DNA of 64,000 nucleotides, from assembly GCA_910575585.1 (NCBI GenBank), contig CAJTGF010000005.1:1-64000 (forward strand). The letters are read 5' to 3'. The DNA comes from Clostridiaceae bacterium. Lineage in GTDB: Bacteria > Bacillota > Clostridia > Lachnospirales > Lachnospiraceae. Positions 1 to 64,000 of this stretch are shown piece by piece (position 1 is the stretch's first letter; each line of letters begins with the position of its first letter). The notes beneath the pieces were generated by a model, which made no database searches, was not told the origin of the DNA, and saw only the letters and a program-made list of their open reading frames with translations. A program made the position numbers and the translations under genes.

Positions 1-136
1 CTTCTTAAAATACAATCAGCAGCGAGAGCGGCCGCACATTTTGGTCTCTGTGTCAACCCCTTTTCTTAAATTTATTGATAAATTTGAGTTAGACCGTAGG
101 ATGAGATTTTTTCAATCAGCTTAACTTAATGACATT

Positions 137-462
137 GGGTCTCATCTCCATGGCATAGATTCACCCGGACGGGACAGCTCTCCTCTGACTGGCAAAACCA
201 GAATTCGCTGGCTAAGGTTTGCTCACTTAAGGTGGTTTCGGTAGGGGACGCTGCCTCAACTTTGCAGCGAAAAACAGCTTCTTTTTATGGCCTCAAGTAT
301 ATTGTTGAGTAAGATTAAGGCGATGTTGCTGCAAACCTGAAAGATCTGCCGCCAAAGCAGTTATCTTTTCACTACAGAGTCGAAACAGCGTTCCCTCCCG
401 GGCTCCACCACAATCCCCGCCCATTGCTCCCTCAACAATACAGCAATAAGACCATAAACCGT
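137..462. repeat. Truncated, composite copy (A) of the long-hairpin repeat family
   Basis: Positions 137-193 match the right half of the hairpin found at 9260-9412, 33134-33299 and (reversed) 33880-34035. The 3' arm lies at 163-193 and has nearly the same sequence as the arm of the 33880-34035 copy. The left arm is missing, so no long hairpin can form. The right flank (about 194-353) matches the reversed flank of the 33880-34035 copy, including the segment around 210-290. At about 388-460 the outer flank of an oppositely oriented copy follows. The locus therefore looks like a deletion derivative of an inverted pair. The rest of 1-489 holds no recognisable gene; a short palindrome lies at 68-85. 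Confidence 0.75.
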
Positions 463-489
463 AACACTTGGATATGCCTGCCATAGATC

Positions 490-1237
490 TTGTTTTTCTG
501 GGAATATCATGACAAGAAGATCCTGCGATATTTTTTAAGTGATATCATGGAGATCCCTCAGGAAGAAATCTATGCAATACACCTTAAAGATACTTTTTTG
601 AGAAGGCGATGGCGATGGCAGAAATTAGGGATCCTGGACCTTTTATCAGGGGAGGCGTATGATAATCTGAAAAGGTGCGTTGGCATCAGTATTCTGGATT
701 TTGATTTCAGCGACAGACCGGAATGTCACAGTATCTACACCCTAAGAGACAAGAATGGAAATAAATTTTCCGATGTCCTGGAGATTCACGTTCTGGAGCT
801 GAAAAAGGCGGCAGCAGGTAATTCAGGGGCAGAGGAATGGATACGATTTTTTAACGCAAAGTCAGAGGAGGACTTGGATATGATAAAGACGAATAATCCG
901 GGAATCTTGGAAGCCATAGGGGAATTAAGGCGCATGAGTCTAAAGAATCCGCTGCGGCTGTGGTATGAGGCTTATATGAAGAGTGTCCGGGATGACAGGG
1001 CTTGGCGAAAATTATGTATAGAAACAGGGCTTGGCAAGAGGAGAGGAATATAAGCTGGTAAAGCAGATCTGCAAGAAGCTGAGAAGAGGGAAGGGGATCA
1101 CATCTATAGCAGAAGAGTTGGAGGAGGAATCAGACCGGATAGCGGTCATCTGTAATACGGCAAAGGCATTTGCGCCGGAATATGATGCCAAAGAAGTTAT
1201 GGAAGCGCTCACAACTTCCGGAAAGGATAAAACATAA
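490..1237 (+). pseudogene. Degraded Rpn-family (PD-(D/E)XK nuclease/transposase-like) gene
   Basis: The translation shows typical Rpn-family blocks: ILRYFLSDIMEIP near the start, GISILDFDFSD, ECHSIYTLRDKNGN, LEIHVLELKK and EEDLDMIKTNNPGI. Between GILD and YDNLK only a few residues remain where the family carries roughly 45 more, including the E-x-Q part of the nuclease site, so the catalytic core is deleted. The first frame ends at 1053. The usual C-terminal tail (KLVKQICKKLRRGKGITSI, then AFAPEYDAKEVME) continues in another frame from about 1031 to 1237, which indicates a frameshift. No good start codon or ribosome site is present; the frame opens at a TTG. Gene decay is clear; the family assignment is by recognition. 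Confidence 0.8.
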
Positions 1238-1494
1238 GTCGTCGCCAAAATCATTTTTTCATACGTTCAAAAGAGCCGAACGGTCTGTGAAAAGCCGGAC
1301 CGAACCGGCCCAGCCACAGCGCAGAGAGTCAGCTTTATGGAACTGAGTAAAAAATAGAGCGCCATAATTGGCAAAAAGGGGTTTTCTTTCCCTATGATAT
1401 GAGGTATAATCACACAAAGCAAGGCCCCGTTCTTTCAGGCAAAGGGTCAGACATGGCCAGAGAAAACGCGGGGACCGGATATAGGAGGAAGAAC

Positions 1495-2778
1495 ATGTTA
1501 GACATCAGATTTGTGAGAGAAAACCCGGACGTGGTAAAGCAGAATATCCGGAATAAATTTCAGGAGGCCAAGCTCCCCCTTGTAGATGAAGTGATCGCCC
1601 TGGACAAGGAAAGCCGCGCCGCCAAGACGGAGGCGGACAACCTCCGCGCCAGCCGCAACAAGCTTTCCAAGCAGATCGGTCAGCTTATGGGCCAGGGGAA
1701 GAAGGAGGAGGCAGAGGAAGTAAAGGCCCAGGTGGCCGCCAATGCCGCCCGCCTGGCAGAGCTGGAGACCCTTGAAGGGGAGCTTCAGGAGAAGATTTTA
1801 AAGATCATGATGACCATCCCCAATATCATTGACCCCAGCGTTCCCATCGGCAGGGACGACAGCGAGAACGTGGAGCTGGAGAAGTTCGGGGAGCCGGTGG
1901 TGCCGGATTTTGAGATCCCATACCATACGGATATTATGAAAAGCTTTGACGGCATTGACCTGGATGCGGCGGGGAAAGTGGCCGGCAACGGATTCTATTA
2001 TCTCATGGGGGATATTGCCAGGCTCCATTCCGCTGTGATCTCCTATGCCAGGGACTTTATGATTGATCGAGGCTTTACTTACTGCGTGCCCCCGTTTATG
2101 ATCCGCAGCAATGTGGTTACCGGCGTTATGTCCTTTGCGGAGATGGATGCCATGATGTACAAGATCGAGGGGGAAGATTTATATCTCATCGGCACCAGCG
2201 AACACTCCATGATCGGCAAATTTATTGACACCATCACGCCGCAGGAGCAGCTTCCCAAGACCCTTACCAGCTATTCCCCCTGTTTCCGAAAAGAGAAGGG
2301 AGCCCACGGCATTGAGGAGCGGGGGGTTTACCGGATCCATCAGTTTGAGAAGCAGGAGATGATCGTGGTATGCGCCCCACAGGAATCTCCCATGTGGTAT
2401 GAGAAGCTGTGGAAGAATACGGTGGATCTGTTTTGTTCCCTGGACATCCCCGTAAGGACTCTGGAATGCTGTTCCGGGGATCTGGCGGACTTAAAGGTAA
2501 AGTCCTGTGATGTGGAGGCATGGTCTCCCAGACAGAAGAAGTATTTTGAAGTAGGTTCCTGCTCCAATTTAGGAGATGCCCAGGCCAGACGGCTTAAGAT
2601 CCGGGTAGACGGACCGGATGGCAAATACTTTGCCCACACGCTGAACAACACGGTGGTGGCTCCGCCCAGGATGCTTATCGCCTTTTTGGAGAACAATCTG
2701 CAGGCGGACGGCAGCGTTAAGATCCCTCAGGTACTTAGACCTTATATGGGGGGGATGGAAGCGATCCGGAAGAAATAA
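1495..2778 (+). CDS. serS: Seryl-tRNA synthetase
   Basis: Class II aminoacyl-tRNA synthetase charging tRNA-Ser with serine, in the cytoplasm; 427 aa, normal length. The N-terminal coiled-coil arm (about residues 30-100) is followed by the catalytic domain with TSEHSMIGKF, motif 2 CFRKEKGAHGIEERG...HQFEKQE and the end block VLRPYMGG. The start at 1495 (MLDIRFVREN) has AGGAGG at 1483-1488; an upstream in-frame ATG at 1399 lies in the promoter/leader region and is rejected. Motif 3 reads TVVAPPRMLIAFLENN rather than the common GLAVGRTLVAILENY, so this is a divergent SerRS subtype, perhaps a second copy in the genome. A TATAAT at 1405-1410 and a GC-rich leader hairpin (about 1424-1478) precede it; no T-box sequence was seen. 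A terminator follows. Confidence 0.96.
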   Translation: MLDIRFVRENPDVVKQNIRNKFQEAKLPLVDEVIALDKESRAAKTEADNLRASRNKLSKQIGQLMGQGKKEEAEEVKAQVAANAARLAELETLEGELQEKILKIMMTIPNIIDPSVPIGRDDSENVELEKFGEPVVPDFEIPYHTDIMKSFDGIDLDAAGKVAGNGFYYLMGDIARLHSAVISYARDFMIDRGFTYCVPPFMIRSNVVTGVMSFAEMDAMMYKIEGEDLYLIGTSEHSMIGKFIDTITPQEQLPKTLTSYSPCFRKEKGAHGIEERGVYRIHQFEKQEMIVVCAPQESPMWYEKLWKNTVDLFCSLDIPVRTLECCSGDLADLKVKSCDVEAWSPRQKKYFEVGSCSNLGDAQARRLKIRVDGPDGKYFAHTLNNTVVAPPRMLIAFLENNLQADGSVKIPQVLRPYMGGMEAIRKK

Positions 2779-2791
2779 TCCCAAAGAAAAA

Positions 2792-2824
2792 GGGGCTGTG
2801 AAAAATACAGCCCCAGTTTTATTT
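2792..2824 (+). terminator. Intrinsic terminator of serS
   Basis: A GGGGCTG/CAGCCCC stem (2792-2798 with 2808-2814) with an A-rich loop is followed by AGTTTTATTTTTA. It lies 14 bases after the serS stop and abuts the convergent Uma2-type gene. Confidence 0.85.
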
Positions 2825-3370
2825 TTATAAAAGCAGATCCGCAATTTTGATGCTTAAGTCTTTATAAATACAGGATTCGATCCCGTTATCAAAATTATAC
2901 TGACCGGTTTTTTCGTTGCTGTCAAAGTCAAAGACATTGACAGTCCGGTTTTGAGGATTTATGATCCAGTACTCCCGGACGCCTGCCGACCGATATTTAA
3001 AAAGTTTTATCCCATAGTCCATACGTTCTGTGCTGGGAGAAACAATCTCTATGATCCAATCCGGAGCGCCATTACAGCCATACTCATCCAATTTGCTTTG
3101 ATCACAAACAACGGAAAGATCCGGCTCAACATAGGTTTTGTCATCGGCATTTAAAAATACGGCAAATGGGGCAGGGTAGACTTCGCAGCCTCCGTCCTTG
3201 GAATCAATGTGATTTGTAATTGTTTGACAAAGCCGATTTACAAGCTTTTGATGTATCCTCTTTGGAGGAGCCATATCATAGATTTGCCCGTCAATTAGTT
3301 CGGCCCGCTGGCCTTCCGGCAGAGCGTAAATATCTTCAATTGTATGGCATTGTTTTCGCAGCAGTGGCAT
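2825..3370 (-). CDS. Uma2-family (DUF820) putative endonuclease
   Basis: 181-aa protein of the Uma2/DUF820 family, which has a PD-(D/E)XK nuclease fold. Visible blocks are RAELIDGQIYDMAPP near the N-terminus, YVEPDLSVVCD in the middle (the acidic pair of the site), DWIIEIVSPST (the E-x-V-SP-ST block) and KLFKYRSAGVREYWIINP toward the C-terminus. All core motifs and the full length are present, so it appears intact. Family members are abundant in cyanobacteria and scattered in clostridia; their cellular role is poorly known, and no partner gene is evident. It is convergent with serS and is followed in the same direction by nothing recognisable. Confidence 0.85.
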   Translation of the reverse strand: MPLLRKQCHTIEDIYALPEGQRAELIDGQIYDMAPPKRIHQKLVNRLCQTITNHIDSKDGGCEVYPAPFAVFLNADDKTYVEPDLSVVCDQSKLDEYGCNGAPDWIIEIVSPSTERMDYGIKLFKYRSAGVREYWIINPQNRTVNVFDFDSNEKTGQYNFDNGIESCIYKDLSIKIADLLL

Positions 3371-3423
3371 ATGAATACTCCTTGGACAAGTTTAAATCAT
3401 GCTTCTTGTAAAAGATATGGCTG

Positions 3424-4326
3424 CTATTTTTTAACGTCAATAACAGGGATCTGGCTGTCTGTAAAGGCTGGGCCGGAGCTGTAGGCCGCTTTGGCTTTGG
3501 CCTGCCTTACCTTGCGGGCCTCCGGGGTCACCAGGGCCTGGGCCCGGGTTTTCTTGTGTTCTGTCACCGTCTCCCTTGCTTCCCTGGCCTCAGCATCCAA
3601 AAGGGCTTTTCGAATGGAACCATCCTGGGCATCCACAAAAGTTTCCTCCTGGTCCTGCCCATTGACCGTCTCGCCTTCGCCGTTTTCTTCCTCTTCTTCC
3701 GGCGCTGCCGGTTCCTTTGACTCGTCGTCCAGTCCCAGTTCGGCTTTCTTGGCTTCCTCCAGCTCTTTCTCCGCCTTCTGCTTTTCCGCTTCCGTAGGCA
3801 GCTTCTGATATTCCCCGTTTTGGGTGTAATCCCGCATCGAGTCGTCAAGGGCCGAAGCTTTGGCGTGTTCCTGCTTGATCAGCTCCAGTTTCTTTCCGCT
3901 TGGGATATTGGGATTGTTCTTAATGTCGTTAACCCGGTCCAGGGCCGCGGCGGCGTGAGCGGCCTTGACCCGCTGCACCTCCTCCTTGGTTTTGCAGTTT
4001 TTCAGTTCCCGCTCGTAAGCCTCCCGCTCCATCTCAACGGCCTTGGCCTTCTTGTAGGTCTCCGGATCATGCTCCTTAAGATACTCCATCTCCTGGGCGG
4101 TAAGCCGCTTTCCGGACATCATCTTCAGCTCGATCTGGGCCGCCATCTGGCCGGAACCATCCTTTTGGGCCTCCCGGATATCCTCCAGCTGCTTTCTTGT
4201 GCTGTCGTCAATGGATGTCTTTCCGTCGGCTGTGTAATCGCCGCTTGTCTGCTTTTTCTGCCATTTCATCTTCATCTCCATACTCTTGGTATAGGAATTG
4301 ATGGAAGTAACCATCATGATACTCAT
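3424..4326 (-). CDS. Hypothetical Glu/Lys/Ala-rich, probably coiled-coil protein
   Basis: 300-aa protein of unknown function. A short N-terminal segment (MSIMMVTSINSYTKSMEMKM) precedes a long charged, probably helical stretch (about 35-190), then an acidic linker around 195-225 with a run of five glutamates, and a basic C-terminal region ending in FTDSQIPVIDVKK. No signal peptide, membrane segment or enzymatic motif was seen. The start at 4326 has AGGAGG seven bases upstream. It is divergent from the LytTR regulator at 4490, so the 163-bp gap probably carries both promoters. Similar charged hypothetical proteins occur in Lachnospiraceae, but no function can be assigned. Confidence 0.8.
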   Translation of the reverse strand: MSIMMVTSINSYTKSMEMKMKWQKKQTSGDYTADGKTSIDDSTRKQLEDIREAQKDGSGQMAAQIELKMMSGKRLTAQEMEYLKEHDPETYKKAKAVEMEREAYERELKNCKTKEEVQRVKAAHAAAALDRVNDIKNNPNIPSGKKLELIKQEHAKASALDDSMRDYTQNGEYQKLPTEAEKQKAEKELEEAKKAELGLDDESKEPAAPEEEEENGEGETVNGQDQEETFVDAQDGSIRKALLDAEAREARETVTEHKKTRAQALVTPEARKVRQAKAKAAYSSGPAFTDSQIPVIDVKK

Positions 4327-4489
4327 GCAAACCCCTCCTTTCGCTGGTCTTTTTAGAAAGTCATCTACCTGTTATATCGTCAAAACGCGGGATATCTTAA
4401 TCCTGCCTGGCGCGCCGATATTTTTGCGGTTGATTTTTTCCCCCAAAATCTTTATAATGTTCCAAAGACCATGGAAGGATGTGAGGGGA

Positions 4490-5218
4490 ATGTACCAGAT
4501 AGCTCTGTGCGATGATGAAGAAAAGGAACAGGACCGGATTGAAGCGTATCTACAAGGCTACTGCCAGGAAAAGCAGCAGCCCAGGTGGCAGATCCGCCGC
4601 TTTTTCAGCGGGGAGGAGCTGATACAGCAAATCACGCAAAAGGAGTACGCACCGGATCTTGTGCTCCTGGATATCTTTCTGTCCGGCATAACGGGAGTGG
4701 AGACAGCAGAAACCATGCGCCGGATCGGTTTGTGGATGCCCATTATCTTTCTGACCACATCCAGGGACCATGCCCTGCATGCCTATGAGGTGGATGCCAT
4801 CCAGTACTTAGTCAAGCCTGTGGACCGGAGGCGTTTCTTTTGCGCCGTGGATTCTGCCGTGGAGAAGATCAAAAGAGGAAAGCCGCGTTCCATCCTCGTA
4901 AAGACGGCAGGAGGCGTCCGCCAGCTGTTTGCGGACCAGATCTTGTACTGCGAATCCCAGAAAAACTATCAGGTACTGCATTTGGCCTCTGCGGAGTACA
5001 AAGTCCGCATGACCATGGAGAGCCTGTGGAAACTTTTAGGATCCTATTCCCAATTTGGCAGGTGCGGACGCTCCTACATCCTGAATATGGACCATGTAAT
5101 CTTTGTAGAGCGGGAGGAGATTGCCATGGACAATGGGTACACCATCTATATCCCCCGAAATAAAGCGGCAGAATTTAAAAAGGCTTATTTTGCCTACTAC
5201 TTCAAACAGGCAACTTAA
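4490..5218 (+). CDS. LytTR-family response regulator
   Basis: 242-aa two-component response regulator of the AgrA/LytR type. The N-terminal receiver domain (about 1-120) starts MYQIALCDDE with the acidic pocket, has the phospho-acceptor Asp in LVLLDIFLSG, a TTS block and the K of YLVKPVDR. The C-terminal LytTR DNA-binding domain (about 135-240) includes ILYCESQKNYQVL, FGRCGRSYILNMDHV and YIPRNKAAEFKKAY. The start at 4490 is chosen because the receiver domain begins there; the open frame back to 4298 overlaps the divergent promoter. The ribosome site (GAGGGGA) is weak and close. Its partner kinase follows. No AgrB/AgrD signal genes are adjacent, so the stimulus is unknown. Confidence 0.93.
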   Translation: MYQIALCDDEEKEQDRIEAYLQGYCQEKQQPRWQIRRFFSGEELIQQITQKEYAPDLVLLDIFLSGITGVETAETMRRIGLWMPIIFLTTSRDHALHAYEVDAIQYLVKPVDRRRFFCAVDSAVEKIKRGKPRSILVKTAGGVRQLFADQILYCESQKNYQVLHLASAEYKVRMTMESLWKLLGSYSQFGRCGRSYILNMDHVIFVEREEIAMDNGYTIYIPRNKAAEFKKAYFAYYFKQAT

Positions 5219-5330
5219 TGCAGCATATTCTATCTGTTCCCCAAAACAGGCAAATCATACCATATTATGGCGCGTATCTCTTGAAAATGCTATAATAAAA
5301 TATCCGATTATTTCAAAGGAGGTATTGGGT

Positions 5331-6623
5331 ATGCTGGGAGGTTCCTTTTGGGTGGCCCTTTTTCGAAATGCCATCAGCCTCGGGCTGATGCTGACCTTTT
5401 TTCTGATGCTGGACAGGCCGAAACTATCCATGAAGAAAGCCATATGGTGCTATGGCGCCTTTGGCATCACTCTTTTACTCCTCTACAGTGTGTGGTATCG
5501 CCTGCACGCCGTCAGCTTTGTAAAATACGCGCCCCTTTCCAGTCTTCCGGTCATAGGGGTATTCTGCACAGTAATGAGCAGAGAGGCCGTTTACCTGTCC
5601 CTGTATAAAATAGCCCTGGCTTTTTATTTCTTTTCCGTGTGTACCTTTTGCGGCGTAGATGTTGCCCGATGGTGGTTTGACGGGAATATGTGGGTGGATA
5701 TCGCGGTGCGTTTAGTCTGTTTTATATTCATTCTCTGCTTTACCTGGACCAAATTCCGAAAACAGTTTTTAAACGGCGTGGATTTTCTCATAGAAGAGAT
5801 GGATCTGTTCAGCGCCGTGACGCTGTTCGTGTCCGTCATGACCGGGGCTGTTATGGCCTACTGGCCTAATCTTCAGGGATTTTCCATTTTTAATATGGTG
5901 CGCGCCTTTATGATCCTCTTTCTCGTAGGCGTCCTCCAGTACGCCATCCTTCATCTCTACATCCACCTGGGCTATGAACACTATTACCAGGCGGAGAAAG
6001 AGCTTTTGGAGGTTAATGAACAGCTGCTCCACCAGCAGATGGAATTGATGCGGGAATCGGAGAAAGAGGCAGCCCGGATCCGCCATGACGCCCGGCATCA
6101 CGTGCTGCTCATAAAAGAGTATGTGCAGAAAGGGGAGCTTGAGGAACTGCTGGTCTACTTAAACCAGTACGGTGAGGACATAGAAAACTACAAAAGCAGG
6201 GACCTGTGCCAAAACCGGGCCGTAAACAGCATCCTGTCAGCCTACGACAGAAAAGCTAAGCACCAAAACATAGAGGTCCGTATTGATGTAAAGCTTTCCG
6301 AAGGGCTGGCCATCCGGGACATTGACTGGATCGCCATCCTTGCCAATCTGTTTGAGAATGCCATCCACGGGTGTACGGATTCCGGGGCATCAGAAAAACA
6401 CATCAGCATTTACATTGCCCAAAAAAGGAACAAGGTGATCATCCAGTGCTGCAATACCAGCGGCCCGGTGATCTTTGAAAAAGGTCTGCCCCAGTCAGGG
6501 ACAGGCGGCGGCATGGGCGTGTTCAGCATCCGCAAGGCGGTTTTGCGCTATGGCGGGGAGACGGATTTTGCCGTAGAAAACGGCCAATTTGTCACCAGAA
6601 TCCTTTTAAACCTCCCCGCCTGA
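5331..6623 (+). CDS. GHKL-type sensor histidine kinase (AgrC-like)
   Basis: 430-aa membrane sensor kinase paired with the upstream LytTR regulator. About six hydrophobic segments fill residues 1-215, followed by a coiled-coil linker (YYQAEKELLEVNEQLL). The phosphorylation block is IRHDARHHVLLIKEY, the N box is LANLFENAIHG and the glycine-rich box is GTGGGMGVFSIRKAVLRYGG. The start at 5331 has AAAGGAGG at the right distance; the longer frame from 5121 overlaps the regulator and is rejected. The family senses extracellular signals, often peptides, and phosphorylates its LytTR partner. The ligand cannot be inferred. Confidence 0.92.
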   Translation: MLGGSFWVALFRNAISLGLMLTFFLMLDRPKLSMKKAIWCYGAFGITLLLLYSVWYRLHAVSFVKYAPLSSLPVIGVFCTVMSREAVYLSLYKIALAFYFFSVCTFCGVDVARWWFDGNMWVDIAVRLVCFIFILCFTWTKFRKQFLNGVDFLIEEMDLFSAVTLFVSVMTGAVMAYWPNLQGFSIFNMVRAFMILFLVGVLQYAILHLYIHLGYEHYYQAEKELLEVNEQLLHQQMELMRESEKEAARIRHDARHHVLLIKEYVQKGELEELLVYLNQYGEDIENYKSRDLCQNRAVNSILSAYDRKAKHQNIEVRIDVKLSEGLAIRDIDWIAILANLFENAIHGCTDSGASEKHISIYIAQKRNKVIIQCCNTSGPVIFEKGLPQSGTGGGMGVFSIRKAVLRYGGETDFAVENGQFVTRILLNLPA

Positions 6624-6630
6624 CCACCCT

Positions 6631-8373
6631 CTAGGACAAATCCTGGGGCAGTCTTTCGGGCTTTGCCAGAAGGGAATAGTTGGTGTGGTAGATCACAAAC
6701 CCGGGAGCTCCCCCCGCCGCTTTCTTCACATGCTTTTTCTGGATATAATCGATCTCCACCTTGTCATTGTCCCGGCCGCTGGAATAGTAGGCGGCCAGCG
6801 CCCCCGCCTCCTCAAAAGCGCGGTCAGGCAGCTCTTTCCCGTCGCATTTTACGATGACGTGGGAGCCGGGGATGCCCTTGGCGTGGAACCACCAGTCATT
6901 TCCCGTGGCCATCTTAAAAGTCAGCTCCTCGTTCTGGTAATTATTTTTCCCCACATAGATGTGAAAACCGTCGGAGGACAGGTAGTGGAACGGTTTGCTG
7001 GTGATCTTCGGCTTCTTTCCCTTGACCATGCGGCGCTTGATGAAGCCGTATTCCGTCAGTTCCTCCTTAATCTGCACCAGATCCTCCTCGTTGAGGGCAA
7101 TATCCAGGGCAGTGCTGATGGACTCCAGATGGTCGATCTCCCCCTTGGTCTCCAAAGTCAGCTGGGTCAGGGCCTCAAAGGTCCGTTTCAGCTTGTTGTA
7201 TTTGTCAAAAAACTTCTGGGAATTTTCCCTGGCAGTCAGCTGAGGGTCCAGAGGAATGGTGATCTCCTGATCGGTGTAGTAGTTGTGGCAGGTAAGCTGC
7301 TTTTCCCCGCCGGAAAGCTCATAGCCGTAAGTGTTCAAAAGTTCTCCGTAAACCTTGTACTTGTCCCGTTTCCGCGTATCGCTTAGCTGCTTGATCTGCA
7401 GGTCATACTTCTTGTAATTGCGCTCCAGGGCCGTCTGGACGATCCGCCGCAGGTCCGCGGATTTCTGCCGGATGCGGGTCAGGGTATTTTTCTCGGCGTA
7501 ATACTGTTCCAGCAGCAGGCTGATGGAGTCAAACGGCCGGGACTCATAGTCCGCGCCCTCAAAACACGTAAGAGGCAGGGAAGCAAATTCCACAGGTTCC
7601 CCCCGGCGGTATATAATGTTGGGGGCAAAGTCCCCCAAACGGACATCCTCCATCATCAGGACAAGGGTGCGGTGCAAATGGGTCAGCTCATGTTGGGAAA
7701 GCTGGTTGGCAGAGCGCTCGCCGTCAATAGACGCCAGATGGCACAGCTCTTCCCCCATAGTGGGGCTTATGCCCGTAAGCTTCATGTACAGGGCTTTTCT
7801 CACCGGTGCCGGGGCTGCCTTCATAAGATCGGAAAAGCCTTCCAGAGAGACCGTCAAAGGATCCCCCTTGCGTTCCGTCTGAGGGATAAAGTAATCCCGC
7901 CCCGGCAGCACCTCCCGAACGGAACTCATCTGGGAAGACACGTGCTTGATGCTGTCTAGGATGGCGCCGTCCTCCTTGCAGAAAATGATATTGCTGTGCT
8001 TTCCCATCAGTTCCACAATAAGGCGTTTGCGGCACAGATCCCCCAGCTCGTCCAGATGCTCGATCTCAAACTCGATAATGCGCTCCAGGCCGGGCTGGCG
8101 TACGGTCAGGATGCGGCCGGCGCCGATGTGCTTTCGCAGCAGCATGCAGAAATTGGGGGCCGTAAGAGGGCTGGGTTTGTTCTTTTGGGTGAAATAGATC
8201 AGGGGGAGGCTGGCGTTTGCCGATATCAGCAGGCGCAGGTTCTCCCGGTTGTTCTTTATGGTAAACAAAAGTTCGTCTTTTTCCGGCTGGGCGATCTTGT
8301 TGATCTTGCCGCCTTCCAGTTTTTCTTTTAAATCTCTTGTCAGGTTTGCGATAACGATCCCGTCAAATGCCAT
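6631..8373 (-). CDS. rqcH: NFACT-family ribosome quality-control protein RqcH (fibronectin-binding-like)
   Basis: 580-aa NFACT protein, the bacterial counterpart of Rqc2/NEMF, which binds stalled 50S subunits and adds C-terminal alanine tails to nascent chains. The NFACT-N domain begins MAFDGIVIANLTRDL; an acidic-Arg pair falls at residues 97-98 (Glu-Arg here, Asp-Arg in the best studied members). A middle HhH/coiled-coil region follows, and the NFACT-R domain (about 455-580) contains HYLSSDGFHIYVGKNN and NDWWFHAKGIPGSHVIV. The start at 8373 is preferred over 8382 because of AAGGA spacing. Older annotations call this a fibronectin-binding protein. It is convergent with the sensor kinase, with only a few bases between them. 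Confidence 0.93.
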   Translation of the reverse strand: MAFDGIVIANLTRDLKEKLEGGKINKIAQPEKDELLFTIKNNRENLRLLISANASLPLIYFTQKNKPSPLTAPNFCMLLRKHIGAGRILTVRQPGLERIIEFEIEHLDELGDLCRKRLIVELMGKHSNIIFCKEDGAILDSIKHVSSQMSSVREVLPGRDYFIPQTERKGDPLTVSLEGFSDLMKAAPAPVRKALYMKLTGISPTMGEELCHLASIDGERSANQLSQHELTHLHRTLVLMMEDVRLGDFAPNIIYRRGEPVEFASLPLTCFEGADYESRPFDSISLLLEQYYAEKNTLTRIRQKSADLRRIVQTALERNYKKYDLQIKQLSDTRKRDKYKVYGELLNTYGYELSGGEKQLTCHNYYTDQEITIPLDPQLTARENSQKFFDKYNKLKRTFEALTQLTLETKGEIDHLESISTALDIALNEEDLVQIKEELTEYGFIKRRMVKGKKPKITSKPFHYLSSDGFHIYVGKNNYQNEELTFKMATGNDWWFHAKGIPGSHVIVKCDGKELPDRAFEEAGALAAYYSSGRDNDKVEIDYIQKKHVKKAAGGAPGFVIYHTNYSLLAKPERLPQDLS

Positions 8374-8475
8374 GGCAGTCATTCCTTCTTTCTTTTTAGG
8401 TATACGTTGATTATAGCGGATTGGCGGGGGATTGACAAGGAGGAAAGGACTATGAAAGGGGTGGGGGAAATTTTC

Positions 8476-8504
8476 TTGACATCCGTTTGCGGGGCCATTA
8501 TAGT
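8476..8504 (+). promoter_or_regulatory. Promoter of queH (TTGACA-17-TATAGT)
   Basis: TTGACA at 8476-8481 and TATAGT at 8499-8504 are separated by exactly 17 bases, a near-consensus housekeeping promoter about 100 bases upstream of the queH start. No preQ1 riboswitch was recognised in the leader. Confidence 0.8.
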
Positions 8505-8605
8505 ATAGAAATAACATTGCGTCAGGAAAGACGCCAACGGGGGCGGTTTGTCACGGCAGAAAGAGACAGGCGGCCTTGGCAGGAAAAGGAGAGAGGTAAG
8601 AGCAT

Positions 8606-9223
8606 ATGAACCGGAGAAATTACCAGAAAGAACTGGATAAGATCCTGGAGGACCTGGAGCGGCAGGGACGCGCCCCCCGCCTTCTCCTTCACAGCTGCTG
8701 CGCCCCCTGCAGCAGTTACGTGCTGGAGTATCTGTCCAGGTATTTTTATATAACCGTGCTGTACTACAACCCAAACATCTATCCGCCGTCCGAGTACCGG
8801 CTGCGGGTCAACGAGCAGGAAAGCCTTTTGTCCCATATGAGCTTTGCCCATCCGGTGGAGATGGTGGAAGGTTCCTTTGAACCGGAGGCGTTTTACCGCG
8901 CCGTCCAGGGGCTGGAAGGGGAGCCGGAGGGCGGAAAGCGGTGCCTTAAGTGCTATGAACTGCGGCTTTTGCAGGCAGCTAAGGAGGCAAAGGCCGGGGG
9001 ATATGATTATTTTACCACCACGCTGACTATCAGCCCTTTAAAATCCGCGGACAGGCTCAATGAGATTGGGGAGCGGATCGGACGGGAGCAGGGGGTGGCG
9101 TTTTTGGCGTCGGATTTTAAAAAGAGGGACGGGTACAAACGTTCTATTCAGCTTTCCAGACAATATGGGCTTTATCGGCAAGATTATTGTGGCTGTGTTT
9201 ATTCGGCTGGCGCCTCCTTGTAG
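8606..9223 (+). CDS. queH: Epoxyqueuosine reductase QueH
   Basis: 205-aa protein of the QueH (former DUF208) family, which carries out the last step of queuosine synthesis in tRNA, reducing epoxyqueuosine to queuosine without cobalamin. The cysteine motifs expected to bind iron-sulfur and a second metal are all present: HSCCAPCSS (about residues 29-37), RCLKCYELR (about 112-120) and DYCGC near the C-terminus. ATG at 8606 has GAGAGGT upstream. The stop is followed within a few bases by the flank of a hairpin repeat. No other queuosine genes lie nearby. Confidence 0.93.
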   Translation: MNRRNYQKELDKILEDLERQGRAPRLLLHSCCAPCSSYVLEYLSRYFYITVLYYNPNIYPPSEYRLRVNEQESLLSHMSFAHPVEMVEGSFEPEAFYRAVQGLEGEPEGGKRCLKCYELRLLQAAKEAKAGGYDYFTTTLTISPLKSADRLNEIGERIGREQGVAFLASDFKKRDGYKRSIQLSRQYGLYRQDYCGCVYSAGASL

Positions 9224-9224
9224 A

Positions 9225-9560
9225 TGGTGGTGTGGTTTAGGCGAAGTTGTTGGAGGAGGCCCATGAGGAGCTGTGTGCGGTCCGGGTTCAAATATGCCAA
9301 TCATTCCGATGAGCCCCTAAAACAGAAAACACTCGGGGTTGGGCCCTCCTGTTTTCTTAGGTCTCATCTCCATGGCATATATTCACCCGGACCGCACACA
9401 GCTCCTCATGGGCAAAAACAGGGTTCGCTAGCTTAACTATAACTGGCTGGGTGTTATTTCTGATGGGGGGAGAAAAAGCTCCCTGTAGGTAGGATAACTG
9501 CTTATATAGCAGATATCTTTTCGCTGTAGAGTTGAAACTGCTCCCTATATGGGAAATTCC
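9225..9560 (+). repeat. Long-hairpin repeat, copy B1 (forward)
   Basis: The core is a 153-nt hairpin at 9260-9412 whose outer arms, 9260-9287 and 9385-9412, are perfectly complementary over 28 bases. Inside, ATATGCC/GGCATAT, GATGAG/CTCATC and AAAACA/TGTTTT (9326-9331 with 9350-9355) continue the pairing around a GGCCC-containing tip. The loop side matches the other copies, but the outer arm sequence is its own. The right flank (to about 9560) is a diverged version of the flank at 194-353. It starts two bases after queH and faces copy B2. Confidence 0.85.
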
Positions 9561-9673
9561 TTTTCATAAAATGTGTAGGTGGCTACAGCGTGAATTAATA
9601 TTCATTGCACTGTATAAATATATGTGGGTATGCACGATCAAATATGTGTATGACCGCTTTTTATTGTAAAAGG

Positions 9674-9814
9674 CTAACAAAGATTCATTAAATGGTTATA
9701 AAAGGGGGGTACCCTTATCTTAGTATTATTACTCATTTCGCAATTCTCTATAAGATTGTATTGAGAAATACCCTTATCTTTTAAAGTTTTCCATAAAGGG
9801 TCAAAAGTAATCAT
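9674..9814 (-). pseudogene. Remnant of a small XRE/HTH-type regulator
   Basis: A 46-codon frame reads MITFDPLWKTLKDKGISQYN and then NLIENCEMSNN, which closely resembles the start of small XRE-family helix-turn-helix proteins common on clostridial mobile elements (first helix, then the ISQYxLI turn). After about residue 31 the similarity is lost and the frame stops, so the recognition helix and C-terminal half are gone. A good ribosome site (GAGGTGG) precedes the ATG. It lies in AT-rich DNA between two oppositely oriented hairpin repeats, unlike the GC-rich neighbours. It could still make a 46-aa peptide; decay is more likely. Confidence 0.6.
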
Positions 9815-9864
9815 AGACGCCACCTCACAATAAAAGCGTACAAGCATTTTTCAAAAAAAGGAAG

Positions 9865-10110
9865 TATTTAAGCAAGCAAATCCCAGCCAGCGAATTCTGC
9901 TTTTGCCAGGGAGGGAAGGGAGGCTGTGTGCCGGACGGGTGAATATATGCCATGGAGATGAGACCAGGAAAACAGGAGGGCCTAACCCCGAGTGTTTTCC
10001 GCTTTGGGCTCATCGGAATGTCTGGCATATCTGAACCCGGCCGGCACACAGCCTCCCTTCCCTCCCTGGCTCCGCCACAACCCCCGACTTTGCTAAGCTT
10101 AATAAGTTTT
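9865..10110 (-). repeat. Long-hairpin repeat, copy B2 (reverse)
   Basis: The hairpin spans 9905-10070 (166 nt). Its arms, 9905-9940 and 10035-10070, pair over 36 bases with a single mismatch. The core is the reverse complement of the B1 and C cores. The outer arm is GC-rich and purine-biased, related to copy C but with an exchanged base pair (G9920-C10055 here, C33149-G33284 in C). With B1 it forms an inverted pair enclosing about 500 bases that include the helix-turn-helix remnant. The stretch 10111-10226 shows nothing recognisable. Confidence 0.85.
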
Positions 10111-10226
10111 AGACTTTACAAGGCACTTGGAACCACCGAGGATGACTATAGGAAGAAACATCACCCCCCAGAAACCGACCCACAAACAACCATTGGCAAA
10201 AACTTATGAAGCTTTCGATTTCGTAC

Positions 10227-10255
10227 TTGACACCAGTAGTTAATTGTACTAAAAT
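10227..10255 (+). promoter_or_regulatory. Promoter of ptsH (TTGACA-17-TAAAAT)
   Basis: TTGACA at 10227-10232 and TAAAAT at 10250-10255 with a 17-base spacer, about 50 bases before the ptsH start. Confidence 0.8.
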
Positions 10256-10304
10256 TTATGTACGAGGGTAGTACCAAAATAAGGATAAGAAGGAGAACAA
10301 AATT

Positions 10305-10571
10305 ATGCTTTCAAAGACTTTAACCGTAGTTAATCCATCCGGTCTCCACTTAAGACCAGCGGGCGTTTTGTCCCAGACTGCTATGAAGTTCAAATGTGAC
10401 GTGATCATCGAGTGCGGCGAGAAGAGAGTCATTGCCAAGAGCGTGCTGAACGTTATGGCTGCCGGCATCAAGTGCGGAACCGAGATCACTCTGATCTGCG
10501 ACGGTGAGGACGAGGCTGACGCTATGGATACGATTTCCAAGGCTATCGAGTCCGGTCTGGGCGAGATGTAA
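10305..10571 (+). CDS. ptsH: HPr-family phosphocarrier protein
   Basis: 88-aa HPr-type protein of the phosphotransferase system, passing phosphate from enzyme I to sugar-specific EIIA. The active-site His is residue 15 in SGLHLRPAG. Ser46 in IAKSVLNVMA matches the HPr kinase target used for carbon catabolite control in Firmicutes. The length is standard. AGAAGGAG precedes the ATG. It is a single-gene unit with its own promoter and terminator, away from enzyme I, so the residue 46 context (KSVLNVM rather than KSIMGVM) leaves open a catabolite-type variant. Confidence 0.92.
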   Translation: MLSKTLTVVNPSGLHLRPAGVLSQTAMKFKCDVIIECGEKRVIAKSVLNVMAAGIKCGTEITLICDGEDEADAMDTISKAIESGLGEM

Positions 10572-10593
10572 TTCCTACTTAACGATCTGACAA

Positions 10594-10644
10594 GGGGTTG
10601 CTGCAGGAGCAGGTGAGGAATCTGCGGGCAGCAGCCCTTTTTTT
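10594..10644 (+). terminator. Intrinsic terminator of ptsH
   Basis: The GGGTTGCTGC arm (10595-10604) pairs with GCAGCAGCCC (10628-10637), with one wobble pair, and is followed by a run of seven T. Confidence 0.88.
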
Positions 10645-10714
10645 GTTACGATCCCGGCATTTTGCTTTTTTACAGGTTCCTGTTTACATACACTTTATTA
10701 CAGTAATCTTGTTG

Positions 10715-10743
10715 TTGTATAATGTCTGAAACTGTAGTAAAAT
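10715..10743 (+). promoter_or_regulatory. Putative promoter of the his operon
   Basis: TTGTAT (10715-10720) and TAAAAT (10738-10743) are 17 bases apart, with TGTAG before the -10 hexamer. A TATAAT at 10718-10723 overlaps and could be an alternative -10. No T-box or histidine leader peptide was found before hisZ. Confidence 0.55.
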
Positions 10744-10784
10744 GGAATGGCTATGGAACAAGGCAGTGACAGGAGGGAGACCAA

Positions 10785-12008
10785 TTGGCGGCTAGTTTAT
10801 TGCATACCCCGGAGGGGGTGCGGGATATCTACGGCAAAGAGTGCGTCAGAAAGCTTGCGGTGCAGGAGCGGATCAGCAGCGTGTTCCGTCTGTACGGATA
10901 TGAGGACATCGAGACGCCTACATTTGAGTATTTTGATATTTTTAACAAGGAGAGGGGCAGCGTCACGTCCCAGGAGATGTTTAAATTTTTTGACAGGGAC
11001 AACAACACCCTGGTCCTTAGGCCGGATATGACGCCGGCCATTGCCAGGTGCGTGGGCAAGTATTTTTCCGACAGGGCCTGGCCGGTGCGTTTGTGCTACC
11101 GGGAGCGGACCTTTACCAACAACACCAGTTACCAGGGACGGCTCAAAGAAGTGACCCAGACCGGGGTGGAGCTTATTGGGGACGATAAAAGCGGGGCGGA
11201 CGGCGAGGTCATCGCCCTGGTCATCGATTCCTTAAAAAAGGCCGGGCTTAGAGAGTTTCAGGTGGAAGTGGGGCAGGTGGAGTTTTTCAGGGGTCTGACC
11301 GAGGAGGCGGGCATGGATAAGGAGACCTGCGAGCTTTTGCGGGAGCGGATCGAGAACAAGAACTACTTCGGGGTAGAGGAGCTGGTGTCCAAGCAGGCCA
11401 TGGCTCCCACCTTGCGGGAGCTGTTTTTACGGCTTCCGGAGCTGTTTGGCAGCCTTGATGAGATCCGGACCATCAAATCCCTGGTGACCAACCGCCGTTC
11501 CCTGGCCGCCATTGAGCGGCTGGAAGAGGTGCAGGAGATCCTGGAGGCTTACGGCCTTTCGGAGTATGTGTCCTATGACCTGGGGATGCTCAGCAAATAC
11601 CGGTACTATACCGGCATCATCTTTAAAGCCTACACCTATGGGACAGGAGAGTACATCGTAAACGGCGGGCGGTATGACAAGCTGCTGGAACAGTTTGGAA
11701 AGGATGTGCCGGCAGTAGGGTTTGCCATTGTCATTGACCGGCTGATGATGGCCATGGACCGGCAGAAGATCCCTGTGGACACTGGAACCCAGGTCACGGC
11801 GGTGCTTTATAAGCCGGAGGATAAAAAGGAAGCCATAAAAATCGCCTGCCGCCTTAGGAGCCAGGGCAAAAAAGCCGCGCTCATGGCCATGGACGGGGAG
11901 GCGGACCGGGAAAAATGGCAGCAGTTGGCCCTTAAGCGGGGCTTTTGCAGCGTTGTGACAGCGCACTCAAAGAGCGGGGAAACAGGCTCTGGCGCAGCCA
12001 TGTATTAG
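10785..12008 (+). CDS. hisZ: ATP phosphoribosyltransferase regulatory subunit HisZ
   Basis: 407-aa HisRS-like protein that forms a complex with short-form HisG and is needed for the first step of histidine synthesis and its feedback control. It keeps the class II synthetase fold: HTPEGVRDIYGKE near the N-terminus, LRPDMTPAIAR, CYRERTFTN and the late block NGGRYDKLLEQFG. It lacks the length and anticodon-binding domain of a true HisRS. The start is a TTG at 10785 with AGGAGG at 10771-10776, eight bases away. It is the first gene of hisZ-hisG-hisD-hisB. Confidence 0.93.
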   Translation: MAASLLHTPEGVRDIYGKECVRKLAVQERISSVFRLYGYEDIETPTFEYFDIFNKERGSVTSQEMFKFFDRDNNTLVLRPDMTPAIARCVGKYFSDRAWPVRLCYRERTFTNNTSYQGRLKEVTQTGVELIGDDKSGADGEVIALVIDSLKKAGLREFQVEVGQVEFFRGLTEEAGMDKETCELLRERIENKNYFGVEELVSKQAMAPTLRELFLRLPELFGSLDEIRTIKSLVTNRRSLAAIERLEEVQEILEAYGLSEYVSYDLGMLSKYRYYTGIIFKAYTYGTGEYIVNGGRYDKLLEQFGKDVPAVGFAIVIDRLMMAMDRQKIPVDTGTQVTAVLYKPEDKKEAIKIACRLRSQGKKAALMAMDGEADREKWQQLALKRGFCSVVTAHSKSGETGSGAAMY

Positions 12009-12023
12009 GCACAGGAGGATGAT

Positions 12024-12677
12024 ATGAGCGAGTTGTTGACGATCGCCCTGACAAAAGGGCGGCTGGCGTTTCGGACGCTGGAGCTTTTGGAGAAGGTGGG
12101 GATCACCTGTGAGGAGATGAAAGACAAACATTCCCGCAAACTGATCTTTGTCAATGAGGAGCTGGGCGTACGGTTCTTTCTGGCAAAGGCCAACGACGTG
12201 CCTACCTATGTGGAGTACGGGGCGGCGGATATAGGCATCTGCGGTAAGGACACCATCCTGGAGGAGGGGCGCAAACTGTACGAGGTCATTGACCTTGGAT
12301 TCGGCAGATGCCGGATGTGCGTATGCGGACCCGAAAGCGCCAGGGAACTGTTGAGCCATCACCAGCTTATCCGGGTGGCCACCAAGTATCCGGCCATTGC
12401 CAAAGATTACTTCTATAATAAGAAGCACCAGACCGTGGAGATCATAAAGCTGAACGGCTCCATTGAGCTGGCTCCGCTGGTAGGGCTTTCGGAAGTGATC
12501 GTGGATATTGTGGAGACCGGCTCCACCCTTCGGGAGAACGGCTTAGAAGTGCTGGAAGAGATCTGCCGGCTGTCCGCCAGGGTCATTATCAATCAAGTGA
12601 GCATGAAACGGGAAAATGAAAGGATCACCGGACTGATCCGGGATCTAAAACGAGTATTGCAGGAGGACATGACATGA
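12024..12677 (+). CDS. hisG: ATP phosphoribosyltransferase, short form
   Basis: 217-aa catalytic subunit joining ATP and phosphoribosyl pyrophosphate, the first committed step of histidine synthesis. The short length (no C-terminal regulatory domain) fits the HisZ-dependent HisG-S class, matching the hisZ gene just upstream. Visible blocks are LTIALTKGRL at the start, YGAADIGICGKD and the phosphate-binding region DIVETGSTLRENGL. Its end overlaps the hisD start (ATGA), which suggests coupled translation. Confidence 0.95.
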   Translation: MSELLTIALTKGRLAFRTLELLEKVGITCEEMKDKHSRKLIFVNEELGVRFFLAKANDVPTYVEYGAADIGICGKDTILEEGRKLYEVIDLGFGRCRMCVCGPESARELLSHHQLIRVATKYPAIAKDYFYNKKHQTVEIIKLNGSIELAPLVGLSEVIVDIVETGSTLRENGLEVLEEICRLSARVIINQVSMKRENERITGLIRDLKRVLQEDMT

Positions 12678-13963
12678 GGATCATCTCGCTGGATGAGAGT
12701 ACAAGAGAAAATATTTTGTCGGATCTTTTAAAAAGAGATCCCAATAACTACGCCGAATACGGAGACGCGGTCCAAAAGATCGTGGATGATGTGAAAGAAA
12801 AGAAGGACGAGGCGCTGTTTGCCTACACAAAGAAGTTTGACAAGGCGGATATTAACGCCGCCAATGTCCGGGTCACCGAGGCGGAGATCCAGGAAGCCAT
12901 GGAGGCGGTGGAGCCCCGGCTTTTGGAGATCATGAAAAAGGCCATGGACAATATCCGGGACTACCACCAGATGCAGGTGCAGCGCAGTTGGTTTGACACC
13001 AAGGAAAACGGCATCATCCTGGGCCAGAAAGTGACGGCCCTTGAAAGCGTAGGTGTCTACGTGCCGGGAGGGAAAGCGGCCTACCCGTCGTCAGTGCTGA
13101 TGAATATCGTGCCGGCGAAAGTGGCGGGAGTTGAGCGGATCGTCATGGTGACGCCTCCGGGCGCTGACGGAAAGGTAAACCCGGTGACTCTGACCGCGGC
13201 CTGTTTGGCAGGCGCCACGGAGGTGTACAAGGCAGGCGGCGCTCAGGCGGTGGCGGCCCTGGCCTTTGGCACCCAGTCCATCCCCAGAGTCAATAAGATC
13301 GTAGGGCCGGGCAATATCTTTGTGGCCCTGGCCAAAAAGGCGGTATACGGCCATGTAAGCATCGACAGCATCGCAGGACCCAGCGAGATCCTGATCCTGG
13401 CCGACGAGACGGCCAACCCAAGGTTCGTGGCCGCGGATCTTTTGTCCCAGGCAGAACACGACGAGCTGGCGTCGGCCATTCTGGTGACCACCAGCAAAGA
13501 GCTGGCCAGGCAGGTTTCGGACCAGGTGGACGCCTTTGTCCAGCAGCTTTCCAGGAAAGAGATCCTTGAAAAGTCTCTGGAAAATTTCGGGTATATCCTG
13601 GTGGCCGCTACCATGGAGGAGGCCATTGAGACGGCCAACGCCATTGCCTCGGAGCATTTGGAGATCGTCACCAGGGATCCTTTTGCCGTCATGACCAAGA
13701 TCCGCAACGCCGGGGCCATCTTTGTGGGAGAATACAGCTGTGAGCCTCTGGGAGATTATTTTGCCGGCCCCAACCATGTGTTGCCTACCAACGGCACGGC
13801 TAAATTTTTCTCACCCCTGGGGGTGGATGATTTCATCAAGAAATCCAGTATTATTTATTATACCAAGGAAGCTTTGGAACCGGTACATAAAGACATTATC
13901 GCCTTTGCCCAGGCGGAGCATCTGACAGCCCATGCCAATTCCATTCAGGCGCGGTTTCAATGA
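12674..13963 (+). CDS. hisD: Histidinol dehydrogenase
   Basis: 429-aa zinc- and NAD-dependent enzyme making histidine from histidinol in two oxidations, the last steps of the pathway. Signature blocks are VYVPGGKAAYPSSVLMN, the VGPGNIFVALAKKAVYG and DSIAGPSEILILAD segments, LLSQAEHDE and GPNHVLPT. The length is normal. It overlaps hisG by four bases and its stop overlaps an upstream start candidate for hisB. Confidence 0.97.
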   Translation: MRIISLDESTRENILSDLLKRDPNNYAEYGDAVQKIVDDVKEKKDEALFAYTKKFDKADINAANVRVTEAEIQEAMEAVEPRLLEIMKKAMDNIRDYHQMQVQRSWFDTKENGIILGQKVTALESVGVYVPGGKAAYPSSVLMNIVPAKVAGVERIVMVTPPGADGKVNPVTLTAACLAGATEVYKAGGAQAVAALAFGTQSIPRVNKIVGPGNIFVALAKKAVYGHVSIDSIAGPSEILILADETANPRFVAADLLSQAEHDELASAILVTTSKELARQVSDQVDAFVQQLSRKEILEKSLENFGYILVAATMEEAIETANAIASEHLEIVTRDPFAVMTKIRNAGAIFVGEYSCEPLGDYFAGPNHVLPTNGTAKFFSPLGVDDFIKKSSIIYYTKEALEPVHKDIIAFAQAEHLTAHANSIQARFQ

Positions 13964-13992
13964 CAATATATGCTCAGGAGGGATCTGATCTT

Positions 13993-14595
13993 ATGGATGG
14001 ATCGACACAAACGCGGGTCGGGATCGTTGACCGAACCACAAAGGAAACCGATATCCGCCTAAAACTGAATCTGGACGGCACGGGAGAGGCTTTGATCCGC
14101 ACCGGGATCGGTTTTTTTGACCATATGATGACCGGCTTTGCCAAACACGGCCTCTTTGACGTGGATCTTGCCGTCAAAGGGGATCTTCAGGTGGACACCC
14201 ATCACACCGTTGAAGATACCGGGATCGTGCTGGGCAGGGCCATAAAGGAAGCTGTGGGGGATAAAAGAGGCATTGCGCGGTATGGCTCTGTTATCCTGCC
14301 TATGGATGACGCCCTGATCCTGTGCTCCGTGGATCTGTGCGGCAGGCCCTATCTGGGATATGACCTGCGCCTTGACCGGGAGAAGGTGGGGGAGATGGAG
14401 ACGGAGACGGTGCGGGAATTTTTCTATGCCGTGTCCTACGGGGCAGAGATGAACCTGCATTTCAAACAGCTGGACGGCATCAACAGCCATCACATCATCG
14501 AAGGGGCTTTCAAGGCATTTGCCAAGGCCCTTGACCAGGCTACCCGGTATGATCAGCGGATCCCGGGTATCCTGTCCACAAAGGGGGTTTTGTGA
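13993..14595 (+). CDS. hisB: Imidazoleglycerol-phosphate dehydratase
   Basis: 200-aa enzyme converting imidazoleglycerol phosphate to imidazole-acetol phosphate. It is the monofunctional type, without a fused phosphatase. Metal-binding repeats are visible: GFFDHMMTGFAKHG, DTHHTVEDTGI and INSHHIIEGAFKAFAKAL. The start at 13993 (MDGSTQTR) has AGGAGGGA about ten bases upstream. An ATG at 13960 overlapping the hisD stop has no ribosome site and would add eleven unconserved residues. Confidence 0.96.
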   Translation: MDGSTQTRVGIVDRTTKETDIRLKLNLDGTGEALIRTGIGFFDHMMTGFAKHGLFDVDLAVKGDLQVDTHHTVEDTGIVLGRAIKEAVGDKRGIARYGSVILPMDDALILCSVDLCGRPYLGYDLRLDREKVGEMETETVREFFYAVSYGAEMNLHFKQLDGINSHHIIEGAFKAFAKALDQATRYDQRIPGILSTKGVL

Positions 14596-14599
14596 CTGC

Positions 14600-15187
14600 A
14601 TGAAACCACCAAAGCTGATCATTCGCGAAGTAGAAAAAGAGGAGCTGACCAGGGCGCTGTTTCGTCAGTTTCAGCGGCGTCAGGTAGTAGGCGACTGTCT
14701 CCGCAAAGAAGGCGGACAGTGGGTAGTCCGGCCCGATCCCTTTGTGGATCAGTGGAGCGAGGAGGATTACGGATTTCTCATCCAGTGCCTTAAGGACACG
14801 TTGGACATAGGCGGCGCGGTGTTTGGAGCCTTTGCAGACGGCGTTTTAAAAGGCTTTGCCTCTGTGGACAAAAGACCGATGGGAGCCAGCGGCGATTACC
14901 TGGACCTGACCAGCCTCCATGTGTCCCAGGAGCTGCGAGGCATGGGGATCGGAAAAAAGCTGTTTGATACGGCGGCTTTGTGGGCAAAAGGGCAGGGGGC
15001 AAAGAAGCTTTACATCAGCAGCCACTCGGCTGTGGAGACCCAAAGGTTTTATGAGGCCATGGGATGCGTAGATGCCTTAGAACTTTCCCAAAAACACGTG
15101 GAGCAGGAGCCTTACGACAGGCAGCTGGAGCTTGATCTGGCTGCCTGGGAGGATTTTGCCGGCAGACAGACATCAGATACGAAATGA
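14600..15187 (+). CDS. GNAT-family N-acetyltransferase
   Basis: 195-aa acyl-CoA-dependent acetyltransferase of unknown substrate. The acetyl-CoA binding segment is LHVSQELRGMGIGKKLFDTA (R-G-x-G-x-G type), followed by KKLYISSHSAVETQRFYEAMGC, the usual terminal strand and helix. An upstream frame to 14519 overlaps hisB and is rejected. The gene starts five bases after hisB and overlaps the next gene by four, so it is part of the his transcript, but no histidine role is known for the family. Confidence 0.85.
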   Translation: MKPPKLIIREVEKEELTRALFRQFQRRQVVGDCLRKEGGQWVVRPDPFVDQWSEEDYGFLIQCLKDTLDIGGAVFGAFADGVLKGFASVDKRPMGASGDYLDLTSLHVSQELRGMGIGKKLFDTAALWAKGQGAKKLYISSHSAVETQRFYEAMGCVDALELSQKHVEQEPYDRQLELDLAAWEDFAGRQTSDTK

Positions 15188-17163
15188 TATCGGGGGTGGA
15201 AGTTTTGAAGATTACCGATTTAAAATGCCCTTCCTGCGGAGGGAAGCTGGAACCCATGAAGAATAACCCTAAGATCGTGGTGTGTGAATATTGCAGCAGC
15301 CAGTTTATGCTGGAGGAGGATCAGACCATAAACTATCATATCCACCAGTATCCCGGGACAGCGCCCCAGGCTGGGGCCGGCATCCGCAGGGACGATTCCT
15401 GGAAGACGGCGGTGGCAGTTCTGGCAATTTGCGCCGCAGTCTTTCTGGCAGTAGGAATCTTTGCGGGGCAGATGGAAAAAAACGGCGGCTCAAACGCAAA
15501 ACGGACCCAGTTCCAGGCGGCGGGATATGAGACGGCAGGGAAGATGGAAAGCCAGGACGCCATGGACCAAGACCCATCTGCCATGAGCCCTCTGTGCGTT
15601 GCCATGGTGGAAGCCATGTTTGGGATCAGCGCAGACCAGGTAAAAAAAGAGGATCTGCAGCAGGTGACATATCTAAAACTGACCCAGGGGCAGGGAACCT
15701 GCGCGTTGGAGTACAGCTTTGAGGACCCTTACGGAGAGGAACCCTTTGCCCCGGTGGCGGCATCGCTGCCGTCCCAACAGTGGGACAGCGGGGACCTTGC
15801 CTTGTTTTCGGGCCTTATTAAGCTGGATTTGTCCCAAATGGGGGCATACAGTTCCATAAAAGAAATGGAAAAGCTTAGGGGACTGGCGTGTACCGGCCTG
15901 GACCTTTCCCAGATCAAAGAGCTTTTGGCATCCCCCGGGCAGCTGACAGAACTTTCCGCAAAGGGGTTGGAGAGCCTGGAGGGCATGGGAGAGTTTGAAA
16001 ACCTGGAGATCTTAAGGCTTGAGGATATGGAGAACCCGGACCTAAAACAGCTGACCCCCTTAAAAAAACTGCGGATACTGACCATTAAAGAGCAGGAGCC
16101 CACGGCCTTTGGCAGTCAGGAACCAAAAACTCTGACCGACTACAGCCCTCTGTCAGTGCTCACTGCCCTGGAACAGCTGGAAGTGGCCTCCCCTCTTATG
16201 CGGGATTTCCGTTTTTTAGATTCCCTGGAAAACCTTACCAGCCTGTCCCTGGAAGACACAGAAGCCATAAGCCTGGAACCTGTAGGGGAGCTTGAAGGTC
16301 TTACATCCCTGTCTCTTGTGGACAACGGCTCCATAAAAGATTACGGTCCCATAGGCCGCCTTAGGGGCCTTACGGATCTGACCCTGGATAAAAGCACCTC
16401 CCAGGACGACCCGGATCTGTCGGTCTTAACGGCTCTGACGGATCTGGATATCAGCGGCTTTCTCTCAGTCTCCTTTTTGAAGAACATGGGCAATTTGCGG
16501 CATCTGTCCATCCATGGCTGCAATGTGGATGAAATCGGCGCCTTGTCGGGCCTTACCGGCCTGGAAAGTCTGGCCTGCTACTCGGTGTGGACCTACGGGG
16601 TACCGCTGCGGGACCTGGCGTTTGTTGACCGCATGCCAAACTTAAAAGTACTGGATCTTAGCGGCATCAGCCAGGGCGGCGTCTGGGGCGGCTACCAGAG
16701 GAACACCGAGGTCCTGGGCGATATCTCCAACGTGTTCAATCACCAGGGACTGGAAGAACTGTATCTGAACAACTGCATGTTTGAGATCGATTTTGACCGG
16801 CTTGTGGAGAATCCGTCCCTTCGGATCCTGGAAATGCGGGAGGTCGATCTGAAGGAAAACTTTTATGTAAAGACTCAGGGCGGCATGACGGATCTGTGGT
16901 ATGATGATGTGGCCCTTGACAATTATACCCGGTTCCTTGCCAAATACCCGGGTCTTGGGCAGCTGTATCTGGACGGAAATCAGCTGACCAATATCCAATT
17001 CGCGTCAGATCTGAAAAATCTGACCCATTTGGGCATAAGAAATAATTATGTCACAGACCTGTCTCCTCTGGACCAGGCGGAGAACCTTAAAGTCCTTGAC
17101 ATTCGGGAAAACCCCATCAGCGGCACGGTGGAGAGCGACGGAAAGGTGGAGATCTTGCGGTAA
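15184..17163 (+). CDS. Zinc-ribbon, single-pass membrane protein with leucine-rich repeats
   Basis: Up to 659 aa. The N-terminus has a zinc ribbon (CPSCGG, then CEYCSS about 19 residues later), then a membrane helix around residues 75-95 (AVAVLAICAAVFLAVGIF). A long outer region follows, with many leucine-rich repeats of about 22 residues (for example LENLEILRLEDM-like and LKVLDLSGI units), some of the internalin/BspA type such as NLTHLGIRNNYVTDLSPL. The ATG at 15184 overlaps the GNAT stop but has no ribosome site; GTG 15196 or TTG 15205, next to GGGGGTGG, are alternatives. Function unknown; the repeats suggest protein binding. The orientation, zinc ribbon inside and repeats outside, is inferred. 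Confidence 0.82.
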   Translation: MISGVEVLKITDLKCPSCGGKLEPMKNNPKIVVCEYCSSQFMLEEDQTINYHIHQYPGTAPQAGAGIRRDDSWKTAVAVLAICAAVFLAVGIFAGQMEKNGGSNAKRTQFQAAGYETAGKMESQDAMDQDPSAMSPLCVAMVEAMFGISADQVKKEDLQQVTYLKLTQGQGTCALEYSFEDPYGEEPFAPVAASLPSQQWDSGDLALFSGLIKLDLSQMGAYSSIKEMEKLRGLACTGLDLSQIKELLASPGQLTELSAKGLESLEGMGEFENLEILRLEDMENPDLKQLTPLKKLRILTIKEQEPTAFGSQEPKTLTDYSPLSVLTALEQLEVASPLMRDFRFLDSLENLTSLSLEDTEAISLEPVGELEGLTSLSLVDNGSIKDYGPIGRLRGLTDLTLDKSTSQDDPDLSVLTALTDLDISGFLSVSFLKNMGNLRHLSIHGCNVDEIGALSGLTGLESLACYSVWTYGVPLRDLAFVDRMPNLKVLDLSGISQGGVWGGYQRNTEVLGDISNVFNHQGLEELYLNNCMFEIDFDRLVENPSLRILEMREVDLKENFYVKTQGGMTDLWYDDVALDNYTRFLAKYPGLGQLYLDGNQLTNIQFASDLKNLTHLGIRNNYVTDLSPLDQAENLKVLDIRENPISGTVESDGKVEILR

Positions 17164-17257
17164 AGGTTACCCCAATCTGTCAAAGCAGGTGTCCGAACAC
17201 ATTTAAAAATATTGCAGGTTACGTAAGCGTTCAAGGGTTATCTGAACTATTACCAGG

Positions 17258-18235
17258 TTACAGGTTCCACGGCTGCCAATTGTCGTCCTGGCATAAAACG
17301 TTTTCGCGGCTGTAGAAGGGCAGATCTGTCTCTGTTAATCTGCGGACCCACCTGGGCCTGGCGCCTAAGTCCGCTCCAGGCCCGAAGCTTTTGTATTCGG
17401 CAAACAAGCAGGTGTCATGGGCGCTGGTTTTCCCCCAGTCATGCCAGCCCTGGCTTATGATGTGCTGATCCATAAAACAGTTGATGAGAACGGTCTTGGC
17501 GTAATCCCGCCAGGGCCTGCCAAGGTAGGCGGAACAGGGCGGGCAGTCTCCCAGAAAGCGGCAATCTTTCATCACATAGCCATAAGTCTGGCCTTTGGGC
17601 GTGGAGGCGGCGGTCACATAGCTGTTGACCGGACGGCCGATGTCCTTTGAGAAAAAATCACAGGATTCAAAATAAGCCGTGGCGCTTCCGAACACAAAAT
17701 CAATATCCCCCTCCATATAGCAGTTCCGGTAATAATGGCGGCCGTTTATGCGGGGGCTGAACTGCTTTGGCCCCACAAAGCCGTTGGGTTCGATCTCTTT
17801 AGGCGGAAGGGGACCAGTAAACAGGGTGTCCTGGTTGCCTAAAAAGCGGCAGTTGTCAAACATCAGCCGGTCGCCGTCGGCGTAGAGGGCGATGGCCTGG
17901 CCGCAGACCGGTCCCGGTCCGGCGGTATTGGCCACGGTCAGATTACGAAAAAGAATGTCATGAGTGTCAATCAGACAGGAATAGGTGCGGAAAGTCCCCC
18001 GCCGCGCCCCGTCCTCCATGGTCATGGCAGCGTAGAGATCTCCGGTTAATATGGTATCCTGACAGGAATCGCCCAGAAAGGTAATGCAGGGATGGGTGAT
18101 CGAGATCCTTTCTTTGTACACGCCTTTATGAATATACAAGGTGACGGGTTCTTTACACCTGTCTGGGATGGAGGCCAGGGCGGCTCCTATGGAGACAAAA
18201 TCCCCGGTGTTGTCTGCGGCAATATGAATGTTCAT
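17258..18235 (-). CDS. Pectinesterase (carbohydrate esterase family 8)
   Basis: 325-aa pectin methylesterase, a right-handed beta-helix enzyme removing methyl esters from homogalacturonan. Catalytic blocks are present: GNQDTLF (first Asp), YMEGDIDFVFGSATAYFE (second Asp) and YLGRPWRDYAKTVLINC (Arg and Trp). There is no signal peptide, so it probably acts in the cytoplasm on imported oligogalacturonides, as seen in some gut Firmicutes. No pectate lyase, transporter or uronate gene lies next to it. It is convergent with the leucine-rich-repeat gene. Confidence 0.93.
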   Translation of the reverse strand: MNIHIAADNTGDFVSIGAALASIPDRCKEPVTLYIHKGVYKERISITHPCITFLGDSCQDTILTGDLYAAMTMEDGARRGTFRTYSCLIDTHDILFRNLTVANTAGPGPVCGQAIALYADGDRLMFDNCRFLGNQDTLFTGPLPPKEIEPNGFVGPKQFSPRINGRHYYRNCYMEGDIDFVFGSATAYFESCDFFSKDIGRPVNSYVTAASTPKGQTYGYVMKDCRFLGDCPPCSAYLGRPWRDYAKTVLINCFMDQHIISQGWHDWGKTSAHDTCLFAEYKSFGPGADLGARPRWVRRLTETDLPFYSRENVLCQDDNWQPWNL

Positions 18236-18621
18236 AGTCTTCCTTTCTTGAAAACATATCTGTAAGATCTGTCAATCTGTCAAAAACTGTTCTTATCCTA
18301 CCACAGGATTATTTTTTCAGTCAAGAGATATCCACAGTGCCTTCCCTGTTCCGGATGCCTGCTGCCATTACGTTTTCGTACGGTCAGCGCGGTAAACACG
18401 CAGACCTACCTGAACGGTTACGTTAAATAGCCATAGTTTTCCACAAAAGACAACCTTAGCTTGCAAAATCCGGTGGTTTGTGTGTATAATAGAACAGTTC
18501 ATCCAAGACGGTAACCTATCATAAGTCCGCAGAATGCAGATAAAACGGCAATTTCGGCATAGCGCATAAGGGAATCTGCGGACATAAAAATAGAAATAGA
18601 ATGGGAGCATGGAGGAAAAAT
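18236..18621. other. Intergenic region between pectinesterase and the topoisomerase operon
   Basis: No gene was found in these 386 bases. They hold the pectinesterase promoter side, the promoter for the topoisomerase genes (18461-18490), and a leader hairpin with GTCCGCAGA (18525-18533) complementary to TCTGCGGAC (18575-18583). Confidence 0.6.
18461..18490 (+). promoter_or_regulatory. Promoter of the type II topoisomerase operon
   Basis: TTGCAA at 18461-18466 and a consensus TATAAT at 18485-18490 with an 18-base spacer, about 130 bases before the first gene. Confidence 0.7.
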
Positions 18622-20541
18622 ATGGCAAAGGCACAGTACAACGCAGACAGCATCACGGTCCTGGAAGGACTGGAAGCTGTCCGGAAAAGGCCCGGCATGT
18701 ACATAGGCGGCGTGGGGATCAAGGGCCTAAACCACTTGATCTACGAAGTGTTGGACAACTCGGTGGACGAGCACCTGGCCGGGTTCTGCAGTCAGATTTG
18801 GGTGACGCTGGAGGAGGACGGCTCCTGCACCGTAAAAGACAACGGCCGCGGCATCCCAGTGGAGATGCACAAAAAGGGGATGTCGGCGGAGCGGGTAGTC
18901 TTGTCAACCCTTCATGCCGGCGGCAAATTCGACAACCAGGCTTATAAGACCAGCGGCGGCCTTCACGGCGTCGGCTCCTCGGTGGTCAACGCCCTGTCAG
19001 AACACATGGATATTAAAGTATACAAAAACGGGTTCATCCATCACGACGCTTACCGGCGGGGCATCCCGACGGTGGAGCTGATAGATGGCCTTCTCCCCAC
19101 CATGGGGCGCACAAAGGAGACCGGCACCGAAATCAATTTTCTCCCGGACGGGGAGATCTTTGAGCGGATACGGTTTAAAGCGGACTGGCTAAAAAGCAGA
19201 ATCCATGAGACTGCCTATCTGAATCCCGGCCTTACCATAACCTATGCCAACAAGCGCAAAGGCGAGGAGGAAGTCGTGGTATACTCGGAACCCGAAGGGC
19301 TTGTGGCCTATGTAAAGGAAGTAAACGCAGGCAAGACGCCTATCCACGACCCGATATACTATAAAGGGACCATGGACCAGATCGAGGTGGAGGTCGCTTT
19401 CCAGTTTGTGGATGCCTTTGAGGAAAATGTATCCGGTTTCTGCAACAACATTTTCACCCAGGAGGGAGGCACCCACCTGGTAGGATTTAAGACCAAGTTC
19501 ACGGCTCTGATCAACAGCTATGCCAGAGAGCTGGGGATCTTAAAGGAGAAAGACTCCAATTTTACCGGGGCGGACACCCGCAACGGCATGACGGCCATTG
19601 TGGCCATTAAGCACCCGGATCCTATCTTTGAAGGCCAGACCAAGACCAAGATGGCCAGCGCGGACGCCACAAAAGCGGTGTTTGCCATTACCGGCGACCA
19701 GTTGCAGCATTACTTTGACCGAAACCTGGAAGTATTAAAAGGCATCATTGGCTGCGCGGAAAAGTCGGCCAAGATCCGCAAGGCCGAGGAGAAAGCCAGG
19801 ACCAACATGCTGGCAAAGTCAAAATTCTCCTTTGACAGCAACGGCAAACTGGCCAACTGCGAAAGCCGGGAGCCGGAAAAGTGCGAGATCTTCATCGTGG
19901 AGGGAGATTCCGCCGGCGGCTCGGCAAAAACTGCCAGGAACCGTCTCTACCAGGCCATTTTGCCCATCCGGGGAAAGATCCTCAATGTGGAGAAAGCTTC
20001 CATGGACAAGGTGCTGGCCAACGGGGAGATCAAAACCATGATCAACGCCTTTGGCTGCGGTTTTTCCGAGGGGTACGGCAATGATTTTGATATCAGCAGA
20101 CTGCGCTACCACAAGATCATCCTTATGACCGATGCCGATGTGGACGGAAGCCATATTGACACCCTTCTTCTGACCTTCCTCTACCGGTTTATGCCGGAGC
20201 TTATTTACAACGGCCATGTGTACATCGCCATGCCCCCTCTTTTTAAGGTGATACCAAAGAAGGGGGAGGAGCAGTATCTTTACGACGAGAAGGAACTGGA
20301 AAAATACCGGAAAAGCCACAAGGGGGAGTTTACCCTGCAGCGGTACAAAGGACTGGGGGAAATGGACGCCAGCCAGCTGTGGGAGACTACGCTGGATCCG
20401 GAAAACAGGGTGTTAAAGCGTGTGGAGATCGAGGATGCCCGCATGGCTTCGGAGATCACGGAGATGCTCATGGGCAGCGACGTGCCGCCAAGGCGGCAGT
20501 TTATCTATGAGCACGCCGGCGAGGCGGATATCGACGCCTAG
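18622..20541 (+). CDS. Type II DNA topoisomerase subunit B (topoisomerase IV/gyrase ATPase subunit)
   Basis: 639-aa ATP-hydrolysing subunit of a heterotetrameric type II topoisomerase. Seen are the GHKL ATPase motifs (EVLDNSVDEHLAG, DNGRGIPVEMH, GGLHGVGSSVVNALS), QTKTKM at the transducer end, and the TOPRIM blocks EGDSAGGSAKTARNR and MTDADVDGSHI with the C-terminal QRYKGLGEM. The start at 18622 has GGAGGA just before it. It is followed 12 bases later by subunit A. The pair sits away from dnaA/recF-type genes, which favours topoisomerase IV (parE) over gyrase, but sequence alone does not decide this. Confidence 0.93.
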   Translation: MAKAQYNADSITVLEGLEAVRKRPGMYIGGVGIKGLNHLIYEVLDNSVDEHLAGFCSQIWVTLEEDGSCTVKDNGRGIPVEMHKKGMSAERVVLSTLHAGGKFDNQAYKTSGGLHGVGSSVVNALSEHMDIKVYKNGFIHHDAYRRGIPTVELIDGLLPTMGRTKETGTEINFLPDGEIFERIRFKADWLKSRIHETAYLNPGLTITYANKRKGEEEVVVYSEPEGLVAYVKEVNAGKTPIHDPIYYKGTMDQIEVEVAFQFVDAFEENVSGFCNNIFTQEGGTHLVGFKTKFTALINSYARELGILKEKDSNFTGADTRNGMTAIVAIKHPDPIFEGQTKTKMASADATKAVFAITGDQLQHYFDRNLEVLKGIIGCAEKSAKIRKAEEKARTNMLAKSKFSFDSNGKLANCESREPEKCEIFIVEGDSAGGSAKTARNRLYQAILPIRGKILNVEKASMDKVLANGEIKTMINAFGCGFSEGYGNDFDISRLRYHKIILMTDADVDGSHIDTLLLTFLYRFMPELIYNGHVYIAMPPLFKVIPKKGEEQYLYDEKELEKYRKSHKGEFTLQRYKGLGEMDASQLWETTLDPENRVLKRVEIEDARMASEITEMLMGSDVPPRRQFIYEHAGEADIDA

Positions 20542-20553
20542 AGGGAGGAAAGA

Positions 20554-22788
20554 ATGGCAGAAAAGATCATTACAACGGAATATTCGGAGGAGATGCAGAG
20601 GAGCTATGTAAACTACTCCATGAGCGTCATTACCGCCAGGGCCATCCCCGACGCCAGGGACGGACTAAAGCCGGTGCAGCGGCGGGTGCTCTACGACATG
20701 AGCGAGCTTAAACTAAACCACGACAAGCCCCACAGGAAGTCGGCCCGTATCGTAGGCGACACCATGGGTAAATATCATCCTCACGGCGACGCCTCCATCT
20801 ACGATACCCTGGTAGTGTTAAGCCAGGACTTTAAAAAAGGCATGGCCCTGGTGGACGGCCACGGCAATTTCGGCTCCATCGAGGGGGACGGAGCTGCGGC
20901 CATGCGTTACACAGAGGCCAGGCTGCAGAAATTCGCGGAAGAGGTGTATCTAAAAGACTTAGACAAAACCGTGGAATTTGTCCCAAATTACGACGAGACG
21001 GAGAAAGAACCGGCAGTCCTTCCGGTCCGGGTCCCCAATCTTTTGATCAACGGCGCCGAGGGCATTGCCGTGGGCATGAGCACCAGCATCCCGCCCCACA
21101 ATCTGGCCGAGGTGGTGGAGGCGGTGAAAGCCTATATTAAAAACCCTCACATTGATACAAAGGAGCTGATGGACCATCTGCCCGGCCCTGATTTTCCCAC
21201 AGGAGGGATCATCGCCAACAAAAAAGACCTTCCCGCCATCTACGAGACCGGCGTAGGCAAGATTCGGCTGCGTGGGCGGATGGAGGTGGAGCTTGGTAAG
21301 CGAAGGACAGACAAGGATAAGCTGATCATTTCCCAGATCCCCTACACCATGGTAGGCGCCGGCATCAACAAGTTTTTGATGGATGTGGCGGATCTGGTAG
21401 AGTCAAAGAAGCTTACAGACGTGACCGATATCTCCAACCAGTCCGGCAAGGAGGGGATCCGCATTGTCCTGGAGCTGAAAAAAGACGCGGATGTGGAGAA
21501 GATCAAAAATATCCTGTACAAGAAGACCAAGTTAGAGGATACCTACGGCGTCAATATGCTGGCCATCGTAAACGGCCGTCCGGAGACTTTGAACCTGCGG
21601 GGCATCCTGAAAAATTATCTGGATTTCCAGTACAACAACAACCGGAAAAAATACCGGGTCCTTTTGGACAGAGAGCTGGAAAAAAAGGAGATCAAAGAGG
21701 GCCTTATAAAAGCCTGCGACGTAATCGACCTGATCATCGCCATCTTGCGGGGGGCAAAGAATCTGAAAGACGCCAAAGCCTGTCTGATGAACGGGGACAC
21801 TTCCAAGATCCAGTTTCGCAGCCCCGGCTTTGAACCGGACGCCAGAAAACTTCGCTTTACGGAAAAGCAGGCAGGGGCCATTTTGGAAATGCGGCTGTAC
21901 AAGCTGATCGGGCTGGAGATTCTGGCGCTGGAAAAGGAGTACAAGGAGACCCTGAAAAAGATCAAAGAATACACCAAGATCCTGGAGGACAAAGAGACCA
22001 TGGACCAGGTGATCATCGAAGATCTGGACCGGATTAAAGAGGAGTTTGCCCTTTTGCGCCGCACCGATATTGAGGACGGCAAGGAAGCCGTCTACGAGGA
22101 GGCGCCGGTGGAGGTCCAGGAAGTGGCCTTTGTCATGGACCGGTTCGGATACTGCAAGATTTTTGACAGGACAACCTTTGAGCGCAACCGGGAGACCGTG
22201 GAAGCAGAGTACCCCCATCTGATCCAGTGCATGAACACGGATAAGATCTGCCTGTTTACGGACAAAGGCAACCTGCATCAGATCAAGGTTAAAGACATCC
22301 CGGCGGCAAAGCTTCGGGACAAAGGGGTGCCTGTGGATAACTTAAGCAAGTTTGACGGCGCAAAAGAGGTTATTTTGTGCCTTACAAGCCTGGGATCGAT
22401 CCTTGGCAAAAAACTGATTTTTGCCACAAAGATGGCCCTGGTAAAGCAGGTACCAGGGGAAGAGTTTATCACCAACAACCGGACCGTGGCCGCCACAAAG
22501 CTCCAGGACGGGGATGAGCTGGTCCATGTGACCTTGGCAAATTATGAGACAGATGTGGTGATTCAGACGAAAAACGGGGTCTTTTTGCGTTTTCCTTTGG
22601 AAGAAATTTCGGAGATGAAGAAAAATTCCAGGGGAGTGCGGGGGATAAAATTGGAAAAAGATGACGAATTGGAAGCTTTGTATTTAATTGGGGACAATCC
22701 TGTGGTACAATATAAGAAAAAGGACGTGCATTTGAACCGGTTAAAGATGGGGAAACGGGATGGAAAAGGAACCAAGGTCAGAAGCTGA
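20554..22788 (+). CDS. Type II DNA topoisomerase subunit A (topoisomerase IV/gyrase-like)
   Basis: 744-aa DNA-cleaving subunit. The catalytic Tyr is residue 119 ([11 protein letters not shown]). The quinolone-binding helix reads [11 protein letters not shown], with Ala80 where E. coli GyrA has Ser83, and Asp84 where it has Asp87. At about 744 residues it is shorter than most GyrA. The C-terminal beta-propeller has only a degenerate form of the GyrA box ([11 protein letters not shown]), which argues for a decatenating, topoisomerase IV-like role rather than supercoiling. It is co-transcribed with subunit B. Confidence 0.92.
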
Positions 22789-22959
22789 TCCGGGGATCGG
22801 ATGGGAAGCCGGAAAGCCGAATAAAGACGGGGCTGGCGGGCTTAAACTTCTTTTCTGAATTATGTACCCATGGAAAGCGGACTTAAAATTTTAAGCAATA
22901 GGAACACGTTTGCGAAAAGAGAGAAACTAATACATCTATAAAAACAGGAGGTAACGATT

Positions 22960-23679
22960 ATGTCAGAGAGTAAGATTCCGACTCCCCACATCCAGGCGAA
23001 ACTGGGGGAGATCGCGGAGACGGTTTTGCTGCCGGGGGATCCCCTTCGGGCAAAGTACATTGCCCAGAATTTCCTGACAGAGGTGTCCCAGTTTAACGAG
23101 ACCAGAAATATGCTGGGCTTTACGGGAAATTATAAGGGTAAAAGGGTTTCTGTCATGGGAACCGGCATGGGATGTCCTTCCATAGGGATCTATTCCTATG
23201 AGCTGATCCATTTTTACGGGTGTAAGAACCTGATCCGCGTAGGCACGGCAGGGGCTTTAAGACCGGAGGTAAAGGTGCGGGACATGGTATTTGGCATGGG
23301 CGCCTGCACCACGTCAAATTATGTCAAGCAGTTTCGGCTGCCTGGGGACTACTCCTGCATCTGCAGCTATGAACTTCTGGCCAAAGCGGTGGAGACGGCC
23401 AAGGAGCGGGGATTTTCCTACCATGTAGGCAATATTTTAAGCTCCGATATGTTCTATAATCCGGATATCCCGCCTGCGGGAGTCACCTGGGACCGCATGG
23501 GAGTCCTGGCGGTGGAGATGGAAGCGGCGGCCCTTTACAGCAACGCGGCTTACGGCGGAGCCAACGCCCTCTGCATCTTGACGGTATCCGATTCCATCGT
23601 GACGGGAGAGGTTACCACGGCCCAGGAGCGGCAGACATCATTTACCAATATGATGGAAGTAGCCCTGGAACTGGCATAA
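22960..23679 (+). CDS. deoD: Purine-nucleoside phosphorylase, DeoD type
   Basis: 239-aa hexameric nucleoside phosphorylase of the bacterial NP-I family, splitting purine (deoxy)nucleosides with phosphate for salvage. Blocks seen are LLPGDPLRAKYIAQNF (phosphate loop), GTGMGCPSIGIYSYEL, RVGTAGALRP, VEMEAAALYSNA (ribose and base binding) and the catalytic Asp in TVSDSIVTGE. AGGAGGT lies ahead of the ATG. A short hairpin (23698-23715) without a proper T-run follows. Confidence 0.95.
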   Translation: MSESKIPTPHIQAKLGEIAETVLLPGDPLRAKYIAQNFLTEVSQFNETRNMLGFTGNYKGKRVSVMGTGMGCPSIGIYSYELIHFYGCKNLIRVGTAGALRPEVKVRDMVFGMGACTTSNYVKQFRLPGDYSCICSYELLAKAVETAKERGFSYHVGNILSSDMFYNPDIPPAGVTWDRMGVLAVEMEAAALYSNAAYGGANALCILTVSDSIVTGEVTTAQERQTSFTNMMEVALELA

Positions 23680-23759
23680 AAGAAAAGCGACGAAGCTTTC
23701 CCGCAAAAGCGGGAATTTGCGGCAAAAGATAAAGAGTTGGAAAAGAGGATGGAGGACCA

Positions 23760-24530
23760 ATGAGGGGAATGATTGACAGCCATGCCCACCTCTGCGGCAA
23801 GGAGCTTTTTCCCGGATGGCGGGAGATCGCCCAGCAGGCCAGACAGGCGGGGATAGAAAAGATAATGATCATCTGCAGGACCGTGGAAGAGGCAAAAAGG
23901 GCCTTTGACCTTGCAGGTCAGGATTCCATGTTTGACGTGGCCGCCGGGCTGCATCCCAACGATATCCTGGATACGCCATTTGAGGAGTGGGCCCGGTTCA
24001 TGGATCTTTTCCGCGACCCGAGAGTGAAGGCTGTGGGCGAGATCGGGATTGATTATTCCTTCTATGAGACTGTGGTGCCCCAAGTGCTCCAGAAAGAAGT
24101 GTTTATCCGCCAGATTGATCTGGCCAACGAATTGAACAAGCCGGTGATCGTGCATATGCGCCATGCGGCGGAGGACACCCGGCGGTACATCAAGTGTCAT
24201 TTAAAGGCTCCGGGCATTATGCACGGGTACAGCGGCGGCGGCAAAGCCATGGGGGAATTTTTGGAGCTGGGGATGTACATCTCCTTTTCCCCGGCCGCCA
24301 TCCTGGAATCGGAACAGGACGATGCCCGAAGCGTGGCCGCCAAGGTCCCCTTAGACCGGATCCTGGTGGAAAGCAACGCCCCTTTCCGGGCTCCCACCTC
24401 CATGACAGGAAAGGTCCACGGCCCGGAGACCGTTGCCGGCGTTATGGATTATATCAGCAGGGTCAGGGGCATTTCCGTGGAGGATCTGTCCCGGGCCGTA
24501 TACGCAAATTACAAGAGGCTGTTTTCTTAA
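23760..24530 (+). CDS. TatD-family hydrolase with altered metal site
   Basis: 256-aa TIM-barrel protein of the TatD amidohydrolase/DNase family. The metal ligands DSHAHL (residues 6-11), GEIGIDYS, VHMRHA and the His in MHGYSGGG are present. The usual terminal TD-x-P block is replaced by ESNAPF, so the conserved Asp is Asn206. Asp at this point normally helps bind metal and activate water, so activity may be reduced or changed. The rest of the fold looks intact and the length is normal. It follows deoD in the same direction with an 80-base gap. Confidence 0.88.
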   Translation: MRGMIDSHAHLCGKELFPGWREIAQQARQAGIEKIMIICRTVEEAKRAFDLAGQDSMFDVAAGLHPNDILDTPFEEWARFMDLFRDPRVKAVGEIGIDYSFYETVVPQVLQKEVFIRQIDLANELNKPVIVHMRHAAEDTRRYIKCHLKAPGIMHGYSGGGKAMGEFLELGMYISFSPAAILESEQDDARSVAAKVPLDRILVESNAPFRAPTSMTGKVHGPETVAGVMDYISRVRGISVEDLSRAVYANYKRLFS

Positions 24531-24617
24531 AACGCCTCTTTTTTTGATGTTTTTGTGGAAGAGTACCGATGGATGTATGCAATACAAAAACAAATGTATT
24601 TTCTTAACGGAAAATAG

Positions 24618-24646
24618 TTGCATTTTTCGTTATTTTGTTGTAGGAT
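24618..24646 (+). promoter_or_regulatory. Promoter of asd
   Basis: TTGCAT (24618-24623) and TAGGAT (24641-24646), with a 17-base spacer, lie 50 bases before asd. No lysine riboswitch is evident in the short leader. Confidence 0.55.
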
Positions 24647-24695
24647 ATACGAGAATCGGTTTTTGAATATAAAATCATGATTAGGAGAATAAACG

Positions 24696-25787
24696 ATGGA
24701 ACTTACGAGAAGATTAAAAGTAGGCGTTTTAGGAGCCACAGGCATGGTGGGACAGCGGTTTATCGCCCTTTTGGAGGATCATCCCTGGTATGAGGTGGTG
24801 ACGGTGGCGGCCAGCCCCAGGTCCGCGGGAAAGACTTACCAGGAGGCCGTAGGGAACCGCTGGAAGATGACCACTCCCATGCCCAAGGCCGTAAAGGATC
24901 TGACGGTCATGAATGTAAACGAAGTGGAGAAGGTGGCCGCAGGGGTTGATTTTGTGTTCAGCGCCGTGGACATGACCAAAGAGGAGATCAAGGCCATTGA
25001 GGATGCCTACGCCAAGACCGAGACGCCGGTGGTGTCCAACAACAGCGCCCACAGATGGACGCCGGACGTACCCATGGTGGTGCCTGAGATCAACCCGGAG
25101 CATTTTCAGGTGATCCCGTTTCAGAGAAAGCGCCTTGGGACCCAGAAGGGATTTATCGCGGTGAAGCCCAACTGCTCCATCCAAAGCTATGCCCCGGCCC
25201 TTACGGTGTGGAAGGAGTTTGAGCCTTATGAGGTGGTGGCCACAACCTACCAGGCGATCTCCGGAGCGGGAAAGACGTTCCAGGACTGGCCGGAGATGGA
25301 AGGCAATCTGATCCCTTACATAGCAGGGGAGGAGGAAAAAAGCGAGCAGGAGCCTCTGCGGCTGTGGGGCACGATCGAGAACGGGGTCATCGTCAAGGCC
25401 AATGATCCCATTATCACCTGTCAGTGCATCCGCGTTCCCGTCTTAAACGGCCATACGGCAGCAGCCTTCGTCAAGTTCAGAAAAAAGCCGGAAAAGGAAC
25501 AGCTGATCCAAAAGCTTCAGGAGTTTCAAGGGGTTCCCCAGAAGCTTGGACTGCCCAGCGCGCCGAAGCAGTTTATCCGCTACATGGAGGAGGACAATCG
25601 GCCCCAGGTAAGTCTTGACGTGGATTTTGAAAACGGTATGGGGATCTCGGTGGGACGGCTGCGGGAAGACGCGATTTATGATTATAAGTTCGTAGGGCTT
25701 TCCCACAATACGGTCCGGGGAGCGGCAGGAGGCGCCATTTTGTGCGCGGAACTTTTGACGGCTCAGGGGTATATCGAGGCGAAATAA
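24696..25787 (+). CDS. asd: Aspartate-semialdehyde dehydrogenase (archaeal/fungal-type)
   Basis: 363-aa NADP-dependent enzyme reducing aspartyl phosphate to aspartate semialdehyde, at the branch to lysine, threonine, methionine and diaminopimelate. The nucleotide loop is VGVLGATGMVGQRF, the catalytic Cys is in VKPNCSIQSY, and further blocks are YQAISGAGK and GHTAAAFVKF. The sequence matches the branch first known from archaea and fungi, common in clostridia, rather than the E. coli type. It is monocistronic with its own promoter. Confidence 0.95.
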   Translation: MELTRRLKVGVLGATGMVGQRFIALLEDHPWYEVVTVAASPRSAGKTYQEAVGNRWKMTTPMPKAVKDLTVMNVNEVEKVAAGVDFVFSAVDMTKEEIKAIEDAYAKTETPVVSNNSAHRWTPDVPMVVPEINPEHFQVIPFQRKRLGTQKGFIAVKPNCSIQSYAPALTVWKEFEPYEVVATTYQAISGAGKTFQDWPEMEGNLIPYIAGEEEKSEQEPLRLWGTIENGVIVKANDPIITCQCIRVPVLNGHTAAAFVKFRKKPEKEQLIQKLQEFQGVPQKLGLPSAPKQFIRYMEEDNRPQVSLDVDFENGMGISVGRLREDAIYDYKFVGLSHNTVRGAAGGAILCAELLTAQGYIEAK

Positions 25788-25788
25788 G

Positions 25789-25953
25789 ATCAACCTCATT
25801 GCCCCGGCAGCTATTGACGATCGCGAATTTGACAAGTTCCGGACTACATTAAAGGAGGTATTGTCATTTATAAAATACTCCGGCGATGCGGATAAACTGG
25901 TAAAACTGGTGGATTCCGATCAGGACCACATGATACTCCGCTCACTTTTATAA
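25789..25953 (+). pseudogene. C-terminal fragment of an Rpn/YhgA-like transposase gene
   Basis: Directly after the asd stop, a 54-codon open frame with no start codon reads INLIAPAAIDDREFDKFRTT and then LKEVLSFIKYSGDADKLVKL. This matches the segment INLIAPADMSEASLDKFNTS of the broken gene at 59408-60259. Only this piece remains, between asd and a terminator, so it is the trace of a lost mobile-type gene. Confidence 0.75.
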
Positions 25954-25978
25954 GCAAACCTATAAGCAGACGCCCCAG

Positions 25979-26012
25979 GGCAGGGATTGCCGCCAATCCC
26001 TGCCTTGTTTTT
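25979..26012 (+). terminator. Intrinsic terminator after asd
   Basis: GGCAGGGATTG (25979-25989) pairs perfectly with CAATCCCTGCC (25994-26004) and is followed by TTGTTTTTT. Confidence 0.88.
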
Positions 26013-26032
26013 TCCAGTTCCAAAAAACCATC

Positions 26033-26061
26033 TTGTCTGCAACCTACAACTGTAGTAAAAT
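26033..26061 (+). promoter_or_regulatory. Promoter of galM
   Basis: TTGTCT (26033-26038) and TAAAAT (26056-26061) are 17 bases apart. The -10 context AACTGTAGTAAAAT is identical to that of the his promoter candidate at 10730-10743. Confidence 0.65.
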
Positions 26062-26107
26062 AGTAAAAATAGCTGTGCCAGACAAAAACATACAGGAGGC
26101 AGGAAAA

Positions 26108-27169
26108 ATGGGATATACAAAAACAGATTTCGGTACCATGAAGGACGGCAGGGCGGTGTATCGCTACACACTGACCAACGAAAACGGGGTTTCGGCTTCC
26201 TTCACGGACTTTGGAGCCATCTGGCTCACCATGGTGGTGCCGGACAGGGACGGAAATATGGCTGACGTGGTACTGAATTACGACACGGTGGAGACCATCC
26301 AGGGAGGGACCGGCCACCTTGGGGAGATGGTAGGGCGGTACGCCAACCGCATCGGCGGCGCCAGATTTACCCTTAACGGCAAGACCTATGAGTTGGAAAA
26401 GAACTCATCAGGAAAGAACAACCTTCACAGCGGCCTGAACTTTTACCGGGACCGGCTGTGGGAGGCCGAGGTGGAGGAGACGGAGCTTGGAACCTGCGTC
26501 AGCTTCCATCTGGAAAGCCCTGACGGGGACCAGGGATATCCGGGCAACGCTCACATAACGGTCAGCTACACCTTAACAGGCGACAACAGCCTGCGATTGG
26601 ATTACCACATGGTATGCGACGCGGACACCATCGCCAACTTTACCAACCATGCCTACTTTAATCTGGCAGGTCACGATTCCGGCTGCGCCATGGGGCAGAA
26701 GGTGTGGATGGACGCCGACTATTTTACCATCACTGACGCGGAATCCATTCCCACAGGCCAATTAGTCCCCGTAAAAGGCACTCCCATGGACTTTACGGTG
26801 ATGAAGCCATTGGATCAGGACATTGACGCGGATTACGAGCCCCTTAAGTTCGGCAACGGCTATGACCATAACTGGTGCTTAAACCATGAGCCTGGACAGC
26901 TGGCTCTGTGCATCAAAGCCCTGGACGAGGCCAGCGGCCGGGCCATGGAGGTGTACACAGACCTTCCCGGCGTCCAGATGTACACCGGCAACAGCTTAAG
27001 GCCCGTGTGCGTTGCCAAAGGCGGGGCATACTACGAGAAACGGCATGGGTACTGCTTTGAGACCCAGAACTATCCGGACGCGGTCAATAAGGAGAATTTC
27101 CCGTCTCCGGTGGTAAAGGCGGGGGAAGAATATAAAACCACTACCATCTATAAATTCCTGACCGTCTAA
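26108..27169 (+). CDS. galM: Aldose 1-epimerase (mutarotase)
   Basis: 353-aa enzyme interconverting the alpha and beta anomers of galactose, glucose and similar sugars. Blocks seen are GEMVGRYANRIGGARF, NNLHSGLNFYRDRLWE, the catalytic His in NFTNHAYFNLAG and the catalytic Glu in GYCFETQNYPDAVN. ATG 26108 has AGGAGGC upstream; the longer frame from 26033 runs through the promoter. No galactose genes are adjacent. Confidence 0.94.
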   Translation: MGYTKTDFGTMKDGRAVYRYTLTNENGVSASFTDFGAIWLTMVVPDRDGNMADVVLNYDTVETIQGGTGHLGEMVGRYANRIGGARFTLNGKTYELEKNSSGKNNLHSGLNFYRDRLWEAEVEETELGTCVSFHLESPDGDQGYPGNAHITVSYTLTGDNSLRLDYHMVCDADTIANFTNHAYFNLAGHDSGCAMGQKVWMDADYFTITDAESIPTGQLVPVKGTPMDFTVMKPLDQDIDADYEPLKFGNGYDHNWCLNHEPGQLALCIKALDEASGRAMEVYTDLPGVQMYTGNSLRPVCVAKGGAYYEKRHGYCFETQNYPDAVNKENFPSPVVKAGEEYKTTTIYKFLTV

Positions 27170-27245
27170 GCCTCCTGGCCTGGAAAGATCCACGGCCAGG
27201 CCAGGCGCAAGCGGCTGGAGAGATTATCAAAAAGCGGGGTAAGAC

Positions 27246-29339
27246 ATGACGAAATCTTTATACATAGCGGAAAAACCCAGCGTGGCCCAGGCGTTTGCCA
27301 ATGCGCTGAAAAAAAACTGGCGGCGGGGCGACGGGTTCATGGAGGCTCCGGATGCCATTGTGACCTGGTGTGTGGGACATCTGGTGACCATGAGCTATCC
27401 GGAAGCCTATGATCCCGGCTTAAAGCGCTGGAGACTGGAGACTTTGCCGTTTTTACCCAAAGAATTTAAATATCAGGTCATTGACAGCGTCAGCAAACAG
27501 TTCCAGATCGTCAGTACGCTGCTGAACCGTCAGGATGTGGACACCATCTATATCTGCACCGACTCCGGGCGGGAAGGAGAGTACATCTACCGCCTGGTGG
27601 ATCAGATGGCCGGGGTCCAGGGCAAAAAGCGAAAACGGGTGTGGATCGACTCCCAGACCGAGGAGGAGATCCTGCGGGGGATCAAAAACGCCAAGGACTG
27701 GAGCGCGTACGACAATCTGTCCGCCTCCGCCTATCTGCGGGCCAAGGAAGACTACCTGATGGGGATCAATTTCTCCAGGCTTTTGACCCTCAAATACGGC
27801 AACGCCATCTCCAACTACCTGCACACCGATCGGACCGTTTTGTCCGTAGGCCGGGTCATGACCTGCGTGCTGGGAATGGCGGTGCGCAGGGAGCGGGAGA
27901 TCCGCAGCTTTGTGAAGACGCCCTTTTACCGGGTGCTGGGAACTTTCTCATCCCCCGGCCAGCCGTCTCTGCCTGACGCCGCCTCTTTGACGTTTGAAGG
28001 AGAGTGGCGCAGCGTAGAGGGATCCCGCTACTTTGGAACGCCCTTCCTCTATAAAGAAAACGGATTTAAAGAGAAAAAACACGCCCAGGAGCTAATCGAT
28101 GTCCTTTCCAAAGATCCGCCCCTTACTGCGGTGGTGGCCAAGATCGAGAAGAAAAAGGAGACGAAAAATCCGCCCCTTCTCTATAACCTGGCGGAGCTGC
28201 AAAACGACTGTTCCAAAATGTTTAAGATCAGCCCCGACGAGACCCTTAAGGTGGTCCAGGAGCTGTACGAGAAAAAGCTGGTAACCTATCCCAGGACCGA
28301 CGCCAGGGTGCTGTCCACGGCGGTGGCAAAGGAGATCCACAAAAACATCGGCGGCTTAAAGCAGTTTCCTCCTCTGGGGATGTTTGCGTCGGAGATATTA
28401 GAGGCAGGAAGTTTTAAAAACATCACAAAGACCAGATATGTCAATGACAAGCAGATCACCGATCACTACGCCATCATCCCTACGGGCCAGGGACTTTCCG
28501 CATTAAACCGCCTTGGGGCGCTGTCCCAGAAGGTTTACGAGGTGATCGCAAGGCGTTTTTTAAGTATTTTTTATCCCCCGGCTTTGTACCAGAAGTACAG
28601 CCTGGATCTGGAGCGGATGAAGGAACACTTCTTTGCCAGCTTCCGGGTCCTGGTGGAAGCGGGATATCTGAAGGTTGCCGACGTATCCCAGGGGAAAAAG
28701 GGGAAGGCCCAGGACAAAGCCGACCCGGCAGGCGCCTTTACAGACGATGGCAAAAAAGCCGGACAAAAGGATGGGGATAGCGGGGAGCAGTTCCAGAAAA
28801 ACGTGGACAACCCGGAATTTATCCGCATGCTGGCTGGCCTAAAAAAGGGCATGGCACTGGATATTCGCGGTTTTGCCGTCAAGGAGGGGGAGACCTCTCC
28901 GCCAAAGCGCTACACCTCCGGCTCCATGATCCTGGCCATGGAAAACGCGGGGCAGCTGATCGAGGACGAGGAACTTCGGGCCCAGATCAAGGGCAGCGGC
29001 ATCGGCACCAGCGCCACCAGGGCGGAGATCTTAAAAAAGCTGGTAACGATCAAGTATTTGGCCCTAAACGGCAAGACCCAGGTGATCACGCCGACCCTTT
29101 TGGGGGAGATGATCTTTGACGTGGTGGGCGCCTCCATCCGGCAGCTCTTAAACCCGGATTTGACAGCCAGCTGGGAGAAAGGGCTGACCTACGTGGCAGA
29201 GGGCAGCATCACCAGCGACGAATATATGGAGAAGCTGGAGCGGTTTGTGGCCGGGCGCACGGGAAATGTGCTGAGGCTCAACAATCAGTGCCAGCTGCGG
29301 GAATATTTTGACGCTGCCGCTAAATATTATAAAAAGTAG
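27246..29339 (+). CDS. topB: DNA topoisomerase III
   Basis: 697-aa type IA topoisomerase, relaxing and decatenating DNA through a transient single-strand break. The TOPRIM domain begins with SLYIAEKPSVAQAFANAL and has the metal block CTDSGREGEYIYR. The catalytic Tyr is in KLVTYPRTDARVLS, and GIGTSATRAEILKKL is the late conserved block. There is no C-terminal zinc-finger array. Both chromosomal and plasmid or element-borne TopB enzymes have this form; no conjugation gene lies nearby, so a chromosomal role is likely. Confidence 0.94.
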   Translation: MTKSLYIAEKPSVAQAFANALKKNWRRGDGFMEAPDAIVTWCVGHLVTMSYPEAYDPGLKRWRLETLPFLPKEFKYQVIDSVSKQFQIVSTLLNRQDVDTIYICTDSGREGEYIYRLVDQMAGVQGKKRKRVWIDSQTEEEILRGIKNAKDWSAYDNLSASAYLRAKEDYLMGINFSRLLTLKYGNAISNYLHTDRTVLSVGRVMTCVLGMAVRREREIRSFVKTPFYRVLGTFSSPGQPSLPDAASLTFEGEWRSVEGSRYFGTPFLYKENGFKEKKHAQELIDVLSKDPPLTAVVAKIEKKKETKNPPLLYNLAELQNDCSKMFKISPDETLKVVQELYEKKLVTYPRTDARVLSTAVAKEIHKNIGGLKQFPPLGMFASEILEAGSFKNITKTRYVNDKQITDHYAIIPTGQGLSALNRLGALSQKVYEVIARRFLSIFYPPALYQKYSLDLERMKEHFFASFRVLVEAGYLKVADVSQGKKGKAQDKADPAGAFTDDGKKAGQKDGDSGEQFQKNVDNPEFIRMLAGLKKGMALDIRGFAVKEGETSPPKRYTSGSMILAMENAGQLIEDEELRAQIKGSGIGTSATRAEILKKLVTIKYLALNGKTQVITPTLLGEMIFDVVGASIRQLLNPDLTASWEKGLTYVAEGSITSDEYMEKLERFVAGRTGNVLRLNNQCQLREYFDAAAKYYKK

Positions 29340-29365
29340 CAGTTTTTGGAAAGAGGAGGAGAGAG

Positions 29366-30043
29366 ATGAAAAAAGAACAGATGACCATCAAAAAGCTATA
29401 TGATACCACAAAGACCATGGCCGGGCCGTATCTGGAGCAGTATACCTACCCGTGGGAAGTATTTCCCCATATTGGAAAGATCGTGAAAGAGCTGGGAAAC
29501 AGCTTGCCTGCCGAAGAGTACCAACAGGTGGGGGAGGATGTATGGATTCACAAGACCGTCACCATCCCTCCTACGGCCACCATCAAAGGGCCTGCCATTT
29601 TCGGCAGGGACACCGAGATCCGTCCCGGCGCCTTTGTCCGCGGCAATGTGCTGGTAGGCGAAGGCTGTGTGGTGGGCAATTCCACAGAGCTGAAAAACGT
29701 GATCCTGTTTGACAGTGTCCAGGTGCCTCACTACAACTATGTGGGAGACTCCATCCTGGGGTACAAGTCCCACATGGGGGCCGGTTCCCTGACCTCCAAC
29801 GTAAAATCTGACAAGACTTTGGTAAAGGTCCACGGGGAGGACGGGGACATTGAGACAGGGCTTAAAAAGTTCGGCGGGGCTGTAGGCGATTTCGTGGAGG
29901 TAGGCTGCGGCACCGTGCTGAATCCCGGCACTGTGGTGGGACCTCACAGCAACATCTATCCCTTATCCAGCGTGAGAGGATGCGTAAACCAACACTCCAT
30001 CTACAAGAGGGATGGCGTGATTGTGGAAAAAAGAGAGCAGTGA
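29366..30043 (+). CDS. Left-handed beta-helix protein, UDP-GlcNAc pyrophosphorylase-like
   Basis: 225-aa hexapeptide-repeat protein. After a mixed N-terminal part (about 1-55), repeats build a left-handed beta-helix: VWIHKTVTIPPTATIKGP, TEIRPGAFVRGNVLVGEG and VEVGCGTVLNPGTVVGPHSN. It resembles the acyltransferase half of GlmU but lacks the nucleotidyltransferase domain. The block SILGYKSHMGAGSLTSNVK is typical of sugar-nucleotide acyltransferases. The substrate is unknown. It is 26 bases after topB and probably co-transcribed. Confidence 0.82.
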   Translation: MKKEQMTIKKLYDTTKTMAGPYLEQYTYPWEVFPHIGKIVKELGNSLPAEEYQQVGEDVWIHKTVTIPPTATIKGPAIFGRDTEIRPGAFVRGNVLVGEGCVVGNSTELKNVILFDSVQVPHYNYVGDSILGYKSHMGAGSLTSNVKSDKTLVKVHGEDGDIETGLKKFGGAVGDFVEVGCGTVLNPGTVVGPHSNIYPLSSVRGCVNQHSIYKRDGVIVEKREQ

Positions 30044-30053
30044 ACACAAATTT

Positions 30054-30077
30054 GGCGGGATCCATCAGGATCCCGCC
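30054..30077. terminator. Hairpin between convergent genes
   Basis: GGCGGGATCC (30054-30063) pairs perfectly with GGATCCCGCC (30068-30077) around a four-base loop. There is no clear T-run on either strand, so it may act as a weak bidirectional terminator or an mRNA 3'-end stabiliser. Confidence 0.6.
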
Positions 30078-30101
30078 ATAAGTTTGCAATGCATATTCCG
30101 G

Positions 30102-30731
30102 TCACTTTGTCCCAAATATCCGGTCACCTGCGTCTCCCAGCCCCGGGCAGATGTAAGCGTCCTCGTTAAGGCAGCGGTCCAGATGGCCCACATAGATGTG
30201 GATGTCCGGATGAGCCTCATGAAGGCGTTTCAGACCTTCGGGGGCGGCGATGATGGACATAAACTTAATGTGCTTTCCGCCGTGCTGCTTGATAAAGTCC
30301 ACCGCAGCCGCGCCGGAACCGCCGGTGGCCAGCATAGGGTCCGTCACCACGATGGTCCGCTGCTCAATGGGGCTTGGCAGCTTGCAGTAATACTCGTGGG
30401 GCTCATGGGTCTTCTCGTCCCGGTACAGGCCGATATGGCCTACTTTGGCAGACGGCACCAGAGCCAGGATGCCGTTGACCATGCCAAGGCCAGCCCGAAG
30501 AATAGGGACTATGGCCAGCTTCTTGCCGGCGATCATGGGGGTCAAGCAGGTCTCAATGGGAGTCTCCACCTCCACGTCCTCCAAAGGCAGATCCCGCAGG
30601 GCCTCATAGCCCATGAGCATGGCGATCTCTTCAATAAGAGCCCGAAATTCATTGGTCCCGGTGTTCTTGTCCCGAAGCTTGGAGATCTTGTGCTGGATCA
30701 AAGGGTGATCAAAAACGGTTACATTTTCCAT
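30102..30731 (-). CDS. upp: Uracil phosphoribosyltransferase
   Basis: 209-aa pyrimidine salvage enzyme making UMP from uracil and phosphoribosyl pyrophosphate. Blocks are [16 protein letters not shown] at the N-terminus, [14 protein letters not shown] and the phosphoribosyl-binding loop [18 protein letters not shown], then [12 protein letters not shown] at the end. The length is standard. The upstream lipoprotein gene ends 17 bases before its start, so the two are likely co-transcribed. Confidence 0.96.
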
Positions 30732-30748
30732 AAAGACAAGTCCTTTCT

Positions 30749-31576
30749 TTATTTTCCATCCATATTAAAGGTGACAATGGCATAATCTCCCAGGGCGTGG
30801 GGAACGGGTATGGAGAAGTACAAAACGCCCTCATGGGTGTAGCTGAACGACTCCGGAAATGCAGCGTCCTCCGACGAGCTTAAGGGGAAGTCCGCCTGCT
30901 CAAACAGCTGGGTAAACTGCTCCAAAGACATGGAGGAGCGGTGGGCCAGCAGCAGCCTGGCCGTCTCCTCCGATGCCTGGTAAAACTGCACGTCGTCGGA
31001 CATCACATATCCGGCCATGGTATAGGCGTCGGAATAGTCGTTAAAACCAAGGCTTTTTGCCTGCTTTAAGTCAACGGTATTGGTGTAGAATACATTGGTG
31101 GGGTAAGGACCGCCCTGGACCTGGCAGGTGCCTTTGTATACCGCCGTAAGGCGGCTGCGGTCCACAGACACCACCTTGCAGGTAATGTCAAGGGTCACCG
31201 GATCTTCCCCCGCCGTAAGATCCGCAATGGCGGTGGCATTGGTCAGCAGCAGTTCATTGACCTGTTCCTGAATCTTTGGGTCGCTTAGATTGGAGACTAC
31301 CGGGTACTGGATGGATATGGAGCCTTTTTCCGTGTTCTTGTAAGTCTCTACTTTAGCGGACACATTGGAGGAGGCGCCTAAGGTCTCCTGGGCGTCTTTT
31401 GTCTCCGGGGCCGTGGTGGGCGCCGCCGTGGCGGCCACTGTGGAAGCGGCCATGGTCTCCTTTGCCGCGGAGGTATGGATGCCGGAAAGATCCAGCTCCT
31501 CGTGCCTTCCGGTGCAGCCGGACACAGCCATGCAAGCGGTCAAAAGGACTATTGGTAATATGTAATCGTGCTTCAT
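30749..31576 (-). CDS. Lipoprotein with DUF3298/DUF4163-type (RsiV/PdaC-like) domains
   Basis: 275-aa secreted lipoprotein. The signal peptide ends in the lipobox AVSGC (Cys21). A Thr/Ala-rich linker (about 40-70) follows, then a DUF4163-like part ([25 protein letters not shown]) and a DUF3298-like C-terminal part ending in [18 protein letters not shown]. These domains occur in the sensing part of anti-sigma factor RsiV and in PdaC, but no sigma gene is nearby and there is no cytoplasmic domain. It is probably a membrane-anchored cell-surface protein. Confidence 0.82.
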
Positions 31577-31648
31577 GTAAACTCTCCTTTGTAAGTTTCC
31601 TCCATTGTACCACAGGACAGGGACTTTTGAAAAGAGATATTCTTTATC

Positions 31649-31677
31649 TTGTCAGAATCTGACGGGTGTTATATACT
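31649..31677 (+). promoter_or_regulatory. Promoter of the MFS transporter gene
   Basis: TTGTCA (31649-31654) and TATACT (31672-31677) with a 17-base spacer, 40 bases before the start. It excludes the longer open frame that begins at 31649. Confidence 0.7.
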
Positions 31678-31717
31678 GGTTAATACCTTTTTCAATGTAC
31701 AGGAGGAAAACAAAGAT

Positions 31718-32857
31718 ATGGAAAACAGTAGGAGAAGACAGCGGGATACCGGGCTGGCGGTGTTTTTTGTCAGCGGCATCTGCTCCATCAGCAGCGGAGT
31801 GGTAGTCAGCATCCTGCAGGAAAAATATGGGTTTGCCTACGGCATGACGGGGACGCTGCTGTCCATGATGAGCATCGGCAATCTGCTTGCCGGGTTTGGG
31901 GCAGGGATCTTGCCGGGAAAAATCGGCATGAAGAAGACCATGGCCCTCCTGACCGGCGGGTATGCTTTAGGGTACGGGGCCATGGCGCTGTGGGGACAGA
32001 TCTGGATTCTTTTGGCGGCGTTCTTTCTTGTGGGCATTGCCAAAGGCAGCGTCATCAACTGCTGCACCATCCTGGTAGGCGACAATTCCCGGGACAGGAC
32101 CAAGGGCATGAATGTGATGCACGGCTGTTACGCCTTCGGGGCCCTTTTGTGTCCGTTTCTCATTGCCGGGGCTCTTAAGGCCGGGGACGGGCTTGTTATG
32201 GCAGCCCTGGCTCTGTGCGGTCTTTCGGTGTGGCTGGCATTTATGGCCGTGCCTGTAGAGCGTGTTAAGGGGAAAACAGCCAGGAAGACAGACTGGGGAT
32301 TTTTGAGAAACAGAAAGTTCTGGCTTTTGACAGGACTTTTATTCTGTCAGAACGCGGCGGAGACCAGCGTTAACGGGTGGCTGGTGACCTACTTTAAAGG
32401 CAGCGGCATCCTTACGGGGACCATGAGCGCCTATACGGTGACGGTCATGTGGAGCGCCACCCTGACTGCCCGGATGCTCATCGCCTTTGTGATCCCCTTA
32501 AAAAACGCATACAAAGCCATGATGGTCATGGGGCTGTCCTGCACCGTATTTTATATGGGCCTGATGACGGCCGATACCCAGACATGGGCCATTGTCCTTT
32601 TATTCGCCTTTGCCTTTGCCATGGCGGGCATGAACCCTACGGCAGTTGCCAGCGCCGGGAAGATGACCAGCGTAACGAGTATGGGCATTATGCTTCCGGC
32701 TGCCAGCAGCGGCGCCATCCTGATGCCCTGGGTCATCGGGATCGTCGGGGAGCGGTGGGGCATCCGGGCTGGTATGGCCTCCAACATTTTGCCGTGCGCG
32801 GGCATGCTTCTTTTTGGCGCGGCCATATGGCATTTGTGCAAAAAAGAACCGGCTTAA
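31718..32857 (+). CDS. Major facilitator superfamily transporter
   Basis: 379-aa membrane transporter with about twelve predicted helices. The start at 31718 has AGGAGG upstream. Family features are the loop between helices 2 and 3 (GILPGKIGMKKTMALLTGGYALG), a charged central loop around residues 185-200 (ERVKGKTARKTDWGFLRNRKF) and paired halves. It resembles sugar/FucP- or YfkF-like MFS members. The substrate cannot be told from sequence and no catabolic genes are adjacent. Confidence 0.87.
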   Translation: MENSRRRQRDTGLAVFFVSGICSISSGVVVSILQEKYGFAYGMTGTLLSMMSIGNLLAGFGAGILPGKIGMKKTMALLTGGYALGYGAMALWGQIWILLAAFFLVGIAKGSVINCCTILVGDNSRDRTKGMNVMHGCYAFGALLCPFLIAGALKAGDGLVMAALALCGLSVWLAFMAVPVERVKGKTARKTDWGFLRNRKFWLLTGLLFCQNAAETSVNGWLVTYFKGSGILTGTMSAYTVTVMWSATLTARMLIAFVIPLKNAYKAMMVMGLSCTVFYMGLMTADTQTWAIVLLFAFAFAMAGMNPTAVASAGKMTSVTSMGIMLPAASSGAILMPWVIGIVGERWGIRAGMASNILPCAGMLLFGAAIWHLCKKEPA

Positions 32858-33021
32858 TCCCTTTTCTCCCCCTTCATCTTCTCATATTCCTCCTTAAAAA
32901 AGCGGCAGAACATAAGGAGCTCCCGTCGGTGGGGCTCTTCCAGGCGCAAAAGGCCGATTTCCCAGGAATATCCCTTCAGCCTGGAAAAGTTCCCCTTCTT
33001 TGGGGCAGGTTCTTGTAAAGT
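32854..33021 (-). pseudogene. C-terminal fragment of an unidentified gene
   Basis: An open frame of 55 codons without a start codon, bounded upstream by a stop, reads for example GYSWEIGLLRLEEPHRRELL and ends in KMKGEKRD. Its composition is protein-like, but the family is not recognised. It abuts the MFS stop codon and is followed by the hairpin repeats, so it is likely the tail of a gene cut off by a rearrangement. Confidence 0.4.
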
Positions 33022-33088
33022 CTAAAATTATACTCAAAATGATATAAAGAATTTAGGAACGATCGCTTGCGAAAAATGTAAAATGATT

Positions 33089-33410
33089 AAGTTGCTGTAT
33101 TGTTGAGCGAGCAAAGGCGGGGATAGTCGCGGAGCCAGGGAGGGAAGGCAGGCTGTGTGCCGTCCGGGTTCAGATATGCCAGACATTCCGATGAGCCCAA
33201 AACAGGAACCAGGAGGGGTTAGGCCCTCCTGGTTCCCTGGTCTCATCTCCATGGCATAGATTCACCCTGCCGGCACACAGCCTGCCTTCCCTCCCTGGCA
33301 AAAGCAGATATTGGCTGGCCGGGATTTGCTCGCTTAAGGTGTTTTTGATAGGGGACGCTGTTTCAACGTTGTGGCGGAACGATATCTGTTTTGTCGACAG
33401 AAAGGTTTGT
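33089..33410 (+). repeat. Long-hairpin repeat, copy C (forward)
   Basis: The hairpin spans 33134-33299 (166 nt) with arms 33134-33169 and 33264-33299, complementary over 36 bases except for two mismatches. The inner stem 33205-33217/33224-33236 is a perfect 13-bp helix, where other copies pair with different bases. The left flank (33089-33133) and right flank (33300-about 33410) match the flanks of copy D in reverse. The DNA between C and D (about 33411-33700) is AT-rich and shows no gene; a 10-bp hairpin lies at 33695-33718. Confidence 0.85.
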
Positions 33411-33699
33411 GCATAGGATTTATCGGAACAGATCCTGCCTATTATGTTTTGGATGTTAGTCAAAAATGATGTTGTTTGAGTCCGCGAATGCCGTAAACAT
33501 AATCTTTTCATACGGTTGAAATATGGCAGCTAATATAGTTACCGACCAACTTTATATTTTAATAACATGAGGAAACACACCGGAAAACACGGTCTTTTTA
33601 GGATTTTCCGTATTTTATAAAGCAAGACATGGCGTATTCATGCGTGTATAGGAACATAAAAACTCGAATACTCGAATCCACGGAAGAACGGAATCTTGC

Positions 33700-34085
33700 T
33701 ATTGCTTTCAATAGCAAGGCGGCAGATCCTATCAGGTTCACAGCAACACCGCCTTAACCTTACTCAACAATATACCTGACGCCATAAAAAACAGCTGTTT
33801 TTTCGCTGCAAAGCTGAGGCAGCGTCCCCTACCGAAACCACCTTACGTGAGCAAACCTTAGCCAGCGAATTCTGGTTTTGCCAGGCAGAGGAGAGCTGTC
33901 CCGTCCGGGTGAATCTATGCCATGGAGATGAGACCAGGAAAGCAGGAGGGCCTGACCCCGAGTGATTTCCGCTTTGGGCTCATCGGAATGTTCGGCATAT
34001 CTGAACCCGGACGGGACAGCTCTCCTCTGCCTGGCCTCACGACAACCCCCGCCTTTGCTCACTCAACTAAACAGCAATATACCGC
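33700..34085 (-). repeat. Long-hairpin repeat, copy D (reverse)
   Basis: The hairpin spans 33880-34035 (156 nt). Arms 33880-33910 and 34005-34035 are perfectly complementary over 31 bases. The arm sequence is shared with truncated copy A but not with B1, B2 or C, while the core around the CATGGAGATGAGACCAGG segment is shared with all. The outer flank (33700-33879) matches 194-353 of copy A reversed. It forms an inverted pair with copy C. Confidence 0.85.
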
Positions 34086-34141
34086 AAAGTGGAACACACA
34101 GATGATGAGAATGAATTTTCAAACACGCTCCCGGTCCTTTA

Positions 34142-34169
34142 TTGACAAATGGTGAAAATACGATACAAT
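34142..34169 (+). promoter_or_regulatory. Promoter of dus
   Basis: TTGACA (34142-34147) and TACAAT (34164-34169) with a 16-base spacer, just outside repeat copy D and about 60 bases before the gene. Confidence 0.75.
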
Positions 34170-34226
34170 AGACCATGGCGGTAACGCCGTAAAATAAGAA
34201 AATTTCGCGAAAGAGGGCATAGGAGG

Positions 34227-35210
34227 ATGGAAAACAGCGTCATGAGGCGGTATCTGGCTCCCATGGAGGGCATTACCGGCTATGTGTTCCGCGCCGTGTA
34301 CCACAGCGTATTCGGCGGCATGGACAAATATTTCACCCCGTTCCTCTCCCCCAACCAGACAGGGAAGCTAGGTCCCAGAGAGCTACGAGATCTTCTGCCG
34401 GAGAACAACCGGGGAATGTGCGTAGTCCCCCAGATTTTAACCAACAGCGCCCAGGATTTTATCCGGACAGCCAAAACCGTAAGATCCATGGGATACGAGG
34501 AAGTCAATCTGAACCTTGGCTGTCCCTCCTCAACCGTGACGGCTAAAAAGCGGGGAGCCGGGTTTTTGGCATACCCCGGGGAGGTGGACCGGTGTTTGTA
34601 TGACATCTTTGCGGGACTTGACATGAAAATTTCCGTAAAGACGCGGCTGGGAATGAAAGATCCCCAGGAATTTGAGACGCTTTTGGACATTTACAACAAG
34701 TATCCTATGGAAGAACTGATCATCCACCCCCGCATTCGGGAGGATCACTATAGAAATACGCCCCGCATGGAGGTTTTCGCCAGGGCCTTTGCCCGCAGTG
34801 TAAATCCGGTGTGCTATAACGGGGATCTGTTTGGAAAGAAAGATTTAGAAAAGCTGAAAGAAGAGTTTCCCCGTCTGCCTGCTGTCATGCTGGGGCGGGG
34901 GATCGCGGCCTACCCGGGGCTTCTTTTTGCCGGCGCCGATCCCGGCAAGGAAAAAGAGCGCCTAAGGCGTTTTCACGACTGTCTGTATGAGGCGTACTGT
35001 GCTGTCTATTTAAAAGAGGCAGGGCCAAAGGTGGTGCTCTTTAAGATGAAGGAGATCTGGTGTTATCTGATCTTTGCCTTTCAAGACAGCGAAAAACCGG
35101 GAAAGCGCATTAAAAAAGCCAGCCAGATCCAGGAGTATGAGGCGGCAGTGGCAGCCATATTTCGTCAGTGCCAGGTGGTCCCCGGCGGAAGATACCGGGG
35201 GACGCCGTAA
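34227..35210 (+). CDS. tRNA-dihydrouridine synthase
   Basis: 327-aa FMN-dependent TIM-barrel enzyme reducing uridine to dihydrouridine in tRNA. Blocks are YLAPMEGITGYVFRA (FMN-binding N-terminus), NLNLGCPSSTV with the catalytic Cys, KKRGAGFLAYP, SVKTRLGM, LIIHPRIREDHYRN and the phosphate-binding block VMLGRGIAAYPGLLF. The start at 34227 directly abuts an AGGAGG, with an earlier GAAAGAGGG at better distance; ATG 34242 is an alternative. The next gene is hisA after 39 bases. Confidence 0.93.
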   Translation: MENSVMRRYLAPMEGITGYVFRAVYHSVFGGMDKYFTPFLSPNQTGKLGPRELRDLLPENNRGMCVVPQILTNSAQDFIRTAKTVRSMGYEEVNLNLGCPSSTVTAKKRGAGFLAYPGEVDRCLYDIFAGLDMKISVKTRLGMKDPQEFETLLDIYNKYPMEELIIHPRIREDHYRNTPRMEVFARAFARSVNPVCYNGDLFGKKDLEKLKEEFPRLPAVMLGRGIAAYPGLLFAGADPGKEKERLRRFHDCLYEAYCAVYLKEAGPKVVLFKMKEIWCYLIFAFQDSEKPGKRIKKASQIQEYEAAVAAIFRQCQVVPGGRYRGTP

Positions 35211-35249
35211 CAAGGCGCGTCACAACATCACAAGAAAAGAGGGATCTTT

Positions 35250-35993
35250 ATGCAGTTATATCCGGCCATTGACATGAAAGACGGCAAATGCGTCCGTCTT
35301 ACCCAGGGACATTTTGACAAAGTAAACGTATACTCCCACAGCCCGGAAGATATGGCCAAGCTGTGGGTCTCGAAAGGAGCCACCTTTCTTCATCTGGTGG
35401 ATCTGGACGGGGCTTTGGCCGGAACGTCGGTCAACGGGCCGGCCATCCGCGCCGTCTTAAACGCGGTGGACGTTCCGGTGCAGGTAGGCGGAGGCATCCG
35501 AAGCCTGGAAGCTGCCTGGTATCTGTTGGATCTTGGCGTCAGCCGGGTCATCATCGGCACCAGGGCGGCGCGGGAACCGGAGTTTGCCAAAAGGCTGGCG
35601 GATGCTTTTGGCCCGGAGCGGGTTGTGGCGGGGATCGATGCCAAAGACGGCATGGTGGCCGTGGAAGGCTGGGAGCAGGTCAGCGAAAAACGGGCGCTGG
35701 ATCTGTGTCTGGAGATGAAAGCCTTTGGCATCCGCCATGTGGTGTACACCGATATATCCAGGGACGGCATGCTGTCAGGGCCCAATGTGGAGGCCACCAA
35801 GGCCCTGACCCAGGCCACCGGCATGGATATCATCGCGTCGGGAGGCATGTCCTCCATGGAGGATCTAAGACGCCTTTACCAGGAGGGGATTCGGGGGGCA
35901 ATCATCGGAAAGGCTCTTTATGAAGACAGGATAGACCTTTCTAAGGCAGTCAATGCCTTTCAACGGCAACAGGGAGGAGAGCAGGCAATATGA
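35250..35993 (+). CDS. hisA: Phosphoribosylformimino-AICAR ribotide isomerase
   Basis: 247-aa half-barrel-repeat TIM enzyme of histidine synthesis (ProFAR to PRFAR). Blocks are [17 protein letters not shown] with the catalytic Asp, [35 protein letters not shown] with the second Asp, and IASGGMSS. It overlaps the next gene by four bases. The his genes at 10.8-14.6 kb are a separate cluster. Confidence 0.96.
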
Positions 35994-37327
35994 ACTATAA
36001 AAAACTGATTCCAAGTTTTGGATGCAAAGACGGCAGTGTCGTTGTCTGGGACCAGGGATGGAACCAGCAAAAGGGCGACATAACGTCCCTTTGCCGTCAC
36101 TGCGGCGACAACGGGGCGGATGCCCTGTTGCTCTGGGATCTGTCGGACACGGATGAAGATCACGAGCAGTCGATCCTGATGATAAAGGAGGCGGCCAGGT
36201 CCGTGGATATTCCGGTTATGGCCGGAGGGAAAATCAAACGGCTGGAGGACATTAAAAAGTATCTCTACGCCGGCGCAGACGCCGTATTTCTCGACGGTTC
36301 CGACGAGGACAATGTGGATCTGATCAAAGAGGGCGCAAGCCGTTTCGGCAGCGAGAAGATCTATGTATGGCTTCCCGACGCAAGCCATCTGCAGCGGGCG
36401 GAAGAGTTTAGCCAGCTGGGGGCGTCGGCGGCCGTCTTAGGAGGGATCTGCCCCGAAGGACAGAAGCGGCAGGACGATGGAGATCCCGATTTGGCCAGGG
36501 ATAAGCTGTGCGCCCACATCTCCGTGTGCCGGCATATGCCTTTGTTTGTGTGCGGCGGACAGAATACGCCGGAGGAAACGGCGGCATTTTTGCGGATCCC
36601 TGCCGTGGAGGGAGTCATCCTGCCTGTGGCAAAGGGATTTGACGGCGGCTGCATGGACTTAAAGCAGGAGCTGAAAAAGCGGGGCATCGCCCTGGACACC
36701 TTTGAGAGCGAGATGGGGTGGGAGGATTTTAAGACAGATCCTCAGGGTCTCATTCCTGTGGTGGTCCAGGATTACAAGACGTCGGAAGTGCTGATGGTGG
36801 CTTACATGGACCGGGAGGCTTTTGCGCATACTTTAAAGACCGGGAAGATGACCTACTACAGCCGCAGCCGCCGGAGCCTTTGGATCAAGGGGGAGACCTC
36901 CGGCCATTTCCAGTATGTAAAATCCCTGCGCATAGACTGCGACAACGACACCATCCTGGCTAAGGTAAGGCAGGTAGGGCCTGCGTGCCACACAGGAGCC
37001 AGGTCCTGCTTTTTTAAGACGCTTACAGAGAGGCAGTACAAACAGACCAACCCTCTGGCGGTATTTGAGGAAGTGTTCGACGTGATCCGGGACCGGAAAG
37101 AACACCCTAAGGAGGGATCCTACACCAACTACCTGTTTGACAAGGGGTTAGATAAGATCTTAAAGAAGCTGGGGGAGGAGGCCACGGAGATCGTCATCGC
37201 GGCCAAAAATCCCAATCCCGAGGAGATCAAGTACGAGATCGCCGACTTTTTGTACCATATGATGGTGCTCATGGCCCAAAAGGGCGTGGGCTGGGAGGAG
37301 ATCATGGAGGAACTGGCCAACCGGTAA
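35990..37327 (+). CDS. hisIE: HisF-like domain fused to phosphoribosyl-AMP cyclohydrolase/phosphoribosyl-ATP pyrophosphatase
   Basis: 445-aa three-part protein. Residues 1 to about 215 resemble the HisF/HisA barrel ([46 protein letters not shown]). The first catalytic Asp of HisF (Asp11 in IPCLDVKDG) is Gly11, so this domain probably cannot make imidazoleglycerol phosphate. Residues about 225-335 are HisI with the metal motif [11 protein letters not shown] and [12 protein letters not shown]. Residues about 345-445 are HisE with [20 protein letters not shown]. HisI and HisE carry out steps 2 and 3 of histidine synthesis. It overlaps hisA and is probably translated with it. Confidence 0.93.
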
Positions 37328-37424
37328 GGGCCATGGCTTTTGGCAGCAGACAAAAAAACAAAAGGCGGAAGTCAGTCAAAGGATCCCATCCCGCAGGCGC
37401 CTTCCGCGGAAAGGTGGAACAACA

Positions 37425-38663
37425 ATGGAAACAACCGTATTAGAGCGTTTTCTCAAGTATATCGCCGTGGACACCATGTCCCTTCCGGAGAAGGAGAACA
37501 TCCCAAGCACGGACACACAAAGGACCCTTGCGGCCATGCTGGCCCAGGAATTAAAAGACATGGGGGCCAGTGATGTGAAAATGGACGACCATGCCTATGT
37601 GTACGCGTCCATTCCCGCCACACGCACCGACAAAAAGATTCCGGTTCTTGGTTTTATCGCCCACATGGACACGGCGCCGGCCTGCTCCGGCAAGAACGTA
37701 ACGCCCCGGTTCGTAAATAAGTACGACGGGGGAGATATTGTCATGGACCCCAAAACCGGGCTTTGCATGGGCCCCCGGCAGTACCCGGAGCTTTTAAACT
37801 ATGTGGGCCAGGATCTGATTACCACCGACGGCTCCACCCTTTTAGGGGCTGATGATAAGGCCGGGGTGGCAGAGATCATGACCATGGCCCAGTATCTGTT
37901 AAACCACCCGGAGATCCCCCACGGCGCCATCCGCATCGGCTTTACGCCGGACGAGGAGGTAGGACGGGGAGCGGATCTGTTTGATGTGGAGGGCTTTGGG
38001 GCCGATGTGGCTTACACCGTCGACGGCGGCGCTTTGGGAGAGCTGGAGTATGAGACATTTAACGCCGCCTCCGCTAAGGTCACTGTCCGCGGATTCAGCA
38101 TCCATCCCGGTTCGGCCAAGGGAAAGATGAGGAACGCCGTCCTTATGGCCATGGAATTTCAGCGAATGCTGCCGGAATTTGACACCCCGGCCAATACCCA
38201 GGGGTACGAGGGCTTTTTCCATTTAGACAATATCCGCGGCGATGTGGAGCAGACCGTGATGGATTACATTATCCGGGACCACGATATGGAGAAATTCCAG
38301 GAAAAGAAGGCGTATATCCAGAAGGTGGCCCGGTTTATGAACGAGAAATACGGCCAGGGGACGGTTGATTTGGTCATGAAAGATTCCTACTATAATATGA
38401 AAGAGAAACTAAAAGACCACATGTACCTGATCGACATTGCCAAAGATGCCATGGATGAGCTGTGGATCGCTCCCGTTATCGAACCTGTCCGGGGCGGCAC
38501 CGACGGGGCAAGGCTTTCCTATATGGGCCTTCCCTGCCCCAATCTCTGCACAGGCGGCCACAATTTCCACGGCAAGTTTGAGTATATCCCGGTGCAGTCC
38601 ATGGAGACGGTGACGAAACTGCTTTTGGAGATCGTCAAAAAGTTCCAGGAACGGGAATGGTAG
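37425..38663 (+). CDS. pepT: Peptidase T (tripeptide aminopeptidase)
   Basis: 412-aa M20-family zinc aminopeptidase removing the N-terminal residue from tripeptides in the cytoplasm. Zinc and catalytic blocks are present: [52 protein letters not shown] and the late [12 protein letters not shown] and [10 protein letters not shown]. The length is standard. Confidence 0.96.
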
Positions 38664-38685
38664 GGGAAGTTTCCCCATAAAAACA

Positions 38686-38714
38686 TTGTCAAATCTCCCT
38701 TGTGGTATTATAAT
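38686..38714 (+). promoter_or_regulatory. Promoter of the metallophosphoesterase gene
   Basis: TTGTCA (38686-38691), a 17-base spacer and consensus TATAAT (38709-38714), 84 bases before the start. Confidence 0.75.
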
Positions 38715-38797
38715 AAAACCAGATGATTCCGGCACGGCGCACAGGCCCAAGAGCGGTCTGTGCCTGTCGGTAAACGGCACAAAGAGGGAGGATGCTT

Positions 38798-39553
38798 ATG
38801 ACTGGAAAGGTGTACGCGCTGTCGGATCTGCACGGGCATTACGACGCCCTGATGGCCATGCTTGAGAAGATCCGTTTTTCAGACAGCGACCGGCTCTACA
38901 TCCTGGGGGACTGCAACGACAGAGGGAAGAAAGCCATGGAGATCTACCATTTCATCCAGCAGCATCGGGACAATATTTTTCTGCTGAAAGGCAATCATGA
39001 GCTGATGATGAGGGATTTTCTCATAAAGGAGGACTGGGAGTGTCCCCAGGGAAGGATCTGGCAGTGCAACGGCGGGGACAAGACCATGGCGGAGATGGAC
39101 CATTTCCTGAAAAAAGAGTGCGGCAGCGCCAAGGATTTTCAGTGCCGGCGAAAGGAATTTCGCAAGTGGCTCATTGATTATATCGACAATCTGCCCAGCT
39201 ACATCGAGATGAACGTAGGCGGCCAGGCCCTGGTGCTGATCCATGCGGGGATCGATCCGGAAAAGCCTCTCCATGACCAGGACGAGGAGATCTGCGCCTG
39301 GATCCGGGAGTGGTTTTACATGTCCCCGGCCATCAAGGGCAAGACCATCGTGTTCGGCCACACGCCCTTATGCCACCTAAACGGCGGCAGCAATTTCAAC
39401 GTATGGTTTGACCCCTACTATGGGGATAAGATCGGCATTGACGGAGGACTGGGACCATTTGAAAACGGACAGCTCAATTGTCTCTGCCTCAACGATATGT
39501 CCGTTACCGTCATAAAGAAAGCCGACATGGCAGAGAAAAAGGAGGCGGTATAA
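38798..39553 (+). CDS. PPP-type metallophosphoesterase (serine/threonine phosphatase-like)
   Basis: 251-aa calcineurin-like phosphoesterase of the bacterial PPP branch. Metal motifs are YALSDLHGHYDALMAML (D-x-H), YILGDCNDRGKKAME (G-D-x-x-D-R-G), LLKGNHELMMRDF, LVLIHAGID and VFGHTPL. ATG 38798 is six bases from GAGGGAGG; ATG 38792 abuts it and is less likely. Substrates of this family include phosphoproteins and Ap4A; which applies here is unknown. The following RpiR-like gene starts three bases after its stop. Confidence 0.88.
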   Translation: MTGKVYALSDLHGHYDALMAMLEKIRFSDSDRLYILGDCNDRGKKAMEIYHFIQQHRDNIFLLKGNHELMMRDFLIKEDWECPQGRIWQCNGGDKTMAEMDHFLKKECGSAKDFQCRRKEFRKWLIDYIDNLPSYIEMNVGGQALVLIHAGIDPEKPLHDQDEEICAWIREWFYMSPAIKGKTIVFGHTPLCHLNGGSNFNVWFDPYYGDKIGIDGGLGPFENGQLNCLCLNDMSVTVIKKADMAEKKEAV

Positions 39554-39555
39554 AC

Positions 39556-40320
39556 ATGGATGTGCTGTTGGCAAGGATCTTAAAATTTTTAAACGGAGCC
39601 TTGATCTATGATGATTCCTACAAATTCTGCACCTACCTGGTGGACCACTACCTGGAGATGGAGACCATGACAAAAGAACGCATCCTAAAAGAGGCGGGCA
39701 TCAGCCAGGAGAACATGGACGACTTTGTCAGTCGGCTGGGGTGCAGCTTCCGGTGGGAGGACTTTCACAAGACCTTTCTGGAACACCACTATACCAGGCT
39801 GGATCAGATCCGTGGGCGGATGCTGGGACTAAAGACCTCTGACATGGTAAAGACCATGGAAAAAGACGTATCCGACGAGGAGATGCTGGAGCGTCTGGCC
39901 ATGCTGTGCCAGGAGATCGAACGGCACAAAAGAATCGTGCTGGTGGGCGCGCTCTATCCCATGTCCATTGCCGTGGAATTTCAGACCGATCTGATCACCT
40001 TTGGGAAAAACGTGGTCCAGTTCCATAATTTCGACCCTACGCTCACCTTTACGGAAGATGACATGCTGGTGTTTATTTCAGCCACAGGGAGGGCCATGAA
40101 AGGGTTTTTGAATTTTCGCGGGGATCTAAACCCTGAGAGGGCCACCAGCCTTCTCATCACCCAGAACCCGGTGTACATGCGTCCGGAGCATAAGATCAGC
40201 GATCATGTCCTGCGGCTGCCGGGGCGGTACGACGGGGTGAATTTTAATTACCAGCTGATGCAGATCTTTGACCTTTTGCGGATCCAGTATTATCAGCAGT
40301 ACTATTTGGGGAATGCGTAA
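39556..40320 (+). CDS. MurR/RpiR-like protein with SIS domain
   Basis: 254 aa. The N-terminal part (about 1-80) looks like the RpiR-type helix-turn-helix domain (MTKERILKEAGISQENMDDF and RLGCSFRWEDFHKTF). The C-terminal part (about 120-250) is a SIS sugar-phosphate-binding fold (RIVLVGALYPMSIAVEF, MLVFISATGRAMKGF). Family members regulate sugar genes in response to phosphosugars. The N-terminal domain is diverged. It is translationally close to the phosphatase upstream, so the two may act together; that is inference. The frame extending back to 39478 overlaps the phosphatase and is rejected. Confidence 0.8.
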   Translation: MDVLLARILKFLNGALIYDDSYKFCTYLVDHYLEMETMTKERILKEAGISQENMDDFVSRLGCSFRWEDFHKTFLEHHYTRLDQIRGRMLGLKTSDMVKTMEKDVSDEEMLERLAMLCQEIERHKRIVLVGALYPMSIAVEFQTDLITFGKNVVQFHNFDPTLTFTEDDMLVFISATGRAMKGFLNFRGDLNPERATSLLITQNPVYMRPEHKISDHVLRLPGRYDGVNFNYQLMQIFDLLRIQYYQQYYLGNA

Positions 40321-40391
40321 GGCAGAGACCAGGGGCAGTTTGTTTTCCCGAAAGGGGAATGGGCTGCTCTTTTTCAGCGAAAGGACAGGAT

Positions 40392-40827
40392 ATGGGAACG
40401 TATTTCAGCGATATCATAGAAAAAGCCGTTGAAGATCTGTATTACTGCTATGACAATGACCGGGCAGGGGAAGCGGCGGACCGTTTAGCCGGATGCCCAA
40501 AGAGATTACCAAAAGGCCGTCAAATATCTGGAACAAAGCTATGCCATTCAGGGAAAGAACGCCCGCATTGATATGCTGGGGGTCTGTCTTTTGCTGGGCT
40601 GGGGCTGCAAGGAGGACTCTGTTCGAGGGAAAATGCTTCTGGAGGAAGCGGGGGACAGCCCCATAAGATTTTACGGGCTTGGCGTGATGCGCGCCGACGG
40701 CATCACAGTGCCGGAGGATATCAAAAAAGGGATCTCTTTCCTTAAGGAGGCAGGAGACTATAAGCCGGCCATGGAGGCCATGGCGCAGTTCAAAAAGGGC
40801 CTTTTTGGCCGCTGGAAGCGGAGATGA
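40392..40827 (+). pseudogene. Frameshifted Sel1/TPR-like repeat gene
   Basis: The first frame begins MGTYFSDIIEKAVEDLYYCY at 40392 with AAGGACAGGA upstream. From about 40490 similarity continues in another frame: DYQKAVKYLEQSYAIQGKNA, then RIDMLGVCLLLGWGC and FLKEAGDYKPAMEAMAQF, ending at 40827. The joined sequence would be a small helical-repeat protein of about 145 aa. A short deletion or indel near 40488-40497 breaks it; a sequencing error is possible. It sits just before clpS. Confidence 0.7.
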
Positions 40828-40857
40828 CCCTATCGATTCGGAAAGGAGTGTGGGAAC

Positions 40858-41160
40858 ATGGCAGTGAGAGAGCAGATAAAAGAAGAGATAAAAAGCAGAA
40901 TAAAAGAACCGAGACAGTACCAGGTGCTGATCTACAACGACGATTTTACCCCCATGGATTTTGTGGTGGAAGTGCTGATACAGCTTTTTGACAAGGAAGA
41001 GGCCGCCGCCGTGTCCCTGATGCTCAATGTCCACAGGGGAAACCACGCCGTTGCAGGGATCTATCCCAAAGACATCGCAAAGACAAAAGCGGCTCAGGCC
41101 GTTCAGTGGGCCAGGTCGGAAGGCCATCCCCTGAAAGTGGAGGCCGTGCCCGAAACATAG
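40858..41160 (+). CDS. clpS: ATP-dependent Clp protease adaptor ClpS
   Basis: 100-aa adaptor that delivers N-degron substrates to ClpAP. Key features are the start of the fold (YQVLIYNDDFTPMDFVVEVL) with the Asn-Asp pair that binds N-terminal residues, the MLNVHRGNHAVAGIY block corresponding to the usual V-H-x-x-G segment, and AKTKAAQAVQWARSEGHPLK. The gene for ClpA follows after a 23-base gap. Confidence 0.94.
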   Translation: MAVREQIKEEIKSRIKEPRQYQVLIYNDDFTPMDFVVEVLIQLFDKEEAAAVSLMLNVHRGNHAVAGIYPKDIAKTKAAQAVQWARSEGHPLKVEAVPET

Positions 41161-41183
41161 GGGTAAGGAGCAAGGTGAAAAAG

Positions 41184-43484
41184 ATGGAATTCAGCAGAAA
41201 TATGCAGAAAGTCATGGAGCGGGCCGTAAAGCTGGCGGGGGAACGGCGGCACCGCTATTTTATGCCGGAACACATCATCTACGGAATGACCTTTGATCAG
41301 GGATTTTCCCAGGAGTACGAGGCTTTCGGAGGCGACGCCGTAAAGCTGCGGCAAAATATCCTGGATTTTCTGGAAAAGCAGGCAGGCAGGAGCCAGGACG
41401 AGAACGCGGTGCTGACGGCGGACGCGGACCGGGTCATACGCATGTGCGAAGGCCAGGCCAGGGCCAGCGGCCGCAGCGCCATTGACGTAAGCCATTTTCT
41501 GTCCGCGGTCATGGAGCTGGAGGACTGCTACGGGGGCTACTATCTGGCAGTCCAGGGCGTGGACCTTGTGGAGGTGGCCGGGGAACTGTCCAGGGAGAGC
41601 CTGGCAGAGGAACGGGAAAAGGAAGGCCGGGAAAGCAGGAGCAAGCAGGAAAAAAACGGCCTGCCAGAGGACGGCATGGACAACGGGCAGCGTTTTCATG
41701 CCGGTGAGCAGTGGCGTCAGTACGTGGAGGACATGAACCAAACCTGCGCAGGCAAAAATCCCCTGATCGGCCGGGTTGAGGAGCTGGAGCGGACCATCCA
41801 GATCCTGTGCAGGAAGGATAAAAACAATGTGCTTCACGTGGGGGAGCCGGGAGTGGGGAAGACGGCCCTGGCCTACGGCCTGGCCAGAAAAATCGTATCC
41901 GGCCAGGTTCCTAAGCCTTTAAAGGACGCCAGGCTTTACAGCCTGGATCTTGGCGGGCTTTTAGCCGGCACCCAGTATCGTGGAGACTTTGAGAAGCGGT
42001 TCAAGGAGATCATGGATGGCCTTTCGGGGGAGAAAAGCCCCATCCTGTACCTGGACGAGATCCACAACATCGTGGGAGCCGGAGCCGTAGGAGGCGCAAG
42101 CCTGGACGCCGCCAACCTGTTAAAACCTTATCTGGCGTCGGGGCGCATCCGGTTTATGGGAGCCACCACCTATGAGGAGTACAAAAAGCATTTTTCGGCC
42201 AGCAAAAGCCTGGCAAGGCGGTTCCAGAAGGTGGATCTTAAGGAACCCTCCTGCCAGGAGGCCGTGGAGATCTTAAAGGGGCTAAAGGCCGGCTACGAAA
42301 AATTCCACGGAGTAAAGTATGCCCCCGGGACCCTGGAACACGCGGTCCAGATCAGCAGCCGCTACGTCAACGAGCGGTTTTTGCCGGATAAGGCCATTGA
42401 CCTGATGGACGAAGCCGGGGCATGGCGCCGTCTCCATCCTCTGGACCAAAAACGGCAGACCGTAAACAAGGCCCTTTTGGATCAGGTGCTGTCCAGTACC
42501 ATGAACATCCCCCTTCAGACCGTGGAGAACGATGAGTTAGAACAGCTGGCGACTTTGGAGAGCCGCTTAAAAGAACAGATCTTCGGCCAGGACGAGGCTG
42601 CCAGGGAGGTGGCCAACGCGGTGAAGTTCTCCAAGGCAGGGCTTAACGAGGAGAACAAGCCCATTGCTTCCCTGCTGTTCGTAGGCGCCACGGGAGTGGG
42701 AAAGACGGAGCTGGCCAAGGTCCTGGCCTTGGAGCTTGGGATCTCGTTTCTGCGGTTTGACATGAGCGAGTACGCGGAAAAACATACCGTCGCAAAGCTG
42801 ATCGGAGCTCCTGCCGGGTATGTGGGCTACGAGGAAGGCGGCATCCTGACAGAGGAGATCCGCCGTCACCCCCACGGCGTCCTCCTTCTGGACGAGATCG
42901 AGAAAGCCCATCCCGATATTTTCAACGTGCTTTTGCAGGTAATGGATTACGCCACTTTGACCGATAACCAGGGGCGCAAAGCCGACTTTCGCAACATCAT
43001 CCTTATTATGACCTCCAACGCCGGGGCCAGCCAGGTGGGAAAAAGCAGGATCGGCTTTGGCAGCAGCCAGGTGGACATGAGTGTGTTAAACGATGCCGTA
43101 AAGCGGACCTTCCAGCCGGAATTCCGCAACCGTTTAAGCCGCATCGTCACCTTTCGCCCTATGGACGGCCAGATGGCAGAGCGGATCACCAAAAAGAAGC
43201 TGGACCAGCTGGCGGATAAGCTGCGGCAAAAGAAGGTGGAGCTTACGGTAAGTGAGGAAGCAAGAAAGCATATCCGGGAGGCCGGGATCACCAACGAATA
43301 CGGCGCCAGGGAGATCGACCGGGTCATTGACCGGGAGGTAAAGCCCCTTATGGCGGAGCTTTTGCTGTTTGGCAGGCTTAAGCGGGGAGGGGCGTGCATC
43401 CTCTGTAAGGAAGGCGAAAATTTGGCGTTACAGTTCACGGGGCGGGGAAAACTGGACGAAAACAGACGTCAAACTGGCTTGTAA
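41184..43484 (+). CDS. clpA: ATP-dependent Clp protease ATP-binding subunit ClpA
   Basis: 766-aa AAA+ unfoldase partner of ClpP. The N-domain (about 1-145) carries Clp_N repeats (FSRNMQKVMERAVKLAGERR, MPEHIIYGM). The first ATPase domain has GEPGVGKTALAYGL and ILYLDEIHNIVGAG; the second has GATGVGKTELAKVLA and VLLLDEIEKAHPDIFN. There is no ClpB-type middle coiled coil, which together with clpS supports ClpA. GTG 41175, next to AAGGAG, is an equally possible start that adds three residues. The linker around residues 135-175 is charged. Confidence 0.94.
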   Translation: MEFSRNMQKVMERAVKLAGERRHRYFMPEHIIYGMTFDQGFSQEYEAFGGDAVKLRQNILDFLEKQAGRSQDENAVLTADADRVIRMCEGQARASGRSAIDVSHFLSAVMELEDCYGGYYLAVQGVDLVEVAGELSRESLAEEREKEGRESRSKQEKNGLPEDGMDNGQRFHAGEQWRQYVEDMNQTCAGKNPLIGRVEELERTIQILCRKDKNNVLHVGEPGVGKTALAYGLARKIVSGQVPKPLKDARLYSLDLGGLLAGTQYRGDFEKRFKEIMDGLSGEKSPILYLDEIHNIVGAGAVGGASLDAANLLKPYLASGRIRFMGATTYEEYKKHFSASKSLARRFQKVDLKEPSCQEAVEILKGLKAGYEKFHGVKYAPGTLEHAVQISSRYVNERFLPDKAIDLMDEAGAWRRLHPLDQKRQTVNKALLDQVLSSTMNIPLQTVENDELEQLATLESRLKEQIFGQDEAAREVANAVKFSKAGLNEENKPIASLLFVGATGVGKTELAKVLALELGISFLRFDMSEYAEKHTVAKLIGAPAGYVGYEEGGILTEEIRRHPHGVLLLDEIEKAHPDIFNVLLQVMDYATLTDNQGRKADFRNIILIMTSNAGASQVGKSRIGFGSSQVDMSVLNDAVKRTFQPEFRNRLSRIVTFRPMDGQMAERITKKKLDQLADKLRQKKVELTVSEEARKHIREAGITNEYGAREIDRVIDREVKPLMAELLLFGRLKRGGACILCKEGENLALQFTGRGKLDENRRQTGL

Positions 43485-43605
43485 GACTGTTTTCATCCGG
43501 TTTTCCACATCGGGCGAACGCCTGATGCTTCTTGTCCGGCATAGCCGGGCGAGAAGATGCTCCCGTGAACAGCAGCAATTTGGCGGTGGGGTATGGAAAA
43601 AACGG

Positions 43606-43633
43606 TTGACATCTCCCTGCATTTGTCTATAAT
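43606..43633 (+). promoter_or_regulatory. Promoter of ilvE
   Basis: TTGACA (43606-43611) and TATAAT (43628-43633) with a 16-base spacer, both full consensus. Confidence 0.82.
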
Positions 43634-43667
43634 TGGAAATAAAATTACTGACTGTCATGCGGCCTTC

Positions 43668-43710
43668 GGCCCGGAAGCCGGGCCGGCTAAAGGGGACATG
43701 AAAAGCCGGC
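43668..43710 (+). promoter_or_regulatory. Structured leader of ilvE with overlapping hairpins
   Basis: GGCCCGG (43668-43674) pairs with CCGGGCC (43678-43684). The GCCGGC at 43682-43687 can instead pair with GCCGGC at 43705-43710, just before the ribosome site. The two pairings share bases and exclude each other. No leader peptide was found. Function is a guess. Confidence 0.35.
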
Positions 43711-43732
43711 AGGGGAAAGGAAGAGACGAGTT

Positions 43733-44800
43733 ATGGAGATAAGGATTGAAAGGACCGCCTGTCCCAAGGAAAAACCGGGGCAGAACGATCCGCTTACGTT
43801 CGGGACTATTTTCACGGATCACATGTTTGAGATGGATTATGAGACGGGAAAGGGGTGGCACGATCCCAGGGTGGTGCCTTACCACAAGCTGGAGCTGGAG
43901 CCTTCCGCCATGGTGTTCCATTACGGACAGGAGATGTTTGAGGGCTTAAAAGCCTACAAGGCAGAGGACGGACGGGTCCTTTTGTTCCGCCCGGACAAGA
44001 ACATCCAGCGGGCCAACCGCAGCAACCGGCGTCTGTGCATCCCCGAACTTCCGGAGGATGTGTTTATGGAGGGTCTTAAGGCCGTGGTCCGTCTTGACAA
44101 GGACTGGATCCCCACAAAGCCGGGCACATCTTTGTATGTACGCCCCTTTGCCATCGCTACGGATCCCTTTTTAGGGGTGCGGCCGTCCAACACTTATAAA
44201 TTTATGATCATCCTGTCGCCAGTAGGGGCCTATTACGCAAGCGGCCTTGATCCGGTAAAGATCTGGATTGAGGACGAGTATGTCCGGGCGGTGAAGGGCG
44301 GCATCGGGGAGGCAAAGACAGGAGGCAATTATGTGGCTTCCTTAGCTTCCCAGGTAAAAGCCCATGACGAGGGCTACTCCCAGGTGCTGTGGCTGGACGG
44401 CGTTCACCGCAAGTATATCGAGGAAGTGGGCGCTATGAACATCTTCTTTCAGATCAACGGGACTGTGGTGACGCCAAAGCTAAACGGCAGCATCCTTCCC
44501 GGCGTTACCAGGGATTCGGTCCTGGCCTTGTGCAGGCAGTGGGGTGTTCCTGTAGAGGAGAGACAGATCAGCGTGGACGAGGTGGTATCGGCGGCGGAGT
44601 CAGGACAGTTAGAAGAGTGCTTTGGCACCGGCACCGCGGCGGTGATCTCCCCCGTAGGCCAGCTGCGGTATGAACAGAAACGGATGGCCATCGGCGGCGG
44701 AAAGATCGGGGATTTGACCCAGAAACTTTACGACACCATCACCGGCATACAGCTTGGCAAGGTAACGGGGCCTGACGGCTGGAGCGTGGAAGTGGGATAA
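43733..44800 (+). CDS. ilvE: Branched-chain amino acid aminotransferase
   Basis: 355-aa fold-type IV PLP enzyme making or degrading Leu, Ile and Val by transamination with glutamate. Blocks are FHYGQEMFEGLKAYKAEDG, the catalytic Lys in GGIGEAKTGGNYVAS, EEVGAMNIFF, LNGSILPGVTRDSVL and CFGTGTAAVISPVG. The length suits the eukaryotic/Firmicutes-type long branch. It has its own strong promoter and terminator; no other ilv genes are adjacent. Confidence 0.95.
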   Translation: MEIRIERTACPKEKPGQNDPLTFGTIFTDHMFEMDYETGKGWHDPRVVPYHKLELEPSAMVFHYGQEMFEGLKAYKAEDGRVLLFRPDKNIQRANRSNRRLCIPELPEDVFMEGLKAVVRLDKDWIPTKPGTSLYVRPFAIATDPFLGVRPSNTYKFMIILSPVGAYYASGLDPVKIWIEDEYVRAVKGGIGEAKTGGNYVASLASQVKAHDEGYSQVLWLDGVHRKYIEEVGAMNIFFQINGTVVTPKLNGSILPGVTRDSVLALCRQWGVPVEERQISVDEVVSAAESGQLEECFGTGTAAVISPVGQLRYEQKRMAIGGGKIGDLTQKLYDTITGIQLGKVTGPDGWSVEVG

Positions 44801-44808
44801 GGCGCCAT

Positions 44809-44850
44809 AAGGCATTTGGACTCTGTTTTTAGGGTCCGATGCCTTTTTTT
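44809..44850 (+). terminator. Intrinsic terminator of ilvE
   Basis: GGCAT-TT-GGAC pairs with GTCC-G-ATGCC around a T-rich loop, followed by a run of seven T. Confidence 0.82.
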
Positions 44851-45195
44851 ACAGCTTTCGGGCAGGACGGCGCTGCTTAGGAGAGGGACTTTTCCGCTAA
44901 AACAACCGGCCTTCTTGGGAGAGAAAAATCCCTAATATTAAAAAAACGAAAACAAAATAAATTAATTAGACAAAAGTATTAAATTTTTAGTTTCCTTTTT
45001 CTTCACTTTTTGGTACAATATAGCTATCATGGTCTGCGATCGGGGAAAATAGCAAAAGAAGTGTTTCGGGAGATTTTGGGAGGATTCGCGAAAAAGGCAT
45101 CAGGGCAGACCGATGAAATCATGTTAGGAAGACTATCAGACAGATATTGGCACGGGGAAGTCCAGCTGGTAGGAGAAGAAATGGAGGCTAGTTGT

Positions 45196-47883
45196 ATGGC
45201 ACTTGCAGGGAGTGTTGATTACGGAATGGCAGTTGATCAGGCGAAAGTGGAGGTCTTGTCAGCGCTTTCCAACAAAGTACGGACCCCGATCAGTGTAGTC
45301 CTTGGCAATACAGAAGTTATTATGCGTGAGACAGGGGAGAGCCACACGGCATCCCATGCTATGAATATCCAGGCAGCGGCGAGAACCTTGCTTTTGATGG
45401 TCAATGACATTATGGATCTTGCGGAGATCCATAATAAGACCTTGAAGCTGGAGGAAGGTTCTTTTTCTGTACTCTCCCTTTTACAGGATGTGATCGCCTA
45501 CGCGGAGTACAGCACGGACGAAAAACATCTGGAACTGCGGCTTGACATTGACGAGAAACTGCCGCGGGGATTATGGGGAGACGCCATCAGGTTGACGCAG
45601 ATCTTCAACAACCTGTTGAGCAATGCCATAAAGTATACATCCGAAGGATATGTGGAGTTAAACATCCGGTGGCAGGCGCTTGGTACCGGGGCAAAAGGGG
45701 AATACGGCATTTTGTCCGTCCAGGTAAGGGACACCGGCATCGGCATGAAGGAGGAGACCATAGAAAGGCTTCTTGGCAGATACTCCCCGGACAAGGGGGA
45801 TAGTCCCCGTCAGGCGGAGAATCTGGAGCTGGGCATTTTTATTGTGGAGAGCCTTTTGGATCTGATGGGCAGCAAACTGCAGATCGAGAGCGAGTACGGC
45901 AAAGGCAGCATCTTTTCTTTCTGTGTGGTGCAAAAGATCATGGACCCCGCCTTTGTAGGCAAGCGCAAGAGCAGGCAGAGTCATGACCTGCTGATGCAGA
46001 TGGAGTCGGACCAGAAGATCGTGGCCCCCAGCGCCAGGATCCTTGTGGTGGATGACAGCACCATGAACCAGGATCTGGTCCGGGGGATCCTAAGGGGGAC
46101 CAAGATCAAGATCGACACCGCCATCAACGGGGAGGAAGCCATTGAGAAGCTGGAGGAGCAGCGGTATCATCTGGTGTTTATGGACCACATGATGCCGGTG
46201 ATGGACGGAATGGAGGCCCTAAAGCAGATCCGGGAAAAAGAGCTGTGCCAGGGAGTCCCTGTGGTGGTGCTGACCGCCAACGTGGCCCCAGGGGCCAAGG
46301 AGGAGTATTTGGAAGCCGGTTTTGACGATTACCTTCCAAAGCCTGTGATACCTCAGCAGCTGGAAGCGGCCATCAAGCGCCATCTGCCGAAGCGGCTCAT
46401 ACTGGAGCGGTGGGAGCGGAGCGGCCAGCAGGAGGAGCATTTAGACAGTGATATCCAGTCCCAGCAGGAGCAGTCCCCGTTTTTAGAGCAGTTTTCTTTC
46501 TTGGATACCTCTGTGGGCATGTCGTATTTTTCGGACAACGAAGAGTTTTACTGCGATATGATCCGGTGTTATCTGGAGAACAGCTCCTTTGAGGATATCC
46601 GAAAAAGTTATGAGGAGGAGGACTGGGAGAGTTACCGCATCCTGGTCCACGCCTTAAAGAGTACTTCTTTGTCCATCGGCGCGGTGGAGCTTTCTGGCCA
46701 GGCCAAGGCCCTGGAGATGGCGGCCAAGGAAAATCGGATCAGCGATATCCGAAGAGACCATGACGTGATGATGGAGCGGTTCCACGCCATTTTGGATCAG
46801 ATCCGTCAGGCCCTGGGAGATACCAGGCTGGAGAAGGAGGAGATCCAGTCCGTTCAGGAAGATAAGGCCACCATCCTGGTGGTGGACGACGACGCCATGA
46901 ACCTAAGGATCGCGGAAAAGATGCTGGAATCCCAGTTTCATATTGAGTGCGTCAAGTCGGGCAGGGAGGCTTTGGAGTTTGTAGAGCGGTTCATCCCCAA
47001 CCTGATCCTTTTGGATCTTCATATGCCGGGCATGGACGGGTTCCAGGTTATCGAGGCCCTTCGGGCGCAGGAGGGATACCGGGAGATCCCGGTGATCTTC
47101 CTGACCGCGGACAATGACAGGGATACGGAGATCAAGGGCTTTCGGGAAGGCGCCCTGGACTTTATCACCAAACCGTTTATCGCGGACATCGCCATTTCCA
47201 GGGTCAACCGGATCCTGGAGTTAAGCCGTCTGCAGAAGGATCTTCAGAGAGAGGTAAAGAAGCAGACCAGGACAGCCGAGGAGCGCCGCCAGAAGGTGGA
47301 GCGGCTGTCCAGCCAGATCATGGAAACCCTGGCAGGAACCATCGACGCCAAGGATAAATATACCAAAGGCCACTCCTCCCGAGTGGCGGAATACGCCTTA
47401 AAGATTGCGGAGAAGCTGGGAAAGAGCGAGAAAGAGCAGCAGGATATCTACTATCTGGGTCTGCTCCACGATATCGGCAAGATCGGCATCCCCGACGGCA
47501 TCATCAACAAGACCAGCAGGCTTACGGACGAGGAGTACGAGGTCATTAAGACCCATCCTGCCATTGGAGCGGAGATCCTGGAGAACATCTCGGAGCTGCC
47601 GGAACTGGCTTATGGGGCCAGATGGCATCACGAGCGGTACGACGGAAGAGGGTATCCGGACCATCTCAAAGGGGAGGAGATCCCGGAGATGGCCCGCATC
47701 ATCGGGGTAGCGGACGCCTACGACGCCATGACGTCCAACCGAAGCTACCGCAGCGTTCTGCCCCAAAATGTGGTCCGGGGGGAGATCGAAAAGGGAAAAG
47801 GCAGCCAGTTTGATCCGCTTTTTGCCGATAAGATGCTTGAGATGATCGATGAGGATGTAGACTACCAGATGAGGGAAAAATAA
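45196..47883 (+). CDS. Multidomain signalling protein: HisKA-like/HATPase/REC/Hpt/REC/HD-GYP
   Basis: About 896 aa. Domains in order: a HisKA-like helix pair (LSALSNKVRTPIS), with Asn26 in place of the phospho-accepting His of S-H-E-I-R-T-P; a HATPase with N box NNLLSNAIKYT and DTGIGM but a degraded second glycine box (NLELGIFIV); receiver 1 (ILVVDDSTMNQ, VFMDHMMPVMDG); an Hpt domain with HALKSTSLSIG; receiver 2 (LILLDLHMPGMDG); and a C-terminal HD-GYP domain with LLHDIGKIGIPDG and WHHERYDGRGYP, expected to hydrolyse cyclic di-GMP. No membrane segment. ATG 45196 has GGAGG eight bases upstream; 45181 and 45121 are alternatives, and the frame is open back to a TTG at 45010. The chemoreceptor follows after three bases. 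Confidence 0.9.
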   Translation: MALAGSVDYGMAVDQAKVEVLSALSNKVRTPISVVLGNTEVIMRETGESHTASHAMNIQAAARTLLLMVNDIMDLAEIHNKTLKLEEGSFSVLSLLQDVIAYAEYSTDEKHLELRLDIDEKLPRGLWGDAIRLTQIFNNLLSNAIKYTSEGYVELNIRWQALGTGAKGEYGILSVQVRDTGIGMKEETIERLLGRYSPDKGDSPRQAENLELGIFIVESLLDLMGSKLQIESEYGKGSIFSFCVVQKIMDPAFVGKRKSRQSHDLLMQMESDQKIVAPSARILVVDDSTMNQDLVRGILRGTKIKIDTAINGEEAIEKLEEQRYHLVFMDHMMPVMDGMEALKQIREKELCQGVPVVVLTANVAPGAKEEYLEAGFDDYLPKPVIPQQLEAAIKRHLPKRLILERWERSGQQEEHLDSDIQSQQEQSPFLEQFSFLDTSVGMSYFSDNEEFYCDMIRCYLENSSFEDIRKSYEEEDWESYRILVHALKSTSLSIGAVELSGQAKALEMAAKENRISDIRRDHDVMMERFHAILDQIRQALGDTRLEKEEIQSVQEDKATILVVDDDAMNLRIAEKMLESQFHIECVKSGREALEFVERFIPNLILLDLHMPGMDGFQVIEALRAQEGYREIPVIFLTADNDRDTEIKGFREGALDFITKPFIADIAISRVNRILELSRLQKDLQREVKKQTRTAEERRQKVERLSSQIMETLAGTIDAKDKYTKGHSSRVAEYALKIAEKLGKSEKEQQDIYYLGLLHDIGKIGIPDGIINKTSRLTDEEYEVIKTHPAIGAEILENISELPELAYGARWHHERYDGRGYPDHLKGEEIPEMARIIGVADAYDAMTSNRSYRSVLPQNVVRGEIEKGKGSQFDPLFADKMLEMIDEDVDYQMREK

Positions 47884-47886
47884 GAG

Positions 47887-49866
47887 ATGAAAGAAAAAAA
47901 GAAAAGTATTCGAGGAAAGATTACCAGGTGTCTGATCCTGTCGGTGCTGGCCGCAGTGGGGGCTGTGGGCATATCCAGCATCTGGCTGAACTATACCAGC
48001 ACCGTTGCCACGGTGGAGCAGATGATGACCCAGAGCGCGGTCCTTGCGGCAGAGCGGGTGGAGCAGGAATTGACGGCCTACAAAAACGTGGCTATGGATA
48101 CGGGATGCATCTCCCAGCTGGCTGCCGGGACCACCACGGTGGCAAAAAAGCAGTCCATTATTGACCAGAGGGTGGCTATGCACGGATTTCAGAGGGGCAA
48201 TGTCATCGATCCCTTCGGCGTCAGCATCTTTGACGGCAAGGACTACTCGGACCGGGAGTATGTAAAGCAGGCCATGGCAGGCAATACCTGCGTGTCCGAG
48301 CCGATCATCAGCAAGATCACGGGGGAACGGTCCATCATCGTGGCTGCCCCCTTATATTCCGGCGGCAGCTACGGTTCCTCCGTTGCGGGGGTGATCTATT
48401 TCGTTCCTCCCGAGACGTTTCTCAATACCATCGTATCCTCCATCAAGGTCAGCGAAAACAGCCGGGCCTACATGATCAATCGATCCGGCGACACCATTGC
48501 GGACATGACCCTTGACACGGTCATGACCCAGAATATTGGAAAGGAAGCCCAAAGCGACCCGTCTTTAAAGGAATTGGCCCAGATCCATGAGGCCATGAGC
48601 CGGGGAGAGGTAGGGTTCGGCCAGTACAAAAGCGGCGGCCATCCTATGTTCGCGGCCTATGCGCCGGTGGCGGGAACGGACGGCTGGAGCGTGGCCATTA
48701 CGGCGCCTCAGGCCGACTACCTGGCCGGGACCATCGGCGGCATCTATATCAATGTGGCAGTGATCGCGCTTTCGGTGCTCTTTACCAGCATCGTGGCTTT
48801 CTGGCTGGCGGGAAATATCAGCGTGCCCATGAAAGCCTGCGCAGACCGGATGCGGCTTTTGGTGGAGGGAGATCTGGATTCCGCGGTACCCCAGGTAACA
48901 AGCAGCGACGAAACCGGCATGCTTGCCGCGTCCACCGGGGAGCTGGTAGAGGGCCTTCGGACGATTATCAATGATATCGACTATCTCTTAGGCCAGATGG
49001 CCAGACAGAACCTGAATGTAAATTCCGGCCATGAGGAAGCTTATGTGGGCAGTTTCCGCAATATCCTTTTATCCATCGGCAACATGAAACAACAGTTAAG
49101 CGGCACCATACACCAGATCAACCGCTCCGCGGAACAGGTATCGGCGGCCAGCGAACATGTATCCGTCAGCGCCCAGTCCTTAAGCCATGGAGCGGCGCAG
49201 CAGACCAGCTCCGTAGAGGAGCTGGCATCCCAGATCCACGAGATCGCCGATCAGGCCAAGGATACGGCCATGGGCGCTTCCAAGGCCAGGGAGCAGACCC
49301 ACCTGGCCGGGGAGAAGGTCTCTGCCTGCAACCAGCAGATGCAGGAGCTGATGGAGGCCATGGACCGGATCCGCGCCAGCTCCGACGAGATCGGAAAGAT
49401 CATCAAGACCATAGAAGATATCGCTTTCCAGACCAATATCCTGGCTTTGAATGCCGCTGTGGAGGCGGCCAGAGCCGGCAGCGCCGGCAAAGGCTTTGCC
49501 GTGGTGGCGGACGAGGTGCGCAACCTGGCAGGCAAGTCCGCCCAGGCATCTAAGAACACGTCCCAGCTGATCGAACACTCCGCAATGGCAGTACAGACGG
49601 GGACCGAAATCGCCAGCCACACGGCTGCCACCCTTTTGGGGATCGTGACCAGCATGGATGACGTGGTAAGCTCCATTGACAGGATCGCCGGTGTGTCCGG
49701 GGAGCAGTCCAACGCGGTCACCCAGGTGACAGAAGGGATCAGCCAGATCTCCGATGTGGTGCTCAACAACAGCGCCACGGCGGAAAAGAGCGCGGCTGCC
49801 AGCCAGGAGCTGTCCGCGGAGGCGGAAGGGCTAAAGAAGCTGGTGGATCAGTTTACCTTGGCGTAA
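47887..49866 (+). CDS. Methyl-accepting chemotaxis protein with Cache sensor
   Basis: 659-aa transmembrane chemoreceptor. A first membrane helix lies at about 12-32 and a second at about 285-305 ([20 protein letters not shown]). Between them is a double-Cache-like ligand domain ([38 protein letters not shown]). HAMP follows, then the signalling hairpin with the conserved tip [20 protein letters not shown] and [19 protein letters not shown], which binds CheA/CheW. It is co-transcribed with the HD-GYP protein. No che genes are present locally. The ligand is unknown. Confidence 0.94.
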
Positions 49867-49938
49867 TGCCAGCAAAGTCCATATCCGGCCGGCGGCCCCG
49901 GCAGTCATAGCAAAATAAAGAAAGTTTAAGGAGATATT

Positions 49939-51342
49939 ATGTACAGAAAAGAGATTGACGCGTATCTTGACAGCCACACTTCCCAGATGGTGGAGGATAT
50001 TTTTACTCTGTGCCGCATCAACAGCGAACGGATGCCGAAAGAGGAGGGCATGCCTTACGGAAAGGGAGCCAAAGAAGCCCTTGACGCAGCTCTCAAAATG
50101 GCAGAGGGGTATGGCTTCCAGGTGCGCAATTACGACAACTACGTGGGGACCGCGGATTTAAACGACGAGGAAACCCAGCTGGATATCCTGGCCCACCTGG
50201 ACGTGGTTCCGGCGGGAGAGGGATGGCAGGTGACAGGGCCTTTTGAGCCTGTAGAACGGGACGGACGCCTTTACGGCAGGGGAACGGCCGACGACAAAGG
50301 CCCGGCTGTAGCGGCTCTCTACGCCATGAGGGCGGTGAAAGAACTGGGCATCCCTTTAAAGAAAAATGTGCGCCTTATTGTAGGAACGGATGAGGAATGC
50401 GGCAGTTCGGATATTGAGCATTACTACAAGATCGAAAAGGAAGCGCCTATGACGTTCTCGCCGGACGCGGAATTTCCGGTGATCAACGTGGAAAAAGGCG
50501 GTCTGGCCGCCCATTTTACCGGTTCCTTTGAGAAATCCTGCCACAAAGCAAGGCTTGTGTCCCTTGACGCCGGCATCAAGATCAACGTAGTGCCTGCCAA
50601 GGCATTTGCCGCAGTGGAAGGTCTGTCCATGGAGACTCTTGAGGAGGCGGCAGAAGCGGCTGCGAAGGAGACCGGGATCAGCTTTTCCTTTGTTGAGGAA
50701 GGAAGCCTTATAAAGATCACGGCCCAGGGCGTCAACGCCCACGCGGCCCACCCGGAAGGCGGCAACAACGCGCTTACGGGGCTGCTTTCCTACGTATGCA
50801 TGCTTCCTCTGGGGGACTGCGCCCAGATCAAGCGCCTGAAAGGGCTTATGGAGCTGATTCCTCACGGAGATCTGTACGGAAGGGCCATGGGCGTTGCCAT
50901 GGAGGACGAGATCTCCGGAAAGCTGACCCTGGCTTTCAGTATGCTGAATGTGACCGAGGATCATCTGGAGGGCCATTTTGACAGCCGCTGTCCCATCTGC
51001 TCCACCAAAGACAATGTACTGGCAGTGGTGAAGGAGAAATTTCTGTCTATTGGCCTGACGCTCCACAACGACTCCATGAAGCCGCCCCATTATGTGGACG
51101 GAAACGGAGTGTTTGTGCAGACGCTGCTGAAGGCCTACGAGAACTATACCGGGAGAAAGGGGCAGTGTCTCTACACCGGCGGCGGCACCTATGTCCATGA
51201 GTTAAAGAACGGGGTGGCCTTCGGAGCGGCCATGCCGGGGACGGACAACCACATGCACGGGGCCGACGAGTTTGCGGTCCTTGAAGAGCTTTTGGTCAGC
51301 GCCAAGATCTTTGCCCAGGTCATTGTGGATCTGTGTTCGTGA
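49939..51342 (+). CDS. pepV: Dipeptidase PepV-like (M20 family)
   Basis: 467-aa metallodipeptidase of the PepV/Sapep type, acting on dipeptides in the cytoplasm. Metal and catalytic blocks are DILAHLDVVPAGEG, YGRGTADDKGPAV, VGTDEECGSSD, TFSPDAEFPVIN, GVNAHAAHPEGG, YTGGGTYVHEL and MPGTDNHMHGADEF. The length is standard. The methionine transport unit begins just after it and has its own promoter. Confidence 0.94.
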   Translation: MYRKEIDAYLDSHTSQMVEDIFTLCRINSERMPKEEGMPYGKGAKEALDAALKMAEGYGFQVRNYDNYVGTADLNDEETQLDILAHLDVVPAGEGWQVTGPFEPVERDGRLYGRGTADDKGPAVAALYAMRAVKELGIPLKKNVRLIVGTDEECGSSDIEHYYKIEKEAPMTFSPDAEFPVINVEKGGLAAHFTGSFEKSCHKARLVSLDAGIKINVVPAKAFAAVEGLSMETLEEAAEAAAKETGISFSFVEEGSLIKITAQGVNAHAAHPEGGNNALTGLLSYVCMLPLGDCAQIKRLKGLMELIPHGDLYGRAMGVAMEDEISGKLTLAFSMLNVTEDHLEGHFDSRCPICSTKDNVLAVVKEKFLSIGLTLHNDSMKPPHYVDGNGVFVQTLLKAYENYTGRKGQCLYTGGGTYVHELKNGVAFGAAMPGTDNHMHGADEFAVLEELLVSAKIFAQVIVDLCS

Positions 51343-51360
51343 CAAATCCGCAAAAAGAAC

Positions 51361-51389
51361 TTGACAAGACCGCTTTAAGGGAGTAGAAT
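51361..51389 (+). promoter_or_regulatory. Promoter of the metNIQ leader
   Basis: TTGACA (51361-51366), a 17-base spacer and TAGAAT (51384-51389). Transcription would start near 51396, just ahead of the leader peptide's ribosome site. Confidence 0.85.
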
Positions 51390-51421
51390 ACCACACATAG
51401 AAAAATTTTGGAGGAACTGCA

Positions 51422-51520
51422 ATGTACAATTCAAAGTCCATGATGATGAATATGTGTATGACAGACGGCATGATGGTCATGTGCCGTGTGTTCATGCGCG
51501 TACAATTCAGTGGAGTTTGA
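51422..51520 (+). CDS. Methionine-rich leader peptide of metNIQ
   Basis: A 32-codon ORF with GGAGG at 51410-51414, seven bases before its ATG. The peptide starts MYNSKSMMMNMCMTDGMMVM and has ten Met in 32 residues, a density far above chance and just what a ribosome-sensing attenuator for methionine would need. It lies between a strong promoter and an intrinsic terminator that precedes the methionine transporter genes. A 10-base repeat, GTACAATTCA, occurs at 51424-51433 and 51500-51509, near both ends of the ORF. The role is inferred from layout and codon content. Confidence 0.8.
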   Translation: MYNSKSMMMNMCMTDGMMVMCRVFMRVQFSGV

Positions 51521-51541
51521 AGGTCTTGTAGGGACGACAGT

Positions 51542-51640
51542 GCTTGCGGAGGAAGAGCAGAAAGGCGTGGGAGAGTTACGCATCTGCTTTTCCCCCGGTG
51601 ATGGAGTGTCAGCCGTAAGTCTATGGGACTTACGGCTTTT
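51542..51640 (+). terminator. Attenuator: terminator and possible antiterminator before metN
   Basis: The terminator has an 11-bp perfect stem, 51611-51621 with 51627-51637, a five-base loop and a run of five T. GCTTGCGG (51542-51549) can pair with CCGTAAGT (51613-51620, two wobble pairs), which would destroy the terminator's 5' arm. A middle hairpin (51552-51561 with 51583-51592, one wobble) would sit inside that alternative fold. The terminator stands between the leader peptide and metN, so readthrough must be regulated for metNIQ to be expressed from this promoter. Confidence 0.75.
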
Positions 51641-51670
51641 TGGGTTGCTTTAAGAGGAATGGAGGGTATT

Positions 51671-52684
51671 ATGGAACAGCCAATCATCCAGATCAAAGGT
51701 CTGGGAAAAGAGTTTCAGACAACAGAAGGAAAGGTCCGGGCTCTGGGCGACATCAATCTGGATATTCAATCCGGCGAAGTGTTTGGCATCATAGGCTTAA
51801 GCGGAGCCGGCAAGAGCACGCTGGTGCGGTGCATCAACTTTCTGGAAGTCCCCACCGAGGGGGAAGTGCTTTTTGAGGGAGAGAGTCTGGGCAGTATGAA
51901 CCCGGCCAGACTCCGCAGGACGAGACAGTCCATGGGCATGATCTTTCAGCAGTTTAACCTTCTGGCCCAGAGGAGTGTGGTGAGGAATATATGCTTTCCC
52001 TTAGAGCTTACGGGAACGCCCAAGTCAGAAGCCAAAAAGAGGGCCATGGAGCTTCTAAAGACCGTAGGGCTGGAGGACAAGGCCGGGGCATATCCGGCAC
52101 AGCTGTCAGGAGGCCAGAAGCAGCGAGTGGCTATTGCCAGGGCCCTTGCCACCAATCCTAAGGTGATCCTCTGTGACGAGGCCACCAGCGCCCTGGATCC
52201 CAACACCACCAAGTCTATATTAGGGCTTTTAAAGGAGATCAACAAGACCATGGGCGTGACCGTTATCGTCATTACCCACGAGATGGCGGTGATCGAGGCC
52301 ATCTGCGACAGGGTGGCCATCATCGACAAGAGCCAGATCGCGGAGGTGGGCAAGGTGTCGGAGATCTTTTCGGAGCCAAAGTCCAAGATCGGCCGCCAGC
52401 TGATCCTGGGCGATGCGGCCAGGCAGGTAAAGTTCGGAGGTTCCAGGCAGATCCGCATCATCTTTGACGGCAGGGAATCCACGGAGCCGGTGATCTCCAA
52501 CATGGTGCTGGCCTGCAAGACGCCGGTGAACATTATGTATGCCCAGACCAGGGATGTGGGCGGCACCGCCATGGGACAGATGATCGTCCAGCTGCCCGGC
52601 GACGAGGCGGAAGCTGACAGGGCCCTGCGCTATTTGGAGACATCCAAGATTCCCTATGAGGAGGTAACGGAACATGACATTTGA
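51671..52684 (+). CDS. metN: Methionine ABC transporter ATP-binding protein
   Basis: 337-aa ATPase of the MetNIQ importer. Walker A is GLSGAGKSTLVRC, the signature is LSGGQKQRVAIARAL and Walker B is VILCDEATSALDP. The C-terminal NIL/ACT-like domain (about 260-337) binds methionine and inhibits transport when it is abundant. ATG 51671 follows GGAGGG; the longer frame to 51623 overlaps the terminator. It overlaps metI by 11 bases. Confidence 0.95.
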   Translation: MEQPIIQIKGLGKEFQTTEGKVRALGDINLDIQSGEVFGIIGLSGAGKSTLVRCINFLEVPTEGEVLFEGESLGSMNPARLRRTRQSMGMIFQQFNLLAQRSVVRNICFPLELTGTPKSEAKKRAMELLKTVGLEDKAGAYPAQLSGGQKQRVAIARALATNPKVILCDEATSALDPNTTKSILGLLKEINKTMGVTVIVITHEMAVIEAICDRVAIIDKSQIAEVGKVSEIFSEPKSKIGRQLILGDAARQVKFGGSRQIRIIFDGRESTEPVISNMVLACKTPVNIMYAQTRDVGGTAMGQMIVQLPGDEAEADRALRYLETSKIPYEEVTEHDI

Positions 52685-53339
52685 CGCTGCTACGATACAG
52701 ATGTTAAAAACAGGCATCTGGGAGACTTTTTATATGGTTTTTTTATCTTCGCTGCTGGCCTATGTGATCGGGCTGCCTTTAGGGATCGTGCTGGTATGCA
52801 CGGACACCGACGGCATCCATCCCATGCCTGCGGTCCAGAAGATCCTGGGGACGGTGATCAACCTTCTTCGGTCCGTGCCCTTTTTGATCCTTCTGTTCAT
52901 TGTCCTGCCTCTGTCCAAGATGGTCATCGGCACCCGGATCGGCTCGCCGGCCATGGTGATCCCTTTGACCATCGCGGCAGGTCCTTATGTGGCCAGGGTG
53001 GTGGAATCCTCTCTGCGGGAGATCGACGGCGGGGTAGTGGAGGCAGCCAAGTCCATGGGCGCTTCGGACTGGCAGATCATCTGGAAGGTGCTCCTTCCGG
53101 AGTGCAGGCCGTCTTTGTTAGTGGGCGGGGCTCTGGCGGTGACCACCATCTTAAGCTACTCGGCCATGGCAGGTTTTGTGGGCGGCGGCGGCGTAGGGGC
53201 CATTGCCATCAACTATGGGTATTACCGCTATGAGGCGGGCCTGATGTGGGTGTCCGTGGTGCTTCTTGTGGTGATGGTGCAGATTATCCAGGAGATTGGC
53301 ATGCGGATGTCCAGAAAAGGGGACAAGCGGATACGGTGA
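52674..53339 (+). CDS. metI: Methionine ABC transporter permease
   Basis: 221-aa inner-membrane permease with about five helices. The cytoplasmic EAA loop reads DGGVVEAAKSMGASDWQIIW and contacts MetN. The length is typical of MetI. It overlaps metN, which suggests coupled translation, and is followed by metQ. Confidence 0.94.
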   Translation: MTFDAATIQMLKTGIWETFYMVFLSSLLAYVIGLPLGIVLVCTDTDGIHPMPAVQKILGTVINLLRSVPFLILLFIVLPLSKMVIGTRIGSPAMVIPLTIAAGPYVARVVESSLREIDGGVVEAAKSMGASDWQIIWKVLLPECRPSLLVGGALAVTTILSYSAMAGFVGGGGVGAIAINYGYYRYEAGLMWVSVVLLVVMVQIIQEIGMRMSRKGDKRIR

Positions 53340-53397
53340 CCGATTATAGGAGCCTGCGGGCTTTTATGATAAAATAAAAAAAGAGGAGATCACGATT

Positions 53398-54297
53398 ATG
53401 AGAAAAACCATCTGTATTATGGCAACGGCCCTGCTGGCAGGCGTCCTTGCCGGTTGTTCCGCCAACAGCGGGACAGAGACTTTGGCAGAAAGTAAGACAG
53501 AGGCTTCAAAAGATGCCGCGGATGCCGGAGAGAGTACGGCGGACAATGGACAGGCTCCGTCCGGGGATCTTAAAAAGATCGTCATCGGCGCCAGCCCGGC
53601 TCCCCATGCGGAGATCTTAAGGGCAGCGGCAGATGTTTTGGCCCAGAAGGGCTATGAGCTGGACATCAAGGAGTACGTGGATTACATCCAGCCCAACCTG
53701 GCTTTGGAGTCCGGGGATCTGGATGCCAACTATTTCCAGCATCTGCCTTATCTGGAGTCCTTTAATGAGGAGAACGGCACAAAGCTGGTGTCCGCGGCGT
53801 CCATCCATTACGAGCCCTTCGGCATCTACGCGGGAAAGACCAAGTCTTTGGAAGAATTGGCCGACGGCGCCACAGTGGCTGTCCCCAATGATACCAGCAA
53901 CGAGGCCAGAGCCCTTCTTCTTTTGGAAGCTCAGGGGCTTATCAAACTGAAAGAGGGCGCGGATTTGACTGCCACCAAGAATGATATTGTGGAGAACCCC
54001 AAGAATATCAAGCTGTACGAGGTGGAGGCGGCGCAGATCCCCAGATCCATCAGCGATGTGGACGTGGCGGTCATCAACGGCAACTACGCCATCGACGCAG
54101 GATTTAAAATGTCCGACGCCCTGGCAGTGGAGGATTCCCAGTCCATCGCAGCCACTACCTACGGGAACGTTATCGCCGTGCAGGAAGGCAGGGAGAATGA
54201 CGAGGCCATCAAAGCCCTGGTGGACGCTCTCAACAGCGATCAGGTGAAGGAGTTTATAGAAAGTACCTACGAGGGAGCCGTGGTGCCCTTAAAGTAA
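53398..54297 (+). CDS. metQ: Methionine-binding lipoprotein
   Basis: 299-aa NLPA-family substrate-binding lipoprotein. The signal peptide ends in the lipobox LAGC (Cys20). An Ala/Ser/Glu-rich linker follows to about residue 55. The NLPA fold starts IVIGASPAPHAEIL, then YVDYIQPNLALESGDLDANY, HYEPFGIYAGK, VAVPNDTSNEARAL and YAIDAGF. It delivers L-methionine, and possibly D-methionine or its sulfoxide, to MetNI at the membrane. Confidence 0.95.
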   Translation: MRKTICIMATALLAGVLAGCSANSGTETLAESKTEASKDAADAGESTADNGQAPSGDLKKIVIGASPAPHAEILRAAADVLAQKGYELDIKEYVDYIQPNLALESGDLDANYFQHLPYLESFNEENGTKLVSAASIHYEPFGIYAGKTKSLEELADGATVAVPNDTSNEARALLLLEAQGLIKLKEGADLTATKNDIVENPKNIKLYEVEAAQIPRSISDVDVAVINGNYAIDAGFKMSDALAVEDSQSIAATTYGNVIAVQEGRENDEAIKALVDALNSDQVKEFIESTYEGAVVPLK

Positions 54298-54319
54298 GGA
54301 TCCCTGAAACCATGCCTAT

Positions 54320-54353
54320 AATAGGAATCTTCTGGTGACAGAAGGTTCCTATT
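54320..54353 (+). terminator. Strong hairpin after metQ
   Basis: A 15-bp stem with one wobble (54320-54334 with 54339-54353) and a GTGA loop, 23 bases after the metQ stop. The following bases are ATTATCT, not a proper T-run, so termination may be partial. Confidence 0.65.
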
Positions 54354-54432
54354 ATTATCTGAAGGCAAAGACCGGGTATAGGACGGGGCAGAGCGGGCAT
54401 AGATATACTGTAAAAGACCAGGAGGGTCTGTG

Positions 54433-54693
54433 GTGCGGATTTCAGAACTAAAACAGAAAGAAGTGATCAATGCCGAGGACTGCAAGCGGCTGGGATTTGT
54501 AGGCGACGTGGATTTTGACATGACAAACGGGTGCATGATCGCCATCATCGTGCCGGGGCCGGGGTGCTTCTGCGGCTTTCTGGGACGGGAAAAGGAGTTT
54601 GTGATTCCTTTTAAGGATATCTGCCAGGTGGGGGATGACATCATCCTGGTGGATGTGAAGAAAAAGGATGTGGAGGCGGCCTGCAAGCTCTAA
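54433..54693 (+). CDS. YlmC/YmxH-family sporulation protein (PRC-barrel)
   Basis: 86-aa small beta-barrel protein starting RISELKQKEVINAEDCKRLG after the initiator and including GFVGDVDFD and KEFVIPFKDICQVGDDIILV, typical of the YlmC/YmxH family found in endospore formers. The start is GTG 54433, six bases after GGAGGG; GTG 54430 adds one residue. The molecular role is unknown. It is useful as a marker of a spore-forming host. Confidence 0.85.
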   Translation: MRISELKQKEVINAEDCKRLGFVGDVDFDMTNGCMIAIIVPGPGCFCGFLGREKEFVIPFKDICQVGDDIILVDVKKKDVEAACKL

Positions 54694-54771
54694 AGCTTGC
54701 AGGCCCGCCGGTATCTAAGCCTTAGCCGGCTGTTGGGCACAAAAAGGCCGGAAAAACCGGAAAATTTTTCC

Positions 54772-54800
54772 TTGCAGGTTTTCCTGTCGTAAGGTAAAAT
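54772..54800 (+). promoter_or_regulatory. Promoter of nrdR
   Basis: TTGCAG (54772-54777) and TAAAAT (54795-54800), spacer 17 bases, just before the nrdR ribosome site. Confidence 0.65.
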
Positions 54801-54828
54801 GAAAAGGAGGGGGAGAGGAGGAGTACAG

Positions 54829-55281
54829 ATGAAATGTCCTTATTGCAACGAAGATGAAACAAAGGTGATTGATTCAAGACCGGCGGATGACAACTGCTCC
54901 ATCCGCAGGCGGCGTCAGTGCGAGAAGTGCGGCAGGCGGTTTACCACCTATGAGAAACTGGAGACTATGCCTTTGATGGTGATCAAAAAAGACAATTCCA
55001 GGGAGACTTATGACCGCTCTAAGATCGAGTCCGGTGTCATACGCTCCTGCCACAAAAGGCCGGTATCCACCCAGCAGATCGATTCCATGATTGATGAGAT
55101 CGAGAATCAGATCTTTAACTTAGAGGAACGGGAAGTGTCCACCACCATGATCGGCGAGATGGTGATGGAGCGCCTAAAGGAATTGGACGAGGTGGCCTAT
55201 GTGCGGTTCGCGTCCGTGTACCGGGAATTTAAGGACGTAAACACGTTTATGGAAGAGCTGGGCAAATTATTAAAAAAGTAG
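54829..55281 (+). CDS. nrdR: Transcriptional repressor NrdR
   Basis: 150-aa zinc-finger and ATP-cone repressor of ribonucleotide reductase genes. The zinc ribbon is MKCPYCNED with [12 protein letters not shown]. The ATP-cone (about 47-137) includes [16 protein letters not shown] and [23 protein letters not shown] 54829 is the family start, with GGAGGAG upstream. It is followed within ten bases by yqeG, so it heads the yqeG-aroE-aroK group. Confidence 0.96.
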
Positions 55282-55290
55282 GTGGATCAG

Positions 55291-55806
55291 ATGTTTGAAC
55301 CATTTTATCCCAAGCACTATGTAAGTTCCGCTTATGCCATTGATTACAGGAGTCTGTATGAGCGGGGCATCCGGGGCGTCATCTTTGACGTGGATAACAC
55401 CCTGGTCCCCCACGGCGCGCCGGCAGATCTGCGGGCCATGGAGCTGTTTGGACAGTTTCACCAGGTGGGCATGGAGACCTGCCTTTTGTCCAACAACAAA
55501 GAAGCCCGGGTGGCCGCCTTTGCCAAAGCAGTGGGGACAAAGTATATTTATAAAGGAAATAAACCGTCCGTTAAGGGCTATGTCCATGCTATGGAGCTTA
55601 TGGGGACAAGCCCTAAGGACACGGTCTTTGTAGGCGATCAGCTGTTTACGGATATCTGGGGAGCCAACCGGGCGGGCATCGTCAGCTATCTGACAAAGCC
55701 CATTAACCCCAAAGAGGAGATCCAGATCGTCCTAAAGCGGCTGCCGGAAAAGCTGGTGCTTTACTGTTACAGAAAAAAGAAGCGAAACGAGAGGATAAGA
55801 CCATGA
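55291..55806 (+). CDS. yqeG: YqeG-family HAD-type phosphatase
   Basis: 171-aa HAD-superfamily IIIA phosphatase. The catalytic Asp pair is in GVIFDVDNTLVPHG, then LLSNNKEARV, the Lys in NKPSVKGYVHAM and the metal block VFVGDQLFTDIWGANRAG. Family members occur next to aroE in many Firmicutes, as here. The substrate is not firmly known; related enzymes act on phosphatidylglycerol phosphate. The start at 55291 has AGGTGG six bases away; GTG 55282 is less likely. It overlaps aroE by four bases. Confidence 0.92.
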   Translation: MFEPFYPKHYVSSAYAIDYRSLYERGIRGVIFDVDNTLVPHGAPADLRAMELFGQFHQVGMETCLLSNNKEARVAAFAKAVGTKYIYKGNKPSVKGYVHAMELMGTSPKDTVFVGDQLFTDIWGANRAGIVSYLTKPINPKEEIQIVLKRLPEKLVLYCYRKKKRNERIRP

Positions 55807-56684
55807 TAAGCGGAAAAGCCAGGGTATGCGGATTGATGGGGTGTCCGGTGGAACACTCCCTGTCCCCCTTGCTCCATAATTTTTTTGCCGGGGAGATGGG
55901 CATGGATTTTGCCTATGTGCCTTTTTTGGTATCCGAAGGCGACGTGAAAGCTGCCGTAAACGGCGCCTGGGCGCTTAATGTGGCGGGGATGAACGTGACA
56001 ATTCCCCACAAGCAGAGCGTGATCCCGTTTTTAACGGACTTAGATCCCGGCGCCCGTCTGATCGGAGCGGTCAACACCATGGTACGGACTAAGGATGGCT
56101 ACAAAGGGTACAACACGGACGCTTCCGGGCTTTTAAGGGCCATGAAGGAGGCGGATATGGACATTGCGGGAAAGGACTGGCTGCTTTTTGGGGCCGGAGG
56201 CGCGGCCAAGGCCGCGGCCTTTGTGCTAGGAAGCGAAAATGCCCGCCAGGTGGTGATCCTTAACCGCAGCCGGGACCGGGCCTTAGACCTTGCCCGGGAG
56301 ATGAACCGGAAACTGGGGCGGGAATTTCTGACGGCCCTGGCCCTTGAAGACTACAAAAAGCTGCCAGAGGGGCAGTGGCAGGCGCTGCAGACCACCAGCG
56401 TGGGCATGGCCCCCCGTGCCGGCAGGGCGGTTATCGAGGATAAGGGATTTTACAGCCGGATCAGCCAGGCCATGGACGTTATCTACACCCCTGCCAGGAC
56501 CCGGTTTATGGAGTTGGTAGAGGAAGCGGGAGGCAGGGCCGTAAACGGGCTGGACATGCTCCTTTATCAGGGCGCGGCGGCCTTTGAGCTGTGGAATCCG
56601 GACATCCGTATCCTGCCCCAGACCATGGCGCAGGCCCAGCCGCTGATGGAGACTACGTTGAGAGGGCGGGAAAGCGGCGCATGA
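55803..56684 (+). CDS. aroE: Shikimate dehydrogenase
   Basis: 293-aa NADP-dependent enzyme reducing dehydroshikimate to shikimate in aromatic amino acid synthesis. Blocks are GLMGCPVEHSLSPLLHN, the catalytic Lys in MNVTIPHKQSVIP, the Asp in GYNTDASGLLRAM, GAGGAAKAAAFVLG (nucleotide binding) and DMLLYQGAAAFELW. It overlaps yqeG and aroK by four bases each, a tightly coupled unit. Confidence 0.96.
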   Translation: MISGKARVCGLMGCPVEHSLSPLLHNFFAGEMGMDFAYVPFLVSEGDVKAAVNGAWALNVAGMNVTIPHKQSVIPFLTDLDPGARLIGAVNTMVRTKDGYKGYNTDASGLLRAMKEADMDIAGKDWLLFGAGGAAKAAAFVLGSENARQVVILNRSRDRALDLAREMNRKLGREFLTALALEDYKKLPEGQWQALQTTSVGMAPRAGRAVIEDKGFYSRISQAMDVIYTPARTRFMELVEEAGGRAVNGLDMLLYQGAAAFELWNPDIRILPQTMAQAQPLMETTLRGRESGA

Positions 56685-57190
56685 GACACATTATTTTGAC
56701 AGGATTTATGGGAGCGGGAAAGACCACGGTAGGTAAACTGCTGGCGCAAAAGCTGGGCTGTCCGTTCCTTGACACGGATCAGCTGATCCAACAGCAGGCC
56801 GGCATGAGCATAAGCCGGATCTTTGCCGAGAAGGGCGAGGAGACCTTCCGCAGCCTGGAGACAGCCATCCTTAAGGAAGCCTGGACCCAAGAGGAAGCCT
56901 GGGTCCTGTCCGTAGGCGGCGGACTTCCCATGAGAGAGGAAAACCGAAGGCTGTTAAAGCGCATCGGCGCCGTGGTGTATCTGCGGGTAAACAGGGACAC
57001 GGTCCTAAGACGTCTTTCGGGGGATACCACCCGGCCGCTTTTGTCAGGCGGCAACGTGGAGGAACGGGTGGATTCTTTGCTGGCTGTCCGGGGACCTCTT
57101 TACGAGGAGGGGGCGGACCTTGTGGTGGACGCGGATCACAAAACCCCGGATGCCATAGCCCGGGAGTTACGCAAACTATGGGATCAATAA
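56681..57190 (+). CDS. aroK: Shikimate kinase
   Basis: 169-aa P-loop kinase phosphorylating shikimate. Walker A is GFMGAGKTTVGKLLA; the substrate-binding Asp pair is FLDTDQLIQ, with RSLETAIL and VLSVGGGLPMREEN. The lid has DTTRPLLSGGNVEERV. ATG 56681 overlaps the aroE stop; the longer frame to 56591 lies in aroE. Confidence 0.95.
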   Translation: MRHIILTGFMGAGKTTVGKLLAQKLGCPFLDTDQLIQQQAGMSISRIFAEKGEETFRSLETAILKEAWTQEEAWVLSVGGGLPMREENRRLLKRIGAVVYLRVNRDTVLRRLSGDTTRPLLSGGNVEERVDSLLAVRGPLYEEGADLVVDADHKTPDAIARELRKLWDQ

Positions 57191-57211
57191 GGAACTCCCG
57201 TGAAAAAGTGG

Positions 57212-57240
57212 TTGAAATTACCGGACATATAGTATAGAAT
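57212..57240 (+). promoter_or_regulatory. Promoter of efp
   Basis: TTGAAA (57212-57217) and TAGAAT (57235-57240) with a 17-base spacer, 45 bases before efp. Confidence 0.72.
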
Positions 57241-57284
57241 AGTAACGATTGATTAAGGCGAATTTACAAGGAGGAATATCATTT

Positions 57285-57842
57285 ATGATATCAGCGGGCG
57301 ATTTTAGAAACGGTGTCACTTTGGAAATTGAGGGGAACGTATACCAGATCCTGGAGTTTCAGCATGTAAAACCTGGAAAGGGCGCTGCCTTTGTCAGGAC
57401 AAAGATCAAGAACGTTATCAGCGGCGGCGTTGTGGAGAAGACATTCCGTCCCACGGAGAAGTTTCCGGCAGCCAGGATCGACCGGGTGGACATGCAGTAC
57501 CTTTACGCAGACGGCGATCTGTATAACTTTATGGACTCCAACACCTACGAGCAGGTGGCTTTAGGCAAGGACACCATCGGCGATGCCCTGAAATTTGTCA
57601 AAGAGAACGAGACATGCAAGGTCTGCTCTTACAACGGAAAGGTGTTTTCCGTGGAGCCGCCGCTGTTTGTGGAACTGGAGATCACGGACACAGAGCCGGG
57701 ATTTAAGGGCGATACCGCTACAGGCGCTACCAAGCCGGCAGTGGTTGAGACCGGAGCCACGGTGTATGTTCCGCTGTTTGTAGATCAGGGAGACAAGATC
57801 AAGATTGACACCCGCACAGGAGAATATTTGTCCAGAGTATAG
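57285..57842 (+). CDS. efp: Elongation factor P
   Basis: 185-aa translation factor that rescues ribosomes stalled at polyproline. The tip loop VKPGKGAAF carries Lys32, the residue modified in many bacteria. The oligonucleotide-binding domains include [14 protein letters not shown] and [23 protein letters not shown] 57285 gives the family start [10 protein letters not shown]; the frame to 57249 is longer without support. It is downstream of aroK with its own promoter. Confidence 0.97.
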
Positions 57843-57858
57843 ACAACACGTTTACCAA

Positions 57859-57899
57859 GCGTCCTGAGAGTGCCGAATCGGCTTTCAGGGCGTTTTTTT
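57859..57899 (+). terminator. Intrinsic terminator of efp
   Basis: CGTCCTGA...GCCG pairs with CGGC...TCAGGGCG around an AAT tip, followed by a run of seven T. Confidence 0.88.
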
Positions 57900-58005
57900 G
57901 AAACATTACGTTTTTACGTTATTGGAGGGATTCCAACGGCAATGTCTGCCAAAGGCGGCCATGCCTGGAATATAAAAAGGAAAAGAAAAGGAGAGAGAAA
58001 CGAGT

Positions 58006-59313
58006 ATGTATGACAAAAAGATCAGGAAAATGCTGACTCTGGCCGGCATGGCCGTAGTCCTGACGGCATCTGCCCTGCAGGGATGCGGCGGCAAGGAAAG
58101 CGCTTCCGGCTCCGGCGACACCACTGCCGAGACTACAAAGGCAGCTGATGGGGGTTCAACGACCGAGGAGGCAAAAGAGGATCTGACAAAAGACATGAAA
58201 GAGTTTACCATGAAGGACGGCTCCATGTCCCTGATGCTGAACAAGGACTGGACCACTGAGGATCTGGGCGTGGACTTCTGGCTGGGAGCCCAGAGCAAAA
58301 ACGGCAAAGAGGCGGTTATCATCATGCAGTTCCCGAAAGTAGGCTCCATGCTCCCGGTAGACAGCATGGATACCATGACCTCTATGGTGGTGGAGAGCTA
58401 CGGCGTTGCCGATGAGGCGGAGGCCGAAGCGCCGTCTATCCCGGATATGACAGGCGTTAAGGCCAGCACCTGCACCATCAACGCCGACGGCGAGACGGCA
58501 GACGGCTATCTGGTATACGGCGAGACGGACTATGCGTTCTATTCCCTGCTCTATGTGACCGAGGATAAGATGGACGATGATGTGATCGCGTCAGCCAAGG
58601 CTTCCTATGAGACGTTCAAGGAGACCCCTATTGAGGCTGAGGACAATTCCACCATCCAGGTTTCCGACACCGTAAAGTGGTTTAACGCTTCCTATGCGGT
58701 CCTGACCAAGTTAAACGGGTGGGATTACAACCTGTTCGGCGGTCTTCCGGTTAATGAGGACAGCAAGGTGCTGGTACAGGAGCTGTTAAAGAGCTGGTGG
58801 GAGGTATCTGACCGCGCCACGGCTGACGAGACGCTTGACTGGATTATGACCGAAGGCCACAGGACCGGGTTCGTGGAGGAGATGAAGGAGCTGGAGAGCG
58901 CAGGCATCGGCCAAAAGTCGGCAGAGGAGCGGCCGGAGGCTATCCTGGGTGTATATGAGATGGAAGCGGCCACCGCTGAAATTTACGCCAAGTGCTATGC
59001 TGCCTACGAGGCCATGGGCGAGAAGGCCATTGACGGCTGGGATTACTGCCGGGCTTTAAACCTGCTTGGATATTACTATACCGCAGGATACTATACCGAC
59101 ACCGAAGCCCTGGACAAGTCACTGGAGATCGCTCAGAAAGTACAGGAAGAGTTCGGCTCCTGGGATGAGCTGATCGACAGCTACATGGTTGGCTATGAGT
59201 ACTGGGGCGAGGAGAGCAGCGACGAGCGCAAAGCCGTTTATGAGGAATTGAAGGGCAAAGAGGACAATCCTTACACGGTTGACTTTAAGATGACTCTGGA
59301 GAAAACCTGGTAA
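58006..59313 (+). CDS. Lipoprotein with C-terminal DUF1266 domain
   Basis: 435-aa secreted lipoprotein. The signal peptide ends near LQGCGG (lipid-anchored Cys at about residue 26), followed by a Thr/Ser/Glu-rich linker. The middle part (about 65-210) resembles a PsbP/DUF1795-like sandwich (MSLMLNKDWTTEDLGVDFWL). The C-terminal DUF1266 domain (about 225-420) has ALNLLGYYYTAGYYTDTEAL and SWDELIDSYMVGYEYW. Function unknown; it probably sits on the outer face of the membrane. GAGAG lies before the ATG, and a terminator follows. Confidence 0.83.
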   Translation: MYDKKIRKMLTLAGMAVVLTASALQGCGGKESASGSGDTTAETTKAADGGSTTEEAKEDLTKDMKEFTMKDGSMSLMLNKDWTTEDLGVDFWLGAQSKNGKEAVIIMQFPKVGSMLPVDSMDTMTSMVVESYGVADEAEAEAPSIPDMTGVKASTCTINADGETADGYLVYGETDYAFYSLLYVTEDKMDDDVIASAKASYETFKETPIEAEDNSTIQVSDTVKWFNASYAVLTKLNGWDYNLFGGLPVNEDSKVLVQELLKSWWEVSDRATADETLDWIMTEGHRTGFVEEMKELESAGIGQKSAEERPEAILGVYEMEAATAEIYAKCYAAYEAMGEKAIDGWDYCRALNLLGYYYTAGYYTDTEALDKSLEIAQKVQEEFGSWDELIDSYMVGYEYWGEESSDERKAVYEELKGKEDNPYTVDFKMTLEKTW

Positions 59314-59336
59314 TCGAAAAATTATCGAAAAAGAAA

Positions 59337-59369
59337 GGGGCTGCGGCAAAATAGCAGCCCCTTATTTTT
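59337..59369 (+). terminator. Intrinsic terminator after the DUF1266 lipoprotein
   Basis: GGGGCTGC (59337-59344) pairs with GCAGCCCC (59354-59361), then TTATTTTTA. The stem is nearly the same as in the serS terminator. Confidence 0.85.
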
Positions 59370-59407
59370 ATATATTGCTGAGATCAGCTTAACTAGCGAA
59401 ATGGTGT

Positions 59408-60259
59408 TCACTGGTTGGGAAGCAGCTCTGCCATCAGTTCTGCCTGATAGGCAGAATCCTTGGCTGCCCGTTTTAAATCCTCAAACCGGTTTAAGTCGAT
59501 CAGAAGGGAATTCAGCTGATTGATCCTGCTCTCGCCTTCCTGCCTGCCTTCTAATCTGCCTTCTAGTCTGCCTTCCTGCCGTTCTTCCTGGCGCATTGCC
59601 TGCACTGCTAAACACATATTAACCGTTTTCCCCTTTCTGTCAAATTTTAATTTGGAATTCGTAAGCGTATTGATAACAACCGCAGCCTCTGTATCCAGTT
59701 CCCTGAAATGTGGATCCTTATCCAGCAAATCGCTTAGCTGCTTTTTATCGCTGGAATATTTTATATAAAGCAGCACTTCCCGCAGACTGGTATTAAATTT
59801 GTCTAGGGACGCTTCGCTCATATCTGCCGGAGCGATCAGATTGATCCGGTAATCGGGGATAAAGGGAAGAAGTCAGCTCTTTTCTGCCTTTGCTTTTGCC
59901 GCGCCTCTGTGGGATTTTGCCGCTTTTTCTACCTGCTTTGCATACTGCATGGCATCATAAAGCATATCCCTTACAGGCATTGCATAATGGATATCTGACT
60001 GTCCCTCCAGCCCCAGGATCGCATAAGCAGCCGTTTCGTCCTCCATAGCTGCCAAATATTTAAGATTATCACGGTATTTCTGGACCGGGGAGGCTGTCTG
60101 GCCCTCTCCAAACGGCAATACGATCTCAGCCGTATCCATGGTACGCAGTCTGGAAGGACAAATCACATTCTTCCCGTCATAGAGCAGAAAATTAAATGCA
60201 TCCGCAAAAATCTTTGCATCCTTCATATATTGTTTCGTTATGGCATCTTTGTCAGCCAA
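59408..60259 (-). pseudogene. Broken Rpn/YhgA-like PD-(D/E)XK transposase-type gene
   Basis: One reading frame broken by a TGA at 59873-59875. The upstream part (MADKDAITKQYMKDAKIFAD, then NFLLYDGKNVI, ILGLEGQSDIHYAMPVRDM) is the family's N-terminal half with the G-L-E-x-Q block. The downstream part (FIPDYRINLIAPADMSEASL, then REVLLYIKYSSDKKQLSDLL) is the C-terminal half. The middle segment, usually about 60-100 residues with the hydrophobic T-L-V-x-Y strand, is deleted at the stop. A 12-bp tandem repeat near 59538-59580 encodes R-x-E-G units. It is related to the fragment at 25789-25953. Confidence 0.82.
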
Positions 60260-60379
60260 CAGCCATCACCTTCCTTTCCTGCCGGGATCGTTGGATTTCA
60301 TCTGTTATAATAGGATTATAGCACTGGTCTTTTGGGGGCGCAATGTTTATTTTTCCGGCAGCGCCTTTTTACATTTTAA

Positions 60380-60505
60380 ACGCCAAACCGCCGTGACGCT
60401 CTGGCGGCAGAGGCCAGCCAGGAGGATAAGCTCCACATGACGGCAGCGGAGCATAAAAAGCTGGGACAGGCCGTCTTTGGGAAAGTCCTGGAGATCTTGG
60501 GGTAA
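60380..60505 (+). pseudogene. C-terminal fragment of an unidentified gene
   Basis: A 41-codon open frame with no good start reads DALAAEASQEDKLHMTAAEH and ends KKLGQAVFGKVLEILG. It is bounded by a stop at 60377-60379. The composition is protein-like, but the family is not recognised. The rest of 60260-60776 holds a terminator and the argS promoter. Confidence 0.35.
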
Positions 60506-60529
60506 AAAATTGATAATTACATACATGGA

Positions 60530-60569
60530 CGCTTTCCCGCTGTTATGGCCGGCGGGAAAGCGTTTTGTT
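60530..60569 (+). terminator. Intrinsic terminator upstream of argS
   Basis: CGCTTTCCCGC (60530-60540) pairs perfectly with GCGGGAAAGCG (60552-60562), followed by TTTTGTTG. It ends transcription from the gene remnant. Confidence 0.8.
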
Positions 60570-60674
60570 GTCCCTGCGTCAAAACGTGTTATTTCCAGTC
60601 AGATGTTACTGTTTACAGGTCCCTTGTAAACGTAACCGCAGATAGCCTTATGAAGTTCCGTTCACATTTGAATA

Positions 60675-60703
60675 TTGATTTCATATCAAAACAATAGTAT
60701 AAT
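60675..60703 (+). promoter_or_regulatory. Promoter of argS
   Basis: TTGATT (60675-60680), a 17-base spacer and consensus TATAAT (60698-60703). No T-box was seen between it and argS. Confidence 0.75.
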
Positions 60704-60776
60704 TGAACCACTGCGGGCCCAAAAAGGCCCATGACTGACTGCGAAAAAGCAGATGAACGATGAGGAGACGAAACCT

Positions 60777-62555
60777 ATGAAAAAGATTCTTGACTGCATT
60801 GCAGATGCCATAAAACCGGCGTTTACGGCCAGCGGGTACGACGACAGTTTTGCGAAGATCACGCTGTCCAACCGGCCGGATCTGTGCGAATACCAGTGCA
60901 ACGGAGCCATGGCCGCTGCCAAGACCTACAAAAAGAAACCCATTGACATCGCAAAGGATGTGGCAGATTACGTATCACATAGCCAAAACAAAGATATGTT
61001 TTCAGAAATAACGGCGGTGATGCCCGGTTTTATCAACATACGCTTAAACCCGGAGTATGTGGCAAAGTACCTGAATTCCATGGAGCAGGAGCCAAAGTAC
61101 GGCCTTGAGGAAAGCGGCAAGGGCGAGACGGTTATCGTGGACTACGGCGGAGCCAATGTGGCAAAACCCCTCCATGTGGGCCATCTGCGCTCCGCCATCA
61201 TCGGGGAGAGCATTAAGCGCATGGGGCGTTTTCTGGGCTATGACATGATCGGGGACGTGCATCTGGGGGACTGGGGCCTGCAGATGGGGCTCATTATCGA
61301 GGAGCTGCGGGACAGAAAGCCGGATCTGCCCTATTTTGATGAGGATCACAGGGGAGCGTATCCCGCAGAGCCGCCTTTTACCATCGGAGAGCTGGAGGAC
61401 ATCTATCCCGCCGCCAGCGCCAAGTCCAAGGAGGACGAAGGCTTTAAGGCAAGAGCCCAGGAGGCCACTTTCCGGCTGCAGAACGGCTATGGGCCTTTTC
61501 GTGCTATCTGGCGTCACATCATGGACGTGTCCCTGGCTGACCTTAGGAAGAACTACGGCAATCTGGGCGTGACCTTTGATCTGTGGAAAGGGGAAAGCGA
61601 CGCCCAGGAGTACATCCCGGGACTGATCGAGGATCTGCAGGAGAAAGGGCTTGCATACGAAAGCCAAGGCGCTTTGGTGGTGGATATTGCCCAGGAGGGA
61701 GATTCCAAGGAACTGCCTCCCTGCATTATCCGCAAGTCCGATGGGGCGGCTCTGTATGCCACCTCGGATCTGGGGACGATCCTGGACAGAGAGAAGGCGT
61801 ATGAGCCCTCCCGATACATCTACATCACGGACAAGCGCCAGGAACTGCATTTTATCCAGGTATTTCGGGTGGCCAAAAAAGCCGGTTACGTAAAAGAGGA
61901 CACGCCTATGGTCCATCTCATGTTCGGCACTATGAACGGCAAGGACGGAAAGCCCTTTAAGACCAGGGAAGGCGGCGTCATGCGGCTGGAGGAATTGATG
62001 GCCCAGATCAACGGGGCGGTCTATGAAAGGATCATGGAGAACCGCACGGTTTCGGATGAGGAGGCCAGGAAAACGGCGGGGATCATCGGGCTGGCAGCCT
62101 TAAAGTACGGGGATCTGTCCAATCAGGCGTCCAAGGATTATATATTCGACATGGACCGTTTTATTTCTTTTGAGGGAAATACAGGGCCTTACATTCTTTA
62201 CACCATTGTGCGTATCAAGTCTATCCTGGCCAAGTATAGTGAGACGGCAGGGGAACTTGGACCGGATGTGAAGATCCTTGGGGCGGCTTCGGAGACGGAG
62301 AAGAATCTGATGTTGCAGATCACCAAGTACCACGAGGTCATTCCGGCCGGCTTCAAAGAGACGGCTCCCCATAAGATCTGCCAGTTTATCTATGAATTGT
62401 CGGATGTCTTTAACAAATTTTATAACAGCACCATGATCTTGAAGGAGGAAAATAAGGAGCGGCAGGCAAGCTATATTAAGCTGATCCGTTTGACCAAGGG
62501 CGTGCTGGAGACCTGCATCGATCTGCTGGGATTTGAGGCGCCGGACCGGATGTAA
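60777..62555 (+). CDS. argS: Arginyl-tRNA synthetase
   Basis: 592-aa class I synthetase charging tRNA-Arg. The N-terminal additional domain (about 1-110) is followed by the HIGH-type motif NVAKPLHVGHLRSAIIG, GDVHLGDWGLQMG, the YATSDLGTILDRE block and the tRNA-binding C-terminal helices (SNQASKDYIFDMDRFISFEG). The KMSK loop is replaced by MNGKDGKPFKTREGG, usual for ArgRS. ATG 60777 is nine bases from GAGGAG; the upstream ATG 60753 lacks this. Confidence 0.96.
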   Translation: MKKILDCIADAIKPAFTASGYDDSFAKITLSNRPDLCEYQCNGAMAAAKTYKKKPIDIAKDVADYVSHSQNKDMFSEITAVMPGFINIRLNPEYVAKYLNSMEQEPKYGLEESGKGETVIVDYGGANVAKPLHVGHLRSAIIGESIKRMGRFLGYDMIGDVHLGDWGLQMGLIIEELRDRKPDLPYFDEDHRGAYPAEPPFTIGELEDIYPAASAKSKEDEGFKARAQEATFRLQNGYGPFRAIWRHIMDVSLADLRKNYGNLGVTFDLWKGESDAQEYIPGLIEDLQEKGLAYESQGALVVDIAQEGDSKELPPCIIRKSDGAALYATSDLGTILDREKAYEPSRYIYITDKRQELHFIQVFRVAKKAGYVKEDTPMVHLMFGTMNGKDGKPFKTREGGVMRLEELMAQINGAVYERIMENRTVSDEEARKTAGIIGLAALKYGDLSNQASKDYIFDMDRFISFEGNTGPYILYTIVRIKSILAKYSETAGELGPDVKILGAASETEKNLMLQITKYHEVIPAGFKETAPHKICQFIYELSDVFNKFYNSTMILKEENKERQASYIKLIRLTKGVLETCIDLLGFEAPDRM

Positions 62556-62618
62556 CAGATGCCGTTTGGCGCGTAATGACAAAAAAGGCAGTAAGCATAC
62601 TGCCAGGGGGGAAAACAG

Positions 62619-64000
62619 ATGGAAGTTTCCGCAATGGAGACAAAGGCTTTTTGGAAGGGCGAGGTGGGAGTCAGCGGCCAGGTCCGGGACGGGAACGCAG
62701 TCTATAAGGTAATGTTGGAAGTCAAGGGCAGCTATGTAAACAGCTGCTCTTGTTCCTGTGCCATGGGAAATTCCTACAAAGGATTGTGTCCCCATGAAAG
62801 GGCCCTTCTTGACCACTATCTGGCCCATGGACCGAAAGACCAGAGCAGGGCGGTGACCACGTCATCCCAGGCAAGGACCATGATACGGGAGTACACCGAC
62901 CGGGAGGTGGCCCAGATTCTGGGGGAATCGGGGGAGGGGCGCATCCGGTTTCTCCCCAGGCTCCTTTTGGGGCGGCAGGAGATCAAGGCGGAGTTTCGGC
63001 TGGAACAGAAACGGCAGTATATCATAAAGGATCTTGGAGCCTTTGCCAGGGCCATGGATCAGGGGGAGTCTGTGGAGTACGGGAAAAATCTGTCCTTTTG
63101 CCACACGATGGACGCGTTTGCCCCGGAGTCAAGGCCCCTTTTAGCCATGGTCCTGGAGGAGGTGGCCGCCTGTAAGGAACACTATGAGCAGTTCCATAAG
63201 AGTATTTATGCCCCCATGGCCCCTTTTCGGGAGCTGAATATCAGCCGCAGCATACGGGACCGTTTTTTTGACCTGCTGACGGACCAGCAGGTGGAGAGCG
63301 AGACGCCTGGAGGCGTTGCGGAGCGCTTTTTGGTGACCCGCCGCAACCCGGAAAAGATAGTGACCGTGGCAAAATTAGGCAGCGGCATAAGCGTGTCCGT
63401 TGACAGGGAAATCTTCAGCTTTTCGGGGGAGCGGTTCCTCTATGTGGCTGCAGACGGATTTCTTTATGTGTGTGATGAGGCGTTTACCAGGGACGGAGCC
63501 GTATTTTTCGGCCAGATGACCCAGGGATACGGGGCGCCTTACCAGGTGACAATCAGTGAGAAGGACTGTCCCCTGTTTTACGAGCGGGTCTTAAGGAACT
63601 TGGAACGGCACGGGCTTTTGGATGTGCGGGACGTGGATCTTTTGGGCCTTCGCCCGGAAAAGCTTACGGCCCGGTTTGAACTGGAAAATCCGGCTCCGGG
63701 ACAGGTGGTATGCCGCCCGGTTTTAAGCTACGGAGCCGTTTCGTTCCATCCGGCCCAGGGTGACAAGGCCCCAAGGACTGTCTGCCGGGACGTGCCGGGA
63801 GAATTTCGCATCAGCCAGGTCCTTACCGCGTATTTCCAATACCGGGACCCGGTAACCAATGATCTGATGATACAGGATGACGAGGACGCCCTGTTCCGAC
63901 TTTTGTCCCAGGGGATCCCCAAGATGCAAAAGCTGGGGCAGGTATGTTTTCCCCAGGGGGAGCGGGCTTTTAAGCTTCTTGACCCGCCTAAGGTATCCGT
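62619..64000 (+). CDS. SWIM zinc-finger protein, probable SNF2-family helicase N-terminal part (runs off the window)
   Basis: An open frame of at least 460 codons without a stop by 64000. Near the N-terminus is a SWIM-type zinc finger (SCSCSCAMGNSYKGLCPHE, C-x-C then C-x-H, about residues 47-65), followed by a long region with the pattern of the SNF2 helicase-associated domain (IRFLPRLLLGRQEIKAEFRL, LNISRSIRDRFFDLL). In clostridia such proteins continue into a SNF2 ATPase of about 1000-1100 aa in all. ATG 62619 follows a purine-rich AGGGGGG. The ATPase motifs are beyond the window, so the helicase call is inference. Confidence 0.75.
   Translation, partial: MEVSAMETKAFWKGEVGVSGQVRDGNAVYKVMLEVKGSYVNSCSCSCAMGNSYKGLCPHERALLDHYLAHGPKDQSRAVTTSSQARTMIREYTDREVAQILGESGEGRIRFLPRLLLGRQEIKAEFRLEQKRQYIIKDLGAFARAMDQGESVEYGKNLSFCHTMDAFAPESRPLLAMVLEEVAACKEHYEQFHKSIYAPMAPFRELNISRSIRDRFFDLLTDQQVESETPGGVAERFLVTRRNPEKIVTVAKLGSGISVSVDREIFSFSGERFLYVAADGFLYVCDEAFTRDGAVFFGQMTQGYGAPYQVTISEKDCPLFYERVLRNLERHGLLDVRDVDLLGLRPEKLTARFELENPAPGQVVCRPVLSYGAVSFHPAQGDKAPRTVCRDVPGEFRISQVLTAYFQYRDPVTNDLMIQDDEDALFRLLSQGIPKMQKLGQVCFPQGERAFKLLDPPKVS

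What the first reader, a model, noticed from the sequence alone, without database searches (positions are those of the whole stretch)
51361..51670. Methionine-rich leader peptide and terminator ahead of metNIQ: a candidate ribosome-mediated methionine attenuator
Seen directly: a TTGACA-17-TAGAAT promoter, a ribosome site, a 32-codon ORF with ten Met codons (including a run of three), then a perfect 11-bp terminator with a T-run before metN. GCTTGCGG at 51542-51549 can pair with the terminator's 5' arm and so act as an antiterminator. Known: Firmicutes usually control Met genes with S-box (SAM) riboswitches or Met T-boxes, and neither was seen here; Trp, His and branched-chain operons of proteobacteria use leader peptides of this kind. 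Inference: low charged tRNA-Met stalls the ribosome in the leader and allows transport genes to be read. I know of no described methionine attenuator of this type in clostridia.
Basis: partly seen in the sequence, partly recalled or inferred. Interest (0 to 1): 0.87.

Follow-up and report, generated by a model that had tools for sequence, protein, structure and literature searches.

The report
Methionine-rich leader peptide before metNIQ
Upstream of a likely methionine importer, this gut bacterium and many relatives carry a tiny methionine-stuffed gene followed by an RNA switch, which probably lets a ribosome short of methionine turn the importer on, and which in sister species is replaced by a different methionine sensor.

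Summary
The window holds promoter, ribosome site, a 32-codon ORF with 10 Met codons, terminator, then metN-metI-metQ. Among 84 distinct related MetN loci, 66 carry a Met-rich leader, 12 carry instead a T-box with an AUG specifier in that slot, 6 show neither. A profile of the peptide hits 22 of 397 family genomes, one place each, all before metN; 7 of the 25 before-metN hits were new leaders. The RNA has the four regions of a trp-type attenuator plus a hairpin inside the ORF. Hairpin and terminator covary clearly, the 1:2 helix modestly; the 2:3 antiterminator is conserved without covariation beyond shuffles. The folding model fits the relatives better than the window itself. Function (response to Met-tRNA charging) is inferred. 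A Met leader before metNIQ has been named once, in Streptomyces lividans; I saw none for Firmicutes in the listings searched.

The parts
51361..51389 (+). promoter TTGACA-17-TAGAAT
   Evidence: 11 of 12 consensus positions; 2 promoter-like sites in 51300-51720 on both strands vs 0.6 in shuffles
51410..51416 (+). ribosome-binding site GGAGGAA of the leader ORF
   Evidence: sequence; GGAGG before the leader also in the window-clade loci printed
51422..51520 (+). leader peptide ORF, 32 codons, 10 Met: MYNSKSMMMNMCMTDGMMVMCRVFMRVQFSGV
   Evidence: profile hits in 22 of 397 family genomes, all before metN; ATG triplets by frame in 61 distinct ORFs 539/11/35
51425..51441 (+). region 1: leader codons 2-7, pair with region 2 (UACAA with UUGUA 51526-51530; UUCAAA with UUUGAA 51516-51521; UCCAU with GUGGA 51510-51514)
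   Evidence: RNAalifold on 10 window-clade leaders, all three blocks; the window's own best fold has the last two blocks only
51465..51487 (+). hairpin inside the ORF, ACGGCAU...GUGCCGU (codons Asp15 to Met17 with Cys21-Arg22)
   Evidence: RNAalifold; 98.3% of cells paired in 10 window-clade rows, 95.2% in 49 other leaders; 13 double-change cells in three pairs
51510..51533 (+). region 2: overlaps the leader stop codon; pairs either with region 1 (off) or, by GGUCUUGUAGGG 51522-51533, with the terminator 5' arm (on)
   Evidence: 97.5% of cells paired in 10 sequences, 26-55% when slid; no covariation beyond shuffles
51542..51549 (+).
   Evidence: 8 bp possible in the window; 3.5-3.8 kcal/mol above the best fold when forced; mismatched in the other clade members (by eye)
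51551..51593 (+). spacer hairpin between regions 2 and 3
   Evidence: best fold; the spacer varies in length and sequence in the clade
51611..51641 (+). intrinsic terminator (regions 3 and 4) and T-run
   Evidence: conserved with double changes in relatives
51671..52684 (+). metN, ABC ATPase with NIL domain, regulated gene
   Evidence: Pfam ABC_tran and NIL; best NCBIfam model MetN, 348.6 bits, below its cut-off of 499.7
52674..53339 (+). metI, permease
   Evidence: Pfam BPD_transp_1; best NCBIfam model MetI, 202.6 bits, cut-off 212
53398..54297 (+). metQ, substrate-binding lipoprotein
   Evidence: Pfam Lipoprotein_9 E 2e-88; best NCBIfam models MetQ and MetQ/NlpA, below their cut-offs

Best explanation
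It is a ribosome-mediated transcription attenuator of the trp type that reads charging of elongator tRNA-Met and controls the methionine importer metNIQ. RNA polymerase transcribes the leader while a ribosome translates the Met-rich ORF. With enough Met-tRNA the ribosome runs to the stop codon, in or near region 2, and releases; region 2 is caught by region 1 (the early leader codons); region 3 is left to pair with region 4 and transcription stops before metN. When Met-tRNA is short, the ribosome stalls on the Met codons and covers region 1; region 2 then pairs with region 3 and metNIQ is transcribed. With no ribosome, 1:2 and 3:4 form and transcription stops. Shown here: the parts, their conservation, covariation of the ORF hairpin and of 3:4 and (modestly) of 1:2, conservation of 2:3, strict association with metN in the genomes searched, and a Met-specific T-box in the same slot in a sister clade. 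Inferred: stalling, the direction of the response, the identity of the signal.
For: Met leader before metN in 66 of 84 distinct MetN loci. Peptide-profile searches of whole genomes: 22 of 397 family genomes, one hit each, all before metN; with three further same-family genomes from the order search and one weak hit in another family, 25 of 26 fetched hit loci are before metN. Of these 25, 18 have the same leader DNA as loci already in hand (14 of the 25 have their core in the profile itself) and 7 are new; all 7 lie before metN, and no second place was hit in any of these genomes. Outside the family: one weak hit in the order draw of 344; none in the class (341) and phylum (348) draws, which share genomes and include family members. 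Met is held at codons outside the helices counted (codon 11 in 28 of 30, codon 14 in 28 of 30) while codons 12 and 18 change. 15 of 16 gaps in ORF columns 1-81 are multiples of 3. 1:2 plus ORF hairpin: 94.2% of cells paired, 17 double-change cells (13 hairpin, 4 in 1:2) vs 7.0 in shuffles, 0 of 500; 1:2 alone 93.8% vs 31-45% slid, covariation score reached by 2 of 500 shuffles; terminator 91.6%, 20 vs 5.9, 0 of 500; 2:3 89.5% vs 24-40% slid. All 49 non-window rows: 90.6, 95.2, 87.8 and 93.0% for 1:2, hairpin, 2:3 and 3:4. Folding model: mean 2:3 pairing 0.24 (no ribosome), 0.56 (ribosome at codon 14), 0.20 with shuffled region 2; 36 of 59 rise by more than 0.2. All 12 distinct T-boxes of the sister clade have GAACATG in the specifier stretch (four aligned to the model). 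20 leader loci scanned show no Rfam match at gathering. Own genome: S-box before metK; none of 9 T-box matches shows AUG at the specifier, read by eye.
Against: 2:3 shows no covariation beyond shuffles (194 of 500 reach the score; 416 of 500 in the window clade); 1:2 has one covarying pair only, and the number of such pairs is reached by 397 of 500 shuffles. One by one, 1:2 is matched by at most 5 of 100 shuffles in 21 of 59 leaders and 2:3 in 26 of 59; the window itself is not among them (82 and 10 of 100). No excess of third-position changes in the ORF (0.306, 0.299, 0.321). In the window the stall model hardly moves: 2:3 pairing 0.45 with no ribosome, 0.00 at codon 7, 0.51 at codon 14; all ten window-clade leaders give 0-0.12 at codon 7. 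The window's 2:3 helix is in the best fold of truncated transcripts starting at 51503 or 51521 but not at 51490. A ribosome at the stop codon leaves 2:3 at 0.43 on average, and only 23 of 59 leaders exceed that state by more than 0.2 at codon 14, so release and 1:2 formation must do the work. L086 and L091 keep a terminator before metN with no Met-rich ORF found. L094 fits 3:4 and 2:3 poorly (33 and 60%).
Confidence: 0.82

Rival explanations
1. The leader senses something other than Met-tRNA charging through its nascent peptide (arrest peptide), for example free methionine or SAM acting on the conserved C-terminal M-C-R/C motif, with the same downstream switch.
For: Met21-Cys22 (A1 numbering) are almost invariant (29 and 30 of 30); the peptide is conserved beyond Met (consensus MxxxxxMQMNMxMMxGMxMMCRMFxC); the S. 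lividans metL peptide ends CMCRRMCAF (PMC8079986).
Against: Cys22 and codon 23 lie in the ORF hairpin with double changes, so RNA pairing explains part of that conservation; Met number varies (7-13 in 74 of 75 loci that passed a cut of 5, near-copies included; one has 5), which suits codon counting better than a fixed arrest motif; sister species use a tRNA sensor in the same slot.
Confidence: 0.09
2. The ORF is a small functional Met/Cys-rich peptide (for example metal-binding) that happens to share the operon, and the terminator is constitutive or merely tunes expression.
For: High Met and Cys content; strong conservation of the core.
Against: Found only before metN (25 of 26 fetched hits); its codons take part in conserved RNA helices; its length drifts among near relatives (27 to 49 codons in the window clade); no Pfam or NCBIfam match for the window peptide.
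Confidence: 0.04
3. An unrecognised riboswitch or protein-binding RNA in the leader; translation of the ORF is incidental.
For: Conserved RNA structure spans the ORF; no third-position excess; L086 and L091 keep a terminator with no Met-rich ORF found.
Against: 539 of 585 internal ATG triplets are in frame, though the ORFs were chosen for Met; gaps come in threes; Met codons are kept outside the counted helices; no Rfam match.
Confidence: 0.05

Closest known systems
trp/his/leu-type ribosome-mediated transcription attenuators (Proteobacteria, Actinobacteria; textbook knowledge, recalled)
   Same: short translated ORF rich in codons of the regulated amino acid, mutually exclusive 1:2, 2:3 and 3:4 helices, intrinsic terminator before the operon
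   Different: amino acid is Met (one codon, also the start codon), controls an importer, phylum Firmicutes; no Rfam match
metL leader before metNIQ of Streptomyces lividans (PMC8079986, passages)
   Same: Met-containing leader peptide before metNIQ; peptide ends CMCRRMC(AF), resembling MCRMFxC here
   Different: transcribed leaderless, no typical terminator, 3 Met in 29 aa including the start (my count); no switch was laid out in the passages I saw
Met-specific T-box (RF00230) before metN in sister Lachnospiraceae
   Same: same operon, same slot, same presumed signal (uncharged tRNA-Met), transcription antitermination
   Different: binds the tRNA directly by RNA, needs no ribosome or ORF (recalled)
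His leader peptides of bacilli before hisS/hisZ in place of T-boxes (PMC2965389, passages); Leu-rich attenuator peptide of S. aureus (PMC5794164, listing and start of abstract only)
   Same: leader peptides in Firmicutes, the first replacing T-boxes
   Different: other amino acids and operons; sequence relation not tested

Membership tests
ribosome-mediated (trp-type) transcription attenuator | short ORF with ribosome site and clustered codons of the relevant amino acid | tested here: met
ribosome-mediated (trp-type) transcription attenuator | intrinsic terminator between ORF and first structural gene | tested here: met
ribosome-mediated (trp-type) transcription attenuator | antiterminator (2:3) exclusive with the terminator | tested here: met
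   pairing conserved: 87.8% of cells over 49 rows, 97.5% over the 10 window-clade rows in their own register; covariation not above shuffles
ribosome-mediated (trp-type) transcription attenuator | 1:2 helix between leader codons and the antiterminator strand | tested here: met
   modest covariation; the window clade uses another register (40% paired in the register of the other clades)
ribosome-mediated (trp-type) transcription attenuator | stalling at the regulatory codons shifts the fold from 1:2 to 2:3 | tested here: inconclusive
   model: 36 of 59 leaders shift by more than 0.2, the window does not
ribosome-mediated (trp-type) transcription attenuator | readthrough responds to charging of the cognate tRNA | not testable with these tools
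   needs expression or reporter data
T-box (RF00230) | covariance-model match before metN | tested here: not met
   0 matches in the window at gathering; none at E up to 10 in 51000-51900
S-box / SAM riboswitch (RF00162) | covariance-model match before metN | tested here: not met
   the one match found in the genome is before metK (150 of 376 first-look candidates were scored)
S. lividans metL leader | homologous leader (sequence or structure) | not tested
   only the published peptide was read; no alignment or search in actinobacteria was run

The most novel reading that the evidence does not exclude
The leader is a joint sulfur amino acid sensor: its conserved Cys codons (22 and 27 in A1 numbering) as well as its Met codons set ribosome position, so that the switch reads Met and Cys charging together; and because the leader's own initiation needs fMet-tRNA, the response is non-monotonic, on at moderate Met shortage and off again in deep starvation, when no ribosome starts and 1:2 and 3:4 form.
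Probability: 0.18. Interest if true: 0.75.

Novelty: new member of a known kind. Interest (0 to 1): 0.63.

Why it matters
Met control in Firmicutes is described as S-box or, in Lactobacillaceae, T-box (PMC4239095, passages). A Met leader-peptide attenuator shared by many Lachnospiraceae (loci named Hungatella, Enterocloster, Lacrimispora and others) adds a third way. The presence of a Met T-box in the same slot in a sister clade is a natural test that two unrelated RNA devices read the same signal. It also raises a testable puzzle: how a ribosome-based sensor can report shortage of the amino acid with which every ribosome must start.

Tried and rejected
Rejected: S-box or T-box in the window. 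Bipartite antiterminator UUGUAGG plus CUUGCGG with a bulge: forced, it costs 9.3-11.6 kcal/mol over the best fold. Single-sequence duplex shuffles gave mixed results; I think they have little power on AUG-rich strands, but the figures are reported. In one search a constraint was not enforced; one search repeats it properly. In one search the specifier pattern caught an earlier GAAC in L011/L040; one search shows GAACATG in L011 too, and one search aligns it for L040.

Rows dropped or unequal: the 59-row set leaves out L055 and L102 (script found no terminator; one can be seen by eye), L108 (pattern), and L050, L053, L092 (script picked a wrong terminator). Alignment A1 uses 30 of 49 non-window leaders, chosen by hand, and leaves out divergent ones (L065, L067, L090, L094, L100, L107 among 19); one search gives the pairing for all 49 and for the 19 left out (82.2, 95.6, 85.1, 93.2%). 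In L003 and L006 region 2 lies inside the longer ORF, so the stop-anchored model looks in the wrong place there. The peptide profile A3 was built from leaders found before metN, so most of its hits (18 of 25) are known leaders found again.

Not settled: the direction of the T-box/leader exchange (quick tree, midpoint root); what controls metN in the family genomes without a leader hit; the sensors of L086 and L091. Papers PMC1262725, PMC9413887 and PMC1183508 appeared in listings and were not opened.

Full report
What is there. Downstream genes are metN (ABC ATPase plus NIL domain), metI and metQ by Pfam and by the best NCBIfam models, all below NCBIfam's cut-offs; the substrate is thus likely but not proven. 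Upstream lies a PepV-type dipeptidase gene ending 18 nt before the -35 box. The Met share of the ORF is far outside that of 336 small ORFs of the window, and the leader RNA is much more stable than shuffles. Rfam finds nothing at gathering in the window.

Relatives. Searches with MetN gave 30 loci from 26 genomes of the genus and 80 loci from public genomes (capped at 80, more existed). After removal of identical MetN proteins and of matches under 400 bits, 84 remain: 66 with a Met-rich leader before metN, 12 with a T-box, 6 with neither. Of these 6, L044 and L082 have only about 147 and 224 nt of upstream sequence, L041 has almost no intergenic space, L086 and L091 have a terminator but no Met-rich ORF, L110 has nothing recognised. 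Met number, start included, is 7-13 in 74 of 75 loci that passed a cut of 5 (near-copies included); L087 has 5. Consensus of 32 peptides: MxxxxxMQMNMxMMxGMxMMCRMFxC.

Is it translated? Of 585 internal ATG triplets in 61 distinct ORFs, 539 are in the ORF's frame; as the ORFs were picked for Met content this is partly built in. Less circular: 15 of 16 gaps in the aligned ORF are multiples of three, and Met at codons outside the helices (codon 11 in 28 of 30, codon 14 in 28 of 30) is kept while codons 12 and 18 vary; RNAalifold does pair two bases of codon 14 with codon 9. Against: no third-position excess (0.306, 0.299, 0.321), as expected if RNA structure also constrains the ORF, but also if coding were weak.

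Is the link to metN real? The peptide profile was run through whole genomes: 22 of 397 family genomes (19 of 334 genera), one place each; in the order draw 7 of 344, six of the same family; class 2 of 341 and phylum 1 of 348, all of the same family; the draws share genomes. Of the 26 loci fetched, 25 lie before metN on its strand; the exception, L146 (E 0.0019), is in another family and has no metN. The profile came from leaders before metN, and 18 of the 25 are leaders already in hand; the fair test is the 7 new ones, all before metN, and the absence of any second hit in these genomes.

RNA switch. RNAalifold, without guidance, draws three helices in 30 leaders outside the window clade: leader codons CCAUGCAG with UUGUAUGG near the stop codon (1:2), a hairpin inside the ORF, and the terminator; the window clade gives a longer 1:2 helix in another register, again between early codons and the stop-codon region. 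The stop-codon strand, GUAUGGAUUGUGAU, can instead pair with the terminator's 5' arm and loop, GUCGCAAGUCUGUGC (2:3). Counts on A1: 1:2 plus hairpin 94.2% of cells paired, 17 double-change cells (13 of them in the hairpin) against 7.0 shuffled, 0 of 500; 1:2 alone 93.8%, covariation score reached by 2 of 500 and double-change cells by 19 of 500 shuffles, from one pair; terminator 91.6%, 20 against 5.9, 0 of 500; 2:3 89.5% against 24-40% when slid, no covariation beyond shuffles. A strand with two partners may well show that, but it is not positive evidence; and shuffles do not allow for relatedness. All 49 non-window leaders give 90.6, 95.2, 87.8 and 93.0% for 1:2, hairpin, 2:3 and 3:4. In the window clade the conserved antiterminator is GGUCUUGUAGGG (51522-51533) with CCGUAAGUCU (51613-51622), 97.5% of cells paired in 10 sequences although the terminator arm varies.

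Model. Folding the transcript up to the terminator loop, with the RNA under and before a stalled ribosome removed, raises mean 2:3 pairing from 0.24 (no ribosome) to 0.52 (codon 7) and 0.56 (codon 14); shuffled region 2 gives 0.20; 36 of 59 leaders rise by more than 0.2 at codon 14, and 23 of 59 exceed the ribosome-at-stop state (mean 0.43) by more than 0.2. The window clade fits badly: the window gives 0.45, 0.00 and 0.51, and all ten leaders 0-0.12 at codon 7. In the window 2:3 is in the best fold of transcripts beginning at 51503 or 51521 but not at 51490. These are equilibrium folds without kinetics; the mechanism in the window rests on its relatives.

The exchange with a T-box. In the clade next to the window's own, the slot before metN holds a T-box in the 12 distinct loci that could be classed, each with GAACATG in the specifier stretch (aligned to the model for four), hence Met. 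pepV lies upstream of metN on the same strand within 1500 nt in 36 of 66 leader loci and in 2 of 12 T-box loci (many flanks are cut short), so in at least two the swap concerns the same gene neighbourhood. Ignoring the unknowns the tree needs one change. The tree is quick and midpoint-rooted: leader first, T-box later, is the simpler reading, not proven. The window genome has an S-box before metK, so SAM and Met-tRNA would be read by separate devices.

Literature. Eight searches of open PubMed Central texts, seen as capped listings, showed no methionine leader attenuator in Firmicutes. PMC8079986 (passages) names metL before metNIQ in S. lividans, leaderless and without a typical terminator. 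PMC2965389 (passages) reports T-box/leader-peptide exchange for hisS and, in 2010, no leader peptide system known to its authors outside Proteobacteria and Actinobacteria save ermC. PMC8632094 (passages) describes a Cys leader before cysS. The trp logic is recalled. Subscription papers are not covered.

Verdict. A real, conserved Met leader peptide tied to metNIQ in part of the Lachnospiraceae, most likely a trp-like attenuator: new in specificity and lineage, known in kind.

Noticed in passing
L086 and L091, within 420 nt before metN: Both keep promoter-like sequence and a terminator before metN (in L091 GGTCGCAGGTCTGTGC..., the leader type) but no Met-rich ORF; by eye they share a stretch ending in TAGGAATT between promoter and terminator, perhaps a different sensor or a protein site.
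   Followed up: no
G000:C7:43894-44013 (L111): The one SAM riboswitch match found in the window genome lies before metK, so SAM and Met supply seem to be read by different devices.
   Followed up: partly
S. lividans metL (PMC8079986) versus the Lachnospiraceae leaders: The Streptomyces Met leader ends CMCRRMCAF, close to MCRMFxC here; convergence, chance or a shared arrest motif.
   Followed up: no
L001-L010, leader ORF ends: In the window clade the ORF length drifts (27 to 49 codons) while the RNA GGTCTTRTAGG near its end stays fixed, so the RNA rather than the peptide end seems to be under selection.
   Followed up: partly
L087, 500 nt before metN: Leader with only 5 Met codons but good antiterminator and terminator pairing: a possibly decaying or re-tuned sensor.
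   Followed up: no
window 51551-51593: The spacer between antiterminator and terminator holds a large hairpin in the window sequence; spacer length and sequence vary within the clade.
   Followed up: partly
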